IMG/VR virus record: IMGVR_UViG_3300035698_025855
Coordinates: 1-37,556 of that record
DNA length: 37,556 bases
Source: a virus
Strand: one strand, 5' to 3'
Shown here: positions 1 to 37,556 of the stretch, one piece after another
Layout: each line of letters starts with the position of its first letter
How positions within the stretch are numbered: position 1 is the first letter of the stretch
Notes under the pieces: model-generated
What the model was told of the DNA's origin: nothing
Databases searched by the model: none
What the model saw: the letters and a program-made list of their open reading frames with translations, nothing else
Translations under genes and position numbers: made by a program

Positions 1-576
1 ATGATGGCATCTTTGGATGGACTATCTGAGTGTGGCCGTATAGGGCTTGAGGTGAAGAATAACAACAAGGTCGCACATGAAGAAACGAGGAGCGGAGTTG
101 TGCCAGCTAAGCACTATGCACAACTTCAGCATCAGCTGGTATGTGCAGACCTAGACCATGCTTTTTACTACAGCTTTAATAGCGAAGAAGGTATATATCT
201 TCAGGTGCTAAGAGATGATGCCTACTGCAAAGAGCTACTGTCGGCTGAGGAGGAGTTCTTTCAGTGTGTAGAGAACTTCGAGATGCCTCCTCTTCTAGAG
301 AAGGACTATCTGGATAGACACGATCCAGAGTGGCAGGAAGAGGCCGAGATTCTTAAGGACTTACGGGAGACCATTAAGAAGCTAGAGGCAAAGGAGGCAG
401 CTAGTCGCAGTAAGATCATCTTCATGGCAGCGGGACGAAACACGCGTGGTGCAGGGATAACAGTTACGGGATCAACTCCAAAGGGTACCGTAGACTATAA
501 AAGTATCCCTGAGCTTGCAGGTGTTAATCTAGACCGATACCGAAGGGCGGGTCGTGAAAGGTGGACCGTGAAGTAA
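1..576 (+). CDS. YqaJ/lambda-type exonuclease, C-terminal part (begins at 37276)
   Basis: The 191 codons here complete the exonuclease that starts at 37276; the ATG at position 1 is internal (residue 89), not a start. The part begins with the active-site strands: the SLDG aspartate, then E-V-K within a GLEVKNNNK segment, the PD-(D/E)xK metal-binding and catalytic residues. A QLQHQL segment follows, as is common in this family after the catalytic lysine. The C-terminal region, roughly residues 110-140 of this part, is charged and probably helical. The TAA stop is at 574-576, followed by a strong hairpin at 593-625. The gene is read as an N-terminally truncated ORF only because of where the circular genome was opened. 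Confidence 0.9.
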   Translation: MMASLDGLSECGRIGLEVKNNNKVAHEETRSGVVPAKHYAQLQHQLVCADLDHAFYYSFNSEEGIYLQVLRDDAYCKELLSAEEEFFQCVENFEMPPLLEKDYLDRHDPEWQEEAEILKDLRETIKKLEAKEAASRSKIIFMAAGRNTRGAGITVTGSTPKGTVDYKSIPELAGVNLDRYRRAGRERWTVK

Positions 577-592
577 GGAGGAGTGAGGAACT

Positions 593-625
593 CCCCCGCC
601 TGGATAATGGAGAACCAGGCGGGGG
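593..625 (+). terminator. GC-rich hairpin after the exonuclease gene
   Basis: An 11-bp perfect stem, CCCCCGCCTGG pairing with CCAGGCGGGGG, encloses an 11-base loop, 17 bases after the exonuclease stop. No U-run follows, so it is not a classical intrinsic terminator. It could attenuate transcription, protect the 3' end of the recombination mRNA, or mask initiation of the next gene. The stem is seen directly; the role is inferred. Confidence 0.5.
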
Positions 626-677
626 GGTCCGGATGATAACAACATCCTCACTATCTCTCATTATAAATTTTATAGCA

Positions 678-983
678 ATGAGCCAGATCGATCTTTATGA
701 CATCATACAGCCACAAACGGAGATCTCACGCCTACGTGATGAGGTAAAGGATCTCCATACGAGTTTAGAGAAGGTCCGTAAGGGCCTTTTCGCTCGTCAT
801 AATACGTTTTTAAAAATGTATGTTGACCAGGAAGATGAGATCAAGGCTATCAAAGAGAGATTGGATAGTGCAGAAGGAAAATCAAAAGGAAAGGAGGGGG
901 TCTGTGCAGATTGCGCAGTGTCCTACTTGCAAGAGGTATCATCTTCTGAAGAAGATAGCAGGGACGAATATAAGAGTCTTTGA
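678..983 (+). CDS. Small coiled-coil protein of unknown function
   Basis: A 101-residue acidic protein beginning MSQIDLYDIIQPQ. Residues about 14-75 are rich in heptad-spaced L, I and V with charged residues, consistent with a coiled coil. The tail is Ser/Glu/Asp-rich. I do not recognise a family. The start at 678 was chosen because the coiled coil begins just after it; an in-frame ATG at 633, directly behind the GC-rich hairpin, would add 15 hydrophobic residues. The gene sits behind the exonuclease on the same strand, and its last 80 bases overlap the next small gene in another frame. Existence is likely; start and function are uncertain. Confidence 0.55.
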   Translation: MSQIDLYDIIQPQTEISRLRDEVKDLHTSLEKVRKGLFARHNTFLKMYVDQEDEIKAIKERLDSAEGKSKGKEGVCADCAVSYLQEVSSSEEDSRDEYKSL

Positions 984-1035
984 TTGCTGTAGTGAGACTA
1001 GGCTACTAGGACATAATGAGGAGATATCGATATGA
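904..1035 (+). CDS. Small zinc-ribbon-like protein
   Basis: A 43-residue ORF beginning with GTG behind a strong Shine-Dalgarno sequence (AAAGGAGGGGG at 890-900). It has a CPTC pair near the N-terminus and a CC pair about 20 residues later, which could hold one zinc ion in a rubredoxin-like knuckle. It overlaps the end of the preceding coiled-coil gene and shares an ATGA overlap with the next gene at 1032. The overlap chain and the strong ribosome-binding site argue that it is translated. Metal binding is inferred from cysteine spacing only. Confidence 0.5.
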   Translation: MQIAQCPTCKRYHLLKKIAGTNIRVFDCCSETRLLGHNEEISI

Positions 1036-1205
1036 GAGACGAAAAAGACGAGAGAATTCTCGCTGTTCTAGAGCAGCGTTACGGTCCATTAAGCATCCCA
1101 CTTATTCAAAATAAGCTTTGCATCAACCGTGAGATGGCGGAGCGTCTCTTATACGGGCCCCCAGAAGATGCCCTAGAAGAGTACCGACGTCAGCGGTCCG
1201 CATGA
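1032..1205 (+). CDS. Small charged protein of unknown function
   Basis: A 57-residue ORF beginning MRDEKDERILAVLEQRYGPL and ending in a basic YRRQRSA tail. Its ATG overlaps the previous stop (ATGA at 1032-1035), and its own TGA overlaps the ATG of the following membrane protein (ATGA at 1202-1205), so it lies in a chain of coupled genes. The segment PLSIPLIQNKLCINREMAERL resembles a short helix-turn-helix, with a helix of about 8 residues, a turn and a second helix, but this is weak. I cannot assign a function. Confidence 0.5.
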   Translation: MRDEKDERILAVLEQRYGPLSIPLIQNKLCINREMAERLLYGPPEDALEEYRRQRSA

Positions 1206-1447
1206 CTCCAGAGTGGGCCCACGTTATAATTTCAGCAATGAGCACGATATCGGTATTGATGATGACTCTACTAGCGGCTTTGTGTGTTATCGTTCTTACA
1301 TGCGTATGGGTTGTGAGCTTGATGCATGCCGCCCTGCGCAAAGAGCTCAAGAATAGTGACCTGGACTTACGTACTAGTATAGCAGATCTTGACAAGGACG
1401 TCCGGCAGCTCTGCAACAAGGTGGACCGTAGCAACAAGTGCAGATAG
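1202..1447 (+). CDS. Small membrane protein with N-terminal membrane segment(s) and coiled-coil tail
   Basis: An 81-residue protein. Residues about 8-42 are strongly hydrophobic, enough for one long or two short membrane helices. Residues 43-81 are charged and heptad-like (KELKNSDLDLRTSIADLDKD). The architecture fits a holin or an inner-membrane spanin, but no lysis partner is recognisable nearby, so this is only a candidate. It is the last gene of the plus-strand chain that starts with the RecT-like gene, coupled by ATGA to its neighbour. A promoter for the next gene begins directly after it. Confidence 0.6.
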   Translation: MTPEWAHVIISAMSTISVLMMTLLAALCVIVLTCVWVVSLMHAALRKELKNSDLDLRTSIADLDKDVRQLCNKVDRSNKCR

Positions 1448-1455
1448 GAATAAAC

Positions 1456-1512
1456 TTAACATTTTATTTTGTAGACATGTAAAATCTTACCTTTGCGATA
1501 GCGGGGTAAGAT
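1456..1512 (+). promoter_or_regulatory. Promoter and inverted repeat ahead of the DNA methylase
   Basis: A sigma70-like promoter is visible: TTAACA at 1456-1461, an 18-base spacer, and TAAAAT at 1480-1485. An 8-bp inverted repeat, ATCTTACC at 1484-1491 and GGTAAGAT at 1505-1512, starts on the -10 element and ends one base before the ATG at 1514. It could be an operator bound by a repressor or by the methylase itself, or a hairpin sequestering the translation start. The sequence elements are seen; the role is inferred. Confidence 0.55.
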
Positions 1513-1513
1513 C

Positions 1514-3502
1514 ATGCAATTTATCGAGAGTCAATTTCCATGCGAAGAGATTGGGATAGAGAGCACGAAAGAAAAACAGGCGGGATCAATCCAAACCCTA
1601 ACAGGGCTCGGCAAATGGTGGGGGCGCAAGCCGCTAGTTCTTGTGCGTGCGATCATCTTAGGGTGCTTACTGCCGGCTACTGACGATCCCAATCGGGACC
1701 GTGAGATCTTCCTCAAGCTGATGACCATGGATACAGAGGGGCTGCGTACACGCAAAAAGAGCCGCTGCAAAGACAAAGCTTCTGAAGAGGCATTCGACGC
1801 CCTTTCCTATAAGCAGAAGCTGCGCGATTGCAAACGCCCGGAAGAGATCGAAGGGCCGAGCCCCGAAAGGTGGGAGGAGATCAATCGCCACCTAGGCACA
1901 AACGCCACCTCTTTGCAGGAGCTCGTGCAGCAGCTGAGCCAGAAACACTTCGGCTGCCGAGCCTCGGTGAGTGACGTCTTCTGTGGAGGCGGCAGCATCC
2001 CCTTTGAGGCTGCACGCCTGGGCTGCGACATCTACGCCGCCGACCTAAACCCCGTCGCCTGCCTGCTCACCTGGGGAGCACTTAAATTGCTCGACACAAG
2101 CGACAGCGAATGCAAGAGACTTGAAGAGAAGCAGCAACGCACCAAAGAGGCCCTTCAAGAGCAGATCGATGCGTGGGGCATCGAGACCAACAGCCACGGA
2201 TGGCGTGCCGACACCTTTCTCTACTGCGTCGAGACGCGTTGCCCCAGCTGCGAGTGGATGGTGCCGATGGCCCCCTCGTGGGTCATCAGCGACAAACAAC
2301 GCGTGATCTGCACACTCGTCCCCAATGAGAGCAACAAGCGCTTTACCTTTGCCGTCACAGAGGCCAGCAGCGAAGAGGCCTTCGCAGCGGCCAAACAAGG
2401 GACCGTCCGCGAGCAGAAGCTCCACTGCCCACACTGTCACGAGAGGGTGGCGATCCGCACCCTCCGCGGAGACCACAAAACAGAAAAAGGCAACATCAAC
2501 AACCTACGCCGGTGGGCCCTTGAGGACTTCCAGCCAAGACCCGGTGACCTCTACCAAGAGCGCCTCTACTGCATCCGCTGGCAGCTCCCCGACCCCGACC
2601 GTCCAGGTAAGACAAAACGCCTCTACCTCGCGCCAACAGCAGAGGACCTCACCCGCGAAGAGCTGACCATTTCCCTACTCACAGAGCGCTTCGCAGCTTG
2701 GCAAGAGAGCGGCATCCTCCCCTCACGCGTCATTGAACCAGGTCATACAACAGATGAGCCTATCCGCGCACGCGGATGGACCCACTGGCATCACCTCTTC
2801 AACCCCCGCCAGCTCCTCACCCTCGGTACCCTCTTCTCCCTCTTTAAAACAGGGCGTGAGGCTCTTATTCCCTGTAAAATACTCAATTTCTCAAGTAAAA
2901 TGGGCGCTTGGACCTGCGCAGCAGACAAAACAAACAATGTCTTCTCAGATCAATCCCTGGCTGTCCTCTGGAACTACGGCTGCCGCAGTAGCATTGCCCT
3001 GCTGGACCACTACAACATCGCGCGCAGGCTGGAGCAGCGCACAAGCTCCGCGAGCACGGTGCGTGCGACGGATGCCCTAGAGTGCCAGGCAAGCTCGCTG
3101 CTCACCATCACAGACCCTCCTTATGCGGATGCAGTTAACTACGATGAGCTGAGTGAGTTTTTCCTCGCCTGGCTCGATCCTCACATCAAACGCCACTTTC
3201 CCGAGTGGTACACTGACAGCAAGCGAGCGCTGGCCATCCGCGGCAACGGCGAGCCCTTCAACCGGTCGATGGTGCGCTGCTACCGCAACCTAACCGAACG
3301 GATGCCAGACAACGGCCTGCAGGTTATTATTTTTACAGGAAGGTACTCTAAAGAGTGGGCGACGCTAAAGAGAGACCTGTCTGAGTCTGGCCTTCGGATA
3401 ACAGCTGTATGGAGTGTTACGATATCCAACCGAGCTCTCCGTGAGGATCGCGACTATGGATACAAGATTTTGGTGTTGAGAAAGGATCAGATAGGGCATT
3501 AA
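1514..3502 (+). CDS. DUF1156-family DNA methylase (adenine- or cytosine-N4-type)
   Basis: A 662-residue protein. The N-terminus matches the DUF1156 pattern, including a GKWWGRKPL segment near residue 33. The S-adenosylmethionine-binding loop follows as DVFCGGGSIPFEAA near residues 154-167, and the amino-methyltransferase catalytic motif DPPY is at about 534-537. Two CxxC pairs (CPSC and CPHC) suggest a zinc ribbon in the middle. From general knowledge, family members are often longer, near 900 residues. No restriction enzyme lies nearby, so a self-protective modification role is plausible. The central part, about 1.7-3.3 kb, is visibly richer in G+C than the rest of the genome, suggesting acquisition from another source. 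The stop overlaps the stop of a convergent minus-strand gene. Confidence 0.85.
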   Translation: MQFIESQFPCEEIGIESTKEKQAGSIQTLTGLGKWWGRKPLVLVRAIILGCLLPATDDPNRDREIFLKLMTMDTEGLRTRKKSRCKDKASEEAFDALSYKQKLRDCKRPEEIEGPSPERWEEINRHLGTNATSLQELVQQLSQKHFGCRASVSDVFCGGGSIPFEAARLGCDIYAADLNPVACLLTWGALKLLDTSDSECKRLEEKQQRTKEALQEQIDAWGIETNSHGWRADTFLYCVETRCPSCEWMVPMAPSWVISDKQRVICTLVPNESNKRFTFAVTEASSEEAFAAAKQGTVREQKLHCPHCHERVAIRTLRGDHKTEKGNINNLRRWALEDFQPRPGDLYQERLYCIRWQLPDPDRPGKTKRLYLAPTAEDLTREELTISLLTERFAAWQESGILPSRVIEPGHTTDEPIRARGWTHWHHLFNPRQLLTLGTLFSLFKTGREALIPCKILNFSSKMGAWTCAADKTNNVFSDQSLAVLWNYGCRSSIALLDHYNIARRLEQRTSSASTVRATDALECQASSLLTITDPPYADAVNYDELSEFFLAWLDPHIKRHFPEWYTDSKRALAIRGNGEPFNRSMVRCYRNLTERMPDNGLQVIIFTGRYSKEWATLKRDLSESGLRITAVWSVTISNRALREDRDYGYKILVLRKDQIGH

Positions 3503-3882
3503 ACGCCTTCCCTGTCTGCATACTGCTCTATGAGACCTGGAAGCTGTTCCTCAACTATGGACTTTCTCATCCGGAGAGCCTCCTTGAAATCATCGGGTCC
3601 GCCCCAGCCATCGATTAACCAGCTGATCGGAAGAAAGGTCCTGTCTATGTCTGAGTTTTTTCCGCATTTGCCGTGTCTAGCTATTATACCATCGAACGCG
3701 GCGCACAGGCACGCCGAATATGGCAGCCCGGTGGTATCTACCCAGCACTCGCCATTCTGTATGTCGATTAGTAGAAATACTTTTTGGAGTCCTTTGGGTG
3801 GGACGCTCAACTCTTCCTCGACAAGTTTGCCATCTATCGGAACATCTTCTTGCCTGTACTTTCTAAATGGTTGGCTGTCCAT
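3499..3882 (-). CDS. Hypothetical protein
   Basis: A 127-residue protein beginning MDSQPFRKYRQEDVP. The start at 3882 follows GGAG with a 6-base gap; a GTG 12 bases upstream is the alternative. It contains three scattered cysteines in the middle and a WLIDGWGGPDDF segment, and no clear membrane segment. I recognise no family. It is the last of three minus-strand genes between the methylase and the membrane-protein cluster, and it converges on the methylase with a 4-base overlap of stops. Confidence 0.6.
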   Translation of the reverse strand: MDSQPFRKYRQEDVPIDGKLVEEELSVPPKGLQKVFLLIDIQNGECWVDTTGLPYSACLCAAFDGIIARHGKCGKNSDIDRTFLPISWLIDGWGGPDDFKEALRMRKSIVEEQLPGLIEQYADREGV

Positions 3883-4009
3883 GATTTTCTCCACTTATGA
3901 TTTGACACAAAGTCTTTTATTTATCGGTAAATCCAAAGTTGGATTTCACGTCCGATAATATCCCTTATGTATCTTTGGCACTCTAAGCCCCATACTGCCA
4001 GCTTTTTTC

Positions 4010-4330
4010 TTAAGAACGGATTACCAACTTACCGTCTGAGGCCAGAGCTGCATCAACAGCTTCTTCGATCACCTCTTCCCTCGTATCCAATATATTCTGG
4101 ACTGTGATATAGACGGCGCGAGCGAAGGCCTGATTGGCAAATCCTTTCGGGGACACAACAGGGTCACCCACCATAAACAGATTGTTCCGCATCGCCAGCA
4201 ATGCTATAACTGTGCGTCTCGGGATGCCTGAAATGTCAATCACATCATAACCTCCCGGCAACTCCTCGGATTCGACGTGCTTCTCAAATTTCATACCCTG
4301 CTCCATCTTTTTCTTATCCGTGCTGATCAT
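4010..4330 (-). CDS. Hypothetical protein
   Basis: A 106-residue protein beginning MISTDKKKMEQG. The ATG at 4330 follows an AGG-containing site; a GTG at 4342 is the alternative. The N-terminal third is charged and the middle (TVIALLAMRNNLFMVGDPVV) is moderately hydrophobic. The C-terminus, rich in Glu and Ala, is probably helical. No family is recognised. The tandem 18-base repeats at 4398-4448 lie immediately upstream on its strand and may control it. Confidence 0.6.
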   Translation of the reverse strand: MISTDKKKMEQGMKFEKHVESEELPGGYDVIDISGIPRRTVIALLAMRNNLFMVGDPVVSPKGFANQAFARAVYITVQNILDTREEVIEEAVDAALASDGKLVIRS

Positions 4331-4397
4331 GCACCTATCCACCTATAAAATTACACATGATCATCCGCTCATGCGTAGAAAGACTGCGTTATAGTCG

Positions 4398-4448
4398 CTG
4401 CCACTTATGGCGGGGATCGGGGATATATTTCTGCCACTTATGGCGGGG
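4398..4448. repeat. Two copies of an 18-base direct repeat, operator-like
   Basis: CTGCCACTTATGGCGGGG occurs at 4398-4415 and again at 4431-4448, a 33-base period (about three helical turns). Each copy contains an imperfect dyad, GCCA-CTTA-TGGC. The repeats lie upstream of the minus-strand gene starting at 4330. Tandem dyads on the same face of the helix fit a repressor or activator site; the binding protein is unknown. Confidence 0.6.
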
Positions 4449-4503
4449 CGCCGTTCCACATAGTTAATATTTCACATCTGTTGACTGTATACCTAGGCAG
4501 TCA

Positions 4504-4734
4504 CTAGATCCGGCTCTTCTCGTCCGCAGGCTCAGCTACCTTCACCGACTTTATGCAGCCTGCAACGAAGTCCTCAAGCATCCGAACATCCATGATGCGC
4601 TGGTCCGTATAGAAGCATTTCCACCACTTGATATGTGCAGATGCTCTAGATTGAGAGACCGATACAGCCATCTCGGGGACTACACATAACGCATCCGCCA
4701 TACCACAAAATACACATTCCATATCCAAAGACAT
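4504..4734 (-). CDS. Small hypothetical protein with cysteine pair
   Basis: A 76-residue protein beginning MSLDMECVFCGMADALC. The CVFCG segment suggests half of a zinc knuckle, with further cysteines near residues 17, 40 and 60. Two ATGs five codons apart are possible starts; AAGAAGG directly precedes the first, and TTTGGA precedes the second. No family is recognised. It points away from the plus-strand membrane cluster, and the roughly 160-base gap between them holds a plus-strand promoter. Confidence 0.5.
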   Translation of the reverse strand: MSLDMECVFCGMADALCVVPEMAVSVSQSRASAHIKWWKCFYTDQRIMDVRMLEDFVAGCIKSVKVAEPADEKSRI

Positions 4735-4739
4735 CCTTC

Positions 4740-4767
4740 TTGACCGGTGACAAGCGGCGCCTATGAT
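4740..4767 (+). promoter_or_regulatory. Sigma70-like promoter for the membrane-protein cluster
   Basis: TTGACC at 4740-4745, a 16-base spacer and TATGAT at 4762-4767 give a good sigma70 match. It lies about 130 bases upstream of the ATG at 4896, leaving a long leader. Nothing else is evident between it and the gene apart from the ribosome-binding site ACGGAGACAGA. Confidence 0.55.
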
Positions 4768-4895
4768 ACACGTTGTAAAGTCTTTAGTCTACCACTGGTC
4801 GGCAGCGCGCTATGAAGATACGAAAAAGATAGCGTTTATTTATCATAAAGAGCATGATTTACTGATGCTTAAACCTGCAAGAAAACGGAGACAGA

Positions 4896-5276
4896 ATGCT
4901 TAACCAAGATTTTATAAACTTTACAAATGGTACACGAGAGGCAATGGGCACTGTTCTTTTACAGATCGCGGCAGCCGGTGGGAGTGTGATCAATGACATC
5001 GATGATAGAGTGAGTGCTATCGCACGCACGATTGTCCAAGATGATCTGCCACGCTTCTACAAAGCTGCGGCAGAGAGATTCCACGGACCACTAACAGAAC
5101 ATGAGCAAGGTCGAAATGGATCACGATCAATGTATAATAATACTTCAATTCGTCATCGCCTAGACGATATAGATGAACAGCAAAGATACCGGAAATGGGA
5201 GAGTCGCATAGAGACCACCATCAAAGTAGCGACCATCATCGCACTCGTCATCGCAATAATTGTTGTGTTTGCATAG
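4896..5276 (+). CDS. Tail-anchored membrane protein, first of cluster
   Basis: A 126-residue protein with a mostly soluble N-terminal part and a C-terminal hydrophobic helix (residues about 106-126, ending VIAIIVVFA), so it is probably a C-tail-anchored membrane protein. Residues about 36-60 contain DRVSAIARTI followed by RFYKAA, matched almost position for position in the 286-residue protein encoded at 5839-6699. The ribosome-binding site GGAG sits 7 bases before the ATG. The family is not recognised. The cluster lies outside the structural operon on its own promoter, so a host-membrane role such as superinfection exclusion is possible but is only inference. Confidence 0.7.
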   Translation: MLNQDFINFTNGTREAMGTVLLQIAAAGGSVINDIDDRVSAIARTIVQDDLPRFYKAAAERFHGPLTEHEQGRNGSRSMYNNTSIRHRLDDIDEQQRYRKWESRIETTIKVATIIALVIAIIVVFA

Positions 5277-5388
5277 CTTTAAATATAGATTTTGTTTGCA
5301 ACATCTTGTTTTGTTGTTGACGTAAACTTGTCCATATCTTCATGGTACACCCACCCCTAACATGGGAAAACTTAAATAAGGTATAGAT

Positions 5389-5826
5389 GTGAATTTTTTA
5401 AGGTCTGTTAGTCCGTTCTCAGTCGCTGTGCCCGAACAGATACAGGTACCGGCCCGGCTCATTCAGATGGCAAATGAGCAAAGGATCGCTAGAGGAGAGC
5501 ATAACAATGTCATCGATATCAACGCAGGCCATGAAGGTGGCGAGAGGAATATCGATGACGAAATGGTGATGATTAGCCGTCGGGAGCTTATGGGCTTGGT
5601 AGAGTTGGCAAGTACTGCCCCCGCATTACAGGCCCAGGTAACCGATCTTTTAAGAGAGCGAGGTGATCATATAGAGACTATAGAGGGGCACGAGGTCGCA
5701 CAGGGGCTCTTAGACTATCGGCTGAGAGAACAGCAGAGAGAGGCTGACTTCGAGAATACAGAAAAATGGATCGACAGGGTTATGTGGGTCGCAATTGTAA
5801 TAGTGATACTAGTTATACTTCTATAA
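5389..5826 (+). CDS. Tail-anchored membrane protein, second of cluster
   Basis: A 145-residue protein beginning at a GTG behind AAATAAGG. It is soluble, acidic and helical through about residue 125, with a likely coiled coil around 75-122. It ends in a single hydrophobic helix (MWVAIVIVILVILL) at the very C-terminus. This layout, with a charged stalk and a terminal anchor, repeats that of the preceding gene, although the soluble parts are not obviously related. No family is recognised. The next gene starts 12 bases after its stop, so the two are co-transcribed. The 112-base gap before it is AT-rich and shows no convincing -10 element. Confidence 0.65.
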   Translation: MNFLRSVSPFSVAVPEQIQVPARLIQMANEQRIARGEHNNVIDINAGHEGGERNIDDEMVMISRRELMGLVELASTAPALQAQVTDLLRERGDHIETIEGHEVAQGLLDYRLREQQREADFENTEKWIDRVMWVAIVIVILVILL

Positions 5827-5838
5827 GGGAACTATTAC

Positions 5839-6699
5839 ATGAATCCTATACAAACGGTAAGGCCCACCACTGGAGCAGAGCAACGGACGATAGACCTACT
5901 AGGCCCGATAGGTGCTGTCACAGAAGATTCCATAGAGACTCTTGAGGACAGAGTTAACGCCATAGCGGAAACTATACTGCAGGCAGACAAAGGTAGGTTC
6001 TTTAAGGCTGCGACATACCATTGCTTTGGAAATGGGCACCCATCTTTAGAAGAGATCAAAGATGGTAAAATCCTATTCAAATCAAACGTTATGATTAAGA
6101 AGATCGATTTTCTAGACGCCTTGACCGCAAGCAACCTGGAGTTTTATGAAAACAGCATCAAAGCAAAGGTTATTTTAGCAACAGCTCTGATCACGGTAGT
6201 TTCCTCTGGAATCCCTCTCAAAGGATTGATCGGCAACCAATTTGTCAGAGATCCGGTTACAGGTAATCTTGATATCATGAAGACTATCGATAAAATTATA
6301 GACGTAGCTAAGCCGCTAGCTGAGAAGATCCAACAAGCGTGCCCGCCAGTGCTAGCCGCCTTCGAAAAAGTATCAGATAGAGTAAAAGAATTCTTTAATA
6401 ACAGAGGACAACAGCAGATGAATAACGTGAACCCAGTAGTAAACATCAACGCCCCCCTTTTGGCTCAGCAAGTACAGCAGATGCAAGGGCAGGTCAACGA
6501 GCTTGCTCAAGTCGACGCTCACAATAACGAAGCGGTAGATCATCTGATAGCAGATCTCACGAACCAGAATATTGATCTATTCAAAAAGATCCATGAGGTA
6601 AGAAAATTAGCCTTTAGGGCTATGGTTGTATGCGGGACAATTGGATTGGTCGTCGGCGCCACCGTCGGTATAGCCGCTATGAAGCTCTATACCCGATAG
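5839..6699 (+). CDS. Large membrane protein of the cluster, paralogous N-terminus to first member
   Basis: A 286-residue protein. Residues about 34-57 contain DRVNAIAETI and RFFKAA, clearly related to the N-terminal region of the protein at 4896-5276. A hydrophobic stretch at about 109-132 (KAKVILATALITVV) could be a membrane segment. The region at about 185-240 is Gln/Asn-rich and probably coiled coil. A final hydrophobic, glycine-rich helix at about 262-283 (GTIGLVVGATVGIAA) anchors the C-terminus. The family is unrecognised. The start follows AAGGGA with a suitable gap. The shared motif suggests an internal duplication in which one copy was lengthened. Confidence 0.75.
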   Translation: MNPIQTVRPTTGAEQRTIDLLGPIGAVTEDSIETLEDRVNAIAETILQADKGRFFKAATYHCFGNGHPSLEEIKDGKILFKSNVMIKKIDFLDALTASNLEFYENSIKAKVILATALITVVSSGIPLKGLIGNQFVRDPVTGNLDIMKTIDKIIDVAKPLAEKIQQACPPVLAAFEKVSDRVKEFFNNRGQQQMNNVNPVVNINAPLLAQQVQQMQGQVNELAQVDAHNNEAVDHLIADLTNQNIDLFKKIHEVRKLAFRAMVVCGTIGLVVGATVGIAAMKLYTR

Positions 6700-6705
6700 G
6701 ATTTT

Positions 6706-7008
6706 ATGAAGGCCCAGGTAAATCTAGACCGCCTAGCGTCTATCGCGATGGTCGTACTGATCGCCTGGGCCCTCTGGGCCTCACTCCACGGCTGGATCTT
6801 CTGGACTACGAGGGGTCAAGTCGATGTCTACACCAGTCGCGTCTTTAATTTTGGCTTCGAGAGCTTCTTCGATGATGCTATCATCTTTGATGCCGACGCG
6901 GTCGTTTATCATTTGACACGCGACTATTGCTACTGCCATAGCAACCACGACTATCGCCATCTTCATGATCACGATCCTCACGGCGAGCTCTGCATCATCC
7001 ATTCCTAG
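6706..7008 (+). CDS. Putative small membrane protein (overlaps an opposite-strand gene)
   Basis: A 100-residue ORF starting 6 bases after the previous stop, behind AGGA with a 6-base gap. Residues about 10-34 (IAMVVLIAWALWASLHGWIF) form a convincing membrane helix. The second half is rich in His, Asp and Tyr and looks like the shadow of the opposite-strand ORF at 6781-7002. The N-terminal signal and spacing favour real translation, but the full length may not be functional. It closes the membrane cluster and converges on the end of the late operon. Confidence 0.45.
   Translation: MKAQVNLDRLASIAMVVLIAWALWASLHGWIFWTTRGQVDVYTSRVFNFGFESFFDDAIIFDADAVVYHLTRDYCYCHSNHDYRHLHDHDPHGELCIIHS
6781..7002 (-). 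CDS. Small membrane protein at the end of the late operon
   Basis: A 73-residue ORF beginning 10 bases after the fibre gene stop, with GAGGG ahead of the ATG. Residues about 8-30 are hydrophobic (VIMKMAIVVVAMAVAIVACQ), followed by a charged helical tail with a KIKDATGVDIDL segment. Its position at the distal end of the structural operon and its single membrane helix make it a candidate holin or spanin, but there is no family match. It overlaps the plus-strand ORF at 6706-7008 almost completely; its amino-acid composition looks more natural than the second half of that ORF. Confidence 0.5.
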   Translation of the reverse strand: MDDAELAVRIVIMKMAIVVVAMAVAIVACQMINDRVGIKDDSIIEEALEAKIKDATGVDIDLTPRSPEDPAVE

Positions 7009-7012
7009 CCCT

Positions 7013-8143
7013 CTATCTACGCATATTCATACTTATTCTTGCAAAACCTTGAGTATTTGCGCTCCAGTCAGAGTGGAGAAGGAAGCGATTAACGGTCGAG
7101 CTGTAAATTGTCAGGGCAAGTTGATTATTGTTTCCCTGATTATACCCGATCAGAGAGGCTGCAGGAGTACCAGCAGCAGAAAAATACATCCCATGGGCGA
7201 CCACATGGGGCGCTGTGATGGGGGTTTCTTGGTAGTATGGCGATCCTACTGAAGAGGCAACCGCACCTACCCCCACGGTACTTGGTGTTTGTACGACGAG
7301 CTCCATGTCAACACGACCATTGTTGAATACAAAGTATGTTAGCTGTTGAGTGCTGAATATGGGCGCTGTCCCTCCTGCGGGATGAAAGTACGAATTCGTA
7401 GCTGCTCCGAACTGCGCTACGCTAGATGTGAACTCAACTCCATCCTGGAATCTCCCGATCCCATCACGACCCGTCAGCGCGACGACAGTCCAGTCATCAG
7501 ATGCGGACATCGTCATGCCGAACGAGCCTATCTGCATGCATGGGTTGCTATCGTAGTCTGCCTCTGTAATGTCATCAAATGACCACATGGAAGGCAGTGT
7601 ATCAGCGACCGCACTAGAGGGGTCTCCAATTACCGTTGGAGAGTATTGCAGGCCCCAACAACGACTACACATGAAGGCTATAGCATCTTCATCGTCATTA
7701 AGAACGGCATAGATTGCGAATGGGATGGGGTTGGCGTGTGCAATGCCCGTATTGAGACCGAAGAGATTCCCAATGATCTCCGAAGCGCCTGTGTCATCAA
7801 TAAAGCCCTGGTTGCTGGTTATCACAATTGTCACTAGCTGCCCAGCACTTGTGTCAGATGGGATCGTAATAAATCCAGGGTTGCTTGCACTTAAAGCTGA
7901 TCCATCAGCTGCTGTGATGCTGAATGTACTGCTTGAATAGGTAACCCCTAGGTTACGCCACCCCACTTGGGAGAAGGCGGACTCCGTAACGCCTATTGTC
8001 GGGTTGCCAGATACACCGTCACCGTTTGCGATCGTGATCGTAGAGTCCGTGGCTGTGAGTGTACGACCCGTAGCTGTTCCTGATGAGACGGAAGTGATCC
8101 CGTCAGGCAGTGTATTAGCTGCGTCGGGTGTTGCATAGGCCAT
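7013..8143 (-). CDS. Putative tail fibre or receptor-binding protein
   Basis: A 376-residue protein rich in Ser, Thr, Gly and Ala, with low charge. The N-terminal region (about 15-50) has the short-repeat style typical of fibre shafts (TGRTLTATDSTITIANGDG). The remainder looks like a beta-rich globular head with WGLQY and DDITEADYD segments. The ATG at 8143 shares one base with the preceding stop (TAATG) behind GGGAGG. It is the last large gene of the late operon, where receptor-binding proteins usually lie. No enzymatic motif was seen. Confidence 0.65.
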   Translation of the reverse strand: MAYATPDAANTLPDGITSVSSGTATGRTLTATDSTITIANGDGVSGNPTIGVTESAFSQVGWRNLGVTYSSSTFSITAADGSALSASNPGFITIPSDTSAGQLVTIVITSNQGFIDDTGASEIIGNLFGLNTGIAHANPIPFAIYAVLNDDEDAIAFMCSRCWGLQYSPTVIGDPSSAVADTLPSMWSFDDITEADYDSNPCMQIGSFGMTMSASDDWTVVALTGRDGIGRFQDGVEFTSSVAQFGAATNSYFHPAGGTAPIFSTQQLTYFVFNNGRVDMELVVQTPSTVGVGAVASSVGSPYYQETPITAPHVVAHGMYFSAAGTPAASLIGYNQGNNNQLALTIYSSTVNRFLLHSDWSANTQGFARISMNMRR

Positions 8144-9489
8144 TAGAATACCTCCCAGGTGGTACCGTTATACAATAGATTTACAGAAGCTCCGTCAACA
8201 TTCAAAACATATGTTGCGGCTGTGGTTATTGCGATAATATTGACGCCATTACCGGAGATCGTGATCGCTCCACTACTCGACGAGTTCGTAGCTGCATCTT
8301 TGATAATGACCGTCTGTCCTGTGATACGACCCGTGGCTACCAGATTAACCGTACGAGCGCCCGTACCTGTGACAGAAAGGTAGCAGTCTGTCTCAAGCAT
8401 CGTATATGGGGTAGAGCTTACGGCAGTTGGGTATAAGCCAAATCCTCCGCGAACATTTAGAGATCCGGTTGCAAATGAGTTTGTAGTGACCGTACCAGCG
8501 TATGAATCGCTAATAACGGGTTTTTCATCTTCATTGAAGGCGCCAGATAGGTGCACTGTGCCACCGCTACCCGTGACTCCTCCGGTAGTTCCATTCAAAA
8601 CTGCACTATGGAGTTGAAGCGTTCCCGAGGTGACATCTACGGCTCCTCCGCCGGTCCCCTGGCCATCAAGACGGACGCCATTATAGAGCTGCACTGTTGC
8701 TCCATCGAGAAAAACGCCGCCTTTGTAGATCCCGCCGCAGATTTCTAGCGTGCCCGCTAGCGCCCTCAATGTCCCGTTAGACCCTGCACTCGAGCAGCAG
8801 GTATCTAGTGTGATATGAGAGGATGCATTACTGAGATTAAGGACATCAGCTCCAGGGAAAACGATAGCTAAGAAACACTTGAAACAGAAGACATCGCCAC
8901 CGGCGGCTGATATGCACCCAACGGCCGTTTGGTCGTTATACAGGTAGCAATTGTACAGATGTGTGGTCCCAGTCGTCGAAGATACGCAGTAAATGGCGCT
9001 AGATGGCGCAACTCTCATGTAACTGACGGTAGCTGTCCCGCTAGCTGGACTGGTAATGTTTCCTGTAATCGAAGCAAAGATATTACGTCCCGAGCCATCT
9101 GCACTATTGAAGTCGTCCATGGCTGCATTTCTGCCTGCAATCCCGACGATATCGATGCCAGGAGCTAAAGTAATGCTCTCTGCGTATGTTCCGTACTTCA
9201 CATATACGATAGCTCTAGTCGTGTCATCGGCCCCATCAGCGACAGCCTGTGTGATCGCTGAGGAGATGGTCGTATACTCGCTATCTCCAGCAGTAGCGCT
9301 AACGGTGTACGGAGACAGGTCGCGCAGATTATCGATGGTAACCGCATTGGTGGCCCCCGATGTGGTGATACCTGAGGTGCCAAGCACATCCAGCACGTTA
9401 GCTACAGGCGTAGCTGTCCCGCTATCTGTATCGAAGCTCGTGGGAACCGATGGTGACCCTGCTAGAGAAAGAAAAGATATTTGACTCAC
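8143..9489 (-). CDS. Beta-helix tail fibre/spike protein
   Basis: A 448-residue protein. The N-terminus carries a linker common in phage fibres (DSGTATP, then GTSGITTSG and NAVTI). Residues about 70-120 resemble the start of a pectin-lyase-like parallel beta-helix (YTTISSAITQAV, VYVKYGTYAESI). Short Gly/Thr/Val strands then repeat to about residue 340, with several cysteines in the helix rungs. The C-terminus looks like a trimeric foot (TGQTVIIKDA, LYNGTTWEVF). It probably binds or cleaves host surface polysaccharide; no catalytic residues can be assigned. The DSGTATP linker recurs in the gene at 9860-10540. Confidence 0.75.
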   Translation of the reverse strand: MSQISFLSLAGSPSVPTSFDTDSGTATPVANVLDVLGTSGITTSGATNAVTIDNLRDLSPYTVSATAGDSEYTTISSAITQAVADGADDTTRAIVYVKYGTYAESITLAPGIDIVGIAGRNAAMDDFNSADGSGRNIFASITGNITSPASGTATVSYMRVAPSSAIYCVSSTTGTTHLYNCYLYNDQTAVGCISAAGGDVFCFKCFLAIVFPGADVLNLSNASSHITLDTCCSSAGSNGTLRALAGTLEICGGIYKGGVFLDGATVQLYNGVRLDGQGTGGGAVDVTSGTLQLHSAVLNGTTGGVTGSGGTVHLSGAFNEDEKPVISDSYAGTVTTNSFATGSLNVRGGFGLYPTAVSSTPYTMLETDCYLSVTGTGARTVNLVATGRITGQTVIIKDAATNSSSSGAITISGNGVNIIAITTAATYVLNVDGASVNLLYNGTTWEVF

Positions 9490-9498
9490 AATGTCTCC

Positions 9499-9837
9499 TT
9501 AAATCGGTTTCGCATATACGATCTCCACATAGACACTACCAGTAGACGGAGCTCCGGATGGATACTTAATCGAGATCACCGTATTGATAGACAAAGCGAA
9601 ATTATTTTGTCCGTCAGTGGCATTTCCTTGGAAATCCCAAATTTGTGACGACCCAGCTGCTAGGTATATGTTGTCACTTGAGGCATTGAATGAAAGAAGC
9701 ACACCAGCATCTGTATCATTGATAAAGGCTACAATCCGCCCAGACTCTGTTACAGTGCCAAGAGTTGCATAACTTCCTGTTATAGACCCCGCAGCTATTG
9801 AAAGCATTGGGGCGTATCTAACCGGTCCATAAGACAT
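9499..9837 (-). CDS. Small structural protein, fibre-associated
   Basis: A 112-residue protein beginning MSYGPVRYAPM. The start at 9837 is set by AAAGGAG six bases upstream; a further upstream start would overlap the previous gene. It is beta-rich, with a NDTDAGVLLSFNASSDN segment and an IWDFQGNATDG segment, resembling small capping or fibre-tip proteins. No named family is recognised. It lies between two fibre-type genes, so a tail-tip role is inferred from context. Confidence 0.6.
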   Translation of the reverse strand: MSYGPVRYAPMLSIAAGSITGSYATLGTVTESGRIVAFINDTDAGVLLSFNASSDNIYLAAGSSQIWDFQGNATDGQNNFALSINTVISIKYPSGAPSTGSVYVEIVYAKPI

Positions 9838-9859
9838 GGGGAACTCCTTTAGACGTTGG

Positions 9860-10540
9860 TTAAATTGCGACGACTCGATATGAGACACTTACCTCAAGGG
9901 TATTATCACCACCAGCGTTACCCGTGATGTTGCTACCTAGGTTGTCTAGCACTAGAGCAGCATTCTCAGCAGCTGAAGCGGCAACGATAACGTCTGTAGC
10001 AGGCTCTGCGTTGGTGTATGTGCTCGCTGATTGATCTATGAATCCTGTGCTCTCGATGGTGTTAGACACCTGTACACCTGAAGCATCGGTATACTTAATT
10101 CCAAGGTTATCGCCTGCCTCAGCAAATACGTTTGTACCGCCATAAACGAGCTTGAACGATGCTCCTATGAATTTGATCATGTTACCCGCTCCTGGTGCCA
10201 CTACAAGAGCAATGGGAGTAGTAGCTAGAGCCTTGACCTGTGCGCTTGTGATAGAGACTGTATCTGTATTGATGCTGTCTGCACTGAGAGCAATAGTCAA
10301 GGTGTTCGATGTAGCAGATGTGGCTATGCCAGCACCACCAGCAAATGTGATCACACCGAGAGCTGTTGGCGTGGCAGATCCGCTATCCGATGTAGCAGTG
10401 TCCATACCAATGCCGCCCCCTGACAACTGTACTACGCCATTGGTTACGCTAAATTGAGCGCTATTGAACTGCACATCACCTTGGACGGTGGTGCCGCCTG
10501 ATACTCGGCCTGTGTACGCTAGTGGATTTCTGTCGCTCAT
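9860..10540 (-). CDS. Putative tail fibre protein with DSGSATP linker module
   Basis: A 226-residue protein. The N-terminal 60 residues resemble a fibre collar (TVQGDVQFNSAQFSV). It then has a DSGSATPTALGVITF module with GIATSATSNTLTI, the same linker type seen in the beta-helix protein. The second half looks like a beta-sandwich (IPLVV... and NLGIKYTD segments). GAGGGGGGG precedes the ATG at 10540. It is low in charge and cysteine-free. It is probably a virion fibre or baseplate-attached protein. Confidence 0.65.
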   Translation of the reverse strand: MSDRNPLAYTGRVSGGTTVQGDVQFNSAQFSVTNGVVQLSGGGIGMDTATSDSGSATPTALGVITFAGGAGIATSATSNTLTIALSADSINTDTVSITSAQVKALATTPIALVVAPGAGNMIKFIGASFKLVYGGTNVFAEAGDNLGIKYTDASGVQVSNTIESTGFIDQSASTYTNAEPATDVIVAASAAENAALVLDNLGSNITGNAGGDNTLEVSVSYRVVAI

Positions 10541-10575
10541 AGGTCATCCCCCCCTCAGGGTTAATTGTTTTTTTT

Positions 10576-13317
10576 CTACTTTTCCTCTGATTTACCTAAC
10601 TGAATCATCAACCCCGCCATTTCCTTAGGAGGGACATTTTTCCTTCCCATTTTTTGGACAATGACCCTAGTGTCATTATTGGCTATGATATCATACAGAT
10701 AATTTGATCTAGCTTTCTTGATCGCTGCCTCACCTACAATAGGGATAATTGACGAGCCTTTAGAGAATGGGGCTAAAGCATATAGAGCACCCTTCATAGA
10801 ACTTGATAATGACTCGTTTAGAATCTTCTTGAATAGTGTAGACTCTGACTGGAGAAAAGATTCCATATTTTCGGATAGATTCTTCCCATACCTTTCAATC
10901 GTTCTGAAGAACTTAACACCGTTCTCACCCAGTGTTGCCCTGATGTCCTTAAGTTTTTCAGGGTCAGATAACAGATTTTTAGCTTTTTCGAAGTTTATAT
11001 GGTTGTCCTTGCCAATGATAGAGGACATGACCTCCTTAACACTCTTAACATCTTCAGCTGATTTCGTGGCCTTAGCTGCTTTTTTTGAAGCATTCTCTAG
11101 CAGGTTAACAGTGGGCTGTCCCCTATTGGCACGGATCATCTCCACCATATGAGGGTTAGACATCACCTCATCTACTTTCTGTAGATTAAGTTCCCCATCT
11201 TTGCCTTGCATGCCGTCTAATATCTCATTAGTATTCGATGAGCGTAACGTCTTAAATAACTTCTTACCGCTCCGCGACTTTCCCATCGTATCCTTTACGA
11301 TGTCATACCCTATCTTATTCTTCATAAGGTCTAGAACCCTAGCCGGCCGGGTGCCTGCGTCGAAAGCTTCCTGCATATCTTTTAGGATATTGCCCCTGAT
11401 GATAGCCTTGGAGCCCTGAGAGGTTAAACTATCACCTTCTTCCATCAATTTTTTGAGAGTATCGTTAGCTCTTAATCCAATGAATGGTTTGACTTCTTTA
11501 GCTAGTAATTTTGCCTGATCTTTTCCAAGCTTGCTTATATGCTGCACAACAGAGCGATCGATGATGTTTTGTGCCTCTTCACTTTCTCCTGCAGCTATCT
11601 TTAGCTTCTGAAGATTTGACGGTGTCGAAAACTTAGGGCTAAGGCTTTCTGGCGATGCACTAAGCCTCATGTCTAATATAGACTTATTGTTAAAAATGTT
11701 CTGAGCTGCCCCATATTGCGTCTCAGCAGCTTTGAATAACTCTGCTCCTAAGGGGGCTTCTTGCTCAAGAACAGCCATGATATCTTTTCGAAGAGCACTA
11801 ACTAGTGGCCTTAGCAAGTCTACCGGTCCAGGCAACACATCTGCTTTCTTAAGGATCCTGTTTATGCTGCGTTTTGTTTTTATAGCTTTGTTAATCGGTA
11901 TGTCGACTAGCGAAACCTCGCCAGAGCTAAGATCGTTTAGAAGGCCGAGTACATCATCGTACTCTTCAGTTAGGCCCTCTTTTTCTAGCTTTGCCACGAT
12001 CTCTTGAGCTGCTTTCCTATTGTCGACTTCTAGCTTCCCCGCAAGCTTAGAGGTCATCTTAGTCAGTTTACTCTCCTCTGACAGCTCTACTAAACTTCCG
12101 CTAGTTTCTTTCTGAATCTTTTCAGCTGCCTTAAGAGTTTCAGGAAGAGGTCCCGATACAGTCTCTGCAATTTTTTCAGATTCTTCATATAAAGTCTGGT
12201 ATGCTTTTTTTGAGTATTTAAAGTTTTCGTTAATTTTTTTCTGGATGCCCTCCCACGTATTCTTCTGAGTTCCAGATGAAGGGGCGATATCATCTAGCAA
12301 AGACACACGGGTCTCATCTAATATCCTCTTTTCGATATCAGCTGCTCTAAACGACTCTGAGGCTTCGCTGAGAGGTTCCGGTGAGACACTATCCATCTTT
12401 AATGGTTCGTATGGCTTCTCGAACTTTTTCATGTTCTCATTAAATTCTGAGACCAACTTATCAGATGTTTGAGCCATCCTACCGGTGAGGTCTTTAGAGC
12501 TTATCTCTAAATCGGCTCCTGCACGCTTGCCCACTTCCTCAAGAAATACAGGGACCTCAGGCAATGCACCTTTCTTACCGAAAAGTTTTTTCCCGAGTTC
12601 AACACCTTTGCTTACAGCGTATTTCCCCCCCTGGAATAGGGACGGCAGAAGAGTGGTTATAATGCCTAAATTCGTGCTAGCCCCCTCTGATAAACCAGAC
12701 TCTTTCCCTGCTCCTTTCACTCCTCCAAATACTGTCCCATATGTAGCAGCTTTCTGTACTGCTTTAGCTGCTAGCCCCCCAGGTCCTCCCATTGTCATGC
12801 CTAGGAAGTCACCGGTGCCTTTCCCAGCCTCAGCACTTATTCTTTCAGATGGATTCGTGGGCTTAAACAAATCTCGAGTTGCTGTGTCTACGAGTGAGTC
12901 AGCGTCTTCATACTTCCTATATTGCGGCTCGATACCTATTGCTTCCCGGATGTCATCTTCGCCAAGACCTAATTTCTTAAGCCGGTCTTCTTCCCTCTGG
13001 TATATAGATTTTTCCCTAAATTTTGTGGCCTCATCAACAGCTGAGCCGATATTTGCTTTCCCATGCCCAAAGCCTTCGGCAACTGTATCAAATAATGAAG
13101 TAGATGTATTCTTTCCGTATATGCCTGCATTGCGCATGTTAGATAAAAAAGACTTACCAAGCGCCTTAAAATTAGAGACTCCCGACTGCTCACTCTCTTG
13201 AGAATCTTGGGGCCTTTGTAGGATAAAGCGCCCTTTAGGCCTCGACCCTTGCTGCTCTTCATCAGGAGCAACGTCTTCTCGTACAGAACCTGCCGGCTTA
13301 GAGATAACGTATGGCAT
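10576..13317 (-). CDS. Large internal virion or DNA-ejection protein
   Basis: A 913-residue protein, the largest in the genome. The N-terminus is disordered and charged. A glycine-rich patch near 170-215 (GMTMGGPGGLAAKA) could touch membrane, and the rest is long, Lys/Glu/Leu-rich and mostly helical. This profile and its place after the nozzle and before the fibres match podovirus ejection proteins that form the trans-envelope channel. No lytic transglycosylase motif was found, so it is not clearly a gp16-type enzyme. The stop is followed by a T-rich stretch. The functional call rests on position and composition. Confidence 0.6.
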   Translation of the reverse strand: MPYVISKPAGSVREDVAPDEEQQGSRPKGRFILQRPQDSQESEQSGVSNFKALGKSFLSNMRNAGIYGKNTSTSLFDTVAEGFGHGKANIGSAVDEATKFREKSIYQREEDRLKKLGLGEDDIREAIGIEPQYRKYEDADSLVDTATRDLFKPTNPSERISAEAGKGTGDFLGMTMGGPGGLAAKAVQKAATYGTVFGGVKGAGKESGLSEGASTNLGIITTLLPSLFQGGKYAVSKGVELGKKLFGKKGALPEVPVFLEEVGKRAGADLEISSKDLTGRMAQTSDKLVSEFNENMKKFEKPYEPLKMDSVSPEPLSEASESFRAADIEKRILDETRVSLLDDIAPSSGTQKNTWEGIQKKINENFKYSKKAYQTLYEESEKIAETVSGPLPETLKAAEKIQKETSGSLVELSEESKLTKMTSKLAGKLEVDNRKAAQEIVAKLEKEGLTEEYDDVLGLLNDLSSGEVSLVDIPINKAIKTKRSINRILKKADVLPGPVDLLRPLVSALRKDIMAVLEQEAPLGAELFKAAETQYGAAQNIFNNKSILDMRLSASPESLSPKFSTPSNLQKLKIAAGESEEAQNIIDRSVVQHISKLGKDQAKLLAKEVKPFIGLRANDTLKKLMEEGDSLTSQGSKAIIRGNILKDMQEAFDAGTRPARVLDLMKNKIGYDIVKDTMGKSRSGKKLFKTLRSSNTNEILDGMQGKDGELNLQKVDEVMSNPHMVEMIRANRGQPTVNLLENASKKAAKATKSAEDVKSVKEVMSSIIGKDNHINFEKAKNLLSDPEKLKDIRATLGENGVKFFRTIERYGKNLSENMESFLQSESTLFKKILNESLSSSMKGALYALAPFSKGSSIIPIVGEAAIKKARSNYLYDIIANNDTRVIVQKMGRKNVPPKEMAGLMIQLGKSEEK

Positions 13318-13320
13318 AGT

Positions 13321-14451
13321 TTAAGCGTCCTCTACCCATTCGCCTTGGATGTAGATGAACTTTGCGCCGTCTTCAGTTCTAACGGCCGTCATGCCCTCCT
13401 CTACACCTTCTGTTGGAAGATCTTCAACCTCCATCGTTGACACCTCAGAGTCTGGACCTACCTCCACATCGTCTATAACTTCTCTTTTACTGTCAGGCTT
13501 TCCAGATATTAGTTGCTCCTCTATGGCGCCTAATTCACCCTCCAATTCTTTCTGAGACCCAAAGAATTCATCCTTAGGTATATCGGTCCCATATTTTTTA
13601 ATCATCGAGCCTAGCCGATCTTGAAAGGCGCTTGATGTTTTTTCAAGAGATCTAAGGGCATTTAGTTTACCTTTAATCACTGCTTGTGTATCCAATGGAG
13701 ATATCGCAAACTCTTTTTTAATCCACTCAAGCTTTTGCTGAGGTAGCACGCCGGATTTATTGAAGACCTTGATAACCCCATCTAGCACAAGGTTTCCTCT
13801 CCTTGAATACTCAGTGTATAATGCATTTGGAATGATATTTTGTCCGGTAAGGTACCCTTCAAACATCCCTACATCGGAAGCATTCTGCTCCAAGAAGTCT
13901 AGGTTGTTTTTGAACACCTGCTGTTCTCCCTTGCCACCCTGTGTATGATCAATAATCGCGTCTGCCATATAGCCTTCGAGCTTCTTATCAAGGACTGACT
14001 GCTGGGCGTTCTTAGATCCCTTTGCTGCTGCCTTATTGGAGATAGCAAAGGTTTTTAAAGCCTCCATTGGATTAATTCCATTATCTACTAGCCCACTAAG
14101 GAACGTTTGTTGACCTTTTGGGGTGTAAATTCCTCCCTGCTCCATAGCTTGGGTAAAAGCAGTCTTGTAAGCATTTTGTGTCTGCGTTTTCTGCTGCTGT
14201 GCCTGCTGCTGCTGCTGTAGATATTGCAACTGCTGAGGTGGGACACCGAGAGATATAGCTTTGTTATAGGCTTGACTAATGCTTTTTGGATCATTTGGAT
14301 TTTGTGACATTGCGTCATCAAATCCCGCTGTCCCTTGATCTAGGTTAGATTTCTTTTGCCTTTCTCCTAGGATCTGCCCTAAAGCACCGCCAAGCCCAGG
14401 TAGGGCTTCGGCTATTCCAGATGTGTCCCGAGCAAAGATAGGTGCTGGCAT
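13321..14451 (-). CDS. Internal virion protein candidate, Gln-rich
   Basis: A 376-residue protein with a Gln-rich segment at about 73-95 encoded by repeated CAG-type codons (QQLQYLQQQQQAQQQK), flanked by helical regions. The C-terminus is acidic (DDVEVGPDSEVSTMEVED) and ends FIYIQGEWVEDA. The ATG overlaps the previous stop as TAATG, and the next gene follows after 3 bases. With its neighbours it forms a three-gene block usual for internal core proteins. No family is named with confidence. Confidence 0.6.
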   Translation of the reverse strand: MPAPIFARDTSGIAEALPGLGGALGQILGERQKKSNLDQGTAGFDDAMSQNPNDPKSISQAYNKAISLGVPPQQLQYLQQQQQAQQQKTQTQNAYKTAFTQAMEQGGIYTPKGQQTFLSGLVDNGINPMEALKTFAISNKAAAKGSKNAQQSVLDKKLEGYMADAIIDHTQGGKGEQQVFKNNLDFLEQNASDVGMFEGYLTGQNIIPNALYTEYSRRGNLVLDGVIKVFNKSGVLPQQKLEWIKKEFAISPLDTQAVIKGKLNALRSLEKTSSAFQDRLGSMIKKYGTDIPKDEFFGSQKELEGELGAIEEQLISGKPDSKREVIDDVEVGPDSEVSTMEVEDLPTEGVEEGMTAVRTEDGAKFIYIQGEWVEDA

Positions 14452-15215
14452 TAGTAGGACTCCAGGTGGTCTAGTCTATCATCTAGCTCCTGAACGGCAT
14501 TTATTAAGAGGCCGATCAGACCGTAGAGATCAACATGGAGGATGCCATCCTTGAGAACTTGAATCTCTTCGGGCACTTCCTCGGCAATAAGGCCCACGCG
14601 GTCCTTTGCCCCACCAAAGCTCTCTATATAGTCGAATTTCTTGACCGCTAGATCACGAACCTTCGACATACCTTCCTTATACTCTATAATGTTTTCTTTC
14701 ACATCTTTCGAGGAGGCCGCGTAGGTTGCGGCAGCTTTTGCCCCCTGTCCCATCGCCCCAATCATAGGTCCTGCCAGTCCTTGTCGTTCCTGTATCATCG
14801 GGCTAAAGGTTTGACCCATGAGCATTGGAAGAAACTGCGATAGCGCCTGTAGCTGATTCTGCTGTTGGTTTTGGAAGAGACCCCCATACTGAGAGCCGAG
14901 TGTAGAGGATAAATCCGTCGCACTCTGGGCAAGAGCTTGGTTAAGAGCCGAGGATGATCCTGCATCAGCATCCACAAAACGCTGCTGAAGAGCGGGTACA
15001 ATCTGCTCTTGGAATGATTTCGTCGCAGGCTCTACGTAGGACTTCTGAAAGACATCCTCTACCATCCCCGACTGTGGCTGTAGGAACTGGCTAAAGCTAC
15101 TCTGAACTCCCGGACCCTGCTGACTGAAGAGTTGGCTCTGTAACTGCTGCTGATCCGGCGTTAGCATCGAGATGTTCTTCTTGTGCTCGGTGCTGCCCAT
15201 CATAGTCTTGCCCAT
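14451..15215 (-). CDS. Structural protein with S74 intramolecular-chaperone domain
   Basis: A 254-residue protein starting at 15215 behind AGGAGG. Residues about 1-150 are Gln/Ser-rich and helical. The C-terminal about 90 residues match the Peptidase_S74 or endosialidase-type chaperone domain: SSKDVKENI, then VKKFDYIESFGG, RVGLIAEEVPEEI and LINAVQELD. In this family a conserved serine near the domain start releases the chaperone after trimer folding; the serine of SSKDVKENI is the candidate. The domain usually ends fibres or spikes, whereas here it follows a core-protein-like region. The gene's first 119 bases overlap the preceding GNAT-like gene in another frame. Confidence 0.8.
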   Translation of the reverse strand: MGKTMMGSTEHKKNISMLTPDQQQLQSQLFSQQGPGVQSSFSQFLQPQSGMVEDVFQKSYVEPATKSFQEQIVPALQQRFVDADAGSSSALNQALAQSATDLSSTLGSQYGGLFQNQQQNQLQALSQFLPMLMGQTFSPMIQERQGLAGPMIGAMGQGAKAAATYAASSKDVKENIIEYKEGMSKVRDLAVKKFDYIESFGGAKDRVGLIAEEVPEEIQVLKDGILHVDLYGLIGLLINAVQELDDRLDHLESY

Positions 15216-15672
15216 CACTATCCTCCTGATATTCCATCAATACGCTCTTGGATCGCTTAAACCCATGCCTTTCGCTATGCTTAGGATAGGTCGTCAACCA
15301 ATATATACGCTTTATTTTAAGCGCTTTCTTCAAAAACTTCATATGGTCCGCAGCCTTCTTCACTGCCTTCCCATTCATCCAGTAGTCTTTGTCTATCGAA
15401 TAGGTGTAGATCACACCGTCCTTGCTGAGAGGATCGATCACAAACCACAGGTAGCCCTTTACTAGATTGCCCTCGTCAGCGAGCACGTAAAGGTGGTTCA
15501 GTGGGTTAAGCGTTGGACCCGTTGCGTTCTCGACCAGGCAGTTTATGCTCTGGTATTTGTAGAAGTCCTCGACTGGATAATCCCTATCTCTCACCTGCTC
15601 GACCAGATACTTAGGAACGATATCTGGGGAGAATGCGCGTACCCACCTAAGATTTTCGATTTTACTACTCAT
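15097..15672 (-). CDS. GNAT-like acetyltransferase-fold virion-operon protein
   Basis: A 191-residue protein. Residues about 60-150 follow a GNAT order: a strand ending VKGYLWFVID, YTYSIDKDYW, a helix AVKKAADHMKFLKKAL, and a strand with RIYWLTTYPKHSERHGF, as in acetyltransferases near the acyl-CoA site. GNAT-like proteins occur in podovirus late operons, and their substrate is generally unknown. The last 40 residues, acidic then Ser/Gly/Ala-rich, are encoded where the next gene begins, so the C-terminal tail may be constrained by overlap. The start overlaps the upstream stop by 8 bases. Confidence 0.65.
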   Translation of the reverse strand: MSSKIENLRWVRAFSPDIVPKYLVEQVRDRDYPVEDFYKYQSINCLVENATGPTLNPLNHLYVLADEGNLVKGYLWFVIDPLSKDGVIYTYSIDKDYWMNGKAVKKAADHMKFLKKALKIKRIYWLTTYPKHSERHGFKRSKSVLMEYQEDSDGQDYDGQHRAQEEHLDANAGSAAVTEPTLQSAGSGSSE

Positions 15673-16240
15673 CTTGCTGACCTATGTAACGGATTGATCC
15701 TTGCAGTGACCCAGTCGCTGGAACAATGATATTTATTGATGTTAGGGCGCTCCCGTACTCCCAGAGTTCACACTGATAGCTATCTGAGACAGCAATCAGC
15801 GAAACAGCTGTCCGCCCTCCAGTAAAGGTAATGCCGCCCGTAATGCATGAACCTACGAAGATAGTCAGGCCTGAGCCCGACAGGGGCTTAGAGACGATAT
15901 ACGGGAGCTCTACGTAAAGGTTCCCTGTACCTGTATGGCCTGTCCATTGGACGTGGAAAAAGGCATCAACCATCAAACCCGTACGGACTGCCCACCCGAC
16001 CTGGATGCTATACGTCGCCGTACCAGCTCCAGTAGTGCCCTTTACCGCTGGTGTCCATATAAGGCCGTCCTGAGATGATGTGGAGTACCTGATAGTGCCA
16101 TTAATGCCTTGTGCAAGCCTCTCGTACTGACGCTCTAGGCTAGAAACCAGCTCGCGCATGTACTTCTCTAGCTGATCTGGATCAGAAGAGGTGATCATCT
16201 CACTATGGACAGGAAGTGTAGAGGTAGTATCGACCGTCAT
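15665..16240 (-). CDS. Structural protein of unknown role, nozzle-adjacent
   Basis: A 191-residue protein starting MTVDTTSTLPVH. The ATG at 16240 overlaps the nozzle gene stop as ATGA. Residues about 25-45 are a charged helix (YMRELVSSLERQYERLAQG) that could be a trimerisation segment. The rest is beta-rich, with GRTAVSLIAV and QGSIRYIGQ near the end. Such a helix followed by a beta domain is common in fibre or tail-tip attachment proteins. No named family is recognised. Confidence 0.6.
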   Translation of the reverse strand: MTVDTTSTLPVHSEMITSSDPDQLEKYMRELVSSLERQYERLAQGINGTIRYSTSSQDGLIWTPAVKGTTGAGTATYSIQVGWAVRTGLMVDAFFHVQWTGHTGTGNLYVELPYIVSKPLSGSGLTIFVGSCITGGITFTGGRTAVSLIAVSDSYQCELWEYGSALTSINIIVPATGSLQGSIRYIGQQDE

Positions 16241-18657
16241 CCGAGCGTCCTCCTTCCTCTTGGCCGGAACCAAGGTTTAAAGGCATGTATGCGAAGAGAA
16301 CGGTTCTTGCCTCCACTCGAGATGCTCATCGTATGGACATAGCCAACGCCACCTGCATAAGCACGCTTCCAGACCTTGGTGCGGTAGAATTTCCTCTCTA
16401 CGATCTGTCCACCCCCTGTATAGGTATAGAAGGCAAAGCCGCCAGACGTATAGAGAGTGAAACCCGTAGTGTCAATTCCAGACAACTCAAAGGTATTCGT
16501 AGTAGCGTTAGCTGCGGTGTAGGAAACACCATTGACCTCTGTCATGCCACTAACATCGGTAAGATAGACTATATCTCCATCTACAAAGTCATGGGCTGTT
16601 GCTGTCACGACACCTGGGCTCGCCTGCGAAATTCCTGTGATGACCTTCCCAAGACCACTAATATCTGACACCACACTAATAGTGTCACCCGTGACCGTAT
16701 CAGCTTCCCATGCAGTATCGTTATAGAACTCAGAGCCATCTATACCGTACATATAGAACTGATCGCCAGCTGCAACGCCATGAGTATTCGCTGTGATGCT
16801 AAATCCTGTCGTAGGGTCGCTGTTAGGGGTCACCTGGGCTACCAATGCCTTAAAGTTCAGGTTAGGCAGGAGGTCCATCCCCTGAGAGACGTATGGCGTC
16901 TCTGAATCGTTTTTATTGAATTCTATCGAGAGTGTCGTACGCTGGTCACTATCGAAGTAGAAGTCTATGTAGCCTAGCTGAGCTTCCATACCTTCTTTTA
17001 CGAATGGATTCCACCCTGCACTCGTCATGGAGAATATAATCGATGACCCTGCATCCGTGCCGCCAGTCTCCATTACATATACGGCGCCTGCTCTATCACC
17101 ACCGAGGAATAGTTCGGCATTTAAGGACCAAAAGAAAGATAGCGCTGTAGCATTACCCACACCTTGGGAGTCGACATCCAGGTCGTTAGCCGCAACGAAG
17201 TCTTGAGCTGCATAGTCAATAGGAGCAGAGCCATATCCCAGCACATTCATATCGACCACTACATCGCTGATCTCACGAGTAAACTTATACTCAGAAAATG
17301 CCTGTGATTCATCATCATAGATAAGAGCCGACTCGCAATCTGCTTCTGTGCCCTTAGGGAAGAGCATCCAGGTACGTGTATTTTCATAGCTCCGCGCTGC
17401 AAAGACCTTATCAAATTCATCATCATTTACCTGGTCACTGACGAAATTTTCTATGCGATCATCTATGCGTCTAGTCTCTACACCGTCGGTGGCTGTTATC
17501 CCTCTCTTTCCCACGGCGATAACATAACGGTCAAAGCCGACAGAAGCCATACGGCCATCACAAGCTCGGAAATCATTAATTTTCTCCCACCTAAAGGGTA
17601 ACGATGGATCTGGAACCGAACGTAAACGCCAAACGCTATCAGTGAACTGTACGATGATCATGTCCTGAAGTGCACGAGCACTAATGATCTGATCACCCGT
17701 CGGTGCATCTACATAGCCGCCCCCACCGGCTACAACGTCATTCCAGTTACTCGGAGCCTGAGCAGCACACCAACGCGCCCGCTGGGGAAAGGTGTTAGTG
17801 GAAGACCCGTTGTACTCGAATGTATGGAGCACTATGAGCCTTTGCTTCATCACAAAGATCAGTTTGGAGCCGTATAAAACATTCGTTCCGCTAAGTGAAG
17901 GCTGGAACTGGTCCACACGAGATGCAGAGGAATCGTAGAAGACAATACCATCAGTACCAGGGGTAACCCCTGTGAATGCCTTGCCATTGGTAATATAGAC
18001 ACGATTGACGACACCTGTGCTCTGCCAGTTAGCAGACCATATGTAATCAGTATCTGAGGATGCCCACACATCCGAATTGCCTCGAAGAACAGATGTACTA
18101 TCAAATAGATCTAATGGCTCGAAAAGTTCTGATGTAGCGCTATATAGAGATACACGTCTGGTGTCGGAGACGAGGAGTTGGCGCACATTAGCGGCCGAAA
18201 TATAGCGGAAGATGCCCATCATACGGAGAGCTGGGAAGGTTCCTACGCGACCTGAACTGCCTGTATAGCCTCCCAGAGGAGCTCCATCTACCGTAGCTCC
18301 TGCTGAGTCAATAAGGCTAAAGTTTGCCCCCGCGACTCCAGTGACAGTATAGAAAGCATCGTTAAGAGAGCTCCAAGTACCACCAGCAAGATAATGAAGA
18401 GACACACGATCGCCATCAAGTAGAGTGACCGTTCCAGCTGTAAAGACGGCAGGAGTCGCCGCCGTAGCTGCTGAAATATTTCCCCCATGTACCATGTCTC
18501 CTAGAAATCTAGTGCCCGATCGCTTCTCTACGTATCCATGGTGGATGTGCCCATTCTCAATGGCTGTAAACGCATCCTGAGGCAGAAGCCACGATTCGCG
18601 GTCAGAGTCTAGCCCCGTCTGAAATGGAGCAATGAGAAATGGAGCGTATCCCGTCAT
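16237..18657 (-). CDS. Tail nozzle/stabilisation protein with FCCH-type domains
   Basis: An 806-residue protein. The opening (YAPFLIAPFQTGLDSDRES...) and the VEKRSGTRFLG segment resemble phage tail-tube or nozzle proteins of the P22 gp10 and T7 gp12 kind, which close the portal channel. The middle contains propeller-like strands (WASSDTDYIWSANW, DSVWRLRSVPDPS). Near residues 620-770 are two segments of the FCCH-like type (PGVVTATAHDFVDGDIVYL and ITANTHGVAAGDQFYM), a small beta domain found in several phage tail proteins. It overlaps both neighbours by a few bases. The role is inferred from position, size and these segments. Confidence 0.75.
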   Translation of the reverse strand: MTGYAPFLIAPFQTGLDSDRESWLLPQDAFTAIENGHIHHGYVEKRSGTRFLGDMVHGGNISAATAATPAVFTAGTVTLLDGDRVSLHYLAGGTWSSLNDAFYTVTGVAGANFSLIDSAGATVDGAPLGGYTGSSGRVGTFPALRMMGIFRYISAANVRQLLVSDTRRVSLYSATSELFEPLDLFDSTSVLRGNSDVWASSDTDYIWSANWQSTGVVNRVYITNGKAFTGVTPGTDGIVFYDSSASRVDQFQPSLSGTNVLYGSKLIFVMKQRLIVLHTFEYNGSSTNTFPQRARWCAAQAPSNWNDVVAGGGGYVDAPTGDQIISARALQDMIIVQFTDSVWRLRSVPDPSLPFRWEKINDFRACDGRMASVGFDRYVIAVGKRGITATDGVETRRIDDRIENFVSDQVNDDEFDKVFAARSYENTRTWMLFPKGTEADCESALIYDDESQAFSEYKFTREISDVVVDMNVLGYGSAPIDYAAQDFVAANDLDVDSQGVGNATALSFFWSLNAELFLGGDRAGAVYVMETGGTDAGSSIIFSMTSAGWNPFVKEGMEAQLGYIDFYFDSDQRTTLSIEFNKNDSETPYVSQGMDLLPNLNFKALVAQVTPNSDPTTGFSITANTHGVAAGDQFYMYGIDGSEFYNDTAWEADTVTGDTISVVSDISGLGKVITGISQASPGVVTATAHDFVDGDIVYLTDVSGMTEVNGVSYTAANATTNTFELSGIDTTGFTLYTSGGFAFYTYTGGGQIVERKFYRTKVWKRAYAGGVGYVHTMSISSGGKNRSLRIHAFKPWFRPRGRRTLG

Positions 18658-19355
18658 CAGAAGCCACCTACGATCATAACAGAAAACGCGACGCCTATAA
18701 CATTTGTGCTGCCATTCCCAGATTGGATGCGCACACTAAATTGAGATGTCGTCTTAGTCCCAGGTATAACATTCCCTATACGAACGTTATTTTGTCCGGC
18801 GCCTCTGCTGCTCTCAGGAGTAATCATAACGACATAGTTAGCATTGGTTGGATTACGACCAGAGAACGGGATTGTATAGGCATTTAAGTCGCTACCAACG
18901 GTGGCAATCGTTGCACTTCCAAGCCCGCTTCCCGTTATAGCCCCCCCTGCTGCCGGCACGCGGCCATGAGCAAAGACGAAACTATTCTGGTTGTTGATGA
19001 AGCTGTTGCTGCCGATAGTGATGTTCTGGAACTTTCCTCTCGTTCCCCTCGCCCCTAAGAACCCGCCATCTGTAAGCGCAAACAAGTTAGGTGACGGCTG
19101 ATCATCCATGATAAAGAACTCAGTCTCACCGCTTGTAGGGTGCTGCTTAGCATAGATAATCATCGTATCGGCAATACGTGTAGGATCAGCAGCCGGAGGA
19201 GGTGCGCCAGGGACTTGTTGACGATCGATAAAGTTAGACTGCCAGTGCTTTAGGCTTGAACCACCCTGCTCTACGTCAGCAAAGTTATTCTGCAAAGTAG
19301 TTGGATAGTCCCTGATTTTGGTGCTATTTGCGGGTAAAGAGGCATCCCAAGACAT
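18657..19355 (-). CDS. Structural protein between adaptor and nozzle
   Basis: A 232-residue protein beginning MSWDASLPANSTKIRDYP, with a Gly-rich middle (GRVPAAGGAITGSGLGS) and a beta-rich C-terminus ending FSVMIVGGF. The N-terminal half recalls short phage proteins that start with xxWDxxxPxxxxxxxxxP and are annotated as tail or fibre-attachment proteins. The stop and the next ATG overlap as TGATG. Gene order suggests a head-tail completion or fibre-adaptor role, but this is inference. Confidence 0.6.
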   Translation of the reverse strand: MSWDASLPANSTKIRDYPTTLQNNFADVEQGGSSLKHWQSNFIDRQQVPGAPPPAADPTRIADTMIIYAKQHPTSGETEFFIMDDQPSPNLFALTDGGFLGARGTRGKFQNITIGSNSFINNQNSFVFAHGRVPAAGGAITGSGLGSATIATVGSDLNAYTIPFSGRNPTNANYVVMITPESSRGAGQNNVRIGNVIPGTKTTSQFSVRIQSGNGSTNVIGVAFSVMIVGGF

Positions 19356-19363
19356 GAAAACTC

Positions 19364-20284
19364 CTAAAAGTGAGGGGTTGCGCGGGTGTTTAGAGCATTT
19401 TGTTCGGTACGAGTTACCACGTACTGAACCTGCTCTTTGTACAGAGCTGTCGTCTCCTTGTAGGCATCCATCTCACCATAATCAGATTGAACAGCCCTAG
19501 ATGCTCCATAGGCGATGCAAGGACCCCACTGGTCAAGTAGAGGCCGGTCAGTAGCATTCGTAAAGTCCGTGGCAGTAGCGCCAGCCGCTGTGGTTACCAG
19601 GGTATTAACGTAAGCCTTACACTTGAACCGATAGGCCGTGTCAGGTACCGGATAGAATGTAAATTGATTGTTGAATAACAGAACGGCCTGAGGACGGGTA
19701 GGGCTGAACTGCGTATAGGAAAATACGACGTTTGTGCCATTAGCAGGAGCGACAGCAAAAGAGACAGAAACTGCACCTGTGGAGTAGTTAATCGTGCCAT
19801 TTCCAGCACCCGTGGACACTAAATTGACATTTGCTGTGCCATAAGTGACATTTGTGTCCTGAAAAGTCTCTACATTGTCCGTCACAACAGTCGATGAAGG
19901 CATAATCGGAAAACTGCCAGCAGTGCCGCTAAAGACAAGAGTTACCCCATCACCGACCCCGATGGTTGCCCTATTGATCTGCTCCGGATTCTGTGTATAG
20001 AAAGTACTTGGATCTTGATACCAAGCGATCTCGAAGTTATCTACTGTAGCCGGCGCTTCAAAATTAATATATGCAGCAGGTTGCGCATAGGTCGGCTGAT
20101 TGGGCGTCGTCAGAAGATCGTAGTACGTATGGAAGCGATCAAGCTTCACCTCCGCAGGGAAGGTAAACTGAAAGAACTGATTGATATAGTTATCAAGCTG
20201 CTCATTAGAGAGCTCTTGAGGCGAATACCTACCTGTAACTTGCCGAACCTTCTGTCGGATTGAAGCTAGATCCCACTGAGCCAT
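19364..20284 (-). CDS. Head-tail adaptor protein
   Basis: A 306-residue protein. The N-terminus (SIRQKVRQVTGRYSPQELSNEQLDNYINQFF) is a helical module typical of phage head-tail adaptor proteins that dock under the portal. Residues about 105-190 form an inserted beta domain (GDGVTLVFSGTAG, GNGTINYSTGAVSVSF), probably decorative. The C-terminal helix (YKETTALYKEQVQYVVTR) fits the adaptor fold. It lies between the capsid genes and the nozzle, the expected place. Confidence 0.7.
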   Translation of the reverse strand: MAQWDLASIRQKVRQVTGRYSPQELSNEQLDNYINQFFQFTFPAEVKLDRFHTYYDLLTTPNQPTYAQPAAYINFEAPATVDNFEIAWYQDPSTFYTQNPEQINRATIGVGDGVTLVFSGTAGSFPIMPSSTVVTDNVETFQDTNVTYGTANVNLVSTGAGNGTINYSTGAVSVSFAVAPANGTNVVFSYTQFSPTRPQAVLLFNNQFTFYPVPDTAYRFKCKAYVNTLVTTAAGATATDFTNATDRPLLDQWGPCIAYGASRAVQSDYGEMDAYKETTALYKEQVQYVVTRTEQNALNTRATPHF

Positions 20285-20286
20285 GA

Positions 20287-20664
20287 CTAGTAAACCTCTC
20301 TCATCTGGAAGCGGCTCTTAGTGCCAACGCGTACTTTGCGCATCTTTCCAGAGCCATCCGGCTGCCAGTCCCAGTTAGGTGTAGAGCGGCTGTTAATGTG
20401 ATGAGCAAGGAAGCGTGGTACACGATAACGACCACCGTGGAACATAGAGAACGTGTGCTTATTCTTGGTACTGCCATAACAAAATTGGACCATAGCACCA
20501 TTTTGCTCCAGGTTCATGAACTCATAGGTAGCGATATGCCGAAGATGCTTCTCTTCTTTCTCGGTATACTTTCGATGTGGATTCTCAGAATCGATAATCG
20601 GAAGCTTCTGCATCCTTGCTTCATCAATACCGAGATCTAAAATTGCTGCCGCTTGTTGTTGCAT
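20287..20664 (-). CDS. Hypothetical virion-operon protein
   Basis: A 125-residue basic protein with a helical N-terminal half and His/Arg-rich C-terminal half (HTFSMFHGGRYRVPRFLAHH). The start ATG at 20664 follows an AGGAG-type site, and the stop is 2 bases from the adaptor start. Small basic proteins at this position in N4-gp56-type capsid operons are common but generally uncharacterised. It may help head completion or DNA retention; that is inference from place and charge. Confidence 0.6.
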   Translation of the reverse strand: MQQQAAAILDLGIDEARMQKLPIIDSENPHRKYTEKEEKHLRHIATYEFMNLEQNGAMVQFCYGSTKNKHTFSMFHGGRYRVPRFLAHHINSRSTPNWDWQPDGSGKMRKVRVGTKSRFQMREVY

Positions 20665-20719
20665 GTGAAAACTCCTATATGAAGACGGTGGCAGCTTAGA
20701 TCTGCCACCGTCTTATTGC

Positions 20720-21316
20720 TTAAACTACTGGCTCAGCGCCACGAACGACTGCAGTCATGACTGCACTATTAGCACCGACCGGAGTGGTGCCGATAGTTAG
20801 GCCGCGAATTGCATAGTTCTTAGATGCAACCGCATCACCGTTAGTGTCAGAGACGCGCACAGCCTCGCCACCGCTTACATAAGCAGAGTAGGCAGACGTG
20901 TTCTGGTCTAGGGTGATAGTGGTAGCAGTGACAGAGGCCACAGTGTACGAGCCATTGAGGCTTGTAGTTGCTGACTGATCATCTGCAACGGCCACAACGT
21001 TGATCGTATCACCCGCAACGATACCCACTTGAGTAACGTTCGCGGCTGTGATCACGCCCGGGTTTGCATTGGTAAATCCGGAGATGGCTGCACCAACTAT
21101 CGAACTTTGGGATAACGGCGTAACACCGTTAGAGGTAGCCATCGATCCTGCGTCTACGTCTAGGACGTATCCATCAGGGAAGGCGCTGTTCCAGTACCAA
21201 GAGCCACCATTCGTTACGTCGATGGTAGTCACTTCTGCTGGATCAAATCCGCAATCAAGGTTGCGGGCGACAGCTGGATTCGGGTTGGTCCAGCTAAAAG
21301 TTTTTACTTGTGACAT
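20720..21316 (-). CDS. Putative capsid decoration or head protein with FCCH-like domain
   Basis: A 198-residue protein directly downstream of the capsid gene, starting MSQVKTFSWTNPNPAVARN. Residues about 80-150 contain a beta module of the same style as in the nozzle protein (NPGVITAANV, GDTINVV, LNGSYTVASVTATTITL). The N- and C-terminal parts are compact and beta-rich. Decoration or head-fibre proteins frequently follow the major capsid gene, so this is the preferred call. A GGAG site precedes the ATG. Confidence 0.6.
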   Translation of the reverse strand: MSQVKTFSWTNPNPAVARNLDCGFDPAEVTTIDVTNGGSWYWNSAFPDGYVLDVDAGSMATSNGVTPLSQSSIVGAAISGFTNANPGVITAANVTQVGIVAGDTINVVAVADDQSATTSLNGSYTVASVTATTITLDQNTSAYSAYVSGGEAVRVSDTNGDAVASKNYAIRGLTIGTTPVGANSAVMTAVVRGAEPVV

Positions 21317-21327
21317 TGGCGATCTCC

Positions 21328-21958
21328 TTAACTATGGGTTGCTTCAAGGTTGGCCAAGAAAGCATCGTTCAATATCCTGGCGACAAATGGGTGCTGCCAT
21401 CCAATTGACCCCCTCTGGTGCAAGGGGTCGGCAGCTCCGGCAGAGCCAAGAGGCTCGACGTAGAACTCGCCACTCTCGCTACCGAGATGGACAACTGCAT
21501 AAGCTTCCTTACCAACGATTATGTTGTTATAAACAGCAGGGGAAGCAGCAGTGACGCTACCAACCGAGGTGTATAGCCAACGGACGTTCCCTGTTGCACC
21601 CCACTCTGCATCTAGAACTGTTTGTTGCGATGAGTAGTTGCTAGTATTAAGGAAGTTCGAGACATTCTCGAGGTCATCAATCAGGGCAGTATCGATATAC
21701 CCCCAGAAAGCTGGACGAGTTGGAGCGGTTCCGAACTTATCCACACCGGTTACGACCTCAGAGATCATCTCAGCATCGTTATTGAGCAGTGTCTGTACGA
21801 CGCTGTCGATATCAGCCTTAGTAAGCTCTGTTGGCGTGTTGCCGTTCGTTCCCTGCGAGCACTGGATAACAGTGCTAGTAGAAACAAGAACGTCTCTTGT
21901 GATCTCATCTATGGTCTGACCCATATTCTGAGCCAATAGACGCGAACCTTCGTTTAAG
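21328..21958 (-). CDS. N4-gp56-type major capsid protein, exon 2
   Basis: This supplies the last base of codon 105 and residues 106-314. It includes LNEGSRLLAQNMGQTIDEITRDVL, the helix usual after the TVxD segment in this family, then a domain with TKADIDSVVQTLLNND and FWGYIDTALIDDL, and a C-terminal segment GKEAYAVVHLGSESGEFYVEPLGSAG typical of the family. An open frame extends upstream through the intron to 22662, but the translated intron part has no capsid similarity, so it should not be read as an N-terminus. Ribosome entry at exon 2 alone is unlikely because there is no start near 21958. Confidence 0.88.
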
Positions 21959-22750
21959 CATTCTGTTACTTTCGGCTGAGCTTCGCCTACTGACCATGTT
22001 GCCATGGCGGGGAAACCTCTTCGGATCTCCCTCTCATTGTTACCAGTGAGTTCAGACTTTCGCATCTCGTCTAAGACGAGTTCTCTCGTTAAGTCGTTCA
22101 GCGTGACGCAAAAAGATGATTCGTTTAGAGTTGTGTGGCCCTGAATGAAAGGATAAACATGCCTAAACTCAAACCCTACGACCTGACTAATGTCACATCT
22201 TTGGATTTGGCTTACCTGGCCGGATTCATTGATGGTGAAGGATGCTTCTTCATCGGCCATCACATGTGTAAATCCGCCTGTACAGGCAATGTGTACCCCA
22301 ACTATCACACAATTCTTAAGATTTCTAACAATCATCTGGGTGTTCTTGAATGGGTTCAGGCTACTTTTGGTGGCCGAGTTACCAAGTTCAACAAGAACAG
22401 AATGAAAGACAGAAACTATTTTACCTATGATATTTACATGACCGGAAACCTTTTGACCGACATGTGCGCACTCCTTCTTCCTTACCTGAGGGTAAAGAAT
22501 GAGCACGCGCAGGTGATGCTTGAGATCAGAGAAACATTTTCCCGCACAGGAAGCAGCGGTCCCGTTAAACAAGACCAGCATGTTCTTGTAAAAAGAGCTC
22601 ACTTGCGCGAAAAAATGGTTAATCTTAACTCTCGCTTCAAATCTCATAAATATACTAATCATTTTCCTTCGTCTTCGCCCCTGTCTTCCTTAAGCTGCCT
22701 TAAGGAGGTCCAAGTCAATTAGAGAGAATTTATACAGGGCCCGTACGTTA
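21959..22750 (-). mobile_element. Group I intron in the major capsid gene
   Basis: A 792-base insertion on the capsid sense strand. The exon end ACAGGGT pairs with the internal guide GCCCTGT, 10 bases into the intron, with six Watson-Crick pairs and a U-G wobble exactly at the splice site, the group I P1 signature. The last intron base is G. Near the 3' end, GAACGACTT at 22099-22091 and AAGTC at 22059-22055 can form P7. Between them CTCGTC-TTA-GACGAG (22080-22066) forms P8. A hairpin CCATG-GCAA-CATGG with a GNRA tetraloop (22007-21994) fits a P9 extension, and CCTTAAG-GCAG-CTTAAGG near the 5' end fits P2. P3-P6 were not assigned. The phase-2 insertion removes cleanly and restores the capsid frame. 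Confidence 0.85.
22159..22722 (+). CDS. LAGLIDADG homing endonuclease, antisense within the capsid intron
   Basis: A 187-residue protein. One LAGLIDADG motif, LAGFIDGEG, lies at residues 20-28. It is followed by a family-like core (KISNNHLGVLEWVQATFGG, then YDIYMTGNLLTDMCALLLPYL and KNEHAQVMLEI). With a single motif it should act as a homodimer; the first acidic residue of the motif (D25) is a candidate metal ligand. The ATG at 22159 was chosen over 22135 because AAAGGA precedes it. It lies fully inside the intron but on the opposite strand, so it needs its own promoter. It probably cleaves intronless capsid alleles, spreading the intron. The last 12 residues overlap the antisense of intron P2. 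Confidence 0.9.
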   Translation: MPKLKPYDLTNVTSLDLAYLAGFIDGEGCFFIGHHMCKSACTGNVYPNYHTILKISNNHLGVLEWVQATFGGRVTKFNKNRMKDRNYFTYDIYMTGNLLTDMCALLLPYLRVKNEHAQVMLEIRETFSRTGSSGPVKQDQHVLVKRAHLREKMVNLNSRFKSHKYTNHFPSSSPLSSLSCLKEVQVN

Positions 22751-23064
22751 ACCCTGTCTTCAACGGTGAGTTCAACCTGGTTCGTGATGGTAACGAAGTT
22801 ACCGTAGAACGAGGCTTGAGCCTTAATATCTGTGACAGATAGTGGGGCTCCTGGTGGTGTGATGCCATCCACTAGAGGGATAGGCACTGTTGCAAGTCTT
22901 GCGTACCTGCGGAAAACTGCTGTATCACCCATCTTTTTAGGAATAAGACGCTTCTGTGCGAACTTTGCATGAACTAACCTAGGGTAGGCGGTCATTAAAA
23001 GTAAGCGGTCATAGTATTCTCTAATAGCGGGTGGAAGTACAGCAACAGTTGTAACGTTACTCAT
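22751..23064 (-). CDS. N4-gp56-type major capsid protein, exon 1
   Basis: Codes for residues 1 to 104 plus two bases of codon 105, starting MSNVTTVAVLPPAIREYYDR. The sequence (RYARLATVPIPLVDGITPPGAP, then ASFYGNFVTITNQVELTVEDRV) follows the N-terminal half of the N4-gp56 capsid family. Without splicing, translation runs 19 more codons into the intron and stops at 22690. Exon 1 (314 bases) joined to exon 2 (631 bases) gives 945 bases, an exact 314-residue reading frame. The splice point GT|C makes a valine followed by LNEGSRLLAQNMGQ, which restores the family pattern without gap. The scaffold gene ends 9 bases upstream. Confidence 0.88.
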
Positions 23065-23073
23065 AGTTTACTC

Positions 23074-23724
23074 CTAAACATAGCCTGCGTTTTTCTGTGC
23101 TTCCTTCATGAAGTCCGCTTCGCTCATGTCTCGATACCGCTTAGCTTGATTGATCGGAGACGTCTGACCGACACTGGAAAGAGACCCTGCCTCTTCGGCA
23201 TTCTTAATGATCCTTTCAGCATCAGCACTGCGCTTAACCGCCTTGTGAGCCTTCTGGTAGGCAACACTGTTCTTCGCTAAGTAGTAGGCCAAGTCATAAT
23301 CTTGCGTCTTCTGAAGGCTGCTAGAGAGCTCAGGATTGTCCTTAAGCACCCCTGGCAGATATTTGGGGACTACTTCCGTATAATCAGAGTGCTTCTGTGC
23401 CATACGCAGCTCTGCTATGCTTGCCTGATTTTTGTTCTGAATCTTGTCAGCAAACTTCTGTAGCTCACCGAAAGTCACAACATCATCATTCGCATATTCA
23501 GGGACCTCCTCCTTCTCTTTAGGTTGGGATTGGACCTGCTGCATAAGAGACATGTGCTCTCTCATCATTCGAAACTCATCTTGCAGCTTCTGTCGTTCAG
23601 CACGTTCAGCCTGTAGAGCCGCAAGTGGTACTTGCTGGCTCTCATTCCGGGTGTGATCTGATCCATCAGTAGTTACAGGAGCGGCGGCCTCCATTTGATC
23701 GCCCGACTGTTGACTTTCACTCAT
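23074..23724 (-). CDS. Scaffold protein
   Basis: A 216-residue protein, highly charged and helical, with a Gln/Glu-rich N-terminus and a coiled-coil-like region (residues about 36-70, LQAERAERQKLQDEFRMM). The C-terminus is basic (QAKRYRDMSEADFMKEAQK). It lies directly before the capsid gene, the typical place for a scaffold in this gene order. The family name is inferred from position, charge and helix pattern. Confidence 0.7.
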   Translation of the reverse strand: MSESQQSGDQMEAAAPVTTDGSDHTRNESQQVPLAALQAERAERQKLQDEFRMMREHMSLMQQVQSQPKEKEEVPEYANDDVVTFGELQKFADKIQNKNQASIAELRMAQKHSDYTEVVPKYLPGVLKDNPELSSSLQKTQDYDLAYYLAKNSVAYQKAHKAVKRSADAERIIKNAEEAGSLSSVGQTSPINQAKRYRDMSEADFMKEAQKNAGYV

Positions 23725-23757
23725 AAAATTCCCCTCCTCGCCCGTTAGCCGGCGGCG

Positions 23758-24129
23758 CTATCTAGTTACATAAGCGTTTGCAATGGTGGTTGTTTCTACG
23801 ACAACCTCATCGCAAGGCTTCGCTCCGTAGAGCTTCAAAGCGTCAAAATCGAATGGCTTCTGAGGCATGTTCACCTCCCATTCGATCGTTCCCTTCTGGT
23901 TGTTAACCTGTCCAACGATCATCCCGACCTGTGAAGGAGGCTTTCTTCCATAAGGTTTGATGTGTTTCACCAAGGTTGGCTTGCCATCGACGGTATTCCT
24001 AGATGGCTTAGCGAAGAGAACAATCCAATACGGATCACTACGACCCTTATTGGCATTCACGATCTTTTCGATCAGCGCCTCGTCATCCTTAAGAATCGCG
24101 TTACGGGTCTCGCCAGTCTCTTGCGTCAT
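23758..24129 (-). CDS. Hypothetical virion-operon protein
   Basis: A 123-residue protein starting MTQETGETRNAILKDDEALI. Its middle is mixed alpha/beta with a DPYWIVLFAKPSRNTVDGKPTLVKHIK segment and a QVGMIVGQVN strand. Proteins of this size and style are common between portal and scaffold genes in N4-gp56-type operons, but I know no function. The gap to the scaffold gene is 33 bases; the gap to the upstream small gene is 10. Confidence 0.6.
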   Translation of the reverse strand: MTQETGETRNAILKDDEALIEKIVNANKGRSDPYWIVLFAKPSRNTVDGKPTLVKHIKPYGRKPPSQVGMIVGQVNNQKGTIEWEVNMPQKPFDFDALKLYGAKPCDEVVVETTTIANAYVTR

Positions 24130-24139
24130 CCGTCAGCTC

Positions 24140-24334
24140 CTAGTACTTGTAGTCCATGGCTTGCTGCGGATAGCCCCTGTTACTAGCGGGCTGATTCTTC
24201 ATACGACCAAGATCCGATCTCTGAGCGGCGAAAGGGTCGATGCTTTTAGGAGACTTGTCGTGCCCCATGTTGCCCTTACCTTTCATCCCAGAAGCCGAAC
24301 CGCCGTAGCCTTTGCTGCTATAGCCTTTCTTCAT
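24140..24334 (-). CDS. Small basic Gly/Ser/Lys-rich protein
   Basis: A 64-residue low-complexity protein (KKGYSSKGYGGSASGMKGK) ending in RGYPQQAMDYKY. It overlaps the portal stop by 4 bases, so it is coupled to portal translation. It is probably disordered and may contact DNA or the head. No family is recognised. Confidence 0.6.
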   Translation of the reverse strand: MKKGYSSKGYGGSASGMKGKGNMGHDKSPKSIDPFAAQRSDLGRMKNQPASNRGYPQQAMDYKY

Positions 24335-26406
24335 AAGACACCACCTTGTGGTTGCGGTTGTGTTGGTAGTTCCTCAAGCAGACCACCTACCTGAGGGATA
24401 TCCTGAGAAGGCCGGTTGGCCGCCTCCGAAATTTGTACATCGTCTGACTTGACCTGCTGCTCTTTCATACGGTTGTTTTCTTCCATCATCCGTACGATAG
24501 AGAGGTACTTCACCAGTCGATCGTCATCCATAGACTCGAGCTCTTTCATTGCCTTGACCCGCGTCAGTGCGGCATCTGATCGATCCTGGATAGACTTCGA
24601 CGCGCGCTCATCTTCAAGGCCCATATTTGCTATCGCACGGGTGAATCGTTCCTTGCTGAGGGCGATATCGCTGACAGCCTTGGCCTGGTCAGCCTGGCGC
24701 TTAGAGTCAAGCTGCGCCTGTATAAACTGCTCTTGCTTCTGCTGCTGCTGCGCCTGCTGCTGCTCCATCTGTGCGATCTGCTCGACGTACTTAGACTTAC
24801 CTTGAATTGGCGCTGCCTCAGCTAGCATCTCACCCGTGACAGGGGCTCCTAGCTGCTTCAGGTCCACGAGCTGACGGAAGTACATTTGCTTCTGTGTGTC
24901 CGTGAGGATCCCCTCTTGGATCGCCACGTCGTATTTCGTGAGGTCCTTATCCTTCAGCATCTGAGAAGGCTCTTCCCCAAGGATGCGCTGCATCTTCTCA
25001 GGGCTCCATTGCTGCATGAGCTTCACTGCCTTCTGGCTGACGTGCTTCTGTGCATTACGTAGCTTGTCGAATAGGTCCTGGAGATTGACGATAGCCGCTC
25101 CCTGTCGGAGCATCATCATGACGCCTGACTCCTGAGCGTTCTCAGTCTGACCAAAGGCCGCATCGTTAATACCGACGATATCCACTAGGTCCCGGTCGAA
25201 CATCTCCTGAAGCTGGAAGAAGGATGGCGGTATCTGTGCAGGGGGTATCTTCTCTATCGCGCCAGGAGCTGACCCCTCTTTGCGCCAGATGACCTTGCCC
25301 TGTGAAGACTGAAAGAGAGACTGAGGATTGATGACACTGTCACGGTCGGCTATCCAGCCGGAATTGATCTGAGAATCGAGCAGGTCCACCATCTGAGAAC
25401 GTCTTCTGTTGGCCTCGCGCTGTGGATCTATCATGCAGCGGACTAAAGATTGTGTTTTCAATTCCCACTGATCGGACTCTGGCTCGAAAATTGCCGTAAA
25501 TGGCACAAATGGGTACTCATCAAGACCATTTGGATTGATATCGGTACGAATAACGACGTCATTTACGATGATACTGCGCTCTATGTAGCGCTTTGGCCGC
25601 ATTACGATTTCCAGCTCTTCGTACTGATCAACGAATTCTTTGATAGCTGAAGCGCTCTTATCGATCTCTACAAGCTCACCTGTCTGGACATCAAGGACGG
25701 TCGGTACCTGCTTCCATTTCTGGAGGTACATCTCATTGAAGGCCATCATGTCCTGGCCATTAGGCTGCCGCTGGTATGGCAACCACGTGAACTTATCGTC
25801 CCGTGACCATCCGATGCGGGCTAGTTCGTAAATATCTTTGCTATCCTTTGGGAGGAGAGATGCGACGTGTTCAGGCGATAAATACTTTCGGCGTAGGATG
25901 TAGCCGCAGTCACTGAAGTCTAGCTTTGTGAAGTAGGGGTCTAGGATGAAGCCGTTGTAGGGCTCACGACCGAACCTAATGTCGCCAGAGATTGGGTCAT
26001 CACGATAATCGACCCATAGAGAAAGAAGATTCAGCCCTGTCTTTAACGCACCGCCAAAACAGTCCGAAATGCACTGATACCCGTCACCACTTTGCAGAAC
26101 GTATAGCAGTAGCTGCGTTAGTTGGTCTGCTGTCTGCTGATCTGCATTCTCTATGGGTACTGATACTGAAGAGAGGCGGTTCTTTCGCTGATATCCGGTA
26201 ACCATGTTGATGGCTCGGCGGACCTTATTGAAGACGAAGGCATTGCGCCCTTCGCTAAACAGGTGACGCTTTTCGCTCTGATCCCACTGGTCACCCAGAT
26301 AGAAGCGAAGGTCACGATCAGCGGCAGGAAAAAACGGAGACCAAGCCTGGTAGGCGTCGTTGTAGTAGGTATCAAACTCTTGAATAATCTCTAGATCTGA
26401 AGCCAT
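24331..26406 (-). CDS. Portal protein, P22-type
   Basis: A 691-residue protein beginning MASDLEIIQEFDTYY. The opening, then DLRFYLGDQWDQSEKR, NKVRRAINMVTGYQRKNR and the following segment match the P22-like portal family. The middle carries the DPYFTKLDFSDCGYILRRKYLSPE segment typical of these portals. The C-terminus from about residue 540 is Gln-rich and coiled (QQAQQQQKQEQF), probably a barrel. A portal forms the DNA entry ring at one capsid vertex and docks the terminase. The start at 26406 was chosen as the first ATG; a TTG at 26418 has no better ribosome-binding site. Confidence 0.88.
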   Translation of the reverse strand: MASDLEIIQEFDTYYNDAYQAWSPFFPAADRDLRFYLGDQWDQSEKRHLFSEGRNAFVFNKVRRAINMVTGYQRKNRLSSVSVPIENADQQTADQLTQLLLYVLQSGDGYQCISDCFGGALKTGLNLLSLWVDYRDDPISGDIRFGREPYNGFILDPYFTKLDFSDCGYILRRKYLSPEHVASLLPKDSKDIYELARIGWSRDDKFTWLPYQRQPNGQDMMAFNEMYLQKWKQVPTVLDVQTGELVEIDKSASAIKEFVDQYEELEIVMRPKRYIERSIIVNDVVIRTDINPNGLDEYPFVPFTAIFEPESDQWELKTQSLVRCMIDPQREANRRRSQMVDLLDSQINSGWIADRDSVINPQSLFQSSQGKVIWRKEGSAPGAIEKIPPAQIPPSFFQLQEMFDRDLVDIVGINDAAFGQTENAQESGVMMMLRQGAAIVNLQDLFDKLRNAQKHVSQKAVKLMQQWSPEKMQRILGEEPSQMLKDKDLTKYDVAIQEGILTDTQKQMYFRQLVDLKQLGAPVTGEMLAEAAPIQGKSKYVEQIAQMEQQQAQQQQKQEQFIQAQLDSKRQADQAKAVSDIALSKERFTRAIANMGLEDERASKSIQDRSDAALTRVKAMKELESMDDDRLVKYLSIVRMMEENNRMKEQQVKSDDVQISEAANRPSQDIPQVGGLLEELPTQPQPQGGVL

Positions 26407-26531
26407 TGCACATCCCAAGCGGTTTCAACGTTTCCTCCGCCAAGGAAAAAGTGCAGGGCCTAGGTAACGGCCTAGAACGGGATGATCAATCCCAACCCCG
26501 CGAAAACTAATTCGCGATAGTTGTTATCGGG

Positions 26532-26753
26532 TCATTTACTACGACCTTTTGAAGCCATTGAGGCCATCTTCTTTGCTCCGAATTTAGCGCGACCGATGGC
26601 CGCAGCGAGGGCACCAGGGTTCTCTGCACCTTTACCGGATAACTTTGCCTTAAGAGCAGCAAAGCGACCGCCTGATCCAGCTTTAGCAGGTGACGAAGGC
26701 TGCGACTTACCGCCCTTCAAGCTACCTGGCTTAAGTGATTCATTATTTTTCAT
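26532..26753 (-). CDS. Small basic protein between terminase and portal
   Basis: A 73-residue, Lys/Ala/Gly-rich protein. The ATG at 26753 follows AGGAGGGG. A helical basic C-terminus (ALAAAIGRAKFGAKKMASMA) resembles small proteins found at this place in related phages and annotated as unknown. It may bind DNA or the portal. The 125 bases between its stop and the portal start contain two copies of GGCCTAG and a weak GGGAT/ATCCC hairpin, and no gene. Confidence 0.6.
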   Translation of the reverse strand: MKNNESLKPGSLKGGKSQPSSPAKAGSGGRFAALKAKLSGKGAENPGALAAAIGRAKFGAKKMASMASKGRSK

Positions 26754-26795
26754 AGGACCCCTCCTAAACAACAATGTATACGGATGTTCTTTTTT

Positions 26796-28121
26796 TCACA
26801 CCTTACGGAAGGTATAGTTATCTTGCATGGCCGTTGCCTCACTCTCCGTCATGCCCTTTCCAATGCCACGGCTCATCTGAACAGCCATGTAGCGAGCGGA
26901 ATCCATCGTGTGTGAAGACCAGTCATGCATGGGACGGTCACTATAAACAGCGAGGTTCTCGTTGTATTTCTTCTGGTAGTTCTCAGCGCACTTGATGAAG
27001 TACGAACACTTCGTAGTGTCAATCCATAGCCTTGGAAACAACCCTCGCAGAAGCTCAATCCCTTCTTGAATGGGCACATTAGGAACAACTTTAAAGTTTA
27101 CACCAAGATCCCTAGCTATCTGCTTGCGAGACATGGCGCCGGACCCAAGTTCTCTCACCTCGATATCATGGGGTGCGTAATGGTTGCCGTAGACGTAATC
27201 GTGCTTGTCAGCTTCTGTCTGTAGCCATCGTGCGTAGTGCTGTAGCCCTTCGCCTTGGTTGCGGTACATGTTGATGATATGCACTTCGTTGGCAACGTTC
27301 TGCACTAGAAGGATCACTGTCTCATCAGAAACACCAAGATCCCAGTAAGTATCCACTGCCACGTGGGGAGCATAAGGAACGTTCGTGATGCGGCCATCAA
27401 GCTCTGCCCGGTTTACGTACTTGGCGTAGTAAGCCCCCTCCGCTCCCTGGTCGAAGTCGCAATAGTACTCCTGTTGGATCAGGTGTTCGGACATCCCTTC
27501 TTTACGCTCAGCATCCATATCTGATTCATGAAGAACGCCAGTATCTTTGATGGTGAGGACCTGAGAGAACCAGTTCTCGTTACCCTTAGCCATCATATAG
27601 AGATCGTATGCGTGGTTGCGGCCTCGTGGTGTAAAATTAAATATTGCCCACCCACCGTTCTCTCGTAGAATGGGCCGGACGAAGTTCCAGCATTTGGGAT
27701 CTTGAATGCTGTACTCGGAGAAGATGCATCCAACCGGGTTGATACCAACGTTAACTATCTGATCGGTGCCGATGATCTGAATGACGGATCCGTTCTTAAG
27801 CCGCACCTTCATTTCCTGCCCATTGGGCTTCCCTTCGATGATCTCTTGCGGAATATAGCTCAGGAAACGCTTCCCGTCCTTGTCAGCGCCATCCCAGAGG
27901 ATGCGCCTGCCCAGGGTAGAGGTAGGAAAGAAATACACATATGTGCCAACTCTGTGCCACCAAGCCTGTTTGATAAGCATGTTAAAGCACGCGATCTCCT
28001 TGCCCGCTCGTCGATGCCAGACGATCACTGCACGCTTGCAGCCATCATCCATGGCCTTAAGCAAGGGAAGCTGATAGGTACGGGGCTCAAAGGCCGGTAT
28101 CTTAACCGGAGCAGCAAGCAC
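26796..28121 (-). CDS. terL: Terminase large subunit
   Basis: A 441-residue protein with the two terminase domains. The ATPase carries Walker A WHRRAGKE near residue 35 and a Walker B region GCIFSEYSI. The nuclease segment starts with VDTYWDLGVSDET, where an Asp binds metal, and ends with HDWSSHTMDSARYMA. It cuts the DNA concatemer and pumps it into the prohead. The GTG at 28121 was chosen because the folded domain starts just after it and the small subunit ends 6 bases before. An upstream ATG at 28205 would overlap the small subunit by 79 bases and has no Shine-Dalgarno sequence. Confidence 0.93.
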   Translation of the reverse strand: MLAAPVKIPAFEPRTYQLPLLKAMDDGCKRAVIVWHRRAGKEIACFNMLIKQAWWHRVGTYVYFFPTSTLGRRILWDGADKDGKRFLSYIPQEIIEGKPNGQEMKVRLKNGSVIQIIGTDQIVNVGINPVGCIFSEYSIQDPKCWNFVRPILRENGGWAIFNFTPRGRNHAYDLYMMAKGNENWFSQVLTIKDTGVLHESDMDAERKEGMSEHLIQQEYYCDFDQGAEGAYYAKYVNRAELDGRITNVPYAPHVAVDTYWDLGVSDETVILLVQNVANEVHIINMYRNQGEGLQHYARWLQTEADKHDYVYGNHYAPHDIEVRELGSGAMSRKQIARDLGVNFKVVPNVPIQEGIELLRGLFPRLWIDTTKCSYFIKCAENYQKKYNENLAVYSDRPMHDWSSHTMDSARYMAVQMSRGIGKGMTESEATAMQDNYTFRKV

Positions 28122-28126
28122 GCTAT

Positions 28127-28567
28127 TTACCCATCGCTCGGCTCGGGTGTAGGCTCCTGGCACTTGGTTTCTGTGGCAGAAGAAAGGGTATCTGGGTTCT
28201 TCCATTGCTTAGGCTCACTGTCACCGTAATGCACTATATTGAATCCGACGTTACCGCTATGGCTTGCATAGCTCTCATCTCGCTGCTCTAGGTACTGCTT
28301 ACCAAGGAAGATGGCCATAGCTGCATTTTTCTGCGCTAGCGTCCACTGATAGCGGCGTAGGGACACGTGGCCACCGAGCTTCCACTGATCACGAAGCTCG
28401 GTGAATGTTTTCTCAAACTTTCGTTCGCAACAACGCTCTACCGTTCGGGTTGAGATATCGAACCAATCGGCGACCTCATCCTTCGTGCACTGAAGCTGAC
28501 ACAGCTTGCGCACCTGCTCCCAGTCTATTTCCACCGCATCTGGTCCGGGAAAACCACCTTTGCCCAT
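28127..28567 (-). CDS. terS: Terminase small subunit
   Basis: A 146-residue protein. The N-terminal helix-turn-helix (EQVRKLCQLQCTKDEVADWFDISTRTVERCCERKF, about residues 17-52) is the usual DNA-recognition module. A charged helix with the oligomerisation pattern follows (FTELRDQWKLGGHVSLRRYQWTLAQ). The C-terminus is Pro/Glu-rich. It recognises the packaging site and recruits the large subunit, encoded immediately downstream. The ATG is preceded by AAGGAGGGGG. Confidence 0.88.
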   Translation of the reverse strand: MGKGGFPGPDAVEIDWEQVRKLCQLQCTKDEVADWFDISTRTVERCCERKFEKTFTELRDQWKLGGHVSLRRYQWTLAQKNAAMAIFLGKQYLEQRDESYASHSGNVGFNIVHYGDSEPKQWKNPDTLSSATETKCQEPTPEPSDG

Positions 28568-28694
28568 AAGAAAACCCCCTCCTTAGACAAATTCATATTT
28601 ACACTACACTAACAGATTTTCTTTGAAAATACCTACCCAGAAAACACGCGATTCTCTAGGATGGGTATATCACAACTTGATATCCCGAAAGCAT

Positions 28695-28733
28695 AGACCC
28701 GACAACGTCCAAGCGTCGGGTCTTTTGCTTTTC
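28695..28733 (+). terminator. Plus-strand intrinsic terminator upstream of terminase small subunit
   Basis: A 9-bp perfect stem AGACCCGAC / GTCGGGTCT with an 11-base loop, followed by TTT-GC-TTTT on the plus strand only. No plus-strand gene lies within several kilobases, so it may stop antisense transcripts, for example from the endonuclease gene at 22159. The rest of the 192-base gap (28568-28759) is AT-rich and probably holds the minus-strand late promoter or packaging site, but I see no convincing -35/-10 pair. Confidence 0.6.
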
Positions 28734-28759
28734 TAGAGGCAACGCGCTATAGCATCCGG

Positions 28760-29290
28760 CTATGGCTTCGTTTTATGGCTTGCCCCATGGTACGAGTCAA
28801 CAACAGGCGACAATGCTGCTTCTGCATCTCTCAGGTCGTCCTCACACAGAAACGTAGCGGTAAAGGTGAAATTTTTAGGGGCCGACACCTCCTTCTGCTC
28901 CTCAGTGACGTCCACAAGCAGCTCCTGCTTGGTGAATCCCCAGTCAAGAAGATCGTCTACGCGCCACTCATTAGCCAGCACATCAAAGTCCCAGCTGCCA
29001 GTGTTCTTATTAAGACGGATGTTAAGCTCGTCGACCTCTTCATCGGTAAGGTCGATAGAGGGTACGTACACTGATACCTCCGACTCGCCCATGGCAAGCA
29101 TCGTTTTGAGACGGTGATGCCCTCCGATGATGGTGTTATCGGTATTGATAACCAACGGCTCGCACTGGCCGAACTTCTCGATCGACTTCTTGAGCTGATC
29201 TGCATCTGATTTCCTCATCAATCGTGGGTTTTTAGGGTGAGCGAATAGGTCTTTGATAAGACGCGTTTCTCTGTTCCAGGAAATTGTCAT
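28760..29290 (-). CDS. ParB/Srx-like nuclease-domain protein
   Basis: A 176-residue protein beginning MTISWNRETRLIKDLFAHP. The ParB-type N-terminal fold is clear: HPKNPRLM, then LKKSIEKFGQCEPLVIN, and a GGHHRLKTMLAMG motif (family form GHxR) that contacts nucleotide or DNA. The following EVSVYVP and LNIRLNKNTGSW segments are common in phage ParB-like proteins and in N-domains of phage DNA methylases, but no methylase is attached. The start at 29290 overlaps the upstream stop as ATGA with GAGG upstream. Its role here is unknown; partition is unlikely without a ParA. Confidence 0.75.
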   Translation of the reverse strand: MTISWNRETRLIKDLFAHPKNPRLMRKSDADQLKKSIEKFGQCEPLVINTDNTIIGGHHRLKTMLAMGESEVSVYVPSIDLTDEEVDELNIRLNKNTGSWDFDVLANEWRVDDLLDWGFTKQELLVDVTEEQKEVSAPKNFTFTATFLCEDDLRDAEAALSPVVDSYHGASHKTKP

Positions 29291-29637
29291 ATGTCGTCCT
29301 CTAAAAGAATCTTTCTTTTCCAACGGTGGCACACCAAACCTCTCACCACACGGCCAGATGTCCACCCGACACCTGTGAACCATCCCGGTATAGGCTTCTC
29401 CCATCCCGCAGCCTTAATCTGCACCAACTCAAATGAAGGCGGAAGGATCATATCTGGATCAATCCAGCCGTCTTCTCCGAAGACACGCGACGCAGTCTCA
29501 TACGATGGGATCGAGTGTAACGTCCTTCTAGGACCTAACCCCCCCTCTTGGATCCCAACGTTCAGCGAGCGCTTAATAGACCTTCTCAGCGCGACCCAAT
29601 CAATCTTCTTCTCATGAGTAACCTTACAGTGAGCCAT
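29287..29637 (-). CDS. Hypothetical protein
   Basis: A 116-residue basic protein starting MAHCKVTHEKKIDWVALRR. It carries several Trp and Gly (WFTGVGWTSGRVVRG) and ends KRKILLEDDI. It overlaps the upstream HTH gene by 14 bases and the ParB-like gene by 4. A TTG at 29676 is an alternative start with a poor site. No family is recognised; composition suggests a nucleic-acid-associated protein. Confidence 0.55.
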   Translation of the reverse strand: MAHCKVTHEKKIDWVALRRSIKRSLNVGIQEGGLGPRRTLHSIPSYETASRVFGEDGWIDPDMILPPSFELVQIKAAGWEKPIPGWFTGVGWTSGRVVRGLVCHRWKRKILLEDDI

Positions 29638-29830
29638 GAGAAGATTTCTTAAATCCGCCTGTCTCCACACTGTCAAGAAACTCTTTCAGATCGTTCTCTA
29701 GGTAAAGTCTATTATTTGATATAGGATGGCAAGTGTGCTTGATCAGGCTATCCCATGACCTGAGCGTCGATTTACAGACTCCCAGGTACTCGGATGCCTT
29801 TGATATGCACAGGTACTCGTTTAGCTTCAT
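29624..29830 (-). CDS. MerR/excisionase-type HTH protein
   Basis: A 68-residue protein. The YLCISKASEYLGVCKSTLRSWDSL segment is a MerR-like winged helix-turn-helix N-terminus, and NNRLYLENDLKEFL matches the wing and following helix. This small form is typical of excisionase-like or transcriptional regulators. ATGA overlaps join it to the upstream RHH-like gene. No integrase is present, so a gene-regulatory role is more likely than excision. Confidence 0.7.
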   Translation of the reverse strand: MKLNEYLCISKASEYLGVCKSTLRSWDSLIKHTCHPISNNRLYLENDLKEFLDSVETGGFKKSSHGSL

Positions 29831-30024
29831 GACTTACTCTCCTTCTTAGCCCAGTACCCACTAAGCGGTGTCTTGCGAAACTCCCACTCATTTCGTAGGT
29901 AACATATGTTGACAGCGTTTATAAACATATATTTTAGGTTTATATGATCGTAATCCGCTTTGTCCTTGATGGCTTCATACAGTTCTGGCGCCATCTCTAT
30001 GCTAGCCTTCTTATCGCATCTCAT
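29827..30024 (-). CDS. Small ribbon-helix-helix-like protein
   Basis: A 65-residue protein starting MRCDKKASIEMAPELYEAIK. A short strand (KASIEM) followed by two helices resembles the Arc/MetJ ribbon-helix-helix fold, which binds DNA as a dimer. The start at 30024 has GGGAG upstream; a start at 30078 would add 18 residues and directly follow the RusA stop. The C-terminal tail is basic. The fold call is by pattern only. Confidence 0.55.
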   Translation of the reverse strand: MRCDKKASIEMAPELYEAIKDKADYDHINLKYMFINAVNICYLRNEWEFRKTPLSGYWAKKESKS

Positions 30025-30078
30025 ATCCGCACTCCCTGGTGTGCCAAATTTCAATACCAACCTATACCGAGAGATCAT

Positions 30079-30501
30079 TCATATTCTTTCTTTGAAATTA
30101 CGACGAAAAATATCTATAACGGTTCTCGGTTCATCACTATAAAACTTACTAGCGATCATTAGCGATACGATCGAGTCATCGGACCAAAGCAAGCCATTGC
30201 CAGCGTCCATGACGAACTTAATCAAATTGTCAATGTCAGGTCTTGAGGTATGGGGAGGTCCTCCGAAAGCATATCGAGAACTTAGTGTCTGCTCTTTGCG
30301 AAGCTTCGACCATGATTTAGGTATCGCCATACAAAACTGTAGGTGAAGCTCTATTTCAGTGGACTTCATAAGGTCATCTCTTGACCACGCTAAAAATGGG
30401 AGAAGCGCTTTCCGGAACGCTAGCTTATCGGGGGCTGATGGGTCGTAGGTATGCCCTCTAGCATGACGATGACGTTTCTGTGGAACTGGCGCTCCCATCA
30501 T
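30079..30501 (-). CDS. RusA-type Holliday junction resolvase
   Basis: A 140-residue protein starting MMGAPVPQKRHRHARG. The family signature is clear: PQKRHRHARG near the N-terminus and SRPDIDNLIKFVMDAGNGLLWSDD, where the three aspartates (DxDN and DD) coordinate magnesium. RusA resolves four-way junctions formed during phage recombination and replication. The ATG at 30501 overlaps the stop of the upstream HTH gene as ATGA. Length fits the usual 120-150 residues. Confidence 0.88.
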   Translation of the reverse strand: MMGAPVPQKRHRHARGHTYDPSAPDKLAFRKALLPFLAWSRDDLMKSTEIELHLQFCMAIPKSWSKLRKEQTLSSRYAFGGPPHTSRPDIDNLIKFVMDAGNGLLWSDDSIVSLMIASKFYSDEPRTVIDIFRRNFKERI

Positions 30502-30779
30502 GGTGACTTGTAAAGAACCGTCGGATCCCCATACGGGAAGTGCTTCTTGATGAAGGATTTTGGAGGGTGCCATTCAGGAACCTTTGAGTAGTCTATCGCC
30601 TCTAGATCAGCTTCCGTTATTTGCCCTTCTGAGATCTCGATAAGCCTCAATGCGAAGTGGACTTGTGGCTTCGTGTATCGCTTCTTCCACCTAGTGATCG
30701 AGTGCTTATCTGTCCCTATGAGCATTCCCAGTCTCTCTCCGGGTATACTATTTGATTCAATGAAAGTCTTCAAGTCCAT
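30498..30779 (-). CDS. Cro/CI-like HTH protein, paralogue 2
   Basis: A 93-residue protein starting MDLKTFIESNSIPGERLG. The region at about 13-35 (GERLGMLIGTDKHSITRWKK) is a helix-turn-helix. After it comes ALRLIEISEGQITEADLEA and a C-terminal WHPPKSFIKKHFP. The same layout recurs in the genes at 30788-31075 and 35550-36032, so these are paralogues. It probably regulates a promoter and is coupled to RusA by ATGA. Confidence 0.72.
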   Translation of the reverse strand: MDLKTFIESNSIPGERLGMLIGTDKHSITRWKKRYTKPQVHFALRLIEISEGQITEADLEAIDYSKVPEWHPPKSFIKKHFPYGDPTVLYKSP

Positions 30780-30787
30780 ATGCCTAC

Positions 30788-31075
30788 TTATTTTTTTGAG
30801 AATTCTGATACGTCCTCAGGGCTTCTCCCTTCGTGGTATTTATCCATAAATTCTTTAGGTGGAAACCATCCCTTTCTTCTATCTACGTTTCCTCTTGTGA
30901 GGTCTTCAAATGACACTCTCCCCATAGATAGCTCTACGATCATCTGAGCGCGTATAAGGTCTGGCACGCTATTCCGCTGTCGCCACCTATAGATACTCGC
31001 CGGCACGACCTTCACAAGGTCAGCAAGATATCTTGCGTGGATCCCATTTTTGTCCATAAATTCTTTTAGTTCCAT
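30788..31075 (-). CDS. Cro/CI-like HTH protein, paralogue 1
   Basis: A 95-residue protein starting MELKEFMDKNGIHARYLAD. The helix-turn-helix spans about residues 14-38 (YLADLVKVVPASIYRWRQR), followed by AQMIVELSMGRVSFEDL and WFPPKEFMDKYHEG. It is the first gene of the leftward set and faces a divergent operon, the position of a phage repressor or Cro. AAGGAG stands ahead of the ATG. It probably binds the repeats at 31133-31164. Confidence 0.75.
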   Translation of the reverse strand: MELKEFMDKNGIHARYLADLVKVVPASIYRWRQRNSVPDLIRAQMIVELSMGRVSFEDLTRGNVDRRKGWFPPKEFMDKYHEGRSPEDVSEFSKK

Positions 31076-31104
31076 AGCTCCTTCTCCTTGTCTTGCGTGA
31101 GTCT

Positions 31105-31197
31105 ATTATACGCAAAGCCTTTTTTCTCTTCAATCTCGGGAATTTTCTTCATCTCGGGAATTTTTATCGTGACACGAACTTTCTCGCGTGTTATATT
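31105..31197. promoter_or_regulatory. Divergent promoters with tandem operator-like repeats
   Basis: Minus strand: a perfect TATAAT (31105-31110) with TTGAAG (31128-31133) at 17 bases, driving the HTH gene at 31075. Plus strand: GTGACA (31169-31174), 17 bases, TATATT (31192-31197), driving 31250. Between them ATCTCGGGAATTTT occurs twice (31133-31146 and 31151-31164), with an 18-base period, touching the minus -35 box. This is the layout of a phage control switch, with paralogue 1 the likely binder. Confidence 0.7.
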
Positions 31198-31249
31198 AGA
31201 GGTATCAAGCAACGGTATAGCTTGAAGAACAACAAAAAAGGATAATAAG

Positions 31250-31618
31250 ATGAAAAAAGAACTCGATTGTATGGTTATTGTGAACGGCAAAGCCCATATC
31301 GTAAACCTAACTAATAAAAACAACCTCAGAAAAATCACGTCGGGGTTGAAGTTGGCTTGCAAGGGTACTTGGTATGGCAAATCTTCTCAATATTACCTTG
31401 CGAAGCACCTTAAGTTTTCGAAATATGTTTATGAGGCGGCCAACGTCAATACTGAGGACCTACTTATAACTCCCATTTCGATCGACTATGCTATTTCGGA
31501 AATGGAACTGTTTGTTGAGGGAATGGCCAGGATGTTGAGAGAGATAGCTGCTGGCAACAGCAAAACGACTGACCAATTCAATCTCCAGCGTTCACTTAGC
31601 CACGTCAACTTTAGCTAG
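31250..31618 (+). CDS. Hypothetical early protein
   Basis: A 122-residue protein starting MKKELDCMVIVNGKAHIVNL behind AAAGGA. It is mixed alpha/beta, with basic N-terminal half and a helical C-terminal half (AISEMELFVEGMARMLREI). No family is recognised. It is the first gene of the rightward operon from the divergent promoters, so it is expected early and may act on host functions. It is followed by the first hairpin of the repeat family. Confidence 0.7.
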   Translation: MKKELDCMVIVNGKAHIVNLTNKNNLRKITSGLKLACKGTWYGKSSQYYLAKHLKFSKYVYEAANVNTEDLLITPISIDYAISEMELFVEGMARMLREIAAGNSKTTDQFNLQRSLSHVNFS

Positions 31619-31631
31619 CAACCCAACAACG

Positions 31632-31648
31632 GCCCGGCTTGACCGGGC
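31632..31648 (+). repeat. Intergenic hairpin, copy 1
   Basis: GCCCGG-CTTGA-CCGGGC lies 13 bases after the first early gene, flanked by ACAACG and TATCAACCAAAA. The same module recurs after the next gene and, degenerate, at the third stop. There is no U-run, so a terminator is doubtful; it could be a processing or stability element. Confidence 0.7.
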
Positions 31649-31679
31649 TATATCAACCAAAACAAACAAGGACTAGAGG

Positions 31680-32414
31680 ATGGAAGAGGAACGTAAAATA
31701 GATGAAGAGTCGAGGGCCCACTGGGAAACCTACGATCATGATTTCTACAAATATCGCAAAGGTTTAGACCACAAAATAGAACCGGAATTTGGCTCTCTAT
31801 ACCCATTAATTGTTTCATCAAATATAGATATGGATTGGTACACTAAATTTGCTTATATGGACTTTATACAAAAATTTCGTCTAGATATCAAGCATAAAGC
31901 GGAAGAAATTGAGCACGCCGAGGCAGAGTATGAGATGGACGGTGGACTGATGCGTAGGTCTAGGTTGCGTGAGTGTGCAAAGATAATTGAAAAACACGAT
32001 AACATACTTCTCAATATAGAATACGAAGAATATTTAAGTGGAAAAGTGAGGTACGCATCAGATGGGGATGAAATAGAAGCAAGCCCTTTGGAGGTATCAT
32101 ATCCAGAAGAGTTAGCTAGAAGGGGCAACCGGGGGCGCTCTGCCATTGGAGATTATGTTGCACGCGAGTTAGAAGCTCTAGGGGCTCCCTACGTGGGTCC
32201 AGGTGGGTACGTGCGTCTAGATGATAACAAGGCTTACAACGATATGCTTGCTGGAATATGCGAAATAAAGAACAAGTGTAACTACTTCCTCGAGAACACT
32301 TTAGAAAAAGAAGAAAGGATAAACTATCTACACCGTTACGCTGAAGCTAGTGCTCTCGACGTAGAGAGTTATTTACGCACCCGTGCTCAGCTGGCCTTTA
32401 AAGTCAGACTGTAG
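31680..32414 (+). CDS. Hypothetical early protein, acidic and helical
   Basis: A 244-residue protein, very charged and predominantly helical (EEERKIDEESRAHWETYDHD at the N-terminus). A more compact region near 150-190 includes GAPYVGPGGYVRLDD. The gene is AT-rich. No membrane segment and no family are recognised. The ATG is preceded by ACTAGAGG. It lies between two copies of the intergenic hairpin. Confidence 0.7.
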   Translation: MEEERKIDEESRAHWETYDHDFYKYRKGLDHKIEPEFGSLYPLIVSSNIDMDWYTKFAYMDFIQKFRLDIKHKAEEIEHAEAEYEMDGGLMRRSRLRECAKIIEKHDNILLNIEYEEYLSGKVRYASDGDEIEASPLEVSYPEELARRGNRGRSAIGDYVARELEALGAPYVGPGGYVRLDDNKAYNDMLAGICEIKNKCNYFLENTLEKEERINYLHRYAEASALDVESYLRTRAQLAFKVRL

Positions 32415-32429
32415 CGTTGCATCAACAAC

Positions 32430-32450
32430 GGCCCGGCTTGACCGGGCCGT
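32430..32450 (+). repeat. Intergenic hairpin, copy 2
   Basis: CGGCCCGG-CTTGA-CCGGGCCG, an 8-bp perfect stem, 15 bases after the stop of the second early gene and 22 bases before the next ATG. Flanks ACAA and TATCAACCAAAA match copy 1. Confidence 0.75.
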
Positions 32451-32472
32451 ATCAACCAAAAAGGATAAAAAA

Positions 32473-32844
32473 ATGATCACACAAGCCACTAGAAAAACGA
32501 TTGATTTTCGCGGGATGACGCTAAAGGTGTTAGATGCCTATAGAGATTTAAATATGGCCGCATATGCAGCGTTAGAGGCTTTATCTGTACGTGACAAGCC
32601 AGCACCTATCGACGAATTAGAATTTGATTACGCGTATAGCTGGTTTATACAATACCTGACTGGTGTTGTCATTCATGACAAATATGCCTTTATATATTTG
32701 AACCCATCGCCCAAATCAGTCGCGGAAAGAGTGGCAACCCTGCGTAACTTTTTGTTTGAACACAATGTACATACATATTTTGAACATGGTCTTTGCCTTA
32801 CAAGAGGAAACTACTCGCAATACCCAAACAACGTCCCGGCCTGA
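32473..32844 (+). CDS. Hypothetical early protein
   Basis: A 123-residue protein starting MITQATRKTIDFRGMTLKV behind AAGGATAAAAAA. It is mixed, with aromatic-rich middle (FDYAYSWFIQYLTG and KYAFIYLNPSP). No family is recognised. Its stop lies inside the loop of the third, degenerate hairpin (32835-32849), so the hairpin and gene end are combined. Confidence 0.65.
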   Translation: MITQATRKTIDFRGMTLKVLDAYRDLNMAAYAALEALSVRDKPAPIDELEFDYAYSWFIQYLTGVVIHDKYAFIYLNPSPKSVAERVATLRNFLFEHNVHTYFEHGLCLTRGNYSQYPNNVPA

Positions 32845-32849
32845 CCGGG
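32835..32849 (+). repeat. Intergenic hairpin, copy 3 (degenerate)
   Basis: CCCGG-CCTGA-CCGGG, with outer ACG/CGT pairs after one mismatch. The TGA stop of the third early gene lies in the loop. The downstream flank differs from copies 1 and 2. It ends the rightward set, so a termination or mRNA-end function is plausible. Confidence 0.6.
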
Positions 32850-32917
32850 TCGTGTTCAAAAGATCTGTCCACCAGCTTACACCGCGGCAAAACAGCATGC
32901 GGCTGCAGATGTTAAAA

Positions 32918-32946
32918 TTCACACGGCCAGGTGTGAAAATTCACAC
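32918..32946. promoter_or_regulatory. TTCACAC inverted and direct repeat cluster
   Basis: TTCACAC (32918-32924) and GTGTGAA (32931-32937) form a perfect inverted repeat with a 6-base spacer; TTCACAC follows again at 32940-32946. This looks like a protein-binding site but lies between convergent genes, not before a start. The remainder of the 32845-32995 gap holds no convincing gene. Confidence 0.5.
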
Positions 32947-32995
32947 GGAGTCCCTGTTTACCTCTTTCTCATTTTAAGCCCATGTGCGGAGATAA

Positions 32996-33544
32996 TCAAC
33001 TCCAAGCGCCCCCAAGGTCATCTAACATGCCGATATAGCCAGCAAGGCCCTCCGCTGTTAGTTCTATGAGCATTTTGTCATGCTCTTTGATCAGCTTGTC
33101 CAGATCTTCTTCAAAATTAGGGTCTGAGTAGAATACAACCCCATCTCCATCAACAGTTGGCATCGTTACCATGGACATATTCACTTTGATAGCTGGATTG
33201 CTCTTTGCCTTGTGCTCGGCAATGCATTTGTTGACGGAAACGTGGGGTGTTTTCTGGTGATAACCCACCACCGTCTCCCTTTGGTATTGATGCCACATAT
33301 GAGGCCAGCACTTAATAATTCTTGAGAACGAGTAGAGCTGCTTCATCCACCACCTCTTATGCGCAAATACCCATTCGAGAACATCAGCAACTTGCTCATA
33401 GCTAACATGATACGTTATCAAAATTTGGTCCAGCACTTCTCGGCACTCATCTTCATCTGCGATAGGAACATCTGAACCTTCTGTTGCAAAATATTTATTG
33501 AATAACTGTATGGCCCTTGGGATGTCATCATCCATGTGTTTCAT
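32996..33544 (-). CDS. Hypothetical replication-module protein
   Basis: A 182-residue protein starting MKHMDDDIPRAIQLFNKYF behind TGGAG. The Trp/Tyr/His-rich middle (WVFAHKRWWMKQLYSF, then WPHMWHQYQRE) resembles the helical part of phage replication accessory or loader proteins, but similarity is not specific. The C-terminus is acidic (FEEDLDKLIKEHDKML). It directly follows the replication initiator; a helicase-loader role, as for lambda P after O, is inference from position only. Confidence 0.6.
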   Translation of the reverse strand: MKHMDDDIPRAIQLFNKYFATEGSDVPIADEDECREVLDQILITYHVSYEQVADVLEWVFAHKRWWMKQLYSFSRIIKCWPHMWHQYQRETVVGYHQKTPHVSVNKCIAEHKAKSNPAIKVNMSMVTMPTVDGDGVVFYSDPNFEEDLDKLIKEHDKMLIELTAEGLAGYIGMLDDLGGAWS

Positions 33545-33554
33545 CTCTCCACAT

Positions 33555-34712
33555 CTATGCATTTAAAAGTTTAGCCTTTCTGATCATGGAGCCAAGAGTC
33601 TCTGTGAAGGAACTTATTGGAAGAGAGTAGTTTACGGTATCAGAATCGGGACCGATATCAATTCGCACGTAGTCTTTTAGAGCTGTAAGCCATGGGTAAT
33701 TGCTATTCTTTTGGATCAATTTTGCGTGTCGCTGATTCTCCTCAAACGATGTATGTCGCAGTTGGCGATTCTTTTTTATCGCTTGAACGATGTATGCACC
33801 AGCGCTCTTGACAGGCTTTGTGGTCTTGGCCTTCTGCTTTGCGTCTTGCTGGTAGACCTGAAATCCTCTGCTGACTTGTTCGACGGTCCAGTGCTTGGCT
33901 AAGAACCAGGCGCAGACGTCTTGAGATTGAACCTGTGGTCCGATGGCTGGCTGATGACTAACGATTTGGTCATGGAGGTCCTTTTGTGGCGGAGTTAGCT
34001 TGGCGACCATGTTGGTCGTGTCTCTTACCTCAGCGTTGCCTTTTCTTTCAGCGCGCAGCGATAGAGCAGAGTCAGGAGGAGGCCTTTGGCCGATCTCCCT
34101 AACACTGTTCTTATCTATCTTCGATAGAGACTCTGTTGGACTATGTGGTATTGGTGTGGCGGAATCGCCATCTCCATATGGCGATTCCGCCACACCATAT
34201 GGCGATTCCGCCCTTTCGTAATCATTAATTGAGGGCTCCTCTGGTTTTTTAGGAGGAGTTAGGTCAGGATTCTCCATATGGCGATTCCGCCCTTTCGTAA
34301 ACAACTCTTCATTTTTGAAGGCGTACCAGACGGTGCGATCCATCTTTAACTTGTTAAAGTTGCCTCTCACAATCATCCCCTTACCAACTAAACTGTTTAC
34401 TGTCCTCTTAACCTTGTCCCGGCTGAAGTAGGGAAAGTGAGCTGCCATGTCATCCAAAGTTTGGTAGGTCCATGTCTTTCCGTCTCGGAAGTTTTTATTT
34501 AGCCTCTGATTGTGGCTGATCCAGTATTGGAAGTGGTGGATCAATATAGCCTCTTCTATCCCATAGCGCTCGGCCAGGCCGCTGCTGAAGCAATGGTTAG
34601 GGGAGGCTAGACATTGCTGGATAATTGCTCCATCGTGTGCTTCGTGGCATGTCGTCATCGCAGGTTCCTCTTTCGTGTTCTTCTCTGTACCTAAATGCTC
34701 GTTATCGGTCAT
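33555..34712 (-). CDS. Replication initiation protein with internal origin
   Basis: A 385-residue protein. Residues about 45-130 form a winged helix-turn-helix domain (AILIHHFQYWISHN, YQTLDDMAAHFPYFSRDKVKRTVNSLVGKGMIV), as in phage DnaD- or O-type initiators. The linker (about 135-215) is disordered and is encoded by the iterons. The C-terminal domain from about 225 (LTPPQKDLHDQIVSHQP, then ALKDYVRIDIG) could recruit helicase. The lambda O gene has the same layout, with the origin inside the coding sequence. The ATG at 34712 overlaps the stop of a 20-codon leader ORF as ATGA. Confidence 0.78.
   Translation of the reverse strand: MTDNEHLGTEKNTKEEPAMTTCHEAHDGAIIQQCLASPNHCFSSGLAERYGIEEAILIHHFQYWISHNQRLNKNFRDGKTWTYQTLDDMAAHFPYFSRDKVKRTVNSLVGKGMIVRGNFNKLKMDRTVWYAFKNEELFTKGRNRHMENPDLTPPKKPEEPSINDYERAESPYGVAESPYGDGDSATPIPHSPTESLSKIDKNSVREIGQRPPPDSALSLRAERKGNAEVRDTTNMVAKLTPPQKDLHDQIVSHQPAIGPQVQSQDVCAWFLAKHWTVEQVSRGFQVYQQDAKQKAKTTKPVKSAGAYIVQAIKKNRQLRHTSFEENQRHAKLIQKNSNYPWLTALKDYVRIDIGPDSDTVNYSLPISSFTETLGSMIRKAKLLNA
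34153..34300. other. Candidate replication origin: iterons within the initiator gene
   Basis: CCATATGGCGATTCCGCC occurs at 34174-34191, 34195-34212 and 34274-34291. The first two are 21 bases apart (two helical turns). An inverted copy, GGTGTGGCGGAATCGCCAT at 34153-34171, pairs with 34178-34196 to make a 19-bp perfect cruciform arm with a 6-base loop. The last two copies continue identically with CTTTCGTAA. A TA-rich stretch (AATCATTAATT) lies between them. This is the form of an iteron origin; initiation has not been shown. Confidence 0.75.
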
Positions 34713-34771
34713 AATGTGGCCTCCATGTTGTGACTTATATTTCTCTCTTCTATGACTGATATGTCTGTCAT
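34709..34771 (-). CDS. 20-residue leader ORF coupled to the replication initiator
   Basis: MTDISVIEERNISHNMEATL, with AAGGAG nine bases before its ATG. Its TGA overlaps the initiator ATG as ATGA, and its own ATG overlaps the previous leader stop the same way. It is probably a translational coupler; its end contains the initiator ribosome-binding site. A conserved peptide function is not evident. Confidence 0.5.
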   Translation of the reverse strand: MTDISVIEERNISHNMEATL

Positions 34772-34815
34772 AATGTGGTCTCCTTGTTGTGAGCGCTTCT
34801 ATTAATTGGGTTCAT
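34768..34815 (-). CDS. 15-residue leader ORF
   Basis: MNPINRSAHNKETTL, starting 1 base after the stop of the 44-residue ORF upstream and ending with an ATGA overlap into the 20-residue leader. AAAGGAACGG precedes the ATG. It lies in the chain that leads to the replication initiator. Confidence 0.4.
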   Translation of the reverse strand: MNPINRSAHNKETTL

Positions 34816-34816
34816 T

Positions 34817-34951
34817 TTACCGTTCCTTTTTGTGGTCGTTCATGATAGGTCTCCTCATTGTGATTGTTTGGTTAGCGTTCATGATGGGTCTTTTTGGTTT
34901 GATCCCCGGTTTCGGCCGGGGGTTTTTTTTGTCTTCGTCATTTTTCTTCAT
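34817..34951 (-). CDS. Small basic leader protein
   Basis: A 44-residue ORF (MKKNDEDKKNPRPKPGIKPK at the start) with AGGGAGG upstream. It is Lys/Pro/Asn-rich and probably disordered. It begins one base after the stop of the winged-helix-like gene and leads into the chain of leader ORFs before the initiator. A plus-strand terminator hairpin is embedded within it. The real product may be only a translational relay. Confidence 0.5.
   Translation of the reverse strand: MKKNDEDKKNPRPKPGIKPKRPIMNANQTITMRRPIMNDHKKER
34904..34930 (+). terminator. Plus-strand intrinsic terminator
   Basis: CCCCGG-TTTCGG-CCGGGG followed by a G and eight T. It functions for plus-strand transcripts only, although the surrounding genes are on the minus strand. 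It could end an antisense RNA to the replication leader region; no clear plus-strand promoter was found. Confidence 0.6.
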
Positions 34952-34952
34952 T

Positions 34953-35303
34953 CTATACCTCCCTTGATCTGATTGAGACTGCCTTCGGGTGGGAGACTCC
35001 TTTCCTACCAGACTGTTTATCTTTGTGCAGGACCATTGGTACGTGCTTAAACTTTTTAACCTCTTCGGCCTCATCGTCGGCAATTTTGCATGCTATGACC
35101 CTGCCACGTGAGTCCCGTATGGCGTTCAGTAGTCCGCAGCTCACGAGCTCGCACACATGAGATAGAAGGTGTGGAGTATTAGACTCTGTATGGAGTGAGA
35201 TGTCGTCTATATACATCCATCCGCTAGGTGAAATATTCATGAAGCGCAGCGTATCGAAGAGGGCACGCGCTCTCGTTGACATCCATGGGATGGAGGGATT
35301 CAT
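34953..35303 (-). CDS. Small winged-helix-like protein
   Basis: A 116-residue protein starting MNPSIPWMSTRARALFDTLR. The pattern (ARALFDTLRFMNISPSGWMYID, then LLSHVCELVSCGLLNAIRDSRGRVI) resembles a winged helix with a wing RDSRGRVIA. The C-terminus is basic. AAAGGGGGACG precedes the ATG. As the first gene after an intergenic region in the replication set, it may be a regulator of replication. The fold call is tentative. Confidence 0.6.
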   Translation of the reverse strand: MNPSIPWMSTRARALFDTLRFMNISPSGWMYIDDISLHTESNTPHLLSHVCELVSCGLLNAIRDSRGRVIACKIADDEAEEVKKFKHVPMVLHKDKQSGRKGVSHPKAVSIRSREV

Positions 35304-35396
35304 CGTCGTCCCCCTTTGGATAGGGCAACGCGAGGCTTATCTGTATGTTGTGGTAGGTGACTGCAGCTGATTATAGGGTACCTCTTGCTTTATAAG

Positions 35397-35493
35397 CTGA
35401 TGAGAAGATACACTACGTTTGCAGTCGTTGTTTGTGTTTCTTCTCATCAGCGATAAGCCGGTGCTTCCTTTTTGGTTGCACCGGCTTTTTTTT
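35397..35493 (+). ncRNA. Candidate plus-strand small RNA with intrinsic terminator
   Basis: CTGATGAGAA at 35397-35406 pairs with TTCTCATCAG at 35441-35450. Right after it is a strong terminator: GCCGGTGC (35457-35464), a 13-base loop, GCACCGGC (35478-35485) and eight T. No plus-strand gene precedes it, so a free-standing transcript of about 100 bases is possible. A weak promoter (TTGTGG, 17 bases, TTATAG) lies just upstream. The rest of 35304-35549 shows no gene. Confidence 0.5.
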
Positions 35494-35549
35494 GTCTCAG
35501 GCTCTTCGGCCTCTTGTTAAGATCTTATATATACTCAAGCGTGATGCCG

Positions 35550-36032
35550 TCAAGTGTTATTGAATGCTCTGGCCGCAAAGTTGCTTTTGGCCTGTTCTGC
35601 TATGTCATGCAGAGGCGCCTTGTTCATTGCTGCGATAGCGTCTCTTGGCGAAGGTAGGCCAGAGGTTCTCTTGGGTTCATCTTGGGTATGGCCACTCTGC
35701 TTGTGCTCGGGGCTATCTACTGAGTGCTGTTTAGTCGATGTTCTCTTGGGCTCCTCTCGAGCTTTGATGCTTTTCTTTGATGGGAAGTACTTATCAACAT
35801 AGTGCTTCGGAGGAGTCCACTGTATCTCTTCTTTGTAGATTTCCACTTGTTTCAGGAGATCTTCTAGTGTGATACCCCCATTGCTCATCTCGATCAGCTT
35901 CATCGCATTTTCTATCGTGGGTGATAACCTTCGGTCCCTCCACCCTGCGACAGTGGCGTGGCACGATCCGACCCAATCGCATAGAGAAGATATCGTAATA
36001 TTATTTTCAATCATAAAAGTTGCTAGGTCCAT
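35550..36032 (-). CDS. Cro/CI-like HTH protein, paralogue 3 with extended tail
   Basis: A 160-residue protein starting MDLATFMIENNITISSLCDW. The helix-turn-helix at about 12-36 (LCDWVGSCHATVAGWRDR) is followed by AMKLIEMSNGGITLEDL and WTPPKHYVDKYFPS, the same order as in the two smaller paralogues. A further 70 residues are charged, Ser/Pro/Lys-rich and probably disordered. It faces the recombination operon across an operator-like inverted repeat (36056-36167), so it probably controls both directions. Confidence 0.72.
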   Translation of the reverse strand: MDLATFMIENNITISSLCDWVGSCHATVAGWRDRRLSPTIENAMKLIEMSNGGITLEDLLKQVEIYKEEIQWTPPKHYVDKYFPSKKSIKAREEPKRTSTKQHSVDSPEHKQSGHTQDEPKRTSGLPSPRDAIAAMNKAPLHDIAEQAKSNFAARAFNNT

Positions 36033-36055
36033 ACTTAAAGTACTCCTGGGTTGTT

Positions 36056-36219
36056 TGCCCTAACATCCTATCCAGCGCCTATTTTTAGGTCAATTATTTG
36101 TAGCTATATTTTTAATCTGAGAATTCTTGAGCAGGGTTTGGTGCTCTTATATGGTTATGTTAGGGCAGCATGTTTGTGAGAGTCTTCGCATGTTTGTGAT
36201 AGGGCTTGCATAAATATGC
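36056..36219. promoter_or_regulatory. Divergent control region with inverted and direct repeats
   Basis: TGCCCTAACAT (36056-36066) and its exact reverse complement ATGTTAGGGCA (36157-36167) flank about 90 AT-rich bases. GCATGTTTGTGA occurs at 36168-36179 and 36188-36199 (period 20). GCATA-AA-TATGC at 36208-36219 is a small palindrome just before the RecT-like start. These look like operators for looping or cooperative repression. I did not find a convincing -35/-10 pair. Confidence 0.6.
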
Positions 36220-36229
36220 GAGGTGTAGC

Positions 36230-37279
36230 ATGATCATTACGAAGCTAGCGGGTTACCCCATGAATGCAAGTGATTACATGTTAAATAAGAGTCAGCAAGA
36301 TTGGACTATCCGAGATAGCTGGTACGAGGTCGAAGACTTCGTACTTTGTGATGAAGAAATCTACGAGCAGTATGCTGTAGAAGAAGATGAAGTCGAACAA
36401 ATAGGAGAAGACTACATGAACAATACGAATGAAGTGATCGCGAAATCAGACTCTGTACTTGGTGACCTTAAGGTTATCAGAAATATCTGCCACGAGTTGA
36501 TGCAGCACCCACATTATAGAAAGATGGGTGAGGTTGGTGTATTTGCAATCGTTCAGAAAGCAAAGTCCATTGGTCTCCCAGCTTTAGATGCCGTTAACGG
36601 CGGGATGTACTTTGTGAATGGTAAGGTTGAGCTGTCGTCTGCAGCTATGAATCAGCTGATCAGAAGAGCTGGACACTCTATCACAAAGGATAAGCGTAGT
36701 GATGACCAGTTATGCATCCTCCACGGAAAGCGTGCTGATACAGGCGATACCTGGACCGAAAGCTTTTCAATCGCAGAAGCTAAGCGTGCTGGAATTTACA
36801 AAGACCGCGGTCCATGGGCTCAGTACCCTAGAGACATGACATTTGCTAGGGCTCTTAGTCGACTTGCTCGCCAGCTCTTTCCAGACGTTATACAGGGTTG
36901 CTATGTAGAAGGTGAGATCGGGAAACCATTTACTTCGAAGGATAGTGATTGCTCAGGGTTAATCGTCGAAAGAATCCCTGCACATCCTACAGAAGGGCAG
37001 ATAGAGGAGCTACTAGCTATCTGGGCTGAGTGCGAGCCGGCGTACGTTGAGAAAGTGAATGCCTTTTTGGAAAGACAAGGAATCGACGACATATACAAGT
37101 TACCACATGAACTATACACCCGTATGATTGATAAGGCCTTCAAGGCTCGCATCGACTGGATTAAGATTAACTCAGTCATCGTTGAAGAAGAGGCGGAAGA
37201 AGAGGCGGAAGAAGAGGCGGAACAAGAGGCGGAAGAAGAAGACGAATACGAGCAAGACTCTCATGAGGTGATGGCATGA
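36230..37279 (+). CDS. RecT-like single-strand annealing protein
   Basis: A 349-residue protein. From about residue 75 it follows the phage RecT-like family: VFAIVQKAKSIGLPALDAVN, GMYFVNGKVELSSAAMNQLIRRAGH, then WTESFSIAEAKRAGIYKDRG and RDMTFARALSRLARQLFPDVI. These proteins anneal single strands made by the partner exonuclease, encoded next with an ATGA overlap. The start ATG at 36230 has GAGGTG upstream; an internal ATG at 36416 (MNNTNEVIAKSDSV) also has AGGAGA and may be the native start, since the first 62 residues are acidic and not family-like. The C-terminus has a Glu/Ala repeat (EEEAEEEAEEEAEQEAEEED). Confidence 0.85.
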   Translation: MIITKLAGYPMNASDYMLNKSQQDWTIRDSWYEVEDFVLCDEEIYEQYAVEEDEVEQIGEDYMNNTNEVIAKSDSVLGDLKVIRNICHELMQHPHYRKMGEVGVFAIVQKAKSIGLPALDAVNGGMYFVNGKVELSSAAMNQLIRRAGHSITKDKRSDDQLCILHGKRADTGDTWTESFSIAEAKRAGIYKDRGPWAQYPRDMTFARALSRLARQLFPDVIQGCYVEGEIGKPFTSKDSDCSGLIVERIPAHPTEGQIEELLAIWAECEPAYVEKVNAFLERQGIDDIYKLPHELYTRMIDKAFKARIDWIKINSVIVEEEAEEEAEEEAEQEAEEEDEYEQDSHEVMA

Positions 37280-37556
37280 TCCAGCAAAACACTCCAGAGT
37301 GGCTAGAGCTACGCAAAGGAAAGATCGGGGCCAGTGATGCCCCGATCATTATGGGCGCATCTCCATATAAGGACCGGTATACCCTTTGGAAGGAAAAGAC
37401 CGGGATGCAGGAACCACCTCCGATGAATTTTGCCATGGGTGTGGGGCACGATCTGGAACCTACGATCGTAGCCATGGCTGAGAGTGATCTTGAGATGAAG
37501 TTCACACCATCTGTTACCGTCAGCAAGGAGCACCCTTGGATGATGGCATCTTTGGA
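37276..37556 (+). CDS. YqaJ/lambda-type exonuclease, N-terminal part (continues at position 1)
   Basis: This is the first 93 codons of a 279-residue protein that continues at base 1, because the window ends repeat each other. The joined protein reads MIQQNTPEWLELRKGKIGAS and shows the YqaJ viral-recombinase layout: a GASDAP segment near residue 18, a glutamate in the HDLEP segment (E61), then D94 in the SLDG segment and E105-x-K107, which form a PD-(D/E)xK active site. The family degrades one strand from duplex DNA ends, leaving 3' single strands for an annealing protein. The ATG at 37276 overlaps the stop of the upstream RecT-like gene as ATGA, so the two are translationally coupled. Together they are a typical phage exonuclease and annealase pair. 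The family call is firm; the joining across the window ends is inferred from the 17-base repeat and the intact frame. Confidence 0.9.
   Translation, partial: MIQQNTPEWLELRKGKIGASDAPIIMGASPYKDRYTLWKEKTGMQEPPPMNFAMGVGHDLEPTIVAMAESDLEMKFTPSVTVSKEHPWMMASL
37540..37556 (+). repeat. Terminal identity with positions 1-17
   Basis: ATGATGGCATCTTTGGA at 37540-37556 equals bases 1-17 and keeps the exonuclease frame (residues 89 on). This is the overlap left when a circular or circularly permuted molecule is assembled, so the true length is about 37,539 bases. A natural 17-base terminal repeat is less likely because it falls within a gene. Confidence 0.85.

Follow-up and report, generated by a model that had tools for sequence, protein, structure and literature searches.

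The major capsid gene of the phage genome analysed here is broken at codon 105, and a gene read from the opposite strand lies within the break. We asked what interrupts this gene, how an intact capsid protein could be made from it, and why the inner gene runs antisense. The window, that is, the whole 37,556-base IMG/VR record, has its late gene block on the minus strand, with the portal gene at 24331-26418 and the capsid gene at 21328-23064. The interruption is very probably a mobile group I intron in the N4-gp56 capsid gene, with a separately made antisense LAGLIDADG endonuclease.

The capsid gene and its rejoined frame

The two parts of the gene and their predicted junction are as follows.

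22751-23064, minus strand: capsid exon 1, codons 1-104 plus two bases of codon 105; intact in relatives; 72 bits against TIGR04387 (profile 1-101)
21328-21958, minus strand: capsid exon 2; 122 bits against TIGR04387 (profile 104-321)
GACAGGGU/CUUAAA, minus strand: predicted ligated exon junction after removal of 792 nt

The earlier note had claimed that both pieces match the N4-gp56 family and that cutting at 22750/22751 and 21958/21959 restores a frame with no gap. Both claims were borne out, since joining 23064-22751 to 21958-21328 gave a frame of 945 nt (314 + 631) coding for 314 aa, and the joined protein scored 209 bits against TIGR04387 (NCBIfam, N4-gp56 major capsid) with no gap in the profile, the separate halves matching adjacent parts of it. 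The EDRV-LNE join expected in intronless homologues was found as well: of the 80 IMG/VR loci nearest to the window, more than 40 have an uninterrupted capsid gene, in which the join reads VEDRVLNE(S/A), and intronless relatives of 80 to 85% identity read VEDRVLNES across it.

A sense frame of 444 codons (21328-22662, minus strand) crosses the intron into exon 2, facing the endonuclease gene, and gene callers would label it a capsid protein with a false N-terminus. We rejected this frame as a real gene, as the conserved reading frame of the endonuclease lies opposite and the ribozyme core falls within it.

The group I fold of the insert

The structural elements assigned to the insert are listed below.

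21959-22750, minus strand: group I intron, 792 nt; P3-P9 covariation and a match to covariance model R1
22734-22757, minus strand: P1, formed by exon ACAGGGU (22751-22757) and IGS GCCCUGU (22734-22740), with U.G at the 5' splice site
22722-22728, minus strand: P3 5' strand UUCUCUC, partner 22081-22087; 7 of 7 pairs change on both sides
22671-22714, minus strand: P4 5' strand, P5 hairpin, P4 3' strand and P6 5' strand; P4 and P6 100% paired
within 22054-22107, minus strand: remainder of the group I core, namely, P6 3' (22100-22107), P7 5' (22091-22097), P3' (22081-22087), P8 (22066-22080) and P7' (22054-22059)
21959-22050, minus strand: P9, P9.1 and P9.2, followed by the 3' end AACAGAAUG, whose last base is G; from the alignment and the window fold

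Many relatives carry inserts of about 205 to 245 nt whose core is common with that of the window's insert. We aligned 26 related introns from which the endonuclease genes had been removed, and scored the base pairs expected of a group I fold. Across the P3-P9 helices, including the P3/P7 pseudoknot, 97.7% of the cells were paired, compared to 37 to 46% in controls with slid partners, and 29 of the 40 pairs changed on both sides (230 cells); none of 500 shuffles reached any of these measures. P3, P4, P6, P7, P8, P9, P9.1 and P9.2 were each 96 to 100% paired, while P5 was weaker (84.6%). Five of the six P6 pairs covaried, and P7 harbored the expected bulged base, its outer pair varying between A-U, G-C and U-A. 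Pairing of the exon with the IGS to form P1 was seen at nearly every insertion site, even at sites of very different sequence, that of one relative (L060) being imperfect. In the window intron, GNRA loops close P9 (GUAA) and P9.2 (GCAA), P10 is short, and the terminal G follows from the reading frame. The group I features cited in the earlier note, a U.G-ended P1, a last base G, P7/P8 and a GNRA hairpin, are thus all present, in a core that covaries.

Covariance model R1 matched the window at 22608-22757 (E 7e-21) and 21955-22179 (E 3e-44), flanking the endonuclease gene, but since the window was among the sequences of the model, this match is a consistency check only, and it is the covariation that constitutes the evidence for group I identity. 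The Rfam group I model RF00028, whose silence would, according to the earlier note, speak against an intron, gave no match on the window at E up to 10, nor, in a search run differently, at E up to 1, and Rfam searches of the window and its relatives at the gathering score and at E up to 10 returned nothing. Matches of RF00028 below its cut-off did overlap introns of relatives (E 5e-5 to 8e-5), with 21.2 bits and E 5e-5 at the site-291 intron of the L083 genome (positions matched by hand). As controls, the T4 td and nrdB introns reached 40.3 and 35.7 bits, respectively, both below the 50-bit cut-off. Since these two introns fall short as well, the silence of RF00028 on the window is uninformative, and the covariation among relatives is decisive. 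At the gathering score, RF00028 misses both introns in T4 (L280, T4 137000-146000), and annotation based on Rfam therefore reports too few group I introns in phages. A 2025 survey of Bastillevirinae phages likewise judged the RFAM group I model incomplete (PMC11878797).

An antisense endonuclease in a mobile intron family

Two features lie on the plus strand of the intron.

22159-22722, plus strand: homing endonuclease gene of the LAGLIDADG type (187 aa), antisense within the P6 loop; Pfam, PHROG 5046, I-MsoI likeness
22103-22153, plus strand: putative promoter GTGACG-17-TAGAGT (22103-22108, 22126-22131) followed by AAAGGA (22148-22153); weak in the window, 8/12

The endonuclease displays the motif LAGFIDGEG, matched Pfam LAGLIDADG_1 above the gathering score (E 8e-7) and PHROG 5046 (E 5e-24), and is I-MsoI/I-CreI-like by sequence. 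Its homologues differ mainly at third codon positions (e.g., 30/15/82). The longest open frame, of 195 aa, begins at GTG 22135; the true start is probably ATG 22159, which lies behind AAAGGA and matches the starts of homologues. As the earlier note had described, the gene is on the opposite strand over most of the intron (71%) and is antisense to intron elements, its last ~17 codons facing the P3-P6 5' strands.

The frequency of this orientation was determined from two IMG/VR scans with RNA-core patterns alone, blind to the interrupted gene and to the endonuclease. Among all loci fetched by then, 242 distinct introns belonged to the family of the window's intron, and 24 of these harbored a LAGLIDADG gene, located in P6 in 23 introns and outside P6 in L058. 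Every one of the 24 genes was antisense and none was sense, which, because the 24 cases share ancestry, makes the orientation a family trait and not 24 independent events. The gene outside P6 (L058 2452-3581) codes for a two-motif LAGLIDADG protein of 293 aa and lies in a site-67 intron. A second, unrelated intron family, found at sites 36 and 89 of the same capsid gene, carries its endonuclease gene (~250 aa) on the sense strand, thus indicating that the antisense orientation is not imposed by the host gene. Introns of this second family were seen at L029 412-1341, L049 2860-3788 and L074 2616-3543, and near residue 89 in L030 and L045.

The earlier note had further stated that the endonuclease is uncoupled from capsid transcription. 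In the 23 P6 cases taken together, a sigma70-like element was found ahead of the antisense gene, in the stretch separating P6 from the start codon. With a 17-nt spacer, its mean score was 8.57, compared to 6.53 ± 0.17 in dinucleotide shuffles (reached in 0 of 400), and 11 of the 23 cases scored at least 9 of 12, where 0.4 were expected, the best copies being those of L115 and L067 (11/12); spacers of 14 to 16 and 18 to 20 nt gave no comparable rise. This enrichment appears only when the relatives are aligned on the endonuclease start, and a generic promoter scan of the window returned a single site, at chance level. At the level of the family, this conserved promoter-like element hence supports uncoupling, while the window's own copy is weak.

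We also looked at where members of the family insert. In the capsid gene of relatives, inserts lie at about residues 18-20, 36, 67, 89, 105, 144 and 291. At residue 105, the intron is absent from L001, whose capsid is 85% identical, measures about 230 to 240 nt without an endonuclease in L014 and L074, and comes with an endonuclease in the window, L048, L075 and L083-L086, measuring about 770 to 800 nt with the gene antisense in L075 and L083-L086. As judged from sequence comparison, these same-site alleles (no intron, mini-intron, intron with endonuclease) show the intron to be mobile. A decayed endonuclease copy was found in L030, and several introns share one capsid gene in L103, L119 and L127 and in L116 and L289, the last two with up to four.

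N4-gp56 capsid genes host 84 of the 162 family introns with readable exons. Other interrupted genes code for P22-type coat, the major head protein phrog_9953, portal, tape measure and ribonucleotide reductase. Interruptions of P22-type coat genes were absent from the best 80 relatives, as is to be expected of loci picked as best matches to an uninterrupted query. Podovirus ctn9Y15 (L088, MW202674) has an unannotated family intron in a P22-type coat gene, called as two coat genes, and Nitratidesulfovibrio phage SRB7757 (L089, PV062637) has an unannotated intron of the same family. In GTDB genomes, a single pattern scan located the intron core in 11 stretches (L289-L299), on contigs labelled Paenibacillus, Bacillus pumilus, Enterococcus, Parachlamydia MAG, methanogen MAG and others; these bacterial and archaeal contigs are probably proviruses and could point to hosts.

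The closest known arrangement is that of mycobacteriophage LittleE (Pope et al. 2013), whose major capsid gene harbors a probable group I intron of ~819 nt, spliced in vivo, with a LAGLIDADG gene (gp14) on the bottom strand (PMC3706429). LittleE differs from the window in RNA core sequence and in capsid family, its endonuclease gene lies downstream of a P7-type core and not in P6, and the two endonucleases resemble each other only weakly (25% over 101 aa). An antisense capsid endonuclease has therefore been described once in phage, so that the rarity asserted in the earlier note holds for described cases, LittleE being one (PMC3706429), but not within the window's intron family. The idea that the antisense arrangement is unique to the window phage was rejected in view of LittleE and of the 24 antisense genes out of 24 in the family. 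The T4 td, nrdB and nrdD introns are also phage group I introns, and the td endonuclease gene likewise occupies the P6 loop, overlapping the core, but I-TevI and its relatives are encoded in sense and controlled through a hidden ribosome-binding site, and the interrupted genes are not capsid genes (PMC3073962). Antisense endonuclease genes with their own promoter occur in the Didymium rDNA introns (I-DirII, I-DsqI), which are group I introns but differ in residing in eukaryotic nuclear rDNA and in involving His-Cys endonucleases, RNA polymerase II and spliceosomal introns (PMC9548176, PMC3073962). Lactococcus phage Tuc2009 has a group I intron with an endonuclease gene in its major capsid gene, but the enzyme is of the HNH type and encoded in sense.

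Three other explanations of the split gene were weighed. If the insertion were dead, with a ribozyme that no longer splices, the phage or contig would be defective and the capsid truncated; the weak endonuclease promoter of the window fits such decay, but the window retains every core helix, its two exons are open and score well, and the frame of the endonuclease is likewise open, as well as conserved, so we consider this very unlikely. A capsid built from two subunits encoded by two genes would account for the second piece being open for 444 codons. That extension, however, has the conserved endonuclease frame opposite it and the ribozyme core within it, its equivalent in L086 closes ahead of exon 2, and intact homologues join the two parts exactly, which leaves the two-subunit capsid scarcely credible. 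As to the class of intron, the silence of RF00028 on the window would suit a group II or another intron, but group II models gave no match in the window up to E 10, and the covarying P3/P7 pseudoknot, the U.G in P1 and the terminal G are group I features; we give another class next to no weight.

A mobile group I intron would act as follows. The ribozyme would be transcribed as part of the late capsid mRNA and would excise itself, yielding the 314-aa capsid protein, while the endonuclease would be made from an antisense transcript starting within the intron. In co-infecting phages, the enzyme would cut capsid alleles that lack the intron, and the intron would be copied into them during repair. 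The antisense placement would keep ribosomes translating the endonuclease off the RNA strand of the ribozyme.

The Ala-Ala-stop ending of unspliced exon 1

Reading of exon 1 into the unspliced intron ends at the following element.

22690-22698, minus strand: GCA GCU UAA (Ala-Ala-stop) in P5; exon 1 read-through EDRV-NVRALYKFSLIDLDLLKAA*; the ending recurs here and at other positions

The tail of the window's read-through product is ...LLKAA*, in which AA fits an (L)AA ending, with K in place of L. We then counted this ending in every N4-gp56 capsid interruption found by profile, whatever the intron type. An Ala-Ala-stop closed 53 of the 107 interruptions, compared to 1 of 214 readings in the two alternative frames (Fisher p 3e-29). 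The endings use 20 nucleotide spellings and all three stop codons, they lie in P5 or P6 and also in introns that do not belong to the family, as well as in the P1 loop of the L088 P22-coat gene (by eye), and the commonest residue before AA is Leu (26 of 53). In genes other than N4-gp56, the ending was found in 13 of 45 interruptions, versus 2 of 90 in the other frames. Examples include the window, L030, L045, L069, L073, L091, L300 and L460-L609, and EQFALAA and RANLLAA are further tails of this kind.

Fresh loci from three clades gave 0 of 24 near L273, 50 of 75 near L256 (1 of 150 in the other frames) and 20 of 20 near L266 (1 of 40), or 70 of 119 versus 2 of 238 when pooled (p 5e-39, p-values ignoring relatedness). 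Because members of the L256 and L266 clades had already shown the ending, these two sets test its constancy within a lineage and not how often it occurs overall. Interruptions without the ending in the L256 set lie mostly at residue 35, a site at which the frame reaches a stop almost immediately. The ending is thus nearly fixed in some lineages and absent from others, and genomes with at least two interruptions tend to agree on their ending (71 of 5,000 permutations as high). Clades without AA show recurrent endings of their own, VVAxS*, EVVxN*, VYC* and VFA* (L273-like, L119, L171, L231 and L268), which may be a different signal or reflect an RNA constraint only.

The introns of mycobacteriophages LittleE and Baka, which splice in vivo (PMC3706429), share 156 bp. 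Their exon 1 read-through products end in ...WNSVATAAA* and ...SDDLAAAAA*, respectively, the AAA* of LittleE being a further likeness to the window. The ending is absent from T4 td (LG*) and nrdB (SFA*) and from Tuc2009, whose exon 1 ends in FPAWS*. We therefore rejected a universal Ala-Ala ending, given its absence from T4, Tuc2009 and the L273 clade.

The tmRNA (ssrA) tag, which directs proteins to ClpXP, has LAA at its C-terminus, and capsid fragments can poison assembly. Coupled transcription and translation in bacteria allow ribosomes to enter an incomplete intron (PMC3073962). Since fragments can poison assembly and ribosomes can enter introns, it would be advantageous to tag unspliced products, and the Ala-Ala ending may be an ssrA-like degron on unspliced capsid fragments. 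We lean towards the view that capsid-gene introns of several phage lineages, among them that of the window, encode a short peptide in frame with the upstream exon that ends in a (Leu-)Ala-Ala-stop tag, by which such fragments would be destroyed before they poison assembly. An RNA structural motif or a termination aid instead of a degron is a possible but rather unlikely source of the ending: some copies do sit in conserved helices (P6/J6-7 GCAGCGUGA), and one capsid clade is devoid of it, but the many spellings, the use of three stop codons and the several structural positions in unrelated introns argue against a motif of the RNA, as do its near absence from the other two frames and the prevalence of Leu before AA, as in the LAA of ssrA. 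In the open-access literature, we found no report tying introns to ssrA, a degron or ClpXP.

The combination of a ribozyme with an antisense capsid endonuclease already has its phage precedent in LittleE. What is new is a large intron family without an Rfam report, residing mostly in virion genes, and its antisense rule, which together with an internal promoter represents a further means, next to weak starts and a concealed ribosome-binding site, of keeping translation of the endonuclease away from the ribozyme. New as well is a frame-specific Ala-Ala ending on the unspliced product, seen at the amino acid level, which, if functional, would exceed a precedent of the LittleE type. Such an ending could account for the persistence of introns in the phage gene with the highest expression, whose product can poison assembly when incomplete. 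If this is true, the intron would carry its own protein quality control in addition to a ribozyme and an independently promoted antisense endonuclease.
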